Under the pieces are notes generated by a model. It ran no database searches. It was not told the origin of the DNA and saw only the letters and a list, made by a program, of their open reading frames with translations. Shown here one piece after another: positions 1 to 56,385 of a DNA stretch of 56,385 nt. The stretch is from Phenylobacterium sp. (lineage in GTDB: Bacteria; Pseudomonadota; Alphaproteobacteria; Caulobacterales; Caulobacteraceae). Both the position numbers and the translations under genes were made by a program. Within the stretch, counting starts at the first letter, position 1. Every line of letters begins with the position of its first letter. The stretch covers positions 1 to 56,385 of the forward strand of contig NZ_JACESE010000024.1 in assembly GCF_013911965.1 (NCBI RefSeq), read 5' to 3'.

Positions 1-283
1 CCCACAGTGACCCTCCCAGCCGCCCGCCTCACCCTCCGCCTCATCCTCGCCGCGGCCTCCTTCGCCGCCGGCGTCCTGCACCTCGCCGTCCCTGCGCCGT
101 TCCTCGGGATTACGCCGGGCTGGGTTCCGTCGCCGCGATCACGGCCTGCGGCCACGGAACCCAGCCCGGCGTAATCCCGAGGAACGGCGCAGGGACGGCG
201 AGGTGCAGGACGCCGGCGGCGAAGTAGGCCGCGGCGAGGATGAGGCGGAGGGTGAGGCGGGCGGCTTGGAGGGTCACTGTGGG
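1..283. repeat. 130-bp fold-back inverted repeat at the window edge
   Basis: Bases 1-130 are the reverse complement of 154-283 with two mismatches that I could count (near 18 and near 59), around a 23-base unique loop (131-153). The symmetry starts at the very first base, so it may extend beyond the window. The right arm plus loop form one sensible minus-strand reading frame. The left arm read on the plus strand goes out of family frame in the loop, so the left arm is the copy. This is what a fold-back assembly or read chimera at a contig end looks like. A real inverted duplication or a replicon-end hairpin is the alternative. Confidence 0.85.
128..277 (-). pseudogene. Truncated 5' end of a DoxX-like membrane protein gene
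   Basis: From a GTG at 277 the minus strand encodes about 50 residues. They contain a hydrophobic first helix (LILAAAYFAAGVLHL) followed by FLGITPGWVPWP, which resembles the N-terminus of small DoxX-type four-helix membrane proteins. The frame then runs into the fold-back arm, which adds a few meaningless residues and a TAA. What remains is the first helix and first loop; the other helices are missing. It is divergent from the SIR2 gene. The family call rests on pattern memory of a short segment, so it is tentative. If the fold-back is an assembly artefact, the real gene is probably intact. Confidence 0.5.
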
Positions 284-373
284 TCGCCCAGCTGCGGCAG
301 GTGCACCTTCCGCGTTGCCTTGAATACCTTTCCCGTCAGGGTAGCTTAGAAGCTGTGCTGTCGCGGAGTGGCT

Positions 374-1795
374 ATGAGCGAGCCCAACAACGTTCCTTCC
401 CCTTACAGCCTCTTTGGCCCGTCTGAAGACGGCAAAGCGGACGACTTGCTCAAAGGGAAGAATGAGACTGAGGCGCGCATCAGGCTTCAGGCGCTGATCG
501 CTGAATGGCTGCGCATGGAGAACCTCGTTGTTCTCACTGCCGCTGGCTGCTCCGTCGGCGAGGGCTTGGGCGGCAAGACGATGGCCAACCTTGATGCAGC
601 GGTCCTCAGCACTCTCGAAAAGCACCCTGACATTCCACCAGAGGCGAAGAAGATCGTCAGCGGTCGACTGAGTGATTTATTGGTCCAAGATTCGATCGGT
701 TTCGAGGCTTGGCTCTCGTTCCTCGTGAACGCCTATCACCTTGCGACATCCACAGGATCGCCGTTCTGTGGTCTCAATTGGCAGGGCGATGCGACGCCAT
801 CAATCGACGACCTAAAGTGGCTCATTGACCATCTGGGCCGAGCAATATTTGCGGAGTGCGCACTTAGTTTGCCGCCCATTCCCGAGGGCTCGGTGACGCC
901 GGCAGGGGTTCCGCCCCATCTCGCGTTCCTCGCGAAGCTCGTCGCCCGCGACAGCAACCTCGGACGCGCGAACCTATTCACGTTGAACTACGATACCCTC
1001 TTCGAGCAGGCGCTTGAGCGCCTAGGCATTCAGTATTTCGACGGCTTCAGCGGACGGGCAGAGGCGCGGTTTGATCCGTCCGTCTATGGGCTAGACATTT
1101 ACTATCCAGGCGAGGTCGCCGAAGGCCGTGTCCGCCGGTTTGACAAGTTCTTGCACTTCTACAAGCTTCACGGCTCGATCCACTGGCGAGCCGAAGGGGA
1201 CGAGCTCCGTGCGCGACACCCTTCGCTCGCGCCGTTCGCCGACTATCGGGAGTTGGGTGTCGAGCAGAAGGCGCAGAAGCTCGATAGCCTGACGGAGAAT
1301 ACTGGTCCCATTGGCATCCTTCCGACGGCCAACAAGTTTGCTCAGACTTTGTCGATGCCGTTCGCGCATTTGCTGCGCTCGTTCCAAATACGCCTAAGCG
1401 TGCCGCAGACCTTCTTGCTCGTCCTCGGTTACGGTTTCGGCGACGAACACGTTACGCGAATAATTGAGACGGCCCTCATGAACCCCTCGCTAGTGATGTT
1501 GGTCGTTGAGCCCGATCCGAAGAGTGCGACGATCAAACGAATTCAGGGGTACAAGGAACTCGGGCGGCGCGCATTCGTGCTGACTGCCACCGAGGAGGCC
1601 TTCAAGGCGGCCAAGTTCAAGCACGCAAGCTTCGATGACTTTGCGAAGACAATTATGCCCGACGTCCAATGGTTAACGGACTTCCTACGACTGCGGAGTT
1701 TTGAAAAGCAGATCGCTTCCATCCAGGGCGATAAGGCCCCTGCGCTAGGCTTAGACGCTGCGCTCGGTGGGCCGCCGCACCAGACTGGGGGCTAA
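374..1795 (+). CDS. SIR2-like NAD-hydrolase-type protein of a SIR2-HerA defence module
   Basis: A protein of 473 residues from the ATG at 374, which has GGAG five bases upstream; a GTG two codons earlier is the alternative. After a helical extension of about 50 residues comes the Rossmann-type nucleotide motif AAGCSVGEG (near residue 56). NYD follows near 205 and KLHGS near 264, the Asn and His that form the SIR2 active site. LVLGYGFGDEHV, typical of SIR2-like defence proteins, lies further on. Known: such domains cleave NAD+ rather than act as classic deacetylases, and they pair with HerA ATPases in anti-phage systems. The next gene is a HerA ATPase whose ATG directly abuts this stop codon. 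Codon use is less GC-rich than in the core genes. The usual GAGxS glycine is replaced (AAGCS). Role in phage defence is inferred from domain pairing. Confidence 0.88.
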   Translation: MSEPNNVPSPYSLFGPSEDGKADDLLKGKNETEARIRLQALIAEWLRMENLVVLTAAGCSVGEGLGGKTMANLDAAVLSTLEKHPDIPPEAKKIVSGRLSDLLVQDSIGFEAWLSFLVNAYHLATSTGSPFCGLNWQGDATPSIDDLKWLIDHLGRAIFAECALSLPPIPEGSVTPAGVPPHLAFLAKLVARDSNLGRANLFTLNYDTLFEQALERLGIQYFDGFSGRAEARFDPSVYGLDIYYPGEVAEGRVRRFDKFLHFYKLHGSIHWRAEGDELRARHPSLAPFADYRELGVEQKAQKLDSLTENTGPIGILPTANKFAQTLSMPFAHLLRSFQIRLSVPQTFLLVLGYGFGDEHVTRIIETALMNPSLVMLVVEPDPKSATIKRIQGYKELGRRAFVLTATEEAFKAAKFKHASFDDFAKTIMPDVQWLTDFLRLRSFEKQIASIQGDKAPALGLDAALGGPPHQTGG

Positions 1796-3937
1796 ATGGA
1801 GAGCCCACGGGTCATCGGGCACATCGTCGCAGTCCAAGGATTTCGGGTCAAAGTCGAACTCCTGCCCGGGACGCACTCTGCGATGCGCGCAACGCTGGAC
1901 GGTGTCCAAGTCGCTGTCGCTATCAATGCGTATCTGACCTTTTCCCTAGGCGCGGGTCAGACGGTAATCGGCGTCATCACCGATCTCGAAGCGCGCGAGA
2001 GTTACGATCCGTCATCGGGCGACGAGCTGACCTTGGAACTCATAAAGCCACGGCGTGTAGCAAGCGTTCAGTTGCTTGGGACGATCAGCCGGGCGGGCGA
2101 AAAATGGACGTTTAGCGCCGGCATTACAATCTTGCCAACACTCGACACACCGGCCGAAATCAGCCCTCCAGATGTGTTGAAGGCAGTTTTCGAGACGCCG
2201 CCCCGTCGCAACCGCCCTGACGATTATGAGGGCGATGACGACGACTTTGACTGCGATCTGACGCTAGGTTGTCCAACGGGTCAGCCTCAGAATGTTGTAC
2301 GCGCGTCGTACAACGACATGTTCTCAAGACCACTTGCGATTGTCGGTAATACAGGTTCCGGAAAGTCTTTTTCCGTCTCGAGCCTCATCCAGAAGGCCAT
2401 GGCCGCTCTCGGTGACGAGGGGAACGAACCGCACATCTTCGTGCTCGATATCAACGGCGAGTACGGCAAGGCTTTCGGGGGCGCACAGACGCTCGAACGC
2501 AGGCCCGATCACGTCTATCTGAACGGCCAGGAATTCCCCCTTCCGATCTGGCTATTCAACGCAGCCGAAGTTTGCGCCTGGCTGAGCGCGTCAGAGCAAA
2601 CCCAGGAGCCCGTCCTGAAGGATTGGTGGGCGTTGGCGAAAGCGAAATCGACAAACAAGGCGCTCGCCGCAGACGCAAACTCGCTACGCCTCGCGCTTCA
2701 GAAGGCGAACGCCATTGTCGAAGTACTCAACACCACCGGCCGACCTAAGAAGAAGCCTGCGGTGACCGATCACCGCATCATGGAAGGGTATCTTGGTGGC
2801 CGGGAACTAGCTGGTCGACAACGACTAACAGCTGCCCTCGCTCAACATCAAGGGCAGCTCAACGCTAACCCGCCGGATTTCAACTCGCCACTCAACGAGG
2901 CCGAGATCAGGAGTGCCGCAGAAGAGCTCGCGGCGTCAATCAAGGAAGTGCTCGCAGGTGAACTGGCCGTCGCGACCGTCAGCGCAACGACAGCAGACAG
3001 CCCTCTCTATATTCCACGCTCGAAGTTTCAAGATCCCTCGCTCATCGACGCTGCAACTTCCCCGGAAGAGGCAGGCAGAATCGAAGCGCATCTCACAACA
3101 CTGAAGTTGCGCCTCCAAACGCGGCTTGATGATCCACGTTGGCGTGCTTTCCTGAATTACGAAGAGGAGGCAACCAAGGTCACCTCTCTGGAAGATTGGT
3201 TGAAACGCTTCGGATTAGGCGTACGGAAAGGGCCGCGCGTTGCCGTCCTCGATCTCTCGATGCTCAGTCACGAAGTGCTGCCGTACGCCTGCACCGTGAT
3301 CGGGCGCGTCCTCCTAGAGATACGCGAAAATTTGCCCGCGAAAGCTCGCTACAAGCACCCATGGGTCTTGGTCCTCGAAGAGGCCCACAACTACGCTAGA
3401 CCTCCGCGCAGCGACGAAGCCAAAGGCCAAACACTCTCGCGGCTCGCGTTCGAGCGGATCGCAAAGGAGGGCCGGAAGTTCGGCCTCTCGCTTATCATCG
3501 CCAGCCAGCGGCCAAGCGAGATAAGTCAGACGATCATCAGCCAGTGCGCCAACTTCGTCAGCCATCGACTCCAGAACCCCGACGACATTGAGCATTTCAG
3601 GCGCATCATCCCCATGCAGGCGCGCCGGCTCCTCGACCAGGTGACGATACTCGACAGCGGCGAAGCGATCGTCTTCGGAAGCGCGTTTCACATTCCGACC
3701 CGTGTTCAATTCACACGGCCCGAGCCTGGACCGTGGAGCACCACAGCCGCGCCGTATCATGAATGGCGGATGGAAAAGGCGGCTTTCCCGCTCGACACGG
3801 TGGTCGACGCCTGGGGAATACGTGTGCAAGCGCCGCCCCATCAGATGGATACCACAGCCGCGGCGAACGTCGGCGTAGTGCCTGGGGAAACTGACGAGCC
3901 GCCGCGCAGCAAGCTGGACGACGAAATCCCATTCTGA
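1796..3937 (+). CDS. HerA-family hexameric ATPase of the SIR2-HerA module
   Basis: A 713-residue protein. The first 100 or so residues are a beta-rich HAS-barrel-like region. The Walker A motif GNTGSGKS lies near 183-190, and the Walker B strand WVLVLEEAHNY near 522-532. IIASQRPSEI follows, and then the conserved QNPDDIEHFRRI. This is the HerA/FtsK-superfamily layout. A long alpha-helical insertion (about residues 260-450) separates the Walker motifs. Its ATG follows the SIR2 stop codon without a gap, so the two are translated together. Known: in SIR2-HerA systems the two proteins form a large complex, with NAD+ depletion or DNA-directed activity upon infection. No nuclease partner (NurA) is adjacent, which supports the defence rather than the archaeal repair role. 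No third gene is seen before maeB. Confidence 0.9.
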   Translation: MESPRVIGHIVAVQGFRVKVELLPGTHSAMRATLDGVQVAVAINAYLTFSLGAGQTVIGVITDLEARESYDPSSGDELTLELIKPRRVASVQLLGTISRAGEKWTFSAGITILPTLDTPAEISPPDVLKAVFETPPRRNRPDDYEGDDDDFDCDLTLGCPTGQPQNVVRASYNDMFSRPLAIVGNTGSGKSFSVSSLIQKAMAALGDEGNEPHIFVLDINGEYGKAFGGAQTLERRPDHVYLNGQEFPLPIWLFNAAEVCAWLSASEQTQEPVLKDWWALAKAKSTNKALAADANSLRLALQKANAIVEVLNTTGRPKKKPAVTDHRIMEGYLGGRELAGRQRLTAALAQHQGQLNANPPDFNSPLNEAEIRSAAEELAASIKEVLAGELAVATVSATTADSPLYIPRSKFQDPSLIDAATSPEEAGRIEAHLTTLKLRLQTRLDDPRWRAFLNYEEEATKVTSLEDWLKRFGLGVRKGPRVAVLDLSMLSHEVLPYACTVIGRVLLEIRENLPAKARYKHPWVLVLEEAHNYARPPRSDEAKGQTLSRLAFERIAKEGRKFGLSLIIASQRPSEISQTIISQCANFVSHRLQNPDDIEHFRRIIPMQARRLLDQVTILDSGEAIVFGSAFHIPTRVQFTRPEPGPWSTTAAPYHEWRMEKAAFPLDTVVDAWGIRVQAPPHQMDTTAAANVGVVPGETDEPPRSKLDDEIPF

Positions 3938-4141
3938 AGCCGTGTAGCGTGAGCGTCGCCGCCGTCGGAAGGACCGAAGCCATCCAGCCGCGAGTGACCC
4001 CACGGCCACGCTTCCCGTCCAACACCCCCGCGCCCGCAATTCCTACTCCCCCGCACGGTTCTTGCAGTTGTGGCGCGGGGTTCGGGTCGGTAGGTTGCGC
4101 GCCTTCCACTCGTCCGCCTGTCTGCAAGGACCGCCGCGCCT

Positions 4142-6430
<2,289 letters not shown>

Positions 6431-6525
6431 TGCGTCTGGGCCCCATCCAGATCGTCTAAGGGATCGTGCGCTCTCCGGGCGGCGGACGATCCGTCGTCCG
6501 CTCCGCCCCGGGGAGGACCTGCGCC

Positions 6526-7848
6526 ATGAGCGCGAACCATCCGCCCGCCTTGAGCCTGGGCGTCGACTTCGGCACCACCAATACGGTGGTGGCGCTCGCC
6601 GCGCCGGGCGAGGCCGCGCGCCTCGTCCGCTTTCCCGCGCCCGAGCGCGAGGTCACCGCCTTCCGCTCGGCCCTCTCCTTCTACGCCCCGCCCGAGGCGC
6701 CGGCCGAGCGCACGGTGGAGGCCGGTCCCTGGGCCATCGAGGCCTATGCGGAGGACCCGCTGGAGACGCGGTTCATCCAGTCGTTCAAGACCTTCGCCGC
6801 CCAGTCCAGCTTCACCGAGACCCAGATCCTGAACCGGCGCTACGCCTTTGAGGACCTGCTGGCCGCCTTCCTCTTCAAGCTGCGCGACCACGGCGGCGCG
6901 GACCTGGCGGACCTGCCCAGGCGGGTGGTGGTGGGGCGGCCCGTGACCTTCGCCGGCGCCGCGCCGGACGAGCACCTGGCGCTGTCGCGCTACGAGGCGG
7001 CCTTCGCCCGGCTGGGCTTCTCCGAGATCCTCTATGTCTACGAGCCGGTGGGCGCGGCCTTCTTCTTCGCCCGGCAGCTGAAGGAAGACGCCACCGTGCT
7101 GGTGGGCGACTTCGGCGGCGGCACCAGCGACTTCTCCATCATCCGCTTCACGCGCGCCGGCGGGGCCTTCCGGGCCGAGCCGCTGGGCCGGTCGGGCGTC
7201 GGCGTGGCCGGCGACGCCTTCGACTACCGGATCATCGACCACCTGGTCTCCCCGGCGCTCGGCAAGGGTTCGTCCTACCGCTCCTTCGGCAAGGTGCTGC
7301 CCATCCCCAACCGCTACTATTCGGCCTTCGCCCGCTGGGACCAGCTCGCCCTGCTGCGCGCCTCGCGTGACATGCGCGAGATCCGCAAGCTCGCCCGCGA
7401 GGCCGTCGAGCCGGAGAAGATCGAGCGCCTGATCGAGATCCTCGACGACAACCACGGCTACCGCCTCTACCGCGCCGTCTCCGACCTGAAGGAGACGCTG
7501 TCCTCGGAACCCTCGGCCGTCTTCCGCTTCGAGGCCGGCGGCGTCTCGCTCGTCCGCGAGGTGGCGCGGACGGAGTTCGAGGACTGGATCGCCCCGGAAC
7601 TGGCCCTGATCGAAGGGGCCGTGGACGAGGCCCTGGCGACGGCGGGCCTGGGGCCCGAGGGGATCGACCGGATCTTCCTGACCGGCGGCTCCTCCCTGGT
7701 GCCGGCGGTGCGCGCCGTCTTCGCCCGCCGCTTCCCGGCCGAGAAGATCGAGACCGGGGCGGAGCTGGAATCCATCGCCTCGGGCCTGGCCCTCATGGGC
7801 GAGGAACCCGACCTCGCCCGCTGGGGCCAGAGGGCGAGGATCGCCTGA
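6526..7848 (+). CDS. Hsp70-family ATPase-like protein (YegD type)
   Basis: A 440-residue protein from an ATG preceded by GGGAGG at 9 bases; an in-frame upstream extension (from 6466) has low-complexity content and is rejected. It carries the three actin/Hsp70 nucleotide motifs: GVDFGTTNT (12-20), GDFGGGTSD (near 194) and LTGGSSLVP (near 385). It ends shortly after the ATPase fold, so it has no normal substrate-binding and lid domains. That is typical of YegD-like Hsp70 relatives and not of DnaK. The function of these is not established. It follows maeB by 95 bases and converges with the hydrolase gene, leaving only 3 bases between stops. Confidence 0.85.
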   Translation: MSANHPPALSLGVDFGTTNTVVALAAPGEAARLVRFPAPEREVTAFRSALSFYAPPEAPAERTVEAGPWAIEAYAEDPLETRFIQSFKTFAAQSSFTETQILNRRYAFEDLLAAFLFKLRDHGGADLADLPRRVVVGRPVTFAGAAPDEHLALSRYEAAFARLGFSEILYVYEPVGAAFFFARQLKEDATVLVGDFGGGTSDFSIIRFTRAGGAFRAEPLGRSGVGVAGDAFDYRIIDHLVSPALGKGSSYRSFGKVLPIPNRYYSAFARWDQLALLRASRDMREIRKLAREAVEPEKIERLIEILDDNHGYRLYRAVSDLKETLSSEPSAVFRFEAGGVSLVREVARTEFEDWIAPELALIEGAVDEALATAGLGPEGIDRIFLTGGSSLVPAVRAVFARRFPAEKIETGAELESIASGLALMGEEPDLARWGQRARIA

Positions 7849-7851
7849 GGC

Positions 7852-8721
7852 CTATCCGGCCAGGAAGGCCTCCACCTCCGCCATGAAGACGTCGAGCCGG
7901 TCGTGGTGGACCCAGTGGCCGGCGCCCTCGACATTCACCAGGCGGGCGTTGCGGAAGTTCTCGATGCGGCCATCCTCGACGGGGTCGGACGCCCAGGACT
8001 CCATGCCGCGGAAGAGCAGGACCGGGCAGGTGATGTTGCGCCAGAGCTGGTGCTGGTCGGCGTGGCTCAAGCCGCCGACCCCGCCGCCGCGGATGAAGTT
8101 GTCGAACTTCCAGCTATAGGTCCCGTCCTCGTTCTGCAGGGCGCCGTAGACGGTCAGGTGGCGGGCCTGCTCCGGCGACAGGTGCGGGTTTTCCTCGGCC
8201 ATGCGGGCGACCGCGTCCTCGAGGCTGGCGTAGCGGCGGGGGTTGCGGCCCGAATTCTCCCGCCGGTCGACGATCCAGCTGCGCAGCCGCTCGTCGATCG
8301 CGCGCCTGGCCTGCTCGGCCATCACCGCGGGCGAAGGGCCGAGGCCTTCGATGGCGACGATCTTCTCCACCTTCTCCGGGAAGATCCCGCAATAGTTCAG
8401 GGCGATGCCGGCGCCGAGCGAGTGGGAGATGAGGGTCACCGGCCGGTCGCTGCGCTGATGGATCAGCTGGGCGAGGTCGTAGATGTAGGCGCTCATGTCG
8501 TAGCCGCCGCCGACGGCCCAGGCCGAGTCCCCATGGCCGCGCAGGTCCGGCGCGATCACGTGGTAGCGGTCGCGCAGGCGCTGGGCGACCCAGTCCCAGT
8601 TGCGGCAGTGGTCGCGGCCCCCGTGCACCAGCACCAGCGGCGGGGCGCCCTCATTGCCCCAGTCCACATAGTGGAGACGCAGCCGCTGGGAGAAGAAGAA
8701 GTGCGATGTGGGGCCGTCCAT
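7852..8721 (-). CDS. Alpha/beta hydrolase
   Basis: A 289-residue single-domain hydrolase. It shows the oxyanion HGG (33-35), the nucleophile elbow SHSLGAG with Ser101, and the catalytic His in GAGHWVHHD (about residue 269). The acid is probably the Asp in the WASDPVEDG segment. There is no signal peptide, so it is cytoplasmic. GGAGA precedes the ATG by 5 bases. The substrate cannot be told from sequence; relatives include esterases, epoxide hydrolases and haloalkane dehalogenase-like enzymes. The amine oxidase gene lies 34 bases upstream on the same strand, so the two may be co-transcribed. Confidence 0.88.
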   Translation of the reverse strand: MDGPTSHFFFSQRLRLHYVDWGNEGAPPLVLVHGGRDHCRNWDWVAQRLRDRYHVIAPDLRGHGDSAWAVGGGYDMSAYIYDLAQLIHQRSDRPVTLISHSLGAGIALNYCGIFPEKVEKIVAIEGLGPSPAVMAEQARRAIDERLRSWIVDRRENSGRNPRRYASLEDAVARMAEENPHLSPEQARHLTVYGALQNEDGTYSWKFDNFIRGGGVGGLSHADQHQLWRNITCPVLLFRGMESWASDPVEDGRIENFRNARLVNVEGAGHWVHHDRLDVFMAEVEAFLAG

Positions 8722-8755
8722 GGCGCTCTCCGGTCGAGGGGGCCACCCCTGTGGC

Positions 8756-10000
8756 TTAAGCGGCCGTGACCCGCAAGGCCAGGAGCACCTCGTCGGCGGC
8801 GCGCAGGCCGCTCTCCCAGGCGCCGTGGGCGGTGGAGAAGGCGGTCTTCGACGTCGCCTCGCCGGCGAAGAAGAGGCGGTCCTCGACCGGCGCCGCCAGC
8901 ACCTGCCGCGCCGGCGCGCAGCCCGGCAGGGCGTGGGAATAGGCCCCCAGCGCCCAGGGGTCGGAGGCCCAGCCGGTCTCGGCCATCACCTTGAGCTGGC
9001 GGCGGACGCCGGCGCCGAAATGGCCGACAAGCTCCTCGATGGCGAAGGCGGCGGCCGCGCGGGGCCCCTCCGCCTCCAGGGCGCGGGCATGGGCGCCGCC
9101 GAAAAACGCCTCGATGATCGGGCGGCCCAGCGGACGCAGATAGTAGCTGCCGGTCTCGGCCGTATCGGTGCGGCCCCACAGATGCTGCTCGCGGCCGAAA
9201 GCCTCCGGCGCGGTGGGGCTGAGGAAGACCTTGTTGGCGAGGCCGAGCGGCACGCCGGTGGCGGCGTCGACCTTCTCCGGAAGGCCGGGCGTCAGACGGA
9301 TCGATTCCCGCGCGATCAGGTCGCTGGAGACCGTCACCACCACGGCGCGGGCGCTGACCGGCCCGCGGGCGGTCTCCAGGACGAGCGGCGTGCGGCTGTG
9401 GTCGATGGAGAGCACGGCGCAGTGGGGAACGATCAGGGAGCGGTCGGCCAGGGCGCAGATGGCCGCCCCGTAACCCTCCGGCGCGCGCCAGTTCACGCCG
9501 GTGTCCTCATAGGCGCCGTAGTCCTGAACCGAGACCTGGGAGAGACCCGCGCCGTTATAGTAGCCGGAGAAGGCCTCGATCATCGGCGCCCAGCGGCCGG
9601 CGCCGGGCAGATAGGCGCTGGCCCGCCCCTCGCCCCCTTCGGCGGCGGCCGCCTCCAGGCGGGCCTCGAAGGCCGCCAGCGCGGCGCCGAAGCTCTCGCC
9701 GTCCTCGGGCGTCAGGCTGAGATTGGCCTCCGGCCGGGCCCAGGCCGGCTCGCTGCGGTCGATCGGGATGTCGCGGCGCTCGAAAAGCGGGACGAGCGGA
9801 TTGCGGTCGGCGCTGTGCAGCCAGCCGCAGCCGAGATCGAGCGGCAGGTCGGTGCGGGCGAGCAAGGTGTGGGCGCGGCCGCCGATGCGGCCCTGGCCCT
9901 CCAGCACCACCACCGAGAGCGGCGAGCGCGACAGGCGTGCGGCCGCGGCGATGCCGGCGGCGCCCGCGCCCACCACGACGACGTCGAACTGATCTTGCAT
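8756..10000 (-). CDS. FAD-dependent amine oxidase (flavin monoamine oxidase family)
   Basis: A 414-residue protein starting with the FAD dinucleotide motif VVGAGAAGI (residues 10-17) and the GRIGGRAHT segment that binds FAD in monoamine oxidases and related desaturases. It ends with LFFAGEATS (near 376-384) and the STAHGAWESG flavin-contact region. It has no signal peptide. Members oxidise primary or polyamine substrates to aldehydes with H2O2 release; the actual substrate is unknown. The ATG is unambiguous. It lies downstream of the M16 protease gene on the same strand with a 56-base gap, and upstream of the hydrolase. Confidence 0.88.
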   Translation of the reverse strand: MQDQFDVVVVGAGAAGIAAAARLSRSPLSVVVLEGQGRIGGRAHTLLARTDLPLDLGCGWLHSADRNPLVPLFERRDIPIDRSEPAWARPEANLSLTPEDGESFGAALAAFEARLEAAAAEGGEGRASAYLPGAGRWAPMIEAFSGYYNGAGLSQVSVQDYGAYEDTGVNWRAPEGYGAAICALADRSLIVPHCAVLSIDHSRTPLVLETARGPVSARAVVVTVSSDLIARESIRLTPGLPEKVDAATGVPLGLANKVFLSPTAPEAFGREQHLWGRTDTAETGSYYLRPLGRPIIEAFFGGAHARALEAEGPRAAAAFAIEELVGHFGAGVRRQLKVMAETGWASDPWALGAYSHALPGCAPARQVLAAPVEDRLFFAGEATSKTAFSTAHGAWESGLRAADEVLLALRVTAA

Positions 10001-10056
10001 GGATGCACTACGCCCGGCCGCCGGGGGGGGTTCAACCCCCGGCGACGGCGGGCCTT

Positions 10057-12879
10057 CTACTCCACCGCCCGCAGGGTGGCCGAATCCAGGTCGAGCTGGT
10101 CGGCCGGGATCACCGTCAGGTCCGGCTCGCGCGCGCGCAGCCCCGCCTCGAAGGCGGAGAAGTCGCCGGCGATGATCACGGCGGCGTCCTCGGGCGCCAG
10201 ATGGGCCTCGGCGAAGCGGCGCACCTGGTCGGGCGTCACGGCCTCCACCCTGGCGGTGTAGACGGCGATCTCGTCCAGCGGCACGCCCTGCAGGGCCAGT
10301 TCGCCCAGCACCCCGCCCAGGCCGCCCGCCGTGCCCATGGCCCGGCCGAAGGCGCCGACCAGCACCGACTTGCGGGCCTTCAGCTCCTCGGGCGGGGCCG
10401 GCGTGGCGCCCAGCTTGTCCAGCTCGGCGGCGATCAGGTCCATGACCTCGGGCGCGGACTCGTTCTTGGTCTGGGCCTGCGCCTGGAAGGCGCCGGTGGT
10501 GCGCCGGGCCGACAGAGAGGAGCTGGCGCCGTAGGAGAGGCCGCGCTTGATCCGGATCTCCTGGTTCAGCCGCGCCGAATAGCTGCCGCCCAGGACCGTG
10601 TTGGCGACGATGCCCGGATAGTAGGCCTCGCTTCCCCGGGCGATGGCCGGCTTGGCGAGACGGACGGCGGCCTGGCCCGTGCCCGGCAGATCGATGACCA
10701 CCACCTTGCGCTGGGCCTGCGGCGCCACCTGCGGCTGGGGCGGCAGGGGGGCGGACGGCGCCTGCCAGTCGCCGAACGCCTGGCGGGCGAGGGCGAAGCC
10801 GGCCTCGGGCGAGATGTCGCCGGTCAGGACCAGGATGGCGTTGTCGGGACGGAAGTAGGTTCCGTGCAGCGCCCTCAGCCCGTCGGGCGTCAGCTTCTGC
10901 AGCGAGGCCGGCGTGCCGTCGGCGGCGTGGCCGAACGGCGTGCCGGCGAAGATCACCGGCGCGGCCGTCATGGCCGCCAGCTGGCCCGGATCCTCATAGG
11001 CGACGGCCAGGGCGTCCAGGGCCTGGGCGGTCTGGCGCTCCAGCTCCTCGGCGGCGAAGGCCGGGTTGCGGACCACGTCGGAGAGGATGGCGAAGGCCGG
11101 CGCGACCTTGTCGGACATGACCGTCACGCCGACCGAGCTGCTTTCGAGCCCGGCGGAGGCCGAGAGGACCGCGCCGAGGGCCTCGATCTCCTGGGCGATC
11201 TGGGGCGCCGTGCGGGTGGCGGTCCCTTCGGGCAGCATGTTCGCCGTCATGGACATGGCGCCGGCCTGCCCTTCCGGATCGGCCCAGGCGCCGGCCTTGA
11301 CGATCAGGGCGCCGGAGACGAGCGGCAGGTCGCTGGAGCGGGCGACGATGACGCGCAGGCCGTTCGCGAGCGTGGTCTCGGCCGGCTTGGGCAAGGTCGG
11401 GCTGATGGCCTCGGCCACCGGCGGCGGCGCCTCCCGCTCGCCCTCGGGGGCCAGGGTGACGATGTCGCCTTCGTAGCGGACGGCCTCGACGGCGGGCGGC
11501 GCCTCCTCGGCCTCCGTCTCGCCTTCGGGACGGGCGTCCTCGGAGCGATAGGTGATGGTCATGCGCCGCTGCGGATCCAGGTACTTCTGCGCCACCCGCT
11601 GGACGTCGGCGGCGGTGACGGCCTGCAGGGCCGCCAGGTTCTCGTTGGCGGCGGCCGGATCGCCCTCGGTCGCCCAGGCGTAGCCCAGCGCAAAGGCGCG
11701 GCCGTCGACCGTCTCGCGCTCGCGCAGCTCGGCGGCGGTCAGCTCGTTCTTGGCTTCGTTCAGCTCCGCCTCGCTGGGCGGCGCGTCCCGCAGCCGGGCG
11801 ACCTGGGCCAGCAGGGCCTGCTCGCCGGTCTCGACGCTCTCGCCGCTCGACATGATGGCGCCCAGCGCGATCATGCCCGGCTGCTGGGGCAGGTCGGCGG
11901 TGGACATCACCTCCACGGCGACCTGCTGCTCATAGACGAGCGCGTTGTAGAGCCGCGAGGACTTGCCGCTGGAGAGGATGGCGTCGAGCACCTTGAGCGC
12001 CGGCGCGTCGGGACTGTCGGCGGCGGCGCCCAGCCAGGTGAGGACCACCGCCGGCAGCGGCACGTTGGGGCCGTAACCCCGATAGACGCCCGGACCCGTG
12101 CGGGGCGGCTCGACGGCGGTGACGCGCTTCAGCGGCGCCTGCGGCTTCTCGATGCCGGCGAAGTACTTGTCGACCCAGGCGTCGAACTTGGCGGGCTCGA
12201 AGTTGCCGACCACGATCAGCACGGCGTTGTCGGGGCGGTAATAGGCCTCGTGGAAGGCGCGGACGTCGTCGATGGTGGCCGCGTCCAGCTCGGCGATCGA
12301 GCCGATGCCGGGCCGCTTGTAGGGGTGGGCCTGATAGGTCGCCTTGGGCAGCATCAGGGCGAACAGGCGGCCGTAGGGGCTGGCCAGCACGCGCTGGCGC
12401 AGCTCCTCCTTCACCACGTCGCGCTCGGAGGCGAAGATCGCCTCGTCCACCACCAGGGAGCCCATGCGCTCGGCCTCGGCCCACAGCAGGCGCTCCAGGT
12501 GGTTGGCCGGCACGACCTCGTAATAGTTGGTGAAATCGTCCCAGGTGGAGGCGTTGTTGAAGCCGCCCACGTCCTCGGTCATGCGGTCGAGCGTCTCCGA
12601 CGGCATGTTCCGCGTGGTCTTGAACATCATGTGCTCGAAGAGGTGGGCGAAGCCCGAACGGCCCTCCGGATCGTCCTTGGAGCCGACGCCGTACCAGACC
12701 TGCACCGTCACGTTCGGCGTGGTCTCGTCCACCGAGGACAGCACGCGCAGGCCGTTCTCCAGCACCCGCTCGCGGTACTGGATCGGCGGCGCCTCCGCGC
12801 CCCGGGCGGCCAGGGGGGCGGCCAGGGGAGCAGCCAGAACGGCCAGGGAGAGGGCGAGGCGAGTCAGGCGGGCGAACAT
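10057..12879 (-). CDS. Secreted M16-family zinc metallopeptidase (two-domain, pitrilysin-like)
   Basis: A 940-residue protein with an N-terminal signal sequence (about 28 residues, ending ARGAEA). The first M16 module has the inverted zinc motif HLFEH (79-83) with the distal Glu at 158/159. A second, similar module starts near residue 500. There the equivalent position reads AMSMTANMLPEGT with no HxxEH, so this half is presumably structural. This is the usual organisation of periplasmic two-domain M16 peptidases, which degrade peptides within a closed clamshell. GGGAG sits 6-7 bases before the ATG. It is a single unit with a 226-base spacer upstream that holds a hairpin repeat. Confidence 0.93.
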   Translation of the reverse strand: MFARLTRLALSLAVLAAPLAAPLAARGAEAPPIQYRERVLENGLRVLSSVDETTPNVTVQVWYGVGSKDDPEGRSGFAHLFEHMMFKTTRNMPSETLDRMTEDVGGFNNASTWDDFTNYYEVVPANHLERLLWAEAERMGSLVVDEAIFASERDVVKEELRQRVLASPYGRLFALMLPKATYQAHPYKRPGIGSIAELDAATIDDVRAFHEAYYRPDNAVLIVVGNFEPAKFDAWVDKYFAGIEKPQAPLKRVTAVEPPRTGPGVYRGYGPNVPLPAVVLTWLGAAADSPDAPALKVLDAILSSGKSSRLYNALVYEQQVAVEVMSTADLPQQPGMIALGAIMSSGESVETGEQALLAQVARLRDAPPSEAELNEAKNELTAAELRERETVDGRAFALGYAWATEGDPAAANENLAALQAVTAADVQRVAQKYLDPQRRMTITYRSEDARPEGETEAEEAPPAVEAVRYEGDIVTLAPEGEREAPPPVAEAISPTLPKPAETTLANGLRVIVARSSDLPLVSGALIVKAGAWADPEGQAGAMSMTANMLPEGTATRTAPQIAQEIEALGAVLSASAGLESSSVGVTVMSDKVAPAFAILSDVVRNPAFAAEELERQTAQALDALAVAYEDPGQLAAMTAAPVIFAGTPFGHAADGTPASLQKLTPDGLRALHGTYFRPDNAILVLTGDISPEAGFALARQAFGDWQAPSAPLPPQPQVAPQAQRKVVVIDLPGTGQAAVRLAKPAIARGSEAYYPGIVANTVLGGSYSARLNQEIRIKRGLSYGASSSLSARRTTGAFQAQAQTKNESAPEVMDLIAAELDKLGATPAPPEELKARKSVLVGAFGRAMGTAGGLGGVLGELALQGVPLDEIAVYTARVEAVTPDQVRRFAEAHLAPEDAAVIIAGDFSAFEAGLRAREPDLTVIPADQLDLDSATLRAVE

Positions 12880-13019
12880 GGACGGCTCCCGGAATACGCG
12901 AAGGCGCTAGCCATAGCATCCTCCGCCGCGCGCGAAAGCTTACGGGTTGGTCACGCAGCGGAGCGTCTCCGCAGGGCTCCCTTCGCCGCCTCATGCTCGT
13001 CCCGAGCATTCCTGCGGGG

Positions 13020-13104
13020 GCAGGCTCGGACGCCACCTCCCCCTGAGGGGGTCCCACGGCCGGGCGGCCGCCCTCGTCCTTCGAGGCCCGGCCGGCGCCG
13101 CCGC
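13020..13104. repeat. Intergenic hairpin repeat, partial copy
   Basis: This spacer carries CCACCTCCCCCTGAGGGGGT and then CCCTCGTCCTTCGAGGCCC. Both modules recur elsewhere in the window (29025-29171, 32954-33088, 37616-37747 and 37766-37877). Here they are joined and shortened. It lies between the divergent-facing ends of the M16 gene promoter and the 3' end of the lipoprotein gene. Confidence 0.6.
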
Positions 13105-13105
13105 C

Positions 13106-13627
13106 TCAGTCCGCCGCGCGGCTGGAGCGTTCGGCCTCGCGGGTCTTCTGCTCTTCCCAGTAGGCGGGGCCGTCGTCGGGCTTGAACATGGTGCGCGGGG
13201 CGCCCTGGGCGGTGGCGACGGCGAAGACGTTGCCGGCCGGATCGTAGAAGAGGGTGTCGCCGTTGCCGCGCTTCAGCGTCTGGGTGCCGGCCGGCGGGTC
13301 GCTGACGAAGGCGTGGGCCTTCTTCACGAAGTCGTCCAGGCTGGTCGCCCCGAAGGCCTCGCCGTTGCGCTCATAGGCGCGCTGCGCGTTTTCCTGGGCC
13401 GAGTAGCGGCTGGTCTCCGACCACATGGGCGCGCCGTCCACGGTCGGGACGGGCGGCCGCGCCGCGCTCTCGCCTGTGCTCACGCTCGGGGCCGTGGCGG
13501 CGGCGTCGCTTCCGGTGGCCCCGGCGTCGGCCGCCTGGGGCCGCACCGCCGAGGGCCCGTTGTCGCAGGCCGTCAGAATGAGAAGGCTCGCGCCCGCGGC
13601 GAGCCAGGAACCGTACCGCACCGTCAC
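13106..13627 (-). CDS. Putative lipoprotein of unknown function
   Basis: A 173-residue protein from a GTG preceded by GGAGA. A hydrophobic segment ends in the lipobox LILTAC (Cys near residue 21), so it should be lipidated and held in the envelope. An Ala/Ser/Pro-rich linker follows (about 22-65). The C-terminal 100 residues are probably globular and contain DTLFYDPAGNVFAVAT, a pattern shared with alphaproteobacterial small proteins that resemble S-type Pyocin or colicin-adjacent conserved domains. I do not recognise a firm family. It is divergent from coaBC, with a 123-base promoter region between them. Confidence 0.8.
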   Translation of the reverse strand: MTVRYGSWLAAGASLLILTACDNGPSAVRPQAADAGATGSDAAATAPSVSTGESAARPPVPTVDGAPMWSETSRYSAQENAQRAYERNGEAFGATSLDDFVKKAHAFVSDPPAGTQTLKRGNGDTLFYDPAGNVFAVATAQGAPRTMFKPDDGPAYWEEQKTREAERSSRAAD

Positions 13628-13750
13628 CTTCGTCTCTCCCCGGACTTGGGCTCAAAGCTGTAGCGGAACGAACAAAGAACATCTGCGGCGGTTTGTCCAG
13701 CGCCTATATGAGGCTATAGCGGACGCGAAGCGGCGGAAGGGGCGAGCGCC

Positions 13751-14953
13751 TTGGACGGAAAGCGGGTTCTCCTGATCGTGGGCGGCGGCGTCGCGGCCTA
13801 CAAGGCGCTGGAGCTGACGCGGCTCCTGCGCAAGGCGGGCGTCGGCGTGCGGCCGGTCCTGACCGGCGCGGGCGCCCAGTTCGTCACCCCGCTGTCTCTG
13901 TCGGCCCTGGCCGAGGATAAGGTCTATTCCGAGCTCTTCTCCCTGACCGACGAGGCGGAGATGGGCCATATCGAGCTCTCGCGCTCCGCCGATCTCGTGG
14001 TCGTCGCGCCCGCCACCGCCGACCTGATGGCCAAGGCCGCCCATGGCCTGGCCGGCGATCTTGCGGCCACCACCCTTCTGGCGACCGACAAGCCGGTCCT
14101 GATGGCCCCGGCCATGAACGTGCGCATGTGGGAGCATCCGGCCACGCGGCGGAACCTGGCGACGCTGAAGGCCGACGGGGTCGCCTTCGTCGGTCCCGAC
14201 GAGGGGGCCATGGCCTGCGGCGAGTTCGGCTTCGGCCGCATGGCCGAGCCCGCGGCGATCTTCCAGGCGATCATGGACATGCTGGCCGGTCCCGCCGCCC
14301 GGCCGCTGGCCGGCAAGCGGGCCATCGTCACGGCCGGGCCCACGGCCGAGCCGATCGATCCGGTGCGCTACCTGACTAACCGCTCGAGCGGCAAGCAGGG
14401 CTACGCCATCGCCGCGGCCCTGGCCAAGCTGGGCTGCGAGGTCACGCTGGTCTCCGGCCCGACGGCGCTTTCGGCGCCGGCCGGCGTGACGCGCGTCGAT
14501 GTCGAGACCGCCCGCCAGATGCTGGCCGCCTGTCAGGCCGCCCTGCCCGCCGACCTCGCCGTCTGCGTCGCCGCCGTCGCCGACTGGCGCCCGGCCGAGG
14601 AGGGCGCGGTGAAGATCAAGAAGACGGGCGAGGGCCCGCCGCCCATCGCGCTGGTCGAGAACCCGGACATCCTGGCGACCCTGTCCAGGGCGGGCCCGGA
14701 CCGCCCGCGCCTGGTCGTCGGTTTCGCCGCCGAGACCAACGACGTGGAGGCCTACGCCCGGGCCAAGCTGGCCAAGAAGGGCTGCGACTGGATCGTGGCC
14801 AACGACGTCAGCGTCGAAGGCACCATGGGCGGGGACGACAACGCCGTCTCCATCGTGACGAAGGACGGGGTGGAGCGCTGGGACCGCACGGCCAAGGCCG
14901 ACGTCGCCGCCCGGCTGGCGCAGAGGATGGCGCAGGAACTGGAGCTTTCGTGA
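13751..14953 (+). CDS. coaBC: Bifunctional phosphopantothenoylcysteine decarboxylase / phosphopantothenate-cysteine ligase
   Basis: A 400-residue protein. The N-terminal CoaC flavoprotein half (about 1-180) has GGGVAAYKA at the start, the catalytic His in MGHIELSR (His73), PAMNVRMW, and the catalytic Cys in GAMACGEFG (Cys156). The C-terminal CoaB half (from about 190) has [23 protein letters not shown] and KIKK. Together they make 4'-phosphopantetheine from phosphopantothenate, cysteine and CTP. The start is a TTG with GGAAGGGG upstream. The stop overlaps the dut start by four bases (GTGA), which implies translational coupling; coaBC-dut is a common alphaproteobacterial pairing. Confidence 0.96.
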
Positions 14954-15405
14954 CCCCCAAGATCAAGATCACCCGCCTGGCCCACAACGCCGACCTGCCG
15001 CTGCCGGCCTATGAAAGCCAGCTCGCCGCCGGCATGGACCTGCGCGCCGCCGTCCCCGAGGACGCGCCGCTGGTGCTGCGCCCCATGCAGCGGGAGATGA
15101 TCCCCACCGGCCTCGCCATCGCCCTGCCGCCCGGCTTCGAGGGCCAGGTGCGGCCGCGCTCGGGCCTGGCCGCCAAGGCCGGGATCACCTGCCTGAATTC
15201 GCCGGGCACGGTGGACGCCGACTATCGCGGCGAGGTGAAGGTCATCCTGATCAACCTCGGCGAGGAGGACTTCACCGTCCGCCGCGGCGACCGGATCGCC
15301 CAGCTGGTCATCGCCCCGGTGATCCAGGCCGCCTGGGAGGAGGTCGGCGCCCTGGACGAGACGGCGCGCGGCGCCGGCGGCTTCGGCTCGACGGGCGCGG
15401 CTTAG
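14950..15405 (+). CDS. dut: dUTP diphosphatase
   Basis: A 151-residue trimeric dUTPase that hydrolyses dUTP to dUMP and keeps uracil out of DNA. The five motifs are visible: AGMDLRA near 27, RPRSGLA near 75, [10 protein letters not shown] near 94, [10 protein letters not shown] near 115, and the C-terminal arm [10 protein letters not shown] that closes over the substrate. The GTG start overlaps the coaBC stop. Its TAG stop shares bases with the convergent eda stop, so the two genes overlap tail to tail by four bases. Confidence 0.97.
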
Positions 15406-16040
15406 AGGCTGAGCGGACGCGTTCTGGCGCGGGGCAGCCTGCTCGCCTCCCGCGCCAGGGCCTCGATCCGCGCCCAGTCCCCGGCGGCGACGGCGGCCTT
15501 GGGCGCGACCCACGAGCCGCCCACGCAGGCCACGTTCGGTTCGGCCAGATAGTCCGGCGCATTGTCCGGGCCGATCCCGCCCGTCGGGCAGAAGACCGCC
15601 TGCGGGAAGGGGCTGGCGAAGGCCCGGATCAGGCCGACTCCGCCGACCACGCTGGCCGGGAATAGCTTGAAGGCGGAAAAGCCGTGGTCGAGGCCGCGCA
15701 TCAGCTCGCTCGCCGTGGCGACGCCGGGCAGGAGAGGGATCGGCCCCTCGGCGTACTCCCCTTCGATCAGGCCCGGCGAGACGGCGAAGCGGGCGCCCGC
15801 GTCGGCGGCCGCCTGGCGGGCCGAGGCGCTGGTCACCGTGCCGGCCCCGACCACAGCCTCTTCCACCTCCCCGGCGATCCGGCGGATGGCTTCGGTGGCG
15901 GCCGGGGTGCGCAGCGTCACCTCCAGGGCCGTCAGACCGCCGGCGCAGAGCGCCCGGGCCAGCGGCGCGGCCGCGGCGGCGTCCTCGATGATCAGGACGG
16001 GTATGACGGGGGCGAGCCCCATGATCTCTTCGAGCGTCAC
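15402..16040 (-). CDS. eda: 2-dehydro-3-deoxyphosphogluconate (KDPG) aldolase
   Basis: A 212-residue class I aldolase. It splits KDPG into pyruvate and glyceraldehyde 3-phosphate, the last step of the Entner-Doudoroff pathway. The Schiff-base Lys is in FSAFKLFPA (Lys125). The general acid/base Glu is in ALEVTLRT (Glu40), and the phosphate site is in [11 protein letters not shown]. It is the last gene of the pgl-edd-glk-eda operon. Its ATG overlaps the glk stop by four bases. Confidence 0.96.
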
Positions 16041-17010
16041 AGCTTCACGCCCTCCAGCTGGGCCAGTTCGCGGACGCAGCCCACCAGGGCCGCATAGGGG
16101 TGGGTGATCAGGAAGGTCGGGATCTCGGCCACATAGTCCGACAGCCGGCCCTTGTCCTCGAACCGGGCGCGGAAGCCGCCGGACATGATGCGGTCGATCA
16201 TGCGCGGCGCGATGCCGCCGCTGACATAGACCCCGCCCCGGGCGCCGTGGGTGAGCGCGATGTCGCCGGCCGCCGAACCGAGAATGCCGCAGAAGCGGTC
16301 GAGGGCCGCGGCGGCGGCCGGGTCGCCGGCCTCCCCGGCCTCGATCACCACCCGCTCGTCCGGCAGGGCGGGGGAGCGGCCGGCGATCTCCTCCAGCGCC
16401 ACATAGAGGTCATAGAGCCCCTGGCCCGACAGGACCCGCTCCACCGACACCCGGCCGTGGATGGCCTTCAGCCGCCGCCAGATCTCCACCTCGGTCTCGT
16501 CGGTGGGCGCGAAGGCGGCGTGGCCGCCCTCCGTCGCCACGGCGATGTCCACGTGGAGGGAACGGGCGACGGCGGCGACGCCGAAGCCTGTGCCGGCGCC
16601 CAGCACCACGATGGGGCAGTCGGTGGGCGCCCGCAGCGCCGGGCCGATGCGGCGCAGGTCGTCGGGGTCGAGCACCGGGGCGGCCATGGCCTGGGCGGCG
16701 AAGTCGTTGATCAGCTTGACCGCGTCGAAACCGAAATTGGCGATCAGGTCGACCTCGGCCACGTGCCAGTCGAGATTGGTGAACTCGATCTCGCCGGCCA
16801 CCACCGGCCCGGCGACGGCGATCACCGCCTGGGCCGGGCGCTTCTTGCCGGCCGTCTCGTCCAGATATTCGGTGATGATCTCGTCCAGCGAGCCGTAGTC
16901 GGCGCAGGCGTAGATCTTGGTGTTGCGCAGGTGACCCTCGGTGTCGACGAGGGCGAAGCGGGCGTTGGTGCCGCCGACGTCGCCGACGAGGCCTTCATAG
17001 AGCAGCGGCA

Positions 17011-17011
<1 letters not shown>
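16037..17011 (-). CDS. glk: Glucokinase
   Basis: A 324-residue bacterial glucokinase of the ROK-independent (GlkA) family. It phosphorylates glucose with ATP. The phosphate loop [12 protein letters not shown] is at residues 8-19, LINDFAAQA is near 100, VLGAGTGFG near 133 and the substrate-binding EGGHAAFAP near 157. Its ATG overlaps the edd stop by one base (TGATG), and its own stop overlaps eda. It supplies glucose 6-phosphate to the pathway encoded by its neighbours. Confidence 0.95.
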
Positions 17012-18840
<1,829 letters not shown>

Positions 18841-18854
18841 GGCGTGGTCCCTCC

Positions 18855-19538
18855 TCAAGGCGCCCAGAGGACCCGAACGGGCGCCTCCGCTTGGGTCAAG
18901 AGGGCGCGCACCGGCAGGTCTTCGCCCGCCGCCGCCCGCTCGATCACCCGGCGCTTGGTCTCACCCGTGATCAGGACGAGGATGGCGCGCGATTGCAACA
19001 ACGCATGCAGGGTCAGGGTGATCCGCGGCAGGGGCGGATCGCCGATCGCCTCGGGCACGCCCATCAGCATCTTGGTCAGGGAGGGGTCCAGCCCCTGGGC
19101 GACGCGGGGCGAGCCCGGGATCAGCGAGGCCACATGGCCGTCCGGGCCCATGCCGAGCAGGGTGACGTCGAAGGGGGCGAGCGCCTCGACGCTCGCCTCG
19201 GCGGCGCGGGCCGCGGCGTCGGGATCCGCCGCCGGCCGGAAGAGGGGGACGAAGCGGGCGTCGGCGGCCGCGCCGCGCAGCAGCCGCTCGCGCACCAGCC
19301 GCTCGTTCGAGGCCGCATGGTCGGGGGGCACGAAGCGCTCGTCCGACAGGGTGACGTCGACCCGCGACCAGTCGAGCGCCGCCGCCGCCAGGCGGTCGTA
19401 GACGGGACCCGGCGACCGGCCGCCCGTGGCGACCAGGCTGGCGCGCCGCCCGGCGGCCAGCGCCGCCGCCAGCGCCGCTCGCGTCGCCTCGGCCGCGGCC
19501 TCGGCCATGGCCGCCCCGTCGTCGAAGCTTTCGATCAT
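18855..19538 (-). CDS. pgl: 6-phosphogluconolactonase
   Basis: A 227-residue DevB-type lactonase hydrolysing 6-phosphogluconolactone to 6-phosphogluconate. Family segments are [26 protein letters not shown] with the conserved Asp-Glu-Arg, and [16 protein letters not shown]. It is the first gene of the pgl-edd-glk-eda operon. zwf, which supplies its substrate and precedes it in Caulobacter, is not here. Instead an 88-base divergent promoter region separates it from a creatininase-family gene. Confidence 0.94.
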
Positions 19539-19626
19539 CCGTGTCCTCCCTGATCGGCCCCGGACTTAACCCAGCGCCTGCAAAGGCCTATGTCCGTGGC
19601 CTGAAGTCCGCCGCCGGAGACGCGCC

Positions 19627-20376
19627 ATGCTGCTGCACCTGTCCACCTGGGTCGAGATCGAGGCCTATCTGAAGCGCTCGAAGACGGTGGTGGTGCCCAT
19701 CGGCTCCAACGAGCAGCATGGGCCGACGGGGCTTCTGGGCACCGACTGGCTCTGCCCCGAGATCATCGCCCACGAGGCGCAGAAGGCCGGCGACCTCCTG
19801 GTGGCCCCCACCTTCAACATCGGCATGGCCCAGCACCACCTCGGCTTTCCGGGCACCATCTCCCTGCGGCCGACCACCTTCATCGCCGCCATCGGCGACT
19901 GGTGCCGGTCGCTCGGCGCCCACGGCTTTACGAAGATCTATTTCCTGAACGGCCACGGCGGCAATGTCGCCACCATCGAGGCGGCCTTTTCCGAACTCTA
20001 CGCCGAGGCGAGCTTTTCCGGAAAGGACCGCGGCTTTGCGCTGAAGCTGAAGAACTGGTGGGACCTGAAGGGCGTCACCGCGCTCGCCAACCGCCAGTTC
20101 CCCACCGGCCACGGCAGCCATGCGACGCCCTCGGAGATCGCCGTCACCCAGTGGGCTTATCCGGACGCCATCAAGACCGCCAACTATGCGCCGCAGATCG
20201 CGCCCACCGGCCCGATCCGCGAGGCCAACGACTTCCGCGCCCGCTATCCCGACGGCCGCATGGGCTCCGACCCGGCGCTCGCCACCCCGGAAAAGGGCGG
20301 CGAACTGGTGAGGACCGCCGCCGAGGCGCTGATCGAGGACGTGGCGGCGTTCTCCGCCGAGCAGCGGCCGGGCTAG
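19627..20376 (+). CDS. Creatininase-family amidohydrolase
   Basis: A 249-residue single-domain protein with the family's metal ligands: SNEQHGP (Glu29, His31), TDWL (Asp40), NGHGGN (His110) and GSHATPSE (Glu170). The complete set suggests an active metal-dependent amidohydrolase. Family members act on creatinine, on cyclic or formamide intermediates in riboflavin/F420 pathways (ArfB) or on the mycofactocin precursor peptide (MftE). Nothing nearby points to one of these. The phrase WAYPDAIK is common in proteobacterial members of unknown substrate. It is divergent from pgl. Confidence 0.88.
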   Translation: MLLHLSTWVEIEAYLKRSKTVVVPIGSNEQHGPTGLLGTDWLCPEIIAHEAQKAGDLLVAPTFNIGMAQHHLGFPGTISLRPTTFIAAIGDWCRSLGAHGFTKIYFLNGHGGNVATIEAAFSELYAEASFSGKDRGFALKLKNWWDLKGVTALANRQFPTGHGSHATPSEIAVTQWAYPDAIKTANYAPQIAPTGPIREANDFRARYPDGRMGSDPALATPEKGGELVRTAAEALIEDVAAFSAEQRPG

Positions 20377-20478
20377 GCGAAGAGGTTCTGCGTCCGGCGC
20401 CCGCTTCGCCCGCACCTCAGGCGCGAGCCAGGCGGGGTCTGCGGTCTCTCCACACCCGAGAGGCGGAGCGAGCGCCCC

Positions 20479-21183
20479 CTACAGCCCGTGCTTCTTCCAG
20501 AGCGTGTCGGACTTCACCACGTCGCGGACGAAGGCGGCGTGGCGTTCGCGTTCGGCGTCGGTGGAGCGGAAGGCGAGCGGGCGGGGCCGCGCGCCGTAGG
20601 CCGCCTGGCGCGCGGCGCCCACGGCCTGGGCCATGATCGCCGGCGCCAGTTCGAGCTTGCGCTCGCGGCCGCCCTTCAGCTCCAGATAGACGTCGGCCAG
20701 CAGGCGGGCGTCGATCAGCGCCCCGTGCTTCTCGCGGTCGGCCAGCGAGATCTTGAACCGCCGGCAGAGCGCATCCAGCGAATTGGCCATGCCGGGGAAG
20801 CGGACGCGGGCGAGCGCCAGGGTGTCCACCCAGCGGGTTTCGCAGATCTCCACCCGACCGCAGAGGCCGAGTTCGAAATTGACGAAGGTGCGGTCGAAGG
20901 TGGCGTTGTGGGCCACGATGTTGGCGTCGCCGACGAAGTCGAGGAAGGCCTCCACCACCTCCGAATCGGCGAACTTCGGCTTGCCCCGCAGGAAGGCGGC
21001 CGACAGGCCGTGCACCTTCTCCGCGTCCGGCGGCATGTCGCGCTCGGGATCGATGTAGCAGTGGAACGTGCGCCCGGTGGGGACGAAGTCCTCGATCTCC
21101 AGGCAGGCCAGTTCCACCAGGCGGTGGCCCTCGCGCGGCTCGAAGCCGGTGGTTTCCGTATCCAGGACGATCTCACGCGCCAT
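20479..21183 (-). CDS. dnaQ: DNA polymerase III epsilon subunit, 3'-5' proofreading exonuclease
   Basis: A 234-residue DEDD-family exonuclease: DTETTG (Asp8, Glu10, ExoI), VAHNATFDRTF (ExoII) and HGALIDARLLADVY (ExoIII). It edits the replicative polymerase. The C-terminal tail is the expected place for contact with the alpha subunit. It is the last gene of the leftward operon ppsR-maf-aroE-coaE-dnaQ, six bases after coaE. This order matches the region just right of the origin in Caulobacter (known). Confidence 0.96.
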   Translation of the reverse strand: MAREIVLDTETTGFEPREGHRLVELACLEIEDFVPTGRTFHCYIDPERDMPPDAEKVHGLSAAFLRGKPKFADSEVVEAFLDFVGDANIVAHNATFDRTFVNFELGLCGRVEICETRWVDTLALARVRFPGMANSLDALCRRFKISLADREKHGALIDARLLADVYLELKGGRERKLELAPAIMAQAVGAARQAAYGARPRPLAFRSTDAERERHAAFVRDVVKSDTLWKKHGL

Positions 21184-21189
21184 GGCCGT

Positions 21190-21834
21190 TCATTGGCCCG
21201 GTTTGGCGGCCGATTCAACCGGGGCGGGGCGCCGCGGCCGGCGGTCGGGGTCGCGAAGGGCGTTCACGATTTCGGTGACCTGGGCGCGGGCATGGTCCAG
21301 GCCCTGGCCCGTCTCGACCACGAAATGGGCGCGGGCCCGTTTCTCGGCGTCGGCCATCTGCTGGGCGAGGATGGCGTCGAAGCGTTCCGGCGTCATGCCC
21401 GGACGGGCGAGCACCCGCTCGCGCTGCATCTCGGCCGGCGCGCTGACCACGACGACCGCATCCATGTTGGCGTGGCCGCCGGTCTCGAACAGCAGGGGAA
21501 TGTCCAGCACCACCATGTCCGCGCCCTTGGCCTTGGCCTCGGCGAAGAAGGTCTGCCGGTCCGCCCCGACCAGGGGATGGACGATGGCGTTGAGCCGCTT
21601 CAGCGCCTCGGGATCGCCGAGCACGCGCTGGCGCAGCAGCTCCCGGTCGACGGCGCCGCCCTGGACCACGCCGGGAAAGGCCTCGCCCACCGGCCCCACG
21701 GCCGCCCCGCCCACGTCGTAGAGGTCGTGCACGGCGGCGTCGGCGTCATAGACGGGCACGCCGTGCTCGCGGAAGAAGCCGGCCGTGGTCGACTTGCCCA
21801 TGCCGATGGAGCCGGTCAGGCCGATCAGGAGCAT
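21190..21834 (-). CDS. coaE: Dephospho-CoA kinase
   Basis: A P-loop kinase of 214 residues catalysing the last step of CoA synthesis. [12 protein letters not shown] is at the N-terminus, followed by [10 protein letters not shown] and LDIPLLFET. The ATG at 21834 gives the usual family N-terminus (MLLIGLTG), and AAGGA lies about 9 bases upstream. The ATG at 21855 would overlap aroE by 17 bases and is the alternative. The start is five bases after the aroE stop. Confidence 0.95.
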
Positions 21835-21838
21835 CGGT

Positions 21839-22705
21839 TCAGATCCTTTCGACATCGCCGAGAGTCTTGAGCGCCAGGGCGCGCACGTCCACCCCCGCCG
21901 GCGGCGCGGCGCCGAAGAAGGCCTCGAAGGAGGGGACCGCCTGGCCGATCAGCATGGCGAGGCCGTCCACGCTCGGGCGGCCCAGGGCCGCGGCGGCCTG
22001 GAGGAAGCCGGTGCGGAGGGGCTTGTAGACCATGTCCATGACCACGGCCGTCTCCGGCGTCGCCGCCAGGGGGACGTCGAGGCCCCCGTCGCCCGACAGG
22101 CCGGCCGAGGTGGCGTTGATCACCGCCCCGGCGCCCGCGAAGGCGGCGGCTGCGCGCTCGAGCGGGAAGGCTTCCGCCCGCTCGCCCAGCGCTTCGCAGA
22201 TGGCCTCGGCCCGGGCCGGCGTGCGGTTGACGATGCGGACCTCCGGGGCGCCCGCCGCCTTGAAGGCCGCCGCCGCCCCGCGCGCGGCCCCGCCGGCGCC
22301 CAGTATGACCACCGGCGCGGCCGTCGGATCGAAGCGTGGCGCCTGCTCGGCGAAGGCGGCGAGGAGGCCCAGCCCGTCGGTGTTGTCGGCGAAGACCTGA
22401 CCGTCGTGCTCGAAGACCAGCAGGTTGGCCGCGCCCGCGTCCCAGGCGCGGTCGCTGGCCCGGTCGGCCAGCGCCAGGGCCTGCTCCTTGAACGGCAGGG
22501 TGACGTTGAGGCCGCGGACGGCCCCGCCGCGCAGGCCGTTCACGAAGTCGGCGAAGCGGGCCTCGGCCGGCGCGAAGGGGACATAGGCGGCGTCCAGTCC
22601 GGCGGCGGCGATCCAGGCGTTGTGGATGAGGGGGCTCAGGGAGTGGCGGACCGGCGAGCCGACCACGCCGGCCACGACCGCCGCGCCGGAGATCGAAGCG
22701 CTCAT
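21839..22705 (-). CDS. aroE: Shikimate dehydrogenase (NADP+)
   Basis: A 288-residue enzyme reducing 3-dehydroshikimate to shikimate in aromatic amino acid synthesis. Substrate-site segments are [23 protein letters not shown] (with the catalytic Lys) and ADNTDG. The NADP fold is [14 protein letters not shown] near 130, and NRTPARAE carries the Arg for the 2'-phosphate. The ATG overlaps the maf stop by four bases (ATGA). Confidence 0.96.
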
Positions 22706-23295
22706 CGCACCACCACGCCCTTGTCGCGGAGAAGGTCGAGCAGGCCCAGAAGGGGCAGGCCCAGTATGGCGAAGTAGTCCCCGCTGATCTCGGCGAAGAG
22801 CTGGGCGCCCAGGCCTTCCAGCCGATAGCAGCCCACCGACCCCAGCAGGTCCGCGCCTTCGCGGGCCAGGTAATCGTCGAGGAAGGCGGGCGAGAAGTCG
22901 CGCATGGTCAGTGTCGCGGTGGCCAGTTCCTCCCAGATCACCAGCCCGTCCTCGGCGACCGCCACGGCCGAGTGCAGGTGGTGGGGCTTGCCGCGCAGGG
23001 CGAGCAGGCGCGCGCGGGCCTCCTCCAGGCTGGCCGCCTTGTCGTAGAGCTGGCCTTCGAACTCGAGAGTCTGGTCGGCGCCGATGATCAGACCCGGCCG
23101 GCTACGCGAAACGGCCTGGGCCTTTTCCTGGGCGAGCGCCGCGGCGATCACCGCCGGCGTTTCCCCAGCCTCGAGCAGGCGGGCCTTGGTGAGATCCTCG
23201 TCCACTCCGGCGCTGACCTTTTCGAACGCCACCCCGGCGCCGGCGAGGATCTGAGCGCGGGCGGCGCTCTGCGAGGCGAGTATGACCCCGGTCAT
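22702..23295 (-). CDS. maf: Maf-family nucleoside triphosphate pyrophosphatase
   Basis: A 197-residue Maf/Ham1-fold enzyme. Known members hydrolyse non-canonical or pyrimidine nucleotides to monophosphates. Signature segments are [13 protein letters not shown] at the N-terminus, the catalytic Asp in IIGADQTL, and [16 protein letters not shown]. It overlaps both neighbours by four bases. Which of the Maf subtypes it belongs to is not decided here. Confidence 0.92.
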
Positions 23296-24137
23296 CCCAG
23301 CACCTCCACCTGGCCCCGGCCGGAGGTCAGCAGGTTCATCACCGCGGCGGCGGTTTCCTCGACCGAGCGGCGGGTGACGTCGATCACTGGCCAGCCCTGC
23401 CGTTCATAGAGGCGGCGCGCATAGACGATCTCCTCGCGCACGGCGTCCACGTCGATATAGGTCGAGGTGCGGTTCTCCTTCAGGCTGAGCAGCCGGTTGC
23501 GCCGGATCTGGATCAGCCGGTCGGGCGAGATGGTGAGGCCCACCACCAGGGTGTTCTTCAGCTGCAGGAGCTTGTCGGGGATCGGCCGCGACGGCACGAG
23601 CGGCACATTGGCCGCGCGCACCCCCCGGTGGGCCAGATAGATGCAGGTCGGCGTCTTGGAGGTGCGCGAGACGCCCACCAGCACCACGTCGGCCTGCTCC
23701 AGGTCCTGGCCGCCCTGGCCGTCGTCGTGGCCGATGGCGTAGTTCAGGGCGTCCATGCGGTTGAAGTAGTCGTGGTCGAGGGCGTGCTGGGCGCCGACCC
23801 GGCTCGAAATGGCCGCGCCCAGATAGCGCGACATCGCGCTGACCAGCGGGTCGAGCGCGGCGATGCACGGCATGTCCAGCCGGCGGCAGCCCTCTTCCAG
23901 CGCCTCGCGGAGTTCGGCGTCGACGATGGTGTGGATCACCACGCCCGGCGCCGCCTCGATGTCGGCGAGCGCCCGGTCGAGCTGCCTCTGCGAGCGGACC
24001 AGAGCATAGATGTGCTCGATCGGCAGGACGTTCTCGAAGCGCGCGCAGACCGCGCGGGCCATGGCGTTCAGCGTCTCGCCCGTGGAGTCCGAGACGAGGT
24101 GGACGTGGAAATAGGTGGCGATGCGCGGGTTGGTCAT
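23292..24137 (-). CDS. ppsR: Pyruvate,water dikinase (PEP synthase) regulatory kinase/phosphorylase
   Basis: A 281-residue DUF299 protein. It has HLVSDSTGETLN near the N-terminus and the P-loop-like GVSRTSKTP near 155. Known members phosphorylate PEP synthase with ADP and dephosphorylate it with phosphate, switching gluconeogenesis. It is the first gene left of the origin. The Caulobacter gene at that place (historically RP001) belongs to this family. It is the promoter-proximal gene of the five-gene origin-flanking operon, so its promoter must lie within the origin region. Confidence 0.94.
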   Translation of the reverse strand: MTNPRIATYFHVHLVSDSTGETLNAMARAVCARFENVLPIEHIYALVRSQRQLDRALADIEAAPGVVIHTIVDAELREALEEGCRRLDMPCIAALDPLVSAMSRYLGAAISSRVGAQHALDHDYFNRMDALNYAIGHDDGQGGQDLEQADVVLVGVSRTSKTPTCIYLAHRGVRAANVPLVPSRPIPDKLLQLKNTLVVGLTISPDRLIQIRRNRLLSLKENRTSTYIDVDAVREEIVYARRLYERQGWPVIDVTRRSVEETAAAVMNLLTSGRGQVEVLG

Positions 24138-24232
24138 ACCGGGCGGAGCGAGCGAGGGGAAAGGGCGGGGTGCGACAAAAGATTCCTGGGGACCGAGGAG
24201 TCGAAAACCCTCTTAACGGACGCGCACGGCCT

Positions 24233-24258
24233 TGGGGATAGGGCCGCTGTTTTCCGCA
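24233..24258. promoter_or_regulatory. Pair of DnaA-box-like sequences
   Basis: CTATCCCCA on the minus strand (24233-24241) and TTTTCCGCA on the plus strand (24250-24258) each match seven of nine positions of TTATCCACA. They are 8 bases apart and convergent. A third weaker match (CGGTCCACA, minus strand, 24482-24490) lies nearer hemE. Function is inferred from location. Confidence 0.45.
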
Positions 24259-24343
24259 GGCCGGGCGAGCCTTTGCGGCGGGGCGGGAAAAGCAGCGGGT
24301 TTGTGCGACAGCCGTCCACCGGGAGAGGGGGCTGGGGAAGGTC

Positions 24344-24358
24344 TTAATGAAAGGTAAA
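24344..24358. promoter_or_regulatory. Degenerate CtrA site
   Basis: TTAA-N7-TAAA, one base off the CtrA consensus TTAA-N7-TTAA, 52 bases from the perfect site. Caulobacter's origin has several CtrA sites of graded strength (known). Confidence 0.5.
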
Positions 24359-24410
24359 CGCGCCTGCCGTGTGCGGCGCCGCCTGTCCGCAGGCCGGCCG
24401 TGGCGCGGAG

Positions 24411-24425
24411 TTAAGGTTTCGTTAA
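24411..24425. promoter_or_regulatory. CtrA-binding site
   Basis: TTAAGGTTTCGTTAA is a perfect match to TTAA-N7-TTAA. In Caulobacter, CtrA bound at such sites blocks initiation in swarmer cells and represses the strong hemE promoter. It lies about 255 bases upstream of hemE in the middle of the origin region. Confidence 0.8.
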
Positions 24426-24679
24426 GGCTTTGGGCGGAGGCGTGATCTTCATCCCCGCAGTTCACAGGCTCTGGGCGAGTCTGTGGACCGGTCGCCGGCA
24501 AGCTGTGGGGGGAGTCGGTATGGCCGGAGACGAAGGCGCTTTTCCCCGGGTCTGACCGGCCCTACCCCTTCTTCATCCTTCAGAAATCTTTCTTTCAGGA
24601 AGAGGGAAGGAACTGTGTGCGCATTCGCCCCGCGCCTCGCCTCTTGAGCGCAGGCGGGGGAGCAGGTTTAAGGCTAGCC

Positions 24680-25714
24680 ATGACCGAAGGTTCCCAACCG
24701 CGCCTGCTGCGCGTCCTGGCCGGCGAGACGCTGGACCGCCCGCCCGTCTGGTTCATGCGCCAGGCCGGCCGATCGCTTCCCGAGTACCGGGAGCTGCGCA
24801 CCCGGGCGAAGGACTTCATCGCCTTCTGCCACGATCCCGTCATGGCGGCCGAAGCGACCCTTCAGCCGATGCGCCGCTTCCCGCTGGATGCGGCCATCGT
24901 CTTCGCCGACATCCTGCTGCTGCCCCGGGCGCTCGGTCAGAAGGTGTGGTTCGAGGCCGGCGAGGGGCCGCGGCTCGGCGAACTGCCGGCGCTCTCCGCC
25001 CTCGAGGCCGAGATCGAGGCCTCGACCGGACGGCTTTCCGAGATCGGCGAGACCCTGACCCGCGTGCGCGCCGAACTGGAGCCGGAGCGGGCCCTGATCG
25101 GATTCGCCGGCGCGCCCTGGACGGTGGCCACCTACATGATCGAGGGCCGGGGCAGCGACCGCTCCGGCGCGCGGACCTACGCCTACCAGAACCCTGAGGA
25201 CCTCGACCGCCTGCTGGACATCCTGGTGGAGTCCACCGCCCGCTATCTGGTCATGCAGGCCCGCGCCGGCGCCCAGGCGCTGAAGCTGTTCGAGAGCTGG
25301 GCCGAGGGCCTGGCCGAGGACGTCTTCGAACGCATCGTCATCAGGCCGCACGCCGCCATCGTCGAGAAGGTCCGCGCCGCCGGGGTCGACACGCCCTTCA
25401 TCGGCTTCCCCCGCGGGGCCGGCGCCCTGGTCGACAACTACGCCGCGCGCGTGCCGGTCCAGGCGGTGGCGCTGGACACCCAGGCGAGCGCCGCCCAGGG
25501 CCAGCGCATCCAGGCGGGCGGCAAGGCCATCCAGGGCGCGCTCGACAATCTGCTGCTGCGCGCCGGCGGCCCGGCCATGGACGCCCGCATCGACGCCTTG
25601 ATCGAACAGTGGGGAAAGGGCCCCTACATCTTCAACCTCGGCCATGGCGTCCTACCTGACACCCCGGTGGAGAACATCGCCCGCGCCATCGGGCGCGTGA
25701 CCGGAAAGGTGTGA
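24680..25714 (+). CDS. hemE: Uroporphyrinogen decarboxylase
   Basis: A 344-residue enzyme turning uroporphyrinogen III into coproporphyrinogen III. Substrate-binding WFMRQAGRSLPEY is near 21, FADIL near 75, GAPWTVATYMIEG near 147, and FNLGHGVLPDTP near the C-terminus. The ATG at 24680 gives the family's normal N-terminus and has AAGG upstream. A longer in-frame version (from 24617) would run into the origin and is rejected. It is the first of three haem genes (hemE-hemH-hemJ) reading away from the origin. Known: in Caulobacter transcription of hemE is coupled to origin control by CtrA. Confidence 0.97.
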   Translation: MTEGSQPRLLRVLAGETLDRPPVWFMRQAGRSLPEYRELRTRAKDFIAFCHDPVMAAEATLQPMRRFPLDAAIVFADILLLPRALGQKVWFEAGEGPRLGELPALSALEAEIEASTGRLSEIGETLTRVRAELEPERALIGFAGAPWTVATYMIEGRGSDRSGARTYAYQNPEDLDRLLDILVESTARYLVMQARAGAQALKLFESWAEGLAEDVFERIVIRPHAAIVEKVRAAGVDTPFIGFPRGAGALVDNYAARVPVQAVALDTQASAAQGQRIQAGGKAIQGALDNLLLRAGGPAMDARIDALIEQWGKGPYIFNLGHGVLPDTPVENIARAIGRVTGKV

Positions 25715-25724
25715 CTGGAGTCGA

Positions 25725-26750
25725 ATGAAGAAGCTGGCCGTCGTCCTCTTCAACCTGGGTGGGCCCGATGGCCCGGACTCCGTCCAGCCCTTTCTGTTCA
25801 ACCTCTTCCGCGATCCCGCCATCATCGGCCTGCCGGCGATCGCCCGCTATCCGCTGGCGGCGCTGATCTCCACCACGCGCAGGAAGACCGCCCAGGCCAA
25901 CTACGCCATCATGGGCGGCGGCTCGCCGCTTCTGCCGGAGACGCAGAAGCAGGCCCGCGCCCTGGAAGAGGCGCTGAAGGCGGCCGCGCCGGACTATGAG
26001 GTCCGCGCCTTCATCGCCATGCGCTACTGGAACCCGCGGGCGGACGAGACGGCCAGGGCTGTGGCCGCCTTCGCGCCCGACGAGATCGTCCTGCTGCCGC
26101 TCTATCCGCAGTTCTCGACCACCACGAGCGCCTCGTCCCTGAAGGACTGGGCGGCCGCCTACAAGGGGCCGGGCCGCAGCCGCACGGTCTGCTGCTTTCC
26201 CACCCAGGACGAGCTGGTGGAGGCCCATGCGGCCCTGATCCGCCAGACCTGGGAGACGGCCGGCCGGCCCGAAGGCCTGCGCCTGCTCTTCTCCGCTCAC
26301 GGCCTGCCTGAGAAGGTGGTCCAGGCCGGCGACCCCTATCAGGCCCAGGTCGAGGCGACGGCCGCGGCGGTGGCGGCGAAGCTGCCGGAACTGTCAGACT
26401 GGGAGGTCTGTTACCAGAGCCGGGTCGGGCCGCTGGCCTGGATCGGTCCGCCGACGGACGAATCCATCCGTCGGGCGGCGGCCGACGGCAAGGGCGTCAT
26501 CCTGTCGCCGATCGCCTTCGTCTCCGAGCATGTGGAGACCCTGGTGGAGCTCGATCACGAATATGCCGACATCGCCCGAGAGATCGGCTGCGCGCCCTAT
26601 CTGCGCGTGCCGGCGCTGGGCGTTCAGGGCGATTTCGTCTCCGGCCTGGCCTCGGCGGTGACGGCGGCCCTGGCCCGCGACGCAGCGGTGGCGCCCGTCG
26701 GCGGCTGGACCTGCCCGGCGTCCTGTGGGAAATGCGCCTGCAGGGCATAA
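25725..26750 (+). CDS. hemH: Ferrochelatase with C-terminal cysteine cluster
   Basis: A 341-residue enzyme inserting Fe2+ into protoporphyrin IX. It has LFNLGGPDG at the start, the catalytic His in FSAHGLPEKV, and IGPPTDE and FVSEHVETLVELD in the second half. The last residues hold four cysteines, 330, 334, 337 and 339 (CPASCGKCAC). Known: Caulobacter ferrochelatase carries a [2Fe-2S] cluster at its C-terminus, and this arrangement fits. Only 10 bases separate it from hemE. Confidence 0.96.
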   Translation: MKKLAVVLFNLGGPDGPDSVQPFLFNLFRDPAIIGLPAIARYPLAALISTTRRKTAQANYAIMGGGSPLLPETQKQARALEEALKAAAPDYEVRAFIAMRYWNPRADETARAVAAFAPDEIVLLPLYPQFSTTTSASSLKDWAAAYKGPGRSRTVCCFPTQDELVEAHAALIRQTWETAGRPEGLRLLFSAHGLPEKVVQAGDPYQAQVEATAAAVAAKLPELSDWEVCYQSRVGPLAWIGPPTDESIRRAAADGKGVILSPIAFVSEHVETLVELDHEYADIAREIGCAPYLRVPALGVQGDFVSGLASAVTAALARDAAVAPVGGWTCPASCGKCACRA

Positions 26751-26768
26751 GAACCGCGGGGAGGCGGC

Positions 26769-27230
26769 ATGAACTGGTTCGATCTGGTCCGGGGACTTCA
26801 CATCATCGCCGTCATCGCCTGGATGGCGGGCATGATGTACCTGCCCCGCCTCTACGCCTACCACACCGAGACGGCCCCTCCCGGGAGCGAGTTCGACGCC
26901 CACTTCCAGGTCTGGGAAGCCAAGCTGCTGCGGATCATCATCAATCCGTCGATGGCGATCACCTGGATCCTCGGCGTCACCCTGATCCTGCTGCACGTCT
27001 ACTGGATGAAGCAGGGATGGGCCTTCCTCGCCCAGCCCTGGATGCACGTGAAGCTGACGGCGGTCATCATCCTGTCCGGCTGGCACGGCTTCCTGGCCGG
27101 GGCGCGGAAGAAGCTGGCGCGGGGCGAACGGCCCAGGTCGTCCAAGTTCTGGCGGGCGACGAACGAGATCCCCTTCCTGCTGGCCATCGTCGCCGTCCTG
27201 GCCGTGACCCTGGAATTCGGGTCGCGCTGA
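26769..27230 (+). CDS. hemJ: Protoporphyrinogen IX oxidase, HemJ type
   Basis: A 153-residue membrane protein with four hydrophobic helices. It has the conserved His in RGLHIIAVIAWMAG (His11), LPRLYAYHTE, and a final RATNEIPFLLAI. HemJ oxidises protoporphyrinogen IX to protoporphyrin IX, the substrate of the preceding ferrochelatase. It is 18 bases downstream of hemH and ends the haem cluster. Confidence 0.95.
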   Translation: MNWFDLVRGLHIIAVIAWMAGMMYLPRLYAYHTETAPPGSEFDAHFQVWEAKLLRIIINPSMAITWILGVTLILLHVYWMKQGWAFLAQPWMHVKLTAVIILSGWHGFLAGARKKLARGERPRSSKFWRATNEIPFLLAIVAVLAVTLEFGSR

Positions 27231-27412
27231 CCCCATCTGCTGATTTGTCGCGCTTGACCGCAGGCCCTCGCCTGTGGTTTGCGTGAGAATACGTGGGAGC
27301 CATCCCACGCCCCGCCTTTTCCCGGCGCCGCGCGATCTGTCGCCGACGGCCCGGTCCCAGAACAACCCATTGCGCGCCTCGCCTGAGACGCCACCGCCTG
27401 CGTCACCCCGCC

Positions 27413-27433
27413 CGGAGTCCGTTCTGGACTCCG
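27413..27433 (+). promoter_or_regulatory. Perfect hairpin in the rho 5' leader
   Basis: CGGAGTCC and GGACTCCG form an 8-bp stem around a 5-base loop, 45 bases before the rho start. Each arm contains a GAnTC (CcrM) site. The 248-base spacer between hemJ and rho otherwise holds no gene. It may be a stretch of untranslated leader, as rho genes elsewhere are autoregulated there (known for E. coli). Confidence 0.45.
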
Positions 27434-27478
27434 ACCCGCGCGGCCGTGAGGCGAACCCAACGAGCCCCCAAGAGCCAT

Positions 27479-28861
<1,383 letters not shown>

Positions 28862-28871
28862 CGCCCTATAG

Positions 28872-28894
28872 CCCCTCCCCCTTGCGGGGAGGGG
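28872..28894. repeat. GC-rich hairpin after rho
   Basis: CCCCTCCCC and GGGGAGGGG pair over nine bases with a 5-base loop, 11 bases after the rho stop. It has no T-run. It resembles the dispersed hairpin elements of this genome and may protect the 3' end of the transcript. Confidence 0.45.
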
Positions 28895-28960
28895 TTGGGG
28901 TGGGGGCGCCAGCTCGGGATTTCCCGGGCAGGCGCGGTCAAGGTTCAACCACGAAGATCA

Positions 28961-29007
28961 CAAAGGGGCACGAAGGGTTCAGCGCTCTTCGTGCCCTTTG
29001 CGTTTTT
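28961..29007 (+). terminator. Intrinsic terminator downstream of rho
   Basis: The arm CAAAGGGGCACGAAG pairs with CTTCGTGCCCTTTG over about 14 bp with one bulged G, and is followed by CGTTTTT. This is a classic hairpin plus U-tract, 100 bases after the rho stop. Confidence 0.75.
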
Positions 29008-29024
29008 GGGTGGGGGCGTCTCTC

Positions 29025-29171
29025 CGGCGCTGGCGCGCCGGCCCCCTCCGGCCCTCCGGGCCACCTCCCCCTGAAGGAGGGGGAGGATCTGCTCGGCGTT
29101 GTTGGACAGCGCAGTGCGAAAAGATGCTCCCCCTTCCAGGGGGAGCTGTCGCCGGAGGCGACTGAGGGGGT
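29025..29171 (+). repeat. Dispersed intergenic hairpin repeat, copy A
   Basis: The element starts CCGGCGCTGGCGCGCCGGCC and continues with CCTCCGGCCCTCCGGGCC, ACCTCCCCCTnnnnAGGGGGAGGATCTG, a variable middle of about 30 bases, GATGCTCCCCCTTCCAGGGG, and GCCGGAGGCGACTGAGGGGG. It holds two internal hairpins. The same order of modules occurs at 37616-37747 and, inverted, at 32954-33088. Dispersed intergenic repeats are described in Caulobacter; identity with those is not checked. Confidence 0.75.
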
Positions 29172-29187
29172 CTACGTCCTCAGCCGA

Positions 29188-29203
29188 CGTTTCACGTGAA
29201 ACA
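29188..29203. promoter_or_regulatory. parS: parS-like site, outlying copy
   Basis: CGTTTCACGTGAAACA differs from the palindromic consensus TGTTTCACGTGAAACA at the outermost base only. It lies 5 bases past the stop of the small membrane protein gene, about 3.6 kb from the three-site cluster and about 4.5 kb from the origin. Confidence 0.8.
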
Positions 29204-29208
29204 CCGCC

Positions 29209-29412
29209 TCAGTCGGCCGGCGCAGTCTTGTCTTTCGGCCAAGCGATGAAGGCCAGCGCCCAGAGCAGGATCAGGTTGACGCCCGGGATAAGGGTCAGGA
29301 GCGCCAGCGCCCAGTGGAAGCCGAGGCGCGACAGGATCTTCCCCACCGGGAAGAGGACGACGACGAACCAGGCCAGCAAGATGGCCCAGTGAACGAACGA
29401 AAAGCTGCCCAT
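29209..29412 (-). CDS. Small membrane protein of unknown function
   Basis: A 67-residue protein with two hydrophobic helices (about residues 5-25 and 32-55) and a short basic/charged tail. It begins MGSFSFVHWAILLAWFVVV. A longer frame to 29454 exists, but its N-terminus would read through the 29427-29460 palindrome and is not hydrophobic. The motif PVGKILSRLGFHWALALL resembles small proteins found beside proteobacterial housekeeping genes whose function is unknown. Codon third positions are GC-rich as in real genes here. Confidence 0.7.
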   Translation of the reverse strand: MGSFSFVHWAILLAWFVVVLFPVGKILSRLGFHWALALLTLIPGVNLILLWALAFIAWPKDKTAPAD

Positions 29413-29426
29413 GGCAGGCCCCCCGG

Positions 29427-29460
29427 CTCCGGTTGCAGCGAAGCTTCGCCGCAACCGGAG
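29427..29460. repeat. 34-base near-perfect palindrome
   Basis: CTCCGGTTGC pairs with GCAACCGGAG, and between them GCGAAGCTTCGC is itself self-complementary; only one base pair (437/450) fails. It sits between the quinone oxidoreductase gene and the small membrane protein gene. As a transcript it would form a very stable hairpin. No U-run follows on the minus strand, so a Rho-independent terminator is not proven. Confidence 0.6.
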
Positions 29461-29472
29461 GCGTTGGCAAGG

Positions 29473-30445
29473 TCAAGGGACCAGCAGCGAGGCTCCCACG
29501 GTCTCCCGGCCTTCGAGCGCCTCGTGGGCGCGGCGGGCCTCGGCGAGCGGGAAGGTCTGGCCGATGTCGATGCGCACCTGGCCTTTGGCGATGACGTCGA
29601 AGAGGGCCCGGGCGCTTTCGTCCAGCTCCTCCACGGTCGCGACATAGTCGAACAGGGTCGGCCGGGTGAGGAAGAGCGATCCCATCCGCGACAGCCGCCC
29701 CGGCTCCACCGGCGGGGCGGGGCCCGAGGCGTTACCGAAGGAGACGAAGAGGCCGCGCCGCGCCAGGCTGGCGAGCGTTCCCTCGAAGGTCGCCGCCCCC
29801 ACGGAGTCATAGGCCACAGGCACGCCGGCGCCGCCGGTGATCTCGCGCACCCTCGCCGCCACGTCCTCGTGGCGGTACAGGATGACGTGATCGGCGCCCA
29901 ACTCGCGGGGCGCGGGCCGCCTTCTCCTCGGACCCGGCCGTGCCGATCACAATGGCGCCGATGGCCTTGGCCCACTGGACGAGGATGGAGCCCACGCCGC
30001 CGGCGGCGGCATGGACGAGGATCGTCTGGCCGGCCTTCAGCGGATAGCAGCGACGCAGCAGGAATTCCGCCGTCATGCCCTTCAGCAGGGCCGCGGCCGC
30101 CACATCGGCGCCGACGCCGGCCGGCGGCTTCACGGCGCGGTCGGCCTTCACCACGTGAAACTCGGCATAGGCGCCGATGGGCCCCGAGGCGTAGGCGGCC
30201 AGATCGCCCGCCGAGAAGCGCGTCACGCCCTCGCCCACGGCTTCGACGAGTCCGGCCCCCTCCATGCCCAGGCCCGAGGGCAGCTTGACGGGATAGAGGC
30301 CGGAGCGGTGGTAGGTGTCGATGAAGTTGAGGCCGATCGCCTGGTTTCGGACCAGGATCTCGCCGGGCCCCGGCTGCGGCGTCTCCACCTCGACGAGGCG
30401 GAGAACCTCCGGCCCGCCGACGGACTCGATGCGGATGGCGCGCAT
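29473..30445 (-). pseudogene. qor: Quinone oxidoreductase (zinc-less MDR), one-base frameshift
   Basis: A complete NADPH:quinone oxidoreductase can be read from ATG 30445 in two frames. The N-terminal part is GPGEILVRNQAIGLNFIDTY followed by the nucleotide site AAAGGVGSILVQWAKAIG and GTAGSEEKAARA. The rest (LGADHVILYRHEDV to the C-terminus TVGASLLVP) is in the next frame. The break is at the GGGG run 29907-29910 (plus strand), where one surplus base shifts ARELGADH out of frame. Apart from this the gene is intact and normally long (about 323 residues). A homopolymer sequencing error is as likely as a true mutation. It is 5 bases after the dienelactone hydrolase stop. Confidence 0.85.
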
Positions 30446-30450
30446 GAGGA

Positions 30451-31149
30451 TCAGCCCAGGTGCTGCTTGAAGAAGGCGTCGGTGCGCTGCTGGGCGCGTT
30501 GGGCGTCCGCCTCGTGGTAGTGCTCGCCGCCCTTGCGGGCGAAGGCGTGGTCGCGGCCGGGATAGGTGTGGATCTCGATCTGCGGATGGTTCTTCAGGGC
30601 CTTGAGGATCAGGTCCTGGGCCGGCTTGGGCACGAACTGGTCCTCCTCGGCGATATGCATCAGCAGGGGATGGGCCAGGCGCTCGGCCTCGCCGGTGCGC
30701 TGCTCGATGCCCACGCCGTAGAAGGAGACGCAGGCGTCGGCGTCGGTGCGGGTGGCGGTGGTGAAGGCCAGCAGGCCGCCCAGGCAGAAGCCCACCGCGC
30801 CCACCTTGCCGTTGCAGTCGGCCGAGCCGCGGACCTGATCGATCACGGCGCGGATGTCGCGCACCCCCTGGTCGGGGTCGAAGGCGTTCATCAGCTCGAA
30901 GGCCTTCTTCCACTCGGCCTCGGACTGGTCGGTGATGTCGACGCCCGGCTCGATCCGCCAGAAGAGGTCGGGGCAGACGGCCAGATAGCCCTTGGCGGCG
31001 TAGTCGTCGCAGATGTCCCGCATCACCTTGTTGACGCCGAAGATCTCCTGGAGGACCACGATGGCCGGGGCGGGCGTCTGGGCGGGCTTGGCCACATAGG
31101 CCGAAAAGGCGCCGTCGGGGGTTTGGATCTGAAGGGTTTCGCCGGCCAT
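30451..31149 (-). CDS. Dienelactone hydrolase family protein
   Basis: A 232-residue alpha/beta hydrolase with VVLQEIFGVNKVMRDICD, the Cys nucleophile in GFCLGG (near residue 112), Asp in EEDQFVP and His in PGRDHAFARKG. This is the Cys-Asp-His triad of dienelactone hydrolases. The substrate in the cell is not known; most such proteins outside aromatic degradation operons are unassigned. The ATG at 31149 has GGAG five bases upstream. It is followed by the quinone oxidoreductase gene in the same direction. Confidence 0.9.
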   Translation of the reverse strand: MAGETLQIQTPDGAFSAYVAKPAQTPAPAIVVLQEIFGVNKVMRDICDDYAAKGYLAVCPDLFWRIEPGVDITDQSEAEWKKAFELMNAFDPDQGVRDIRAVIDQVRGSADCNGKVGAVGFCLGGLLAFTTATRTDADACVSFYGVGIEQRTGEAERLAHPLLMHIAEEDQFVPKPAQDLILKALKNHPQIEIHTYPGRDHAFARKGGEHYHEADAQRAQQRTDAFFKQHLG

Positions 31150-31190
31150 TCTATGCTCCGTTCCGAAAGGTCGCCGCAAAGCGTGCGCCA

Positions 31191-31258
31191 TAAGGGCGCA
31201 GGGCTACTAGCCTGCGTCCCTAGCGCAGGACCATAACATTGTCGTCACTGCGCCCTTA
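31191..31258. promoter_or_regulatory. Inverted repeat in a divergent promoter region
   Basis: TAAGGGCGCAG (31191-31201) and CTGCGCCCTTA (31248-31258) are perfect 11-base inverted copies 46 bases apart, with a nested CCTGCG/CGCAGG pair between them. They lie between the divergent starts of the hydrolase gene and the DUF6489 gene. An operator pair or a large hairpin in the DUF6489 leader are both possible. Confidence 0.45.
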
Positions 31259-31286
31259 GGCCTTGGGCGCGCAAGGGAGGCTTCCC

Positions 31287-31538
31287 ATGAAGATGTCCGT
31301 CGAGATCGACTGCACCCCCGCCGAGGCGCGCGCCTTCCTGGGCCTGCCCGACGTGACTGAGCTGAATGAGAAGATGGTCGCCGAGATGAGCAAGCGGATG
31401 GAGGCCAATATGGCCATGGCTTCGCCCGACGAGCTGATGAAGGCCTGGACGGCCTTCGGCGTCGGCGCCCAGGAGCAGTTCCGCAAGCTGATGACGGCGG
31501 CGGCCGAAAGCGCCATGGGCGGCAATCGGCCCAAATGA
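31287..31538 (+). CDS. DUF6489-type small protein
   Basis: An 83-residue, mostly helical, acidic protein beginning [20 protein letters not shown], followed by PDVTELNEK. This N-terminus is typical of an alphaproteobacterial family of unknown function (DUF6489). AGGGAGG lies 6 bases upstream of the ATG, so the longer frame from 31263 is rejected. Its stop overlaps the mnmE start by four bases (ATGA). The middle helix is Met-rich ([19 protein letters not shown]). Confidence 0.85.
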
Positions 31539-32833
31539 GCGACACCATCTACGCCGCGGCCACCGCGCCGGGCCGGGCCGCCGTCGCGGTGATCCGCGTT
31601 TCCGGGCCGCGGGCGCGCGAGGCCGTTCGCGCCCTGGCCGGCCGAGCGCCGCGGGCGCGCGAGGCTGTGGTGCGGACCTTGCGGGACGGGCAGGGCGCGG
31701 TGCTGGACCAGGCGCTCGTCCTCTTCTTCCGCGGTCCGGCCAGCCATACCGGGGAGGACTCCGCGGAGTTTCACGTGCACGGCGGCCCCGCCGTGGTGGC
31801 CGGCGTGCTGCAGGCCCTCGCCGCCCTGGGCCTGCGGCTGGCCGAGCCCGGCGAATTCACCCGGCGGGCTTTCGAGAACGGCAAGCTCGACCTCGCCCAG
31901 GCCGAGGGGGTGGCCGACCTGATCGAGGCCGAGACGGCGGCCCAGCGGCGCCAGGCGCTCGACCAGCTCGGCGGCCGCCTGAGCCAGGCCCAGGCCCGCT
32001 GGCGCGAGGGGCTGATCGAGGCCCTGTCGGTCTTCGAGGCTGCGGTGGACTTTCCCGACGAGGAGATCCCCGAGGACGTCGCCGCCCGGGCCCGGCCCAT
32101 CCTGACGGAGCTGATCGGCGAGATCGAAGCCGCGGCCGGCGCCGCCGAGCGGGGCGAGCGGGTGCGCGAAGGCTACCGGATCGCGCTCGTCGGCAAGCCC
32201 AATGCGGGCAAGAGCACCCTGCTGAACGCCCTGGCCCGGCGCGAGGCGGCCATTGTCACGGCGACGCCGGGCACCACGCGCGACATCATCGAGGTCCCCC
32301 TGGTCCTGGGCGGCTACAAGGTCATCGTCGCCGACACGGCCGGTCTGCGGGACACGGCCGACGAGATCGAGGCCGAGGGCGTGCGGCGCGCGCGCGCCTG
32401 GGCGGCCGGCGCGGACCTGCGGATCTGGCTGGTGGACGGGACCGATCCGGACCCGGGGCCGGCGCCGCCGGAGGTGGGCGGCGACGACCTCATCCTGGCC
32501 ACGAAGCGTGATCTCGGGGAGTCCGCTTCGGTCGGGACGCCGTTCACGACCCGCAGCCCCAACGACCTCGCCTGGCTCGAACAGACCCTGACCGAGCGGG
32601 TGGTCGAGGCCCTGGGCGGGGCTGAGCCGCCGGCGGCCACACGGCTGCGGCACCAGGCCCTGCTGCTGGAAGCCGCCGACCGCCTGCGACGGGCGGCGGG
32701 TCCGGAGCCTGAGCCGGAACTGGCGGCCGAAGACGTCCGGCTCGCGGCGCGAGCGCTGGACCGGATCACCGGCCGCATCCATCCGGAGGATGTGCTGGAC
32801 CGGGTGTTCTCCAGCTTCTGCATCGGGAAGTGA
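31535..32833 (+). CDS. mnmE: tRNA uridine-5-carboxymethylaminomethyl(34) synthesis GTPase
   Basis: A 432-residue protein. The N-terminal formyl-tetrahydrofolate-binding domain (to about 118) holds EFHVHGG and [21 protein letters not shown] helical domain with an embedded G domain follows: GKPNAGKST near 216, DTAG, then TKRD. It ends with the catalytic FCIGK. With MnmG it makes the cmnm5U34 wobble modification; mnmG is the next gene. The ATG overlaps the DUF6489 stop. A parS site begins at the base right after the stop codon. Confidence 0.96.
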
Positions 32834-32849
32834 TGTTTCACGTGGAACA
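32834..32849. promoter_or_regulatory. parS: parS site 1
   Basis: TGTTTCACGTGGAACA, 15 of 16 bases of the palindromic parS consensus and close to the Caulobacter form. It directly follows the mnmE stop codon. ParB binds such sites and loads CTP-dependent clamps onto the DNA. Confidence 0.9.
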
Positions 32850-32870
32850 TCGTGCGTGAGCCTAAGCCTG

Positions 32871-32886
32871 TGTTTCACGTGAAACA
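32871..32886. promoter_or_regulatory. parS: parS site 2 (perfect palindrome)
   Basis: TGTTTCACGTGAAACA, a perfect 16-base parS palindrome, 21 bases after site 1. Confidence 0.93.
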
Positions 32887-32917
32887 GCGCCGGTAGGGCC
32901 GAGCGCTACCCCTCCGG

Positions 32918-32933
32918 CGTTTCACGTGAAACA
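32918..32933. promoter_or_regulatory. parS: parS site 3
   Basis: CGTTTCACGTGAAACA, the consensus except for the first base, 31 bases after site 2. The three sites are within 100 bases of one another in the mnmE-mnmG spacer. Confidence 0.9.
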
Positions 32934-32953
32934 GGCGCAGTAGGCCCCTTCAG

Positions 32954-33088
32954 TCGCTCCGGGCCACCTCCCCCTCGCTAAGGGGGAGCATCTTCTCACC
33001 GGGCCCCCGCAGCCGCAGAGCAGATCCTCCCCCTTAGCGAGGGGGAGGTGGCCCGGAGGGCCGGAGGGGGCCGGCGCGACAGCGCCGG
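32954..33088 (-). repeat. Dispersed intergenic hairpin repeat, copy B (inverted)
   Basis: Read on the minus strand it has the same module order as copy A. In this copy the outer arms are extended: 32957-32993 and 33023-33058 are inverted copies of about 36 bases (CCGGGCCACCTCCCCCTCGC then TAAGGGGGAG), so the whole can form one long hairpin. It lies in the 388-base mnmE-mnmG spacer beside the parS cluster. Bases 33089-33221 hold the presumed mnmG promoter and no gene. Confidence 0.75.
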
Positions 33089-33221
33089 TAACCGTCGCTC
33101 CGCCCCAAACCGCTTCGTGCGACGCCCCGCAGCGTCGACGTTCGCCCGCACTTCGCCTATATAGCGAGGGCTCGCCCCCGCCTGCGCGGGGGCGTCCGTG
33201 CTTTGAAGACGAACGACCGCA

Positions 33222-35084
33222 ATGTCAGCCAACTCCACCTGGGACGTGATCGTGATCGGCGGCGGCCATGCGGGCTGCGAAGCCGCGGCCGCGGCTGCGC
33301 GGGTGGGCGCGCGCACCCTGCTGCTCACCCACAAGGTCGAGACGATCGGCGAGATGTCCTGCAACCCGGCCATCGGCGGCCTGGGCAAGGGGCACCTGGT
33401 CCGCGAGATCGACGCCCTGGACGGCGTCATGGGCCGCATGGCCGATGCCGCCGGCATCCAGTTCCGCCTGCTGAACCGTTCCAAGGGCGCCGCCGTGCGG
33501 GGTCCCCGGTCGCAGATCGACCGCAGGCTCTATCGCGAGGCCATGCAGGCCGAGCTGGTCGCCACGCCGAACCTGACAATCCGCGCCGAGGCGGTCGAGG
33601 ACCTCATCGTCCGGGACGGCCGGGTCGCGGGCGTGGCGGGGGCGAGCGGCGAGACCTACGCCGCCGGCCGCGTCGTGCTGACCACGGGCACCTTCCTCAA
33701 AGGTCTGATCCACCTGGGCGACCGCCGCATTCCGGCGGGCCGGGCGGGCGAGGCGCCGGCCATCGGCCTGGCCGACCGGCTCTATGATCTGGGCCTCGCC
33801 ATGGGCCGGCTGAAGACCGGCACGCCGGCGCGGCTGGACGGGGCCTCCATCGCCTGGGACCGGCTCGAGATGCAGCAGGCGGACGATCCGCCGACGCCGT
33901 TCTCCTTTCTGACGGCGGCGATCACCACCCCGCAGATCGCCTGCGGCATCACCTATACGACCGAAGAGACGCACCGGATCATCGCCGAGCGGCTGTCGGA
34001 ATCGGCGGTCTATGGCGGCCGGATCAATGGCCGCGGCCCGCGCTACTGCCCCTCCATCGAGGACAAGGTCGTCCGCTTCGCCGACAAGACGAGCCACCAG
34101 ATCTTTCTGGAGCCGGAGGGGCTGGACGACGACACCGTCTATCCCAACGGCATCTCGACCTCGGTCTCGGAAGAGACGCAGGACCTCTTCCTGCGCACCA
34201 TTCCGGGTCTCGAGAACGTCCGGGTGAAGCGCTACGGCTACGCCATCGAATACGACTATGTCGATCCGCGGGAGCTCTATCCGACCCTGGAGGTCAAGCG
34301 CCTGCCGGGCCTCTATCTCGCGGGCCAGATCAACGGCACCACGGGCTATGAGGAGGCCGGCGCCCAGGGCCTGGTGGCCGGCCTCAACGCCGCCCGCGCC
34401 GCCGGCGGCGGGGAGGGGCACGTTTTCGCCCGGGACGAGGCCTATATCGGGGTGCTGATCGACGACCTGGTCACACGCGGTGTGACCGAGCCCTACCGCA
34501 TGTTCACCAGCCGGGCGGAGTTCCGTCTGACTCTGCGCGCCGACAACGCCGACCAGCGCCTGACCGGCAAGGGGATCGAGCTGGGCGTCGTGGGCGCTGA
34601 CCGCGCCGCCGCCTTCGGCGAGAAATCCGCCGCTCTGGCCGGCGCCCGGGCCCGCGCCGCCGAACTGACCCTGACCCCGGCCCAGGCGGCCAAGGCCGGC
34701 CTGCCGGTCAAGGCCGACGGGGTGGTGCGCAACCTTGTCCAGCTGCTCGCCTATCCGACCATCGGCTTTGCGGACCTGGCCGCCCTGTGGCCGGAGATCG
34801 GCGCCTGGTCGCCGGCCGTGCGCGAGCAGGTGGAGATCGACGCCTCCTATGCCGGCTATCTCGATCGCCAGGCCGCCGACGTCGAAGCCTTCCGCCGCGA
34901 CGAGGACCTGCGTCTGCCGGCCGAGCTCGACTATGCGACCGTGGGCGGTCTCTCGAACGAGGTGCGCGAGAAGCTCGCCGCCGTCCGACCGCTGACGCTC
35001 GGCCAGGCCGCCCGCATCGAGGGCGTGACGCCCGGTGCGCTCACGGCCCTGCTCGCCCATGTGCGGCGCAAGGTGGCGGCGTGA
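33222..35084 (+). CDS. mnmG: tRNA uridine-5-carboxymethylaminomethyl(34) synthesis enzyme, FAD subunit
   Basis: A 620-residue FAD protein and partner of MnmE. It has [12 protein letters not shown] at residues 10-21 (FAD site), [25 protein letters not shown] split over the active-site region, RGPRSQIDR, and [16 protein letters not shown]. The C-terminal helical domain binds tRNA and MnmE. The stop codon overlaps the rsmG GTG start. It begins the segment mnmG-rsmG-parA-parB, the conserved origin-proximal order in many bacteria. Confidence 0.97.
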
Positions 35085-35791
35085 CCGGCGCGGCGACCGC
35101 CTCGGGGGCGAAATCGGCCGAGAAGGGCCCTGAAAAAATCGGCCCTGTGGCGCACAGCGGCCTATCCCCCATCGACGCTTCGGATTTTGTGCGCCTCAGC
35201 GGGGCCTCGGAAGCGCAGATTTCGGCTCTGGAGACCTTCCGAGAGCTCCTAACCGACTGGAATCAAAGGATGAATCTGGTCGGTCCCGCCACCTTGCCCG
35301 ACTTCTGGGGAAGGCATGCGTGGGACTCCGCCCAGCTCATTTCTTTGGCGCCCGAAGCCCGCACCTGGGCCGATCTGGGCGCCGGGGCCGGCCTGCCCGG
35401 ACTCGTGCTCGCCATCCTGGGCCAGGGGCGCGAGGGCTTCCACGTCCACCTGGTGGAGAGCATGGCCAAGCGCTGCCGCTTCCTCGCCGAGGTGGTCGGC
35501 GCGCTGGACCTGCCGGCCACCATCCATAACGACCGTGCGGAAAACCTGCGCCTCGATGTGGATATCGTCACCGCCCGGGCTTGCGCCCCCCTGACCCGCC
35601 TGCTGGGCTACGCCAAGCCCTATCTCGACCGCGGCGCGGAGGGCCTCTTCCTCAAGGGCCAGGACGTGGCCGCCGAGGTGGAGGAGGCCCGCGCCGCCTG
35701 GCGCTTCGAGTCCGAACAGATCCCCAGCGCCAGCGATCCCCGCGGCCGCATCCTACGCGTAAGGAGCCAGGTCCATGCCCGCCGAAGCTGA
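35081..35791 (+). CDS. rsmG: 16S rRNA (guanine527-N7)-methyltransferase
   Basis: A 236-residue methyltransferase (GidB). It has [26 protein letters not shown] near residue 105 (SAM site), [11 protein letters not shown] and [12 protein letters not shown]. It methylates G527 of 16S rRNA; loss gives low-level streptomycin resistance in other bacteria (known). The GTG start overlaps the mnmG stop (GTGA). The first 30 residues are an unconserved extension. The 3' end overlaps parA by 17 bases. Confidence 0.94.
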
Positions 35792-36623
35792 GGTGAAGGA
35801 GGCGCCGGCCGCCCCGGCGGCGGCGGCCAAGGCCCGCATCCTCGTGATCGCCAACCAGAAGGGCGGGGTGGGCAAGACCACCACGGCCATCAATCTCGGC
35901 ACGGCGCTGGCCGCCGTGGGCGAGAAGGTGCTGCTGATCGACTCCGACCCGCAGGGCAACGCCTCCACCGGCCTCGGCGTCGGCCGGGCGAAGCGCAAGA
36001 CCACCCTCTACGACGTGCTGATGGGCGAGAAGCCGGCGACCGAGGCGGTGGTGGCCACCGACCTGCCGGGCCTCTACCTGATCCCGGCCGATCCGGACCT
36101 CTCGGGGGTGGAGCTGGAGCTGGGCGGTCAGAGCCGGCGGTCCTTCAAGCTCCGCGACGCCCTGGACAGGATCCGGCGCGAGGGCGACTTCACCTATGTG
36201 CTGATCGACTGCCCGCCGTCGCTGAACCTGCTGACGGTGAACGCCATGACGGCGGCCGATGCGGTGCTGGTCCCCCTGCAGTGCGAGTTCTTCGCCCTGG
36301 AGGGCCTGACCCAGCTGATGCGGACGGTGGAGCTGGTGCGCGGCAGCCTCAATCCGGCCCTGGAGATCCAGGGCGTGGTGCTGACCATGTACGATCGGCG
36401 CAACAGCCTCTCCGAACAGGTGGCCCGCGACGTGCGCGACCATTTCGGCGAGACCGTCTACGAGACCATGATCCCGCGCAATGTGCGGGTGTCGGAGGCG
36501 CCGTCCTTCGGCAAGCCGGTCCTGGTCTATGATCTGAAATGTGCGGGCAGCCAGGCCTATCTGAAACTGGCCCGCGAGGTGGTGGCGCGCGAGCGCCGGC
36601 GGCGCGCCAAGGCCGCCGCCTAG
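35775..36623 (+). CDS. parA: Chromosome partitioning ATPase ParA
   Basis: A 282-residue deviant-Walker ATPase: NQKGGVGKTTTAINL near 29-43, LIDSDPQGNASTGLG, and YVLIDCPPSLNLLT. After an Ala/Glu-rich N-terminal segment of about 20 residues it is a chromosomal (short) ParA without a DNA-binding helix-turn-helix. With ParB and the parS sites 3 kb upstream it moves the new origin to the opposite pole; in Caulobacter it is essential (known). It begins inside the end of rsmG. Confidence 0.97.
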   Translation: MPAEAEVKEAPAAPAAAAKARILVIANQKGGVGKTTTAINLGTALAAVGEKVLLIDSDPQGNASTGLGVGRAKRKTTLYDVLMGEKPATEAVVATDLPGLYLIPADPDLSGVELELGGQSRRSFKLRDALDRIRREGDFTYVLIDCPPSLNLLTVNAMTAADAVLVPLQCEFFALEGLTQLMRTVELVRGSLNPALEIQGVVLTMYDRRNSLSEQVARDVRDHFGETVYETMIPRNVRVSEAPSFGKPVLVYDLKCAGSQAYLKLAREVVARERRRRAKAAA

Positions 36624-36632
36624 GGAGCGTTG

Positions 36633-37559
36633 ATGAGCATGGCGGAGAACCGCAGGGGCCTGGGCCGGGGCCTGTCGGCCCTTCTGGGCGACGTGGAGGA
36701 CGAGGTTCCGGTGGAGGCCGGCGAGGGCGGCGAGGCGGCCGCCCCGGCCGCGCGCCCGCCGGCCACCGGCTATCGCGACGCGCCGATCGAGCTCCTGCAT
36801 CCCAACCCGTCCCAGCCGCGCCATGTCTTCCGCGAGGAGGAGATGGCCGAACTGGCGGACTCCATCCGCGAGCGCGGCGTGCTGCAGCCCATCCTGGTGC
36901 GCACCCGCCACGACGGCCAGTACGAGATCGTCGCCGGCGAGCGGCGCTGGCGGGCCAGCCAGAGGGCGGGCCTGCACACCGTGCCGGTCATCGTGCGCGA
37001 GCTCGACGACCTGCAGGTGATGGAGATCGCCATCGTCGAGAACGTCCAGCGGCTGGACCTCTCGGCGATCGAAGAGGCCCGCGGCTACGCCGTGCTGATG
37101 GACCGCTTCGGCCGCACCCAGGAGGTGGTGGCCCAGGTGGTGGGCAAGAGCCGCAGCCACGTGGCCAATATGCTGCGCCTCCTGAACCTGCCCGGCTCGG
37201 TGCAGAACATGGTGGTGGAAGGCAAGCTCACCGCCGGCCATGCGCGGGCCCTGATCACCGCCGACAACCCCGAGGCCCTCGCCGAACAGGTGATCGCCAG
37301 GAACCTGTCGGTGCGCGACACCGAGGCCCTGGTCCGGAAGGGCTCGGCGCCGGAAGCGGGGCGGACGTCCGGCGGCGGCCGCTCAGGCGGCGGCGGCGCC
37401 AAGGACACCGACACGCTCGCCCTGGAAAACGACCTCGCCGAGGTGCTGGGCCTCTCGGTCGAGATCGCCGACCGCGGCGGCGCCGGCGAGCTGAAGATCA
37501 AGTACGCCACGCTCGAGCAGCTCGACGACCTCTGCCGCCGCCTGTCGCGCACGGGTTGA
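36633..37559 (+). CDS. parB: Chromosome partitioning CTPase/DNA-binding protein ParB
   Basis: A 308-residue protein. The N-terminal GLGRGLSALLGD is the ParA-contacting segment. The CTP-binding ParB/Srx domain contains NPSQPRHVF and GERRWRASQ. The helix-turn-helix region (QEVVAQVVGKSRSHVANMLR over two lines of the protein, about 155-180) recognises parS. A Gly/Ser linker and a C-terminal dimerisation domain follow. The ATG at 36633 has GGGAG five bases upstream; a TTG one codon earlier is the alternative. Confidence 0.97.
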   Translation: MSMAENRRGLGRGLSALLGDVEDEVPVEAGEGGEAAAPAARPPATGYRDAPIELLHPNPSQPRHVFREEEMAELADSIRERGVLQPILVRTRHDGQYEIVAGERRWRASQRAGLHTVPVIVRELDDLQVMEIAIVENVQRLDLSAIEEARGYAVLMDRFGRTQEVVAQVVGKSRSHVANMLRLLNLPGSVQNMVVEGKLTAGHARALITADNPEALAEQVIARNLSVRDTEALVRKGSAPEAGRTSGGGRSGGGGAKDTDTLALENDLAEVLGLSVEIADRGGAGELKIKYATLEQLDDLCRRLSRTG

Positions 37560-37615
37560 ATTCTGGTCTATATTCAGTGGCTTATCGACAGACACCCCGA
37601 CCACGCTGAGTCCGT

Positions 37616-37747
37616 GGGGCCCCCTCCGGCCCTCCGGGCCACCTCCCCCTCGATGAGGGGGAGGATCTGCGCAGCGCTCGTTGGACGCTCAGCCCTAAGA
37701 TGCTCCCCCTTCCAGGGGGAGCTGCCGCCGAAGGCGGCTGAGGGGGT
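37616..37747 (+). repeat. Dispersed intergenic hairpin repeat, copy C
   Basis: It matches copy A over almost its full length (CCCCCTCCGGCCCTCCGGGC, ACCTCCCCCTCGATGAGGGG, GATGCTCCCCCTTCCAGGGG, then GCCGCCGAAGGCGGCTGAGG). It differs mainly in the middle spacer. It sits in the 328-base parB-holA convergent spacer. Confidence 0.75.
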
Positions 37748-37765
37748 TTGCGGCCCTGCGACCGC

Positions 37766-37877
37766 CCTCGTCCTTCGAGGCCCTGCTTGCGCAGGGCGCC
37801 TCAGGATGAGGTCGAACTGAAGCCTCGCTCCCGCGCCCCTCCTCCTGAGGTGCGAGCGGAGCGAGCCTCGAAGGACG
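37766..37877. repeat. Second intergenic repeat type
   Basis: TCCTTCGAGG (37771) is inverted at CCTCGAAGGA (37866-37875), and CCTCAGGA/TCCTGAGG form an inner inverted pair. The two half-elements are therefore head to head. The first half also occurs at 13066. Elements with TCCTTCGAG and CTCAGGATGAG are frequent in alphaproteobacterial intergenic DNA (known from general familiarity). Confidence 0.6.
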
Positions 37878-37887
37878 CACGGCGCCC

Positions 37888-38940
37888 CTACAGCCCCATC
37901 CGCTTGGCCCGCGCCGCGATCGTCAGGGCCAGGCGTTCGGCGATGAGGCGGTCGGGGCTGCCGGCGGTCTTGCAGGCGCGGTCGGCGGCGAGGATCTCGG
38001 GCTGGACGGCGTCGAGGAGCTCGAGGTTCCAGGCGCGCGCCTGGCGCAGGAACTCCCGCTCGTTCTTCCAGAAGACGCCGGAGGCCTTGGCCGCCTCCTG
38101 CAGGCCCGCGCCGCTCTTGGCGAGGGTCAGCGTGCGGCGCAGCTTGGCCAGGTGCTGGCCGATGGCGCGCACGGCGGCCGGGCCCGTCTCGCCCTCGGCG
38201 GCGGCGCGGCGGAGGGCGGCCTGGGCCTCGGCGATGCGGCCGCCGAACGCGTCGGAGGCGGCGTCGAAGAGGGAGGCTTCCGGCTCCACCCCCATGAAGT
38301 CCTCCAGGTCCTTCGGCGTGGCCGTCATGCCGCTGGACGGGCCCAGATAGAGGATCAGCCGCTCGATCTCCTGGCGGGCCACGCCGCGGTCGCGGGGCAG
38401 GCGGGCGACGAAGAGGGCGAGCGCATCGGAGTTCAAGCCCACACCCTCGGCGGTCAGCGCCTCGCGCACCAGGCGGGCCATGTCGCCGGGCTCGTCCTCG
38501 TAGCAGGGGATGGCGGCGCAGGCGTTCGCCTTCTCCGCATTGCGGCGCAGGGCCGAATTGCGGTCCAGCGCCCCGGCCTCGATCAGGAAGAAGGCCTCGG
38601 GATTGAACTCGCCCTCGGCGTGGCGCTTGAGCGCTTCGGCGGCCATCTTGTCGAGGCTGGCCTTCTCCACCGACAGCTTCAGTCGGACCAGGCGGCGGCC
38701 GCCCATCAGGGACTGGGAGGCCAGTTCGTTTTCCAGACGACCGGCGTCGCCGTCCACATCGGCGTCGGTGAGCAGGGCGACGTCGAAGGGATCGTCCGGC
38801 CGCTCGACCACCTTGCCGGCCAGCTGGTTGGCCCGCTCGCGCACCACGCCGATGTCGCGGCCATAGATCAGCGCGGCGCGGACGGCGGCGTCCGGCCGGG
38901 CCAGGAAGCGTTCGATGTCCGGCCGGCGGGAGAGGATCAT
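37888..38940 (-). CDS. holA: DNA polymerase III delta subunit
   Basis: A 350-residue clamp-loader subunit. It has the N-terminal YGRDIGVVRERANQL (a degenerate P-loop area), DALLTDAD-like and GGRRLVRL segments, and the helical C-terminal collar domain ending IAERLALTIAARAKRMGL. It opens the sliding clamp. It lies 13 bases downstream of lptE, in the usual alphaproteobacterial order leuS-lptE-holA. Confidence 0.93.
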   Translation of the reverse strand: MILSRRPDIERFLARPDAAVRAALIYGRDIGVVRERANQLAGKVVERPDDPFDVALLTDADVDGDAGRLENELASQSLMGGRRLVRLKLSVEKASLDKMAAEALKRHAEGEFNPEAFFLIEAGALDRNSALRRNAEKANACAAIPCYEDEPGDMARLVREALTAEGVGLNSDALALFVARLPRDRGVARQEIERLILYLGPSSGMTATPKDLEDFMGVEPEASLFDAASDAFGGRIAEAQAALRRAAAEGETGPAAVRAIGQHLAKLRRTLTLAKSGAGLQEAAKASGVFWKNEREFLRQARAWNLELLDAVQPEILAADRACKTAGSPDRLIAERLALTIAARAKRMGL

Positions 38941-38953
38941 GCCGGCCGCCCCG

Positions 38954-39454
38954 TCAGGCGCCGGCCTGGTCGGCGAACCAGGCGGCGAGCTCCAGCTCGA
39001 TCCGCCGGGCGGCCTCGGCGGCGGCCCGCTCCTGGGCGTCCTGCTGGGCGGCGACCGAGGCGTAGGGCTGGTCGGCGGAATCGTAGGTCAGCTCCACCCG
39101 GACCCGGCCGGTCTTGGCCGGATCGCCGGAGGGCAGGGCGCGCAGGGTGTAGGCCGCCGTCAGGACGTATTCGTACCGCGTGGCCACGTTGTCGACCCGC
39201 AGGCCGCGGGGGAAGCGCTGTTCGGAGATGTCGAGGTCGAGGCGCCAGGACGGCGCGGCCGCGCCGGGGCGCAGCATCAGCGTGTCTTCCAGCGCCTCGT
39301 TGACGAGATAGCCGGCCCGGCCTTCCGGCGCGGCGACGACGACGCCCGACAGGCCGGACGTGACGCCGCTTTCCGCATAGAGCGGGCGGAAGCCGCAGCC
39401 GGCCAGCAGGAGGCCGGCGCAGGCCAGGAGCACCAGGGAGCGGGTCTGCTTCAC
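38954..39454 (-). CDS. lptE: LPS-assembly lipoprotein LptE
   Basis: A 166-residue lipoprotein with signal sequence LVLLACAGLLLAGC (lipobox LAGC) and directly after it GFRPLYAES, the LptE hallmark. It partners the LptD barrel at the outer membrane. The start is GTG with GAGG 10 bases upstream. It stands between leuS and holA, the usual place. Confidence 0.92.
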   Translation of the reverse strand: MKQTRSLVLLACAGLLLAGCGFRPLYAESGVTSGLSGVVVAAPEGRAGYLVNEALEDTLMLRPGAAAPSWRLDLDISEQRFPRGLRVDNVATRYEYVLTAAYTLRALPSGDPAKTGRVRVELTYDSADQPYASVAAQQDAQERAAAEAARRIELELAAWFADQAGA

Positions 39455-39465
39455 GTCGGAACGCC

Positions 39466-42045
39466 TCAGTTGGCCACGATGTTGACGATGCGGTCCTTGA
39501 CCACGATCACCTTGCGGATGGTCAGGCCCTCAAGGCGCCGCGCGATCTCCGGATCGTCAAGCACCAACTTCTCCACATCGGCCGGCTCGGCGCCGGCGGG
39601 CGCGCTGATCTCGCCGCGGCGCTTGCCGTTGACCTGCACCGGCAGGAGCTTGACGGCGTCCTCGGCCAGCGCCGGGTCGTAGTCCGGCCAGGGGGCCACA
39701 GCCACCAGGCCCTCGCCGCCGATGCGGGCCCAGCACTCCTCGGCCAGGTGCGGCGTGAAGGGGGCGACCAGGCGGGCGAAGACGGACAGGGCCTCGGTGC
39801 GCGCGGCCAGCAGGCCGGGGCTGGCCCCCTGCGCCGGATGGGCCTTGAGCACGTTCAGGAACTCGTAAAGGCGCGCGATGCCCGAGTTGAAGCGGAAGGA
39901 GTCCACCGCCTCGGTCATCGCCTTGACCAGCCGGTGCGCGGCGCGGCGCAGCTCGGCCGCCTGCGCGTCCGGCTCGGCCGGCGGGACGGCGGCGGGCTGG
40001 CTGTCGAACTCGGCCCAGACGCGGTTGACGAAACGCCAGGCGCCCTCGACGCCGGCCGTCGACCACTGGGTGTCCCGCTCGGGCGGACTGTCGGACAGGA
40101 CGAACAGGCGCGCGGCGTCGACGCCGTAGACCTCGAAGATCTCTTCCGGGGCCACGGTGTTCTTCTTGGACTTCGACATCTTTTCGACGTCGCCGATCAC
40201 CACCGGCTCGCCGGTCTCGATCAGGACGGCGCGGCGGGTGTTCCCGCTCGTCTCGATCTCGACGGCGTTCGGCTCCAGCCATTCGCCCGACTGGCGGCGA
40301 TAGGTCTCGTGAGTGACCATGCCCTGGGTGAACAGGCCGGCGAAGGGCTCCTTCACCGACAGCATGCCCTCGTCGGCGAGGGCCCGGGTGACGAACCGGG
40401 CGTAGAGCAGGTGCAGGACCGCGTGCTCGATGCCGCCGACATACTGGTCCACCGGCAGCCAGTAGTCGGCCGCCGCCTTGTCGATGGGCGCCTCTGCGGT
40501 CGGGTCGGTGAAGCGGGCGAAGTACCAGGACGAGTCCACGAAAGTGTCGAGCGTGTCGGTCTCGCGCGTCGCTGGCCCGCCGCAGGACGGGCAGTCCACA
40601 TGCTTCCAGGTGGGATGGCGGTCCAGCGCATTGCCCGGCTTGCCGAACTCCAGGTCGTCGGGCAGGGCGACGGGCAGCTGGTCCTTGGGAACCGGCACGA
40701 CGCCGCACTTGGCGCAGTGGATGACCGGCACCGGGCAGCCCCAGCCGCGCTGGCGGGCCACGCCCCAGTCGCGCAGGCGATAGACGGTCGCGCCTTCGCC
40801 CAGGCCGGCTTCCTCGACCCTGGCCACCGCTGCGGCCTTGGCGGCCGGCACGTCCAGCCCGTCCAGGAAGGCGGAGTTGAAGATGGTCCCGGGCCCCGTA
40901 TAGGCCTCGTCGCCGATGGTCACGCTCGCCGGATCCTCGCCCGGCGGCAGGACCACGGGCCGCACCGGCAGGCCGTACTTGCGGGCGAAGTCCAGGTCGC
41001 GCTGGTCGTGGGCCGGGCAGGCGAAGATGGCGCCCGTGCCGTAGTCCATCAGGATGAAGTTCGCGATCCAGACCGGCAGCTTCCAGTCGGGGTTGAACGG
41101 ATGGCGGACGAAGAGGCCGGTCTCATAGCCGATCTTCTCGGCCGTCTCGATCTCGGCCTCGCTCGCCCCGCCCTTGCGGCACTGGGCGATGAAGTCGGCC
41201 ACCTTCGGGTCGGCGGCCGCCAGCTGCTCGGCCAGGGGATGGTCGGGGGCGATGCCGACGAAGCTTGCGCCGTACAGGGTGTCGGGCCGGGTGGTGTAGA
41301 CCTGCAGACCGTCCTCGAAGCCGGCGGGCGCGGCCTCGGCCCAGGGGAAGCGGAACTTCAGGCCCTGGGAGCGGCCGATCCAGTTCTCCTGCATCAGCCG
41401 GACCTTCTCCGGCCAGCGGTCCAGCGTCTTCAGCCCCTCGATCAGGTCGTCGGCATAGTCGGTGATGCGCATGAACCACTGGTTCAGCTTGCGCTTCTCC
41501 ACCACCGCGCCGGAGCGCCAGCCGCGGCCGTCGACCACCTGCTCGTTGGCCAGGACCGTCTGGTCCACCGGGTCCCAGTTGACCACGCCCTCGCGGCGAT
41601 AGACCAGGCCGCGCTCGTACAGGTCCAGGAACCAGGCCTGCTGCTTGCCGTAATAGTCGACGTCGCAGGTGGCGAACTCGCGGCTCCAGTCGATGGACAG
41701 GCCCAGCTGCTTCAGCTCGTCGCGCATGCGCGCGATGTTGTCGTAGGTCCAGCCGCGCGGATCGACGCCGCGCTCCATGGCGGCGTTCTCGGCGGGCAGG
41801 CCGAAGGCGTCCCAGCCCATGGGATGGAGGACGTTGAAGCCGCGCGCCCGCTTGAAGCGCGCCACCACGTCGCCCAGGGCGTAGTTGCGCACATGGCCCA
41901 TGTGGAGCCGCCCCGACGGATAGGGGAACATCTCCAGCACGTAGTATTTGGGCTGGCCGGGCTTGATCTCGGCCTTGAAGACGTCGGCCTTGGTCCAGGC
42001 CTCACGCCATTTGGGCTCGACGTCCTTGGGATTGTAGCGCGCCAT
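39466..42045 (-). CDS. leuS: Leucyl-tRNA synthetase
   Basis: An 859-residue class I synthetase. It has the HIGH-type motif [13 protein letters not shown] near 48, the zinc-finger-like segment [11 protein letters not shown] with [20 protein letters not shown] (split here), an editing domain between about 225 and 420, and the KMSKSKKN loop near 625. It charges tRNA-Leu. Its length is normal. It is the first gene of the leuS-lptE-holA set; the 119-base upstream spacer contains no other gene. Confidence 0.97.
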
Positions 42046-42164
42046 CGGGGGCTGCCTTCGGGGTCTTCAGATCGGAACGGGAAGACCGGCGAATCCCTTC
42101 GGACGCGCCGGTCGCGAATGAGACGGCGCGTTCGGAGGAGCGAGGCTGAACGCGCCCCGGGGCG

Positions 42165-42650
42165 TCAGCCCCGGATGTTCGAAAGTCGAAGCTGGCGGGC
42201 CCGGGTCAGGATGGCGTTTTCGATGTCCACCTCGGTCTGGCCGGCGGCGGGCGCATCGACCCAGCCGCCCTCGGGGCCGCGGACCTGCTTGAAGATGGAC
42301 ACGTTCAGGCCATCGGCCCGCAGGCGCGCATCCAGGATGTAGACGGTCGCCTTGAAGCGCTCGTCCGGCTTTTCCGGATTCACGTACCAGTCGGTGATGA
42401 TGATGCCGCCGTACGGATCGGCCGAGGCCAGCGGCATGAAGGACAGGGTGTCGAGGCTGGCGCGCCACAGATAGCCGTTCACCGCGATGGCGGCGGCGTC
42501 GGCGGCCGCCGGCTCGTCGCCGCCCCGGCCGAACAGGCGGAAACCGTCGCCGTCGTCGCCGCGCGAGGCGCAGGCGGTCAGCGAGAAAAGGCCAAGGGCC
42601 AGGACGACGGAAGAGGTGTTCCGAATCCAGGCTCCGCGCACAAACGGCAT
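42165..42650 (-). CDS. DUF3576-family lipoprotein
   Basis: A 161-residue protein with a signal sequence ending in the lipobox SLTAC (near residue 27), then an acidic linker and a domain with NGYLWRASLDTLSFMPL and GGIIITDWYVNP. This is the DUF3576 signature. Family function is unknown; its constant position upstream of leuS in alphaproteobacteria suggests an envelope role near LptE. The ATG at 42650 has GGAGG nine bases upstream; the ATG two codons earlier would be too close (three bases). Confidence 0.88.
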   Translation of the reverse strand: MPFVRGAWIRNTSSVVLALGLFSLTACASRGDDGDGFRLFGRGGDEPAAADAAAIAVNGYLWRASLDTLSFMPLASADPYGGIIITDWYVNPEKPDERFKATVYILDARLRADGLNVSIFKQVRGPEGGWVDAPAAGQTEVDIENAILTRARQLRLSNIRG

Positions 42651-42918
42651 ATTCATCCGCCTCCAGTGATAGTTTCCGCGTCGTGATCGCGCCGCGGCGC
42701 CGCCCCGCGCCCGGCCCTCTATAACAACGACAGCACAGGCGCCAAACAGGAATCACGTGGCGGCGGCGCCACAGAAAGCGGCCATCTTGTCCACAGGGCC
42801 GGGAGACTCGCATCCCGCAGTTGACCGGCCGCGTTGGGGGCATCTAATCGGTCCGACGGTCAAGACCGGCGATCTGCCGGAGGCGACCTGGGGCGCAGGG
42901 GGCCCTTTGACGGTGAAG

Positions 42919-43287
42919 ATGTCCAAGCGGACGGTGGCGTTTGTTGCGTTTTCGGCGGCCCTTCTGGGCGCGGCCGGCGCGCATGCGCAGACCAAGGCGA
43001 AGGACATGGACTTCACCGTCCGCAGCGAAGCCCTGCCTCAGGGGGGAAAGACCCTGAAGTGGGACATGCAGAACGGCCGGTGGGGCGTCACGCTCGACCT
43101 TGATCAGCCCTCCGGCCGTGATGTGCAGCTGAACGACGTCCAGGCCGGCGCCTATTTCCGCGTCACGCCCAGCCTTCGCGTCGGCGGCGCGGTGGCCCTG
43201 GGCGAGAAGGAAGAGCCGGCCTTCAAGAAGACCCAGCCGACCGAGTCCACCCCGCGCGTCCGGCTCGAAACCGCCCTCCGCTTCTAA
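42919..43287 (+). CDS. ntrZ: NtrZ-like periplasmic protein
   Basis: A 122-residue protein with a signal peptide (about 22 residues, AAGAHAQ cleavage). The mature part has DMDFTVRSEAL, GKTLKWDMQNGRWGVTLDL and TPRVRLETALRF. I recognise these as the NtrZ family, described in Caulobacter as a periplasmic inhibitor of the NtrY sensor kinase. The start is uncertain: GTG at 42913 has AGGGGG at 10 bases, while ATG at 42919 gives MSKRTVAF. A much longer frame (from 42757) has no signal-like content before that. Its stop overlaps the convergent gene by four bases. Confidence 0.8.
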   Translation: MSKRTVAFVAFSAALLGAAGAHAQTKAKDMDFTVRSEALPQGGKTLKWDMQNGRWGVTLDLDQPSGRDVQLNDVQAGAYFRVTPSLRVGGAVALGEKEEPAFKKTQPTESTPRVRLETALRF

Positions 43288-43907
43288 ATCCTTCCGGGCG
43301 CCAGCCCCTCCACCGCCGCCAGACCGACCGCGCCCGAGGCCAGCAGCCTGCGGGCGTTTTTCATGTTCACCCCGCCCAGGGCGTAGACCGGCCCGCCGGC
43401 GGCGCGGACCAGGCGGGCGAAGCGCAGCGCCCCCAGGGGCGGGCCGGCGCTGGCCGAGCGGCTGGGGAAGACCGCCGAGACCACGACCGCATCCGCGCCG
43501 GCCGCCAGGGCCCGCCGCGCGGCCGGCAGGGAATGGGCCGCGGCCGTGATGATCCAGCCGGGGCGCGCCCGCCGGAGCGGCCCCGCCCGAGGGGCCAGCC
43601 GCTCGGGCAGATGGACGCCGTCGGCCCCGACGGCTCGCGCCAGGGCGGCGTCAGCCCCGATCAGCAGCCGGACGCCGCGCCGGGCGGTCAGGGTCCGCAG
43701 CTCGCGCGCGATCTTCGGCGCCTCCGCCGCCCCGAAGGCGCGGTAGACCACGGCCGAACCCGTGGGCAGGGCGGCGGCGGCGGCCATGGGATCGGGCGTG
43801 CGGGCCGGATCGGTGAAGAGGAGCAGGGGCGGCAGGGGGTTTTGCGCGGCCGCGCGGCGGCTTAAGGACCAGGCGGTCCGCGAAAGATCCCAGAAGCTGT
43901 CGCCCAT
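43284..43907 (-). CDS. Thiamine-phosphate-synthase-like (ThiE/TenI) protein
   Basis: A 207-residue TIM-barrel protein: LLLFTDPARTPDP, LLIGADAALARAVGADGVHL, AAAHSLPAARRALAAGADAV and VYALGGVNMKNARRL. These are ThiE/TenI signatures. The thiamine genes are absent nearby, and the spacing of the diphosphate residues differs from canonical ThiE, so it could be TenI-like or a paralogue. The start ATG shares the tetranucleotide CATG with the divergent yggS start. A start further inside would cut the LFTDP strand. Confidence 0.8.
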   Translation of the reverse strand: MGDSFWDLSRTAWSLSRRAAAQNPLPPLLLFTDPARTPDPMAAAAALPTGSAVVYRAFGAAEAPKIARELRTLTARRGVRLLIGADAALARAVGADGVHLPERLAPRAGPLRRARPGWIITAAAHSLPAARRALAAGADAVVVSAVFPSRSASAGPPLGALRFARLVRAAGGPVYALGGVNMKNARRLLASGAVGLAAVEGLAPGRI

Positions 43908-44586
43908 GAGCCTGCCTGAATCCCCCTTCGATCCCGCCGCCGCCCGCGCCGAGGTTCTGGCCCGCATCGCCGCGGCGGCGCGGGCGTGCGGCCGAGACCC
44001 GGCCGATGTGACCCTGGTGGCGGTGTCGAAGCAACAGCCCTGGGACCGTGTGGCGCCCGTGCTGGCCGCCGGCCAGACCGTCTTCGGCGAGAACCGCGTG
44101 CAGGAGGCCATGGAGCGATGGGCCGATCGGCGAGGCGAGATCGAGCTTCGCCTGATCGGACCGCTGCAGACCAACAAGGCCCGGGAGGCGGTCGCCTTCT
44201 TCGACGTGATCGAGAGCCTCGACCGGGACAGGCTGGCCCGCGCGCTGGCGCAAGAGGCGCAGAAGGCCGGCCGCTGCCCGCGCCTCTATGTGCAGGTGAA
44301 CACCGGCGAGGAAGAGCAGAAGGCCGGCGTCGTCCCGACGGAGGCCGACGCCTTCATCGCCGCCTGCCGGGACGCCTACGGCCTGGCGGTCGAGGGTCTG
44401 ATGTGCATCCCGCCGGCCGAGGAGCCGCCGGGCCCGCATTTCGCCCTTCTGGCCAGGATCGCGGCGCGGAACGGCGTGGCGAAGCTCTCCATGGGCATGA
44501 GCGGCGACTTCGAGACCGCGGTGCGCTTCGGCGCCACCAGCGTCCGCGTCGGCTCCGCCCTCTTCGGCGAACGCGCGAAGGCCTGA
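43906..44586 (+). CDS. yggS: YggS-family pyridoxal phosphate homeostasis protein
   Basis: A 226-residue alanine-racemase-fold protein binding PLP on Lys in LVAVSKQQPW. It has FGENRVQEA, LIGPLQTNK, VNTGEEEQKAG, LSMGMSGDFE and VRVGSALFG. Known members (PLPBP) buffer PLP rather than catalyse a reaction. Only the two-base offset separates its start from the divergent gene's start, so the promoter must lie within that gene. It converges on the GH15 gene (10 bases between ends). Confidence 0.93.
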   Translation: MSLPESPFDPAAARAEVLARIAAAARACGRDPADVTLVAVSKQQPWDRVAPVLAAGQTVFGENRVQEAMERWADRRGEIELRLIGPLQTNKAREAVAFFDVIESLDRDRLARALAQEAQKAGRCPRLYVQVNTGEEEQKAGVVPTEADAFIAACRDAYGLAVEGLMCIPPAEEPPGPHFALLARIAARNGVAKLSMGMSGDFETAVRFGATSVRVGSALFGERAKA

Positions 44587-44596
44587 GCCCGCCCGC

Positions 44597-46393
44597 CTAC
44601 CGCACCGCCGCCCAGGGCTTGGACAGCAGGGTGGCGCAGTTGATCAGGCCGACCAGGGAGTAGGTCTGGGGGTAGTTGCCCCACAGTTCGTTCCCGTCGA
44701 AGGAGATGTCCTCCGACAGCAGGCCCGCGGCCGTGCGGCGTGTCAGCATCTCCTCGAAGAGATCGCGCGCCTCGTCGCCCCGGCCCGACAGGTGCAGGGC
44801 CTCGATGAGCCAGAAGGTGCAGATGTTGAAGGCCGTCTTCGGCTCCCCGAAGTCGTCGGGAATGGCGTAGCGCAGCATGTAGGGCCCGCGGCGCAGGCCC
44901 TTCTCCACCGCCTCGATGGTGGCCTTCATGCGCGGGTCGCTGGCCGGGACGAAGCGGACGTCCACCAGCTGCAGCAGGCTGGCGTCCAGCTCCTCGCCGT
45001 CGAAGGTGGCGGCGAAACGGCCGAGCTTTTCGTTATAGGCCCGGCTCTCGATGGTCTCGCGCATCTCCTGCGCCCGGTCGTTCCAGTACTTGGCGCGCTC
45101 CAGCAGGCCGAGCTGGACGGCGGCGTTGCCCAGGCGGTCGCAGGCCGCCCAGCACATCACCGCCGAATAGGTGTGGATCGCCTCGCGGCCGCGGAATTCC
45201 CACAGGCTGGCGTCGGGGGTGGCGTGCAGTTCGTAGGCCCGCTCGCCCACGGGCTCCAGCGCCCGGAAATCCTCCACCGTCGCCGGCCGCAGGAGGCGCT
45301 CGTCGAAGAAGGCCTGGACGGTGGACAGGATGATCTGGCCGTAGACGTCGTGTTGCAGGTGCTCGTGCGCCTGGTTGCCGATGCGCACCGGACCCATGCC
45401 GCGATAGCCGGGCAGGGCGTGGGCGATGCGCTCCACCAGGCCCGGCTCCAGGCCCACCCCGTAGACCGGCTGGACGTGGCCGCCCTTCTCCTTGTCCACC
45501 AGGTTGCGCAGATAGCCGAGATAGTTCTCCAGCATGTCGGCGGCGCCCAGCCGCGTCAGCGCCTGGACCACGTAATAGGCGTCGCGCAGCCAGCAGTAGC
45601 GGTAGTCCCAGTTGCGCCCGGACTCGGCATGCTCGGGAATGGAGGTGGTGAGCGCCGCGACGATGGCGCCGGTCTCCTCATAGGCGCAGAGCTTGAGGGT
45701 GATGGCGGCGCGGATCACCGCCTCCTGCCATTCCAGGGGCACCGACAGGGTGCGGACCCAGTTGCGCCAGTAGTCGCGCGTCTCGTTGAGCATCCGGCTG
45801 GTGGTGGCCGCCACGTCGGCGTCGAAGCCCTCGTCGGGGCCGAGGAACATGGCGATCGGCTCTTCCAGCCGGAACAGCCGCTCCTCGGTGATGTGGCTGA
45901 CCGGGCAGTTGGTGGTCAGCCGCATGGTGGCCGGCCCGCCCACATAGCGGATGTGGTTGGAGCCGGTGGTGCGCCTGGCGGGCGCCTCGCCCCAGTTGAC
46001 CGTCGGGCGCAGGCGGATGCGGATCCGCGGCGTGCCCGAGATCGGCCGCACCAGGCGGATAAAGGCGGTGGGCCGATAGACCCGGCCGAACTGCCGGTAG
46101 CGGGGGCAGAAGTCGAGGATCTCGAGCGTGTCGCCCTTCTTGTCGGTCAGTTCCGTGCGGACGATGGGCGTGTTGCGCAGGTAGGACTGGCGCACATGGG
46201 CCAGGTCCTCGGCCTCGATGGCCCACAGGCCCTGGACGTCCTCCGCGCCGGGGTCGCGGTCCGACAGCAGGGTGGAGAAGAAGGGATCGCCGTCGACCCG
46301 CGGCACGCAGCCCCAGACGATTCGGCCCTGCCGGTCGATCAGCCCGCTGGCGGCGCAGTTGCCGACGGGGAAGAGGTCGAGGTTCTGGATCAC
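44597..46393 (-). CDS. Glycoside hydrolase family 15 protein
   Basis: A 598-residue cytoplasmic protein. The N-terminal beta-rich domain (to about 230) begins IQNLDLFPVGNCAASGLID. The (alpha/alpha)6 barrel follows with GRNWDYRYCWLRDAYYVVQAL, containing the general-acid region. The second catalytic Glu is probably in LLSEDISFDGNELWGNYPQT. Members are glucoamylases or trehalases; the substrate is not decided here. The start is GTG with GGAGG about 7 bases upstream. It is divergent from pyruvate kinase, with 150 bases of promoter region between them. Confidence 0.9.
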   Translation of the reverse strand: MIQNLDLFPVGNCAASGLIDRQGRIVWGCVPRVDGDPFFSTLLSDRDPGAEDVQGLWAIEAEDLAHVRQSYLRNTPIVRTELTDKKGDTLEILDFCPRYRQFGRVYRPTAFIRLVRPISGTPRIRIRLRPTVNWGEAPARRTTGSNHIRYVGGPATMRLTTNCPVSHITEERLFRLEEPIAMFLGPDEGFDADVAATTSRMLNETRDYWRNWVRTLSVPLEWQEAVIRAAITLKLCAYEETGAIVAALTTSIPEHAESGRNWDYRYCWLRDAYYVVQALTRLGAADMLENYLGYLRNLVDKEKGGHVQPVYGVGLEPGLVERIAHALPGYRGMGPVRIGNQAHEHLQHDVYGQIILSTVQAFFDERLLRPATVEDFRALEPVGERAYELHATPDASLWEFRGREAIHTYSAVMCWAACDRLGNAAVQLGLLERAKYWNDRAQEMRETIESRAYNEKLGRFAATFDGEELDASLLQLVDVRFVPASDPRMKATIEAVEKGLRRGPYMLRYAIPDDFGEPKTAFNICTFWLIEALHLSGRGDEARDLFEEMLTRRTAAGLLSEDISFDGNELWGNYPQTYSLVGLINCATLLSKPWAAVR

Positions 46394-46543
46394 AAGGCGC
46401 CTCCGGCCCCGCCGGCTTGCCGCGTCGGCCGGGTCCCTTTTTACGATGGCTTCGGATGCGGTTTGGTAAGCTGCGTTTCGACCGCCGCCAAGGCGACATC
46501 CGGTCATCGGACGTTCGGCCGCACAGTTAGGAACAGAGCCCCC

Positions 46544-47965
46544 ATGATCCGCAACCGTCGCGCCCGGATTGTGGCGACCCTGGGCCCCGCCAGCCGCGAT
46601 CCGTCCAAGGTGGAGGCGCTCGCCCGCGCCGGCGCCGATGTCTTCCGCGTCAATTTCAGCCACGGGACCCACGCCGACCACGCCCGCGCCATCGCCACCG
46701 TGCGGGGCGCGGAGGCCGCCGTCGGTCGGCCGCTGGCCGTCCTGGCCGACCTGCAGGGGCCCAAGCTGAGGCTCGGCCGGTTCGCCGACGACCAGGTGCG
46801 CATCCGGCCCGGACAGACCTTCCGCATCGACCTCGACCCCACGCCGGGGGACGCTTCGCGCGTCTGCGCGCCCCATCCGGAGGTGCTGGCGGCGGTGAAG
46901 CCGGGCGCGGAGATCCTCATCGACGACGGCCGCGTGCGCCTGCGCGTCCTGCGCCACGGCCCCGACTTCGCCGAGACCGAGGTCACGGTCGGAGAGACCC
47001 TGTCCAACCACAAGGGCCTCAACCTGCCGGGCCATCCGATCCCCATTCCGGCGCTGACGGACAAGGACCGCAAGGACCTGGCCTTCGCCCTGGATCAGGG
47101 CGTCGACTGGGTGGCGCTCTCCTTCGTCCAGCGGGCCGCCGACATGGCCGAGCTGCGCCAGCTGGTGCAGGGCCGCGCCGCCGTCCTGGCCAAGATCGAG
47201 AAGCCGGCCGCGCTGGAGGCGCTGGACGAGATCCTCGACCTCTGCGACGCGGTCATGGTGGCGCGCGGCGACCTGGGCGTAGAGCTGGCGCCGGAGGACG
47301 TGCCGGTGGTGCAGAAGCGGCTGATCCGCGCCTGCCGACTGCGCGGCCTGCCGGTGATCGTCGCCACCCAGATGCTGGAGTCCATGACCTCGGCGCCGAC
47401 GCCCACCCGGGCGGAGGCCTCCGACGTGGCCGGGGCGGTCTATGAGGGCGCCGACGCCCTGATGCTGTCGGCCGAGACCGCGGCGGGCCAGTTCCCGCTG
47501 GAGGCGGTGACCATCATGAACCGCATCATCGAGCGGGTGGAGCGCGATCCCCGCTGGCCCGAGCTGATGGACGCCGAGTTCCCGCTGGAGGACGACGACG
47601 CCGACGCCCTGGTGGCGGCCGCCGCCCGCGCGGCCGAGCGCTCGGCCATCGCCTGTCTGGCGAGCTTCACCACCACCGGCCAGACGGCGCTGAGGCTCGC
47701 CCGCGAGCGGCCCCTGCAGCCGGCCCTGGCGCTGACGCCGCATCTGGGCGTCGCCCGCCGCCTCGCGCTCACCTGGGGCGTCGAGGCCCGGGTGGTCGAA
47801 CAGCCGACGGATTCGGAATCGCTCGCCAAGGTCGCCACCGACGCGGCCCTCGACCTGGGCCTCGCCCCGCCCGGCCAGCGCATCCTGATCCTCGCCGGCC
47901 TGCCCATGGGTTCGCCGGGCGCGGCCAACATCCTGCGCCTGGCCCACACGCCCCGGCGGCGTTGA
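46544..47965 (+). CDS. pyk: Pyruvate kinase
   Basis: A 473-residue enzyme: KIVATLGPAS-like start (ARIVATLGPASRD), FRVNFSHGT, LADLQGPKLRLG, the active-site AKIEKPAALEALDEI, VMVARGDLGVELAP and ATQMLESM. It makes pyruvate and ATP from PEP, completing the route fed by the Entner-Doudoroff genes in this window. The C-terminal domain after about 340 is the usual allosteric domain. It ends 9 bases before the convergent mtaB stop. Confidence 0.96.
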   Translation: MIRNRRARIVATLGPASRDPSKVEALARAGADVFRVNFSHGTHADHARAIATVRGAEAAVGRPLAVLADLQGPKLRLGRFADDQVRIRPGQTFRIDLDPTPGDASRVCAPHPEVLAAVKPGAEILIDDGRVRLRVLRHGPDFAETEVTVGETLSNHKGLNLPGHPIPIPALTDKDRKDLAFALDQGVDWVALSFVQRAADMAELRQLVQGRAAVLAKIEKPAALEALDEILDLCDAVMVARGDLGVELAPEDVPVVQKRLIRACRLRGLPVIVATQMLESMTSAPTPTRAEASDVAGAVYEGADALMLSAETAAGQFPLEAVTIMNRIIERVERDPRWPELMDAEFPLEDDDADALVAAAARAAERSAIACLASFTTTGQTALRLARERPLQPALALTPHLGVARRLALTWGVEARVVEQPTDSESLAKVATDAALDLGLAPPGQRILILAGLPMGSPGAANILRLAHTPRRR

Positions 47966-47974
47966 GGGCGGCGG

Positions 47975-49267
47975 CTATTCCGCCGCCAGCAGGGCCGGAG
48001 TCACCGCGCGGGCCTTGCCCTCGGCGTGCCCGACGATGGAGAGCGGCGTGATCTGGCCGACCTGCGCCTCGCCCTCGAAGGCGATCTCGGTGAAGTCCGG
48101 CGCGCGGGCGAGGCCCGGCCGCTCGACCAGAGCGTCGAGGGTGCGGCCCACCTGACGCGCCAGATGCCGGTCGAGGGCGGCCTCGCCGGCCTGGCGGAGC
48201 GCCGCGGCGCGGGCCTTCACGACGCTGCGCGGCAGCTGCGGCATGCGCGCGGCCGGCGTGCCGGGCCTGGGGCTGAAGGGGAAGACGTGCAGGAAGGAGA
48301 GCCCCGCCTCCTCGACCAGCCTCAGCGTGTTGGCGAACATCTCGTCGGTCTCGGTGGGAAAGCCGGCGATCAGGTCGGCGCCGAAGGCTGTGTCCGGGCG
48401 CACGGCGCGCACCTCCTCCACCAGCCGCAGGGCGTCGGCCCGGCTGTGGCGGCGCTTCATGCGCTTGAGGATCATGTCGTCGCCCGCCTGCAGCGACAGG
48501 TGCAGATAGGGGGCGAGCCGTTCCTCCTCGGCGAACAGGCGCAGGAGGTCGCGGTCGATCTCCGCCGCGTCGATCGAGGACAGCCGCAGGCGCGGCAGGT
48601 CCGGGACGAGCTTCAGAATGCGCCCGACGAGCTGGCCCAGCGTCGGCTCGCCCGGCAGGTCGGCGCCCCAGCTGGTCACGTCGACCCCGGTCAGCACGAC
48701 CTCGCAATAGCCCTCGGCGGCCAGGCGGCGGACCTGCTCGACCACCTCGCCGGCCGGCGCCGAGCGGGAGTTCCCGCGGCCATAGGGGATGATGCAGAAG
48801 GTGCAGCGATGGTCGCAGCCGTTCTGGACCTCCACATAGGCCCGCGCCCGGTCCTTCAGCCCGTCGATCAGATGACCGGCGGTCTCGCGCACGCTCATGA
48901 TGTCGTTGACCCGGACCTTGCCCTCGGAAGGGCTGGCGGCCGGCCGCTCGGCATAGGCGCCGGCCGCGGATTTCTCGGCGTTGCCCAGGACGAGGTCGAC
49001 CTCGTCCATGGCGGCGAAGGCGGCGGGGTCGATCTGGGCCGCGCAGCCGGTGACGATCACCTTGGCGCCCGGCCGTTCGCGGCGGGCCTTTCGGATCGCC
49101 TGGCGGGCCTGGCGCACGGCCTCGTTCGTCACCGCGCAGGTGTTGAAGACGATGGCGTCGGACAGCCCGTCCTCCGCGGCGCGGGCCCGGATGACCTCGC
49201 TCTCATAGGCGTTCAGCCGGCACCCGAAGGTGACGATGTCGACGCCCTTGGGATCGGCCCCGCTCAC
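47975..49267 (-). CDS. mtaB: tRNA t6A37 methylthiotransferase
   Basis: A 430-residue radical-SAM methylthiotransferase. The N-terminal UPF0004 domain has FGCRLNAYE, FNTCAVTNEA and VTGCAAQ (three cluster cysteines). The radical-SAM core has CDHRCTFCIIPYGRG near 146. A short TRAM-like C-terminus follows. The CRLN variant and length fit MtaB (ms2t6A) better than MiaB or RimO. The GTG start overlaps the dapF stop by four bases (GTGA); the longer frame from 49336 lies within dapF and is rejected. Confidence 0.93.
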   Translation of the reverse strand: MSGADPKGVDIVTFGCRLNAYESEVIRARAAEDGLSDAIVFNTCAVTNEAVRQARQAIRKARRERPGAKVIVTGCAAQIDPAAFAAMDEVDLVLGNAEKSAAGAYAERPAASPSEGKVRVNDIMSVRETAGHLIDGLKDRARAYVEVQNGCDHRCTFCIIPYGRGNSRSAPAGEVVEQVRRLAAEGYCEVVLTGVDVTSWGADLPGEPTLGQLVGRILKLVPDLPRLRLSSIDAAEIDRDLLRLFAEEERLAPYLHLSLQAGDDMILKRMKRRHSRADALRLVEEVRAVRPDTAFGADLIAGFPTETDEMFANTLRLVEEAGLSFLHVFPFSPRPGTPAARMPQLPRSVVKARAAALRQAGEAALDRHLARQVGRTLDALVERPGLARAPDFTEIAFEGEAQVGQITPLSIVGHAEGKARAVTPALLAAE

Positions 49268-50094
49268 GGCAGCACGCCGGTGAAGTCGACGCTGGCCGGG
49301 CCGGTCATGATCACGTGGCCGTCGCTCTCGCGCCACTCGATGGTCAGGTCGCCGCCGTCCAGCTCCAGCCGCGCCACACGGTCGGTGAGGCCCCGGCGGG
49401 CGCAGGCGACCAGGGCGGCGCAGGCGCCGGTGCCGCAGGCCTTCGTCAGGCCTGCGCCCCGCTCCCAGACGCGCAGCCGGATGTGGTCGCGGGCCTTCAC
49501 TTCCGCGAAGCCGACATTGACGCCTTCGGGGAACAGGCGGTGATGCTCGATCATCGGGCCGACCTCGCGCACGGGGGCGGTCTCGATGTCGTCGACGAAG
49601 AAGACGACGTGCGGATTGCCCATGGAGACGCAGCCGGGCGTGTGCAGCAGGGGCGCGTCGATGGGGCCGACCTGCAGCTCGACGCCGCGGGTGTCCATCG
49701 GCTCCTCGAGCGGGATCTGCGTCCAGTCCAGACCCGGCTCGCCCATGTCGACGGAGACGAGGCGGTCGCCGGCCCGTCGGGTGCGCAGGATGCGCTCGCC
49801 CACCTCCAGCACGGCCTCGTCGCGGCCTGTGGCCTCCATGACCAGCCAGCCGACGCAGCGCGAGCCGTTGCCGCAGGCGCCGACCTCCTCGCCGTCGGCG
49901 TTCCAGAAGCGCACGCGCACGTCGGCGCCGTTGGTCGAAGGCTCGAGCGAGACGAGCTGGTCGCAGCCGATCCCGCGCTCGCGATCGGCGATCGCGCGCA
50001 CCTCCTCCGCGCTGGGCGCGAAGGGGGTTTCCCGGGCCTCGACCACGACGAAGTCGTTGCCGAGCCCGTTCATCTTCAGGAACGGACGGCTCAT
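49264..50094 (-). CDS. dapF: Diaminopimelate epimerase
   Basis: A 276-residue enzyme interconverting LL- and meso-diaminopimelate for lysine and peptidoglycan. It has MNGLGNDFVVV at the start, the catalytic Cys pair in ACGNGSRCVG (near 71) and KACGTGACAALVA (near 219), and GNPHVVFFV. The ATG at 50094 (MSRPFLKM) is preferred; four codons more are possible from 50106, with no clear ribosome-binding site for either. It is coupled to mtaB. The 83-base gap upstream is a divergent promoter shared with the prolyl oligopeptidase gene. Confidence 0.96.
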   Translation of the reverse strand: MSRPFLKMNGLGNDFVVVEARETPFAPSAEEVRAIADRERGIGCDQLVSLEPSTNGADVRVRFWNADGEEVGACGNGSRCVGWLVMEATGRDEAVLEVGERILRTRRAGDRLVSVDMGEPGLDWTQIPLEEPMDTRGVELQVGPIDAPLLHTPGCVSMGNPHVVFFVDDIETAPVREVGPMIEHHRLFPEGVNVGFAEVKARDHIRLRVWERGAGLTKACGTGACAALVACARRGLTDRVARLELDGGDLTIEWRESDGHVIMTGPASVDFTGVLP

Positions 50095-50189
50095 GGCCGG
50101 CGACATATAGGCGAGAGCGGTCGCAAAATCATCATGCGCGCGCGAGCGGGGGAAGACAGATCCTGCCCCGCCGATCTAGGAAGGACGGC

Positions 50190-52283
50190 ATGAAAGCTGT
50201 GCTGCCCGCGCTCTGCGCCGCCATCCTCTTCCCCGCCGCGGCGATCGCGGCCGAACCCGTGCTTCCCACGATCGACGGTCCCGACCCCTTCCAGTGGCTG
50301 GAGGCGGTGGACGGCCCCCGGGCGCTGGCCTGGGTGAAGGCGCAGAACGAGAAGGCGCTGGCGCGCCTGACCGGCGATCCGCGCTACCCGGCGCTGCTGG
50401 CGGAGGCCCGCGCCATCTTCACCGCTGAAGACCGCATCGCCACGCCCGCCTTCCGCGCGGGCGGGGTCGACAATCTCTGGCAGGACGCCGAGCATCCGCA
50501 CGGCCTGTGGCGCCACGCCAGCCGGGACAGCTACCTGGCCGGCGCGCCCGACTGGCGGGTGCTGATCGACGTGGACGCGCTGGGTCAGGCCGAGGGCCGC
50601 AACTGGTTCTTCCACGGCGCCGACTGCCGCAAGCCGGATGAGGCCGTCTGCCTGGTCGATCTCTCCGACGGCGGCGGCGACGCGGTCGAGGTCCGCGAGT
50701 TCGACACCCGCAGCGGCGCCTTCGTCGACGGCGGCTTCCACCTGCCCGAGGGCAAGCAGAGCGCCGCCTGGCTCGACGCCGACACCCTGCTGGTCGCCCG
50801 CGAATGGACGCCGGGCGAGGTGACGGAATCCGGCTACGCCTATGTGCTCAAGGAGCTGAAGCGCAGCGGCGAGACGCGCGAGCTCTTCCGCGGCGAGAAA
50901 ACCGACGTCTCGGTCTCCCCCATCGTCCTGCGCGGCGAGGGCGGCCGGGCCGAGGCGGTGATCGCCCGCCGGGGGATCACCTTCTACGAGAGCGACTTCA
51001 TGCTGCTGACCCCGGAGGGCCCGCAGCGCATCCCCCTGCCCAAGAAGGCCGAGTACGAGGCCTATGTGGACGGCCAGGCGGTCTTCTCCCTGCAGGAGGC
51101 CTTCGGCGACCTGCCGCAAGGCGCGCTCGTCGCCTTCGACCTGGCCGCGCTGAAGGCCGCCCCGGCGGCCGCCAAGGCGCAAGCGATCTTCGCGCCCGGA
51201 CCGCGCCAGGCGGTCCAGACGGCGGGCGCCACCGACGGAAAGCTGATCGTCGCCCTCCTGGAGGACGTGAAGGGCGCCGTCGACGTGTGGGACTTCGAAG
51301 ACGGCCGCTGGACCTCGGCCCGCCTGCCCCTGCCCGCCGACGCCAACATCACGCTCACCGACCTGGCGTCCGAGGACGACGCCCTCTTCGTGAAGGTGGA
51401 GAGCTTCCTTGAGCCCACCAGCCTGTGGTTCGCCGACGCTTCGGCCATGAGCGCCAAGGTCGCGCGCGAGCTGCCGGCCCGGTTCGACGCCTCGACCCAC
51501 CTGGTGGAGCAGTTCTGGGCCGCCTCGTCGGACGGGACGCAGATCCCCTATTTCGTGGTCCGGCCGAAGGCCGCGGCCCTGGACGGCCAGATCCCGACCC
51601 TGATGTACGGCTATGGCGGCTTCGAGATCGCCAAGCCGCCCATCTACATGCCCGAGGCCGGCAAGCTCTGGATGGAGAAGGGCGGCGCCTATGTGATCGC
51701 CAACATCCGCGGCGGCGGCGAATTCGGCCCCGCCTGGCACCAGTCGGTCCTGCGGGAAAAGCGCCAGCTCGCCTTCGACGACTTCGCCGCCGTGGCCCGC
51801 GACCTCTTCGCGCGACAGATCACCTCGCCGGAGCATCTGGGCATCTATGGCCGCTCCAACGGCGGCGTGCTGACCAGCGTCTCGATGACCCAGCATCCGG
51901 AACTGTGGAACGCCGTGGTGATCGAAAGCCCGCTGATCGACATGCTGCGCTATCACAGGCTGCCGGCCGGCGCGTCCTGGATCGGCGAATATGGCGACCC
52001 GGAGGTTCCGGAGGACCGCGCCTTCATCGCCCGCTACTCGGCCTATCAGAACCTCAAGCCCGGCGTGGACTATCCGGAGCCCTACATCACCACCAACACC
52101 CGCGACGACCGGGTGCATCCCGGCCATGCGCGCAAGTTCGCCGCCGCCCTGGAGGCGATGGGCTCGCCCTACATCTATTTCGAGAACACCTTTGGCGGCC
52201 ACGCCAACGACGCCGATCCGGAGCTGAACGCGCAGCGCTGGGCCCGCCACTACGTCTATCTGATGCAGAAGCTGATGGACTGA
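50190..52283 (+). CDS. Secreted prolyl-oligopeptidase-family serine peptidase
   Basis: A 697-residue S9A protein with a signal peptide (about 21 residues, AAIAAEP). A beta-propeller region (about 75-420) is followed by an alpha/beta hydrolase domain with the nucleophile in GRSNGGV (Ser556), Asp in [10 protein letters not shown] (near 640) and His in GGHANDAD (about 671). Known members cut short peptides after proline in the periplasm; the specificity here is inferred. GGAAGGA lies about 5 bases before the ATG. A second secreted peptidase-like gene follows 53 bases on. Confidence 0.94.
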
Positions 52284-52336
52284 CGGCGCGCGTCCGGCCG
52301 ACAGTATCGCCACAGCACCGGTTCGAGGCCTTTCCC

Positions 52337-54127
52337 ATGTCCCTGCTCCTTTCCCGCCGCGCCCTGATGGCGCTGGGCGCCGCGGCGGTCCTGCCGCTCT
52401 CGCAGGCGCGCGCCGCGCCGACGCCGGCGACCAGCCCGGCCGACGCCGCCTTCGACGCGCTCGGCAAGGACTGGCTGGAGACCAGCGCCAGGCTTTCGCC
52501 CATCTGGGCCACGGCCATGGGCGACCATCGCTACGACGCGCAGGTGGACGACCTGTCGCCCGCCGGCTGGGCGGCCAAGGCGGCGGCCTCGGCGGCCCTG
52601 CTGGCCCGGCTGGAGGCGATCGAGACGAGCGCCCTGTCGCGCGACCGGCAGGTGGACGCCGCCCTCCTGCGCAACAGCCTGGCGGGCGACGTGTGGTCGG
52701 CCCAGACCCTGCAGGCGCACGCCTGGGACCCGCTGATCCACAACGAGATGGCGGGCGGCGCCCTCTACAGCCTGATCGCCCGCGACTTCGCGCCGATCAC
52801 GGCCCGGCTGGCCTCGGCCACGGCGCGGATGGAGGCCTATCCCGCCCTGCTCGCCGGCACGCGCGCGACGCTCGTCCCGGCCCGCACGCCGAAGATCCAC
52901 GCCCAGACGGTGGCCGGCCAGAATGCGGGCCTGGTCAGTCTGGTCGACCTGCTGCTGGCCGAGGCGGACGCCCTCTCGGGACCGGAGCGCGCCCGGCTGC
53001 AGGCGGCCGCGGCGACCGCCAAGGCGGCCATCGCCGAGCACCAGGCCTGGATCGACGGGACCCTCGTTCCCCAGGCCGCAGGGGAATGGCGTCTGGGCGC
53101 CGACCTCTACGACGCCAAGCTGCGCTTTGCGCTCAACAGCTCGCTCTCCCGCGCCGAGATCAAGGCGGCCGCCGAGCAGGCGCTCGCCGACATCCGCAGC
53201 GAGATGTACGGCCTGTCGCGCGAGGTGCTGGCCGGCCGCCCCGAAGCCCCCGCCCTGCCCGAGGCGCCCACGGACGAGGAACGGCAGGCCGCCATCGCCG
53301 CGGCCATGGAGTTCGTCTATGCCGACCGCGCCACGCCTGAAACCCTGGTGGAGGTCTGCGAGGCCAAGCTGGCCGCAGCCATCGAGTTCGTCGCGACCCA
53401 CCCCATCGTCACTCCGCCCACCGAGCCGGTGGAGCTGGTGCTGACGCCGGAGTTCCAGCGCGGCGTGGCCGTGGCCTACTGCGATCCGCCCGGTCCGCTC
53501 GATCGCGGCCTGCCGACCTTCTACAAGATCTCGCCCATCCCCGAGGACTGGACGGCGGAACAGGCCGATTCCTTCCTGCGCGAATACAACAACTGGACGC
53601 TGGAGGGTCTGACCACCCACGAGGCGACGCCGGGCCACTACCTGCAGCTGGCCCACTCCAACCGCTATCCCTCGATCCTGCGCTCGGTGCTCTGGTCGGG
53701 TCCCTTCGTGGAGGGCTGGGCCTGCTACGCCCAGGACGTGATGGTCGAGGCCGGCCACCGCGACGGCCATCCGCTCTACCGCCTGGCCAATCTGAAGTTC
53801 CTGCTGCGGGTGGTGGCCAACGCCCTGCTCGACATCGGCGTCCATGTGGAGGGCTGGGACGAGGCGCGCGCCATGCGCCTGATGACCCACGACGCCTTCC
53901 AGCAGGAGCGCGAGGCGGCCGGCAAGTGGACGCGGGCGCGGGTCTCCTCGGCCCAGCTCCCCACCTATTTCGTCGGCTGGCGCGAACACTGGGCGCTGCG
54001 GCGCGAGGCGCAGACCAAGGCGGGCGCGGCCTTCGACATGAAGGCCTATCACGACCAGGTGCTGGGCTATGGCTCGCCGCCGGTGCGCTTCACGCGGCAG
54101 CTGATGTTCGACCTGCCGATCGCCTGA
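52337..54127 (+). CDS. Exported DUF885-family peptidase-like protein
   Basis: A 596-residue protein beginning with an arginine pair and a hydrophobic core (SRRALMALGAAAVLPL then ARAAP). This is a twin-arginine-like or ordinary signal peptide, perhaps ending in ARA. The C-terminal part has HEATPGHYLQ (His428, Glu429 and His434), the HExxxGH zinc motif of the DUF885 family, with further ligand candidates in VEGWACYAQ. Known members behave as metal-dependent carboxypeptidases; activity is not shown for most. The true start is inside a longer antisense-looking frame and is marked by GAGG upstream. It is in tandem with the oligopeptidase. Confidence 0.9.
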   Translation: MSLLLSRRALMALGAAAVLPLSQARAAPTPATSPADAAFDALGKDWLETSARLSPIWATAMGDHRYDAQVDDLSPAGWAAKAAASAALLARLEAIETSALSRDRQVDAALLRNSLAGDVWSAQTLQAHAWDPLIHNEMAGGALYSLIARDFAPITARLASATARMEAYPALLAGTRATLVPARTPKIHAQTVAGQNAGLVSLVDLLLAEADALSGPERARLQAAAATAKAAIAEHQAWIDGTLVPQAAGEWRLGADLYDAKLRFALNSSLSRAEIKAAAEQALADIRSEMYGLSREVLAGRPEAPALPEAPTDEERQAAIAAAMEFVYADRATPETLVEVCEAKLAAAIEFVATHPIVTPPTEPVELVLTPEFQRGVAVAYCDPPGPLDRGLPTFYKISPIPEDWTAEQADSFLREYNNWTLEGLTTHEATPGHYLQLAHSNRYPSILRSVLWSGPFVEGWACYAQDVMVEAGHRDGHPLYRLANLKFLLRVVANALLDIGVHVEGWDEARAMRLMTHDAFQQEREAAGKWTRARVSSAQLPTYFVGWREHWALRREAQTKAGAAFDMKAYHDQVLGYGSPPVRFTRQLMFDLPIA

Positions 54128-54310
54128 GGGCGCTCAGCCGCGCGGGGCGGTCCACAGGCCGCCGAGCCGCCCGGCGCGGACGGCGAGGATCAGGTGGAGG
54201 AGCTGGCGGAGCCGTTTCACCGCCCCAGCGCACGAGGGCCGCGGCCGGCCGGCAAATCCCATCGGCCGCCGCGCCGCACTTTCCGGCGGGCTGCCTTGCG
54301 ATGAGGCGCC

Positions 54311-54631
54311 TCAGGCGCTGCTCGACAGCTTCATCAGCACCAGGCCCGAGACGATGAGCCCGGCGGCGGCCAGCCGCATGGGGTTGGCCGGCTCGCCCAG
54401 CACGACCAGCCCGACCAGGAAGGCGCCCACCGCGCCGACGCCGGTCCAGACGCCGTAGGCGGTCCCGAGCGGCAGGCTGCGCATGGCCATGGCCAACAGG
54501 CCGAAGCTGGCGGCCATGAAGGCGAAGGTCCCGAGGGTGGGCCAGAGCCGGGTGAAGCCGTCCGACTGCTTCATCAGGAAGGCCCAGACGACCTCCAACA
54601 GTCCGGCGATGAGGAGAAGGATCCAGGCCAT
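54311..54631 (-). CDS. sugE: SugE/Gdx-type small multidrug resistance transporter
   Basis: A 106-residue four-helix SMR protein. It has the conserved Glu13 in AGLLEVVWAF, MKQSDGFTRLWPT, LPLGTAYGVWTGVGAVGAFL and LGEPANPMRLAAAGLIVSGLVLMK. The WAFLMKQSDGF pattern places it in the SugE/Gdx group, which exports guanidinium or small quaternary ammonium compounds (known), rather than the EmrE group. AGAGG is 6 bases before the ATG. The candidate guanidine-II riboswitch in its leader supports the guanidinium role. Confidence 0.92.
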   Translation of the reverse strand: MAWILLLIAGLLEVVWAFLMKQSDGFTRLWPTLGTFAFMAASFGLLAMAMRSLPLGTAYGVWTGVGAVGAFLVGLVVLGEPANPMRLAAAGLIVSGLVLMKLSSSA

Positions 54632-54653
54632 CGGGCGCCTCTTTCGAAGATCG

Positions 54654-54702
54654 CCGGGCCGTCCCGGGCGGAAGCCGCTCGCGCGGTGAGGTCGTGGCCT
54701 CA
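54654..54702 (-). promoter_or_regulatory. Candidate guanidine-II (mini-ykkC) riboswitch before sugE
   Basis: On the minus strand, two hairpins precede sugE. The downstream one is CCGGG-ACGG-CCCGG, a textbook guanidine-II hairpin with an ACGR tetraloop (54654-54667). The upstream one is TGAGG-CCACGA-CCTCA (54687-54702), whose loop contains ACGA with two extra C bases. The linker is 19 bases, within the class range (7-40). The second hairpin ends about 10 bases from the AGAGG ribosome-binding site. Known: this class senses guanidine and commonly precedes sugE genes. The 6-base first loop is atypical. Confidence 0.6.
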
Positions 54703-54821
54703 GGGCGCCCAGATATGCGGCGCCGGCGGGGCGTTCAAGAGCCCGTGTCCGCCGCGGCTGAGCCGAAGCACGCCCATGCGCGTTGCGGGAGGCGACCGTT
54801 CTTTCGCCGCCGAAGAGCCCC

Positions 54822-55559
54822 GTGCCCGATCTCGCCACCCTGCTGCTCATCGCCCTGCTGCCGGCCGCGGGCACCCTCGCCGGGGCCCTCGTGGCCGAGT
54901 GGCGCCAGCCGCCGCCCTGGCTGACCGGCGCGGCCCTGCATGCGGCGGCCGGCATCGCCGCCGCGGTGGTGGCGGTCGAGCTGATGCCGCGCGCGGTGGG
55001 CCGCGGCGAGCAGTGGCTGCTGGCCATCGGCTTCATGGGCGGGGCGGTGGCCTCCATCCTCCTGATGCGGACCACGGGCTGGATTCGGGGACGGCTCGGC
55101 TCAGGCGAAGGCCGCGCTGGGCTTTGGGGGGTCTACGCCGCGGTCGCCACCGACCTGCTGATCGACGGTCTGACCACTGGGGCCGGCTCGGCGGTTTCCG
55201 GCAGCCTCGGGCTGCTGCTCGCGCTCAGCCAGGTGGCGGCCAACATTCCCGGCGGCTTCGCCGTGACCGCCAATTTCCGCGCCGCCGACGTCCCGCGGTC
55301 CCGCCGCCTGATCGCAGCCTGCGCCTATCCTCTGACTCCGGTGGCTGGCGCAGCGGCGGGCTACCTCGTCCTGCGCGGAGCGGGCGACGTCACCATGGCG
55401 CTGGCCCTGTCCTTCTTCGCGGGCCTGCTGCTTCTCGCGACCATCGAACAGATCGTGCCCGAGGCCGACAAGCCCGGCGCCCCCTTGCGCATTTCCAGCC
55501 CCGCCTTCGCGGCGGGCTTCATCCTGCTGATGCTGATGTCGGCCTATCTGGACGTCTGA
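54822..55559 (+). CDS. ZIP-like membrane transporter with replaced metal ligands
   Basis: A 245-residue protein of about eight hydrophobic helices in the ZIP (ZupT-type) layout. In the helix-4 position the canonical HNxPEG reads DLLIDG (Asp111, Asp115). In helix 5 the position of HExPEG reads ANIPGG (140-145), where His and Glu are lost. PLTPVAGAAAGYL follows in the usual place. The start is uncertain: a GTG at 54822 gives the first helix directly; a TTG at 54783 adds 13 residues. Transport of metal is therefore not assured. It converges on the phosphonate permease gene (6 bases apart). Confidence 0.75.
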   Translation: MPDLATLLLIALLPAAGTLAGALVAEWRQPPPWLTGAALHAAAGIAAAVVAVELMPRAVGRGEQWLLAIGFMGGAVASILLMRTTGWIRGRLGSGEGRAGLWGVYAAVATDLLIDGLTTGAGSAVSGSLGLLLALSQVAANIPGGFAVTANFRAADVPRSRRLIAACAYPLTPVAGAAAGYLVLRGAGDVTMALALSFFAGLLLLATIEQIVPEADKPGAPLRISSPAFAAGFILLMLMSAYLDV

Positions 55560-55565
55560 GCGGCC

Positions 55566-56372
55566 CTACAGCAGCCGCGAACGGATCGCCTGGCTGAGCA
55601 GGTCGATGAGCGTCACCGCCACCACGATCACGAGGGCGATGGCCGCGACGCGGGAATAGTTGAAGCTGTTGAGGCTGTCGAAGAGGATCTGGCCGATGCC
55701 GCCGGCGCCGATGAGGCCCAGGATGGTGGCCGCGCGGCTGTTGGATTCGAAGCGGTAGAGGGCGTACGAGGTCCACAGCGGCGCCACCTGCGGGACCACG
55801 CCCCAGGCGATCTCCTGCAGCGGGTGGGCGCCGGTGGCGCGCACGCCCTCGACCGGGCCCTTGTCGATGGATTCCACCGCCTCGGAGAACAGCTTGCCCA
55901 GCACCCCGCCGGTGTTGAGCGCCAGCGCCATGACGCCCGCGAAGGGGCCCAGGCCCACGGCGACCACGAAGACCATGCCGATGACCAGGTCGGGGACCGA
56001 GCGCAGCACGTCCATCACCCGGCGCACGGGCCACTGGATGGCCGGCGGGGCGATGTTGCGCGCCCCCATCAGGCCGAGCGGAATGGCGAGCAGAACCGCC
56101 AGCGCCGTACCCCACATGGCCATCTGGATCGTCAGCCACATCTGGGCGACGTAGAAGGGCAGGAGCTCGAAGTCGGGCCTCAGAAAGGCCTGGCCGAACA
56201 GGCGCATGTTCTCCGAGCCGGTGAACAGGCGCGGGAACTTGGCCATCTCCGCCGGCCCGAAGCTGATCGCCAGGACGAGCGCGATGCCGCCCCACAGGAG
56301 AACGTCGAAGGCCCACTGGCCTGCAGGTCGGGCGGGGGGCTTCAGCGGGGCGGCGGGCGCGGCGTCGGTCAC
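55566..56372 (-). CDS. phnE: Phosphonate/phosphite-type ABC transporter permease
   Basis: A 268-residue inner-membrane permease with about six helices. The conserved cytoplasmic loop that contacts the ATPase reads EGVRATGAHPLQEIAWGVVPQ, preceded by RSVPDLVIGMVFV. RFESNSRAATILGLIGAGG is a hallmark of PhnE-type permeases. It would import phosphonates, phosphate esters or phosphite with PhnC and PhnD, which should lie beyond the right window edge. The ATG is 13 bases from the edge. Substrate is inferred from family only. Confidence 0.92.
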   Translation of the reverse strand: MTDAAPAAPLKPPARPAGQWAFDVLLWGGIALVLAISFGPAEMAKFPRLFTGSENMRLFGQAFLRPDFELLPFYVAQMWLTIQMAMWGTALAVLLAIPLGLMGARNIAPPAIQWPVRRVMDVLRSVPDLVIGMVFVVAVGLGPFAGVMALALNTGGVLGKLFSEAVESIDKGPVEGVRATGAHPLQEIAWGVVPQVAPLWTSYALYRFESNSRAATILGLIGAGGIGQILFDSLNSFNYSRVAAIALVIVVAVTLIDLLSQAIRSRLL

Positions 56373-56385
56373 GGGGGCGGGCGTC

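What the first reader, a model, noticed from the sequence alone, without database searches (positions are those of the whole stretch)
374..3937. Two-gene SIR2-HerA anti-phage module beside the core chromosome
A SIR2-like NAD-hydrolase-type protein and a HerA ATPase have abutting stop and start codons. This composition is a described defence system (SIR2-HerA), so it is not new as a class. Points of interest are the AAGCS variant of the SIR2 nucleotide motif, the N-terminal extension of about 50 residues, and the long helical insertion between the HerA Walker motifs. These could mark a divergent subtype.
Basis: partly seen in the sequence, partly recalled or inferred. Interest (0 to 1): 0.7.

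Follow-up and report, generated by a model that had tools for sequence, protein, structure and literature searches.

The report
Anti-phage SIR2-HerA with SSB-like tail
This is a known type of two-gene bacterial anti-virus system, but its DNA-motor protein ends in the same short docking tag that bacterial single-stranded-DNA-binding protein uses to recruit DNA repair and replication proteins, which suggests a testable way for the system to find infected DNA.

Summary
Window 374-1795 encodes a SIR2-like protein and 1796-3937 a HerA ATPase, stop and start codons abutting. Both match PADLOC SIR2 and HerA profiles over nearly their full length; predicted folds match solved SIR2-HerA chains. As a class it is known.

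The unusual feature was not noticed: HerA ends LDDEIPF, like three of the host's four SSB-family ORFs. In the 3.86 Mb genome D-[DE]-[DE]-[ILMV]-P-F-stop occurs four times: three SSB genes and this HerA. 20 of 22 HerA rows with a C-terminal extension of 10 aa or more end in an acidic-PF tip, 0 of 34 others, 0 of 55 HerA/DUF87 rows outside the subfamily. The tip is conserved, the linker is not.

Best reading: a SIR2-HerA variant whose HerA carries SSB-Ct-mimicking tails that dock it onto SSB-interacting proteins at ssDNA. Binding is untested.

The parts
374..1795 (+). SIR2-like NADase-type gene, 473 aa
   Evidence: ORF; PADLOC SIR2 PDLC04085 E 6.6e-227; AlphaFold2 model mean pLDDT 74.1, best Foldseek match SIR2 of 8sub E 2.6e-15
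539..553 (+). AAGCS variant of the SIR2 nucleotide motif (residues 56-60)
   Evidence: sequence; one of five variants among 40 rows. The window alone has two extra residues a little after it, seen by eye in the printout
986..988 (+). Asn205 of FTLNYD, presumed NADase catalytic Asn
   Evidence: invariant in the 30-row alignment; an active-site Asn (N168) is needed for defence in V. cholerae Nezha (PMC11559045, passages); the correspondence is by motif, not aligned here
1169..1171 (+). His266 of YKLHGS, presumed NADase catalytic His
   Evidence: invariant in the 30-row alignment; V. cholerae counterpart H227 by motif
1796..3937 (+). HerA-type ATPase gene, 713 aa, start codon abuts the SIR2 stop
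   Evidence: ORF; PADLOC HerA PDLC04106 E 0 over residues 1-675; solved HerA relatives
2345..2368 (+). Walker A GNTGSGKS (residues 184-191)
   Evidence: invariant in 33 rows
2657..2983 (+). Helical segment between the Walker motifs (residues 288-396), the most variable internal part of HerA
   Evidence: predicted helices 288-312, 319-333, 341-355, 368-396; poor conservation in columns 290-415 (by eye)
3368..3388 (+). Walker B region LVLEEAH (residues 525-531)
   Evidence: L527, E528, E529, A530 and H531 invariant in 33 rows
3755..3817 (+). Conserved C-terminal element YHEWRMEKAAFPLDTVVDAWG (residues 654-674)
   Evidence: aligned to the C-terminus of 8xau HerA; present in tailed and tailless rows
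3818..3913 (+). Variable, predicted disordered linker (residues 675-706)
   Evidence: block pLDDT 33-36 over 681-713; 10-14% pairwise identity in the 12 residues before the tip among 18 tailed rows; not covered by the PADLOC profile
3914..3934 (+). SSB-like C-terminal tip LDDEIPF (residues 707-713), directly followed by stop
   Evidence: identical to the last seven residues of three host SSB-family ORFs; one of only four matches to the tip pattern in the genome
4142..6430 (+). Flanking core gene (malic enzyme / phosphotransacetylase)
   Evidence: Pfam malic, Malic_M and PTA_PTB; found in 59 of 60 genomes sampled from the order

Best explanation
A horizontally acquired SIR2-HerA (Nezha-type) abortive-infection module in which HerA has an added C-terminal docking tail that imitates the SSB C-terminal tip (SSB-Ct). 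Inferred mechanism: HerA and SIR2 assemble (12 SIR2 with 6 HerA in relatives). The flexible tails, up to six per HerA ring, insert their terminal Pro-Phe-carboxylate into the SSB-Ct pockets of SSB-interacting proteins (RecO, PriA, RecG, RecJ and the like, or phage-encoded ones). This places the complex at single-stranded or replicating DNA, where HerA engages DNA and SIR2 hydrolyses NAD+. Shown here: gene pair, intact catalytic motifs, fold, the tip, its rarity in the genome, its conservation against a free linker. Inferred: binding to SSB partners, recruitment, NAD+ depletion, anti-phage activity. I did not search which SSB partners this host encodes.
For: Module: PADLOC, solved relatives by sequence and fold, SIR2 match in 49 of 52 HerA loci. 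Tail: LDDEIPF equals the end of 3 of 4 host SSB-family ORFs. Genome-wide, the tip pattern has 4 sites, 3 SSB + HerA, reversed-pattern control 0. Of 566 closed stop-to-stop ORFs of 150 aa or more in 53 sources, 17 end in PF and 16 carry the tip, all 16 lying in the HerA gene. 20 of 22 HerA rows with 10 aa or more past the core end in PF, 0 of 34 others. Last six residues 75% identical pairwise against 14% and 10% in the two blocks before; P and F are fixed by choice of rows, which leaves about 62% over the other four positions, with Asp at -5 in 18 of 18; in tip codons 398 comparisons differ only synonymously and 230 in the residue. Tailed rows lie on several deep branches of the tree. The layout matches SSB: poorly conserved disordered linker plus conserved tip anchored by the terminal Phe and its carboxylate (PMC10164576, passages). 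A 2025 review marks Sir2-HerA 'Unclear' in its table of two-component systems (PMC12198126, passages).
Against: No binding, defence or NAD+ data exist for this locus. Many members lack the tail (34 of 56 rows have under 10 aa past the core; 34 of 52 rows, two of them outgroup, carry no tip), so it is dispensable for at least some. The tip is not finely tuned to each host: the last six letters equal a host SSB in 7 of 16 hosts (counted by eye). Two tips have Asn or Tyr at -3 (L083, L171), and 2 of 22 extended rows lack PF (L045, L053). The tip pattern also ends 5 of 34 labelled genes that are neither SSB nor HerA. The HerA model has low confidence (mean pLDDT 59.8). Per the review, HerA binding by itself opens the SIR2 pocket in one relative, so activation need not involve a tail.
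Confidence: 0.5

Rival explanations
1. Bait or guard: the tail is a decoy SSB tip. Phage proteins that must dock on host SSB (or block the SSB tip) bind HerA instead, and that binding, or displacement of a host partner, is the trigger.
For: Same sequence evidence as the best explanation. Phage SSB is a trigger for AbpAB (PMC10732053, title and passages), and a phage-encoded factor stimulates Hna (PMC13381803, title and passages), so phage DNA-handling proteins are known to be sensed.
Against: No phage ligand is identified. The tip is conserved rather than diversified, as expected for binding conserved host pockets.
Confidence: 0.2
2. The tail is an assembly element like the HerA C-terminal hook of DUF4297-HerA, docking bulky residues into the neighbouring HerA subunit.
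For: A hook on a long loop, with four bulky residues in hydrophobic pockets of the neighbouring subunit, is described for DUF4297-HerA (PMC11291478, passages).
Against: The stretch that aligns to the 8xau C-terminus is residues 654-674, before the tail and present in tailless rows. A review says no such hook was seen in Sir2-HerA (PMC12198126, passages). The linker has 0-2 aromatics in 24 residues.
Confidence: 0.13
3. The acidic tail is an autoinhibitory DNA mimic that occupies the HerA DNA channel or SIR2 until displaced by DNA, without any SSB partner.
For: The tail is acidic (2-9 D/E in the 24 residues before the tip). [quoted passage not shown]
Against: Charge alone does not require a terminal Pro-Phe, found in 20 of 22 extended rows, with the stop directly after it.
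Confidence: 0.1
4. Ordinary SIR2-HerA; the tail is a neutral leftover.
For: A tailless group of 24 rows exists, and the PADLOC profile stops before the tail.
Against: The tip is conserved against a free linker, with many synonymous changes, across rows down to about 50% identity.
Confidence: 0.07

Closest known systems
SIR2-HerA (Nezha) anti-phage system; solved entries 8j4u, 8su9/8sub/8suw/8uae, 8wld/8wod/8wof/8woc, 8yhx
   Different: Low identity (about 16-28% over aligned parts); HerA carries an SSB-like tail, not seen in the 55 HerA/DUF87 rows outside the subfamily. The C-termini of the solved chains themselves were not read here beyond the alignments
PADLOC subfamily models PDLC04085 / PDLC04106
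   Same: Near full-length matches; all 33 HerA rows of A1 match PDLC04106
   Different: The HerA profile match ends at window residue 675, before the tail
DUF4297-HerA
   Same: HerA fold, with sequence and fold relatives 8xau, 8ziq, 9c1m
   Different: Partner is a nuclease, not SIR2; a C-terminal hook is described there (PMC11291478, passages)
Bacterial SSB C-terminal tail (linker plus SSB-Ct)
   Same: Same tip sequence as host SSBs, at the absolute C-terminus after a variable, predicted disordered linker
   Different: No SSB domain found in HerA; the tip sits on a motor ATPase

Membership tests
SIR2-HerA anti-phage system | Adjacent SIR2-like and HerA genes in one operon | tested here: met
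   Abutting codons; SIR2 match in 49 of 52 related HerA loci
SIR2-HerA anti-phage system | Both proteins match SIR2/HerA defence profiles | tested here: met
   PDLC04085 E 6.6e-227, PDLC04106 E 0
SIR2-HerA anti-phage system | NADase catalytic Asn and His in SIR2 | tested here: met
   N205 and H266 invariant in 30 rows
SIR2-HerA anti-phage system | HerA Walker A and B intact | tested here: met
   K190, S191, E528, E529 invariant in 33 rows
SIR2-HerA anti-phage system | Folds of the solved complexes | tested here: met
SIR2-HerA anti-phage system | 12:6 assembly, NAD+ depletion and phage protection | not testable with these tools
   Needs experiments
NCBIfam equivalogs NF042942 / NF042944 / NF042943 (anti-phage SIR2, HerA) | Score above the curated cut-off | tested here: not met
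   144.6 of 500; 218.6 of 850; 200.6 of 800 bits; so not filed under these equivalogs
SSB protein family | SSB domain (PF00436) | tested here: not met
   No SSB match among the Pfam families listed for HerA at E up to 1; it shares only the tip
SSB-Ct type docking peptide | Acidic residues, hydrophobic residue, Pro-Phe at the absolute C-terminus after a disordered linker | tested here: met
SSB-Ct type docking peptide | Binds SSB-interacting proteins through the terminal Phe | not testable with these tools
   No complex prediction or binding assay available here

The most novel reading that the evidence does not exclude
A lineage of SIR2-HerA systems disguises its motor protein as SSB: HerA tails compete with SSB for the cell's SSB-interacting proteins (or phage proteins that target them), so that disturbance of the SSB interaction network during phage replication is itself the infection signal that starts NAD+ depletion.
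Probability: 0.25. Interest if true: 0.85.

Novelty: new variant of a known kind. Interest (0 to 1): 0.6.

Why it matters
How SIR2-HerA is switched on by infection appears open (marked 'Unclear' in a 2025 review table, PMC12198126, passages). A conserved SSB-type docking tip on the HerA motor gives a direct, cheap hypothesis for targeting or sensing: remove one terminal Phe and measure defence and binding. It would also add an immune motor ATPase to the users of the SSB-Ct code. A single ZorA2 protein in one relative's genome ends in the same kind of tip, which raises the question of whether other defence systems borrow it.

Tried and rejected
AAGCS as a mark of divergence: rejected, 9 of 40 rows have it, window included. 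N-terminal region as special: rejected, shared by the subfamily. Viral or phage carriage: the viral-contig scan with A1 gave 33 pattern matches, none a relative; the phages collection gave 2 records, both partial and under 35% identity, one annotated terminase; plasmids gave 2 records at E <= 1e-60, both aligned only to residue 674. Host-tuned tip: not supported, 7 of 16 identical in the last six letters (by eye; the L052 and L069 tips taken). Insertion boundary from an empty site: not obtained; only the maeB promoter side aligns (from window 4033 in L148), and no DoxX match stood out upstream of maeB in L148-L158. ZorA2 tip as a general feature: 0 of 3 plasmid ZorA2 relatives fetched (L253-L255) have it. 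Papers on an SSB-like tip in HerA or a defence protein: searches (0 papers; 1; 11; 14; 1; 4; 160, of which 40 were listed, many on sugary drinks) showed none that I recognised as describing it; nor did the SIR2-HerA listings 15 and 19. This covers only an open-licence library. The main SIR2-HerA papers (Shen 2023, Tang 2023, Zhen 2024) were not read, only seen as citations. Papers seen as passages: PMC12700824, PMC11559045, PMC13381803, PMC10732053, PMC11981726, PMC12198126, PMC10164576, PMC11291478; PMC10018359 as a listing abstract only.

Dropped rows: one search kept 40 SIR2 rows above 420 aa and 45 HerA rows above 600 aa, window included, out of 52 loci plus the window. L051 was dropped. 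One search has 52 rows (49 different) and lacks L029, L031, L033, L052 and L069; one search has 56 rows. One search used 18 of 20 tailed rows (L073 and L055 left out as near copies). In one search the DUF87 control kept 17 of 30 loci; redid it on all 30 plus 29 of the 30 loci (the window's own, L167, left out). Of those 59 rows, 4 belong to the subfamily (L161 runs off its contig; L166 no tail; L171 DDDYPF, missed by the script's pattern; L172, same gene as L086, no tail). The other 55 rows are 53 different genes (L117/L179 and L118/L186 are the same); none ends in PF, one (L165) ends SDDDIF. In one search, 44 sites were found, 30 fetched and labelled, 14 not. In one search SSBs were sought in 30 hosts and found in 29; one search read one or two per host, three for the own genome.
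Full report

SUBFAMILY. A scan of genome contigs with the HerA protein returned 52 loci at 50-71% identity, many of them Alphaproteobacteria by title but also other groups; 49 of 52 have a SIR2 match by tblastn. The motif AAGCS is one of five variants (GSGTS 19, AAGCS 9, GAGTS 6, GAGCS 3, AAGTS 3 of 40 rows, window included). In the printed alignment of that call the window alone has two extra residues a little after it (seen by eye). All 33 HerA rows tested match PDLC04106. The NCBIfam equivalog cut-offs are not reached, so the subfamily is apart from those named anti-phage equivalogs. In a sample of the class it is rare: 5 of 385 genomes, the window's own included, at E <= 1e-60.

THE UNEXPECTED FEATURE. 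HerA ends ...PPRSKLDDEIPF. The E. [quoted passage not shown] loss of the terminal Phe eliminates the interactions and Pro-to-Ser weakens them (PMC10164576, passages; the abstract of PMC10018359 in the listing says at least 17 partners). The host has four SSB-family ORFs; three end LDDEIPF, the same seven residues as HerA, the fourth does not. A search of the whole genome for DNA encoding D-[DE]-[DE]-[ILMV]-P-F-stop found four sites, three SSB genes and this HerA; the reversed pattern found none. In 20 further genomes that hold relatives (15 with tailed HerA, 5 tailless), 44 sites were found against 0 for the reversed pattern. Of these 30 were fetched; with the four own sites 34 were labelled: 20 SSB, 9 HerA, 5 other. 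Of the five others one is a DUF736 protein (L208), two more (L215, L222) look alike to my eye, one is a ZorA2 (L194/L251), one is unknown (L218).

RECURRENCE AND SELECTION. Among 566 closed stop-to-stop ORFs of at least 150 aa in the 52 loci and the window, 17 end in PF, 16 carry the tip, and all 16 lie in the HerA gene. Grouping 56 HerA rows by whether they run 10 aa or more past the conserved core, without looking at the tip, 20 of 22 extended rows end in PF with acidic residues before it and 0 of 34 others do. Outside the subfamily 0 of 55 HerA/DUF87 rows end in PF; one, L165, ends SDDDIF, a near miss. Among 18 tailed rows the last six residues are 75% identical pairwise, the two preceding six-residue blocks 14% and 10%; since the rows were chosen by their PF end, the fair figure for the other four positions is about 62%, with Asp at -5 in 18 of 18. 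In tip codons 398 comparisons differ only synonymously and 230 change the residue, against 59 and 827 in the linker block at -18 to -13. On a tree of 52 rows (18 tailed) the tail needs seven changes and is found on several deep branches, while one group of 24 rows has none. I read this as an old tail lost several times; the root is by midpoint, the tool warned of long branches, and some tailless rows (L045, L048, L053, L059) have odd or possibly truncated ends. In L053 (extension without PF) the host SSB that was read also lacks the PF end, one case only. The tail is predicted disordered (block pLDDT 33-36 over 681-713). The C-terminal hook described for DUF4297-HerA (PMC11291478, passages) would, by the alignment to 8xau, lie at residues before the tail; a review says no such hook was seen in Sir2-HerA (PMC12198126, passages).

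HOW IT PROBABLY WORKS. Shown: the gene pair, intact motifs, fold, tip, its rarity in the genome, and its conservation. From the literature on relatives: 12 SIR2 with 6 HerA, NAD+ hydrolysis, need for HerA (PMC11559045, passages), and HerA binding opening the SIR2 pocket in one system (as told in PMC12198126). Inferred: up to six SSB-like tails dock the complex on SSB-interacting proteins at single-stranded or replicating DNA, bringing HerA to its DNA and licensing SIR2. The bait version, in which phage proteins that seek SSB touch HerA and trigger it, is not excluded. The same review marks Sir2-HerA 'Unclear' in its table; AbpAB is triggered by phage SSB (PMC10732053, title and passages). My literature searches (15, 19, 28, 29, 36, 37, 44, 83, 84, the last with 40 of 160 papers listed) did not show a report of an SSB-like tip on HerA, within an open-licence library only.

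AGAINST. No functional data; the tail is absent from many members; the tip is not host-tuned in detail (7 of 16 identical in the last six letters, by eye); 2 of 22 extended rows lack PF; 5 of 34 labelled tip genes are neither SSB nor HerA; the HerA model is weak.

CONTEXT. In the seven same-genus loci with the closest maeB (89-92% identity), of which only 1.5 kb upstream was seen, the gene just upstream of maeB differs: AbiJ_NTD3/Abi_C (L225), Shedu SduA (L228), a SIR2_2 match below cut-off and unknown to PADLOC (L227), CcdAB and YefM (L148), YefM (L226), an AraC-type regulator (L224), unassigned (L223). That suggests a turnover site for defence-type modules beside maeB in this close group; more distant same-genus loci show other genes there, which I did not classify.

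VERDICT. Known system class, new variant: an SSB-mimicking tail on HerA. Interest 0.6.

Noticed in passing
window 1-136 and 148-283: The contig starts with a 136-base inverted repeat (98% complementary, 11 bases between the arms) that includes a DoxX-like gene fragment (name recalled, not searched); a paralogue about 88-90% alike lies on contig C13. Perhaps an assembly-end hairpin.
   Followed up: partly
L223-L228 and L148, upstream of maeB: The gene directly upstream of maeB varies between the seven closest same-genus loci and is often of defence or toxin-antitoxin type (Shedu SduA, AbiJ/Abi_C, CcdAB, YefM, weak SIR2_2), suggesting a defence hotspot.
   Followed up: partly
L251:5498-6982: A ZorA2 protein followed by ZorB2 and ZorE2 genes ends LSDDDIPF, also an SSB-like tip; 0 of 3 plasmid ZorA2 relatives fetched have it.
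   Followed up: partly
L208, L222, L215: DUF736-type proteins (only L208 confirmed by Pfam) end in SSB-like tips (DDEIPF, DDEVPF, DDDIPF), hinting that this uncharacterised family is tied to ssDNA metabolism.
   Followed up: partly
L165: A more distant HerA (E 1.6e-57 to the window's) ends SDDDIF, like an SSB tip without the Pro.
   Followed up: no
L052 and L069: HerA in these relatives is not one open frame in the assembly, yet its C-terminal ORF ends in an SSB-like tip.
   Followed up: no
L053: Omnitrophota MAG: HerA has an extension but ends GVDDL, and the host SSB that was read lacks the PF tip (ends DEEENVA).
   Followed up: no
L080:1847-2209 (-): A fourth SSB-family ORF beside the third SSB gene in the window's genome lacks the tip.
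   Followed up: no
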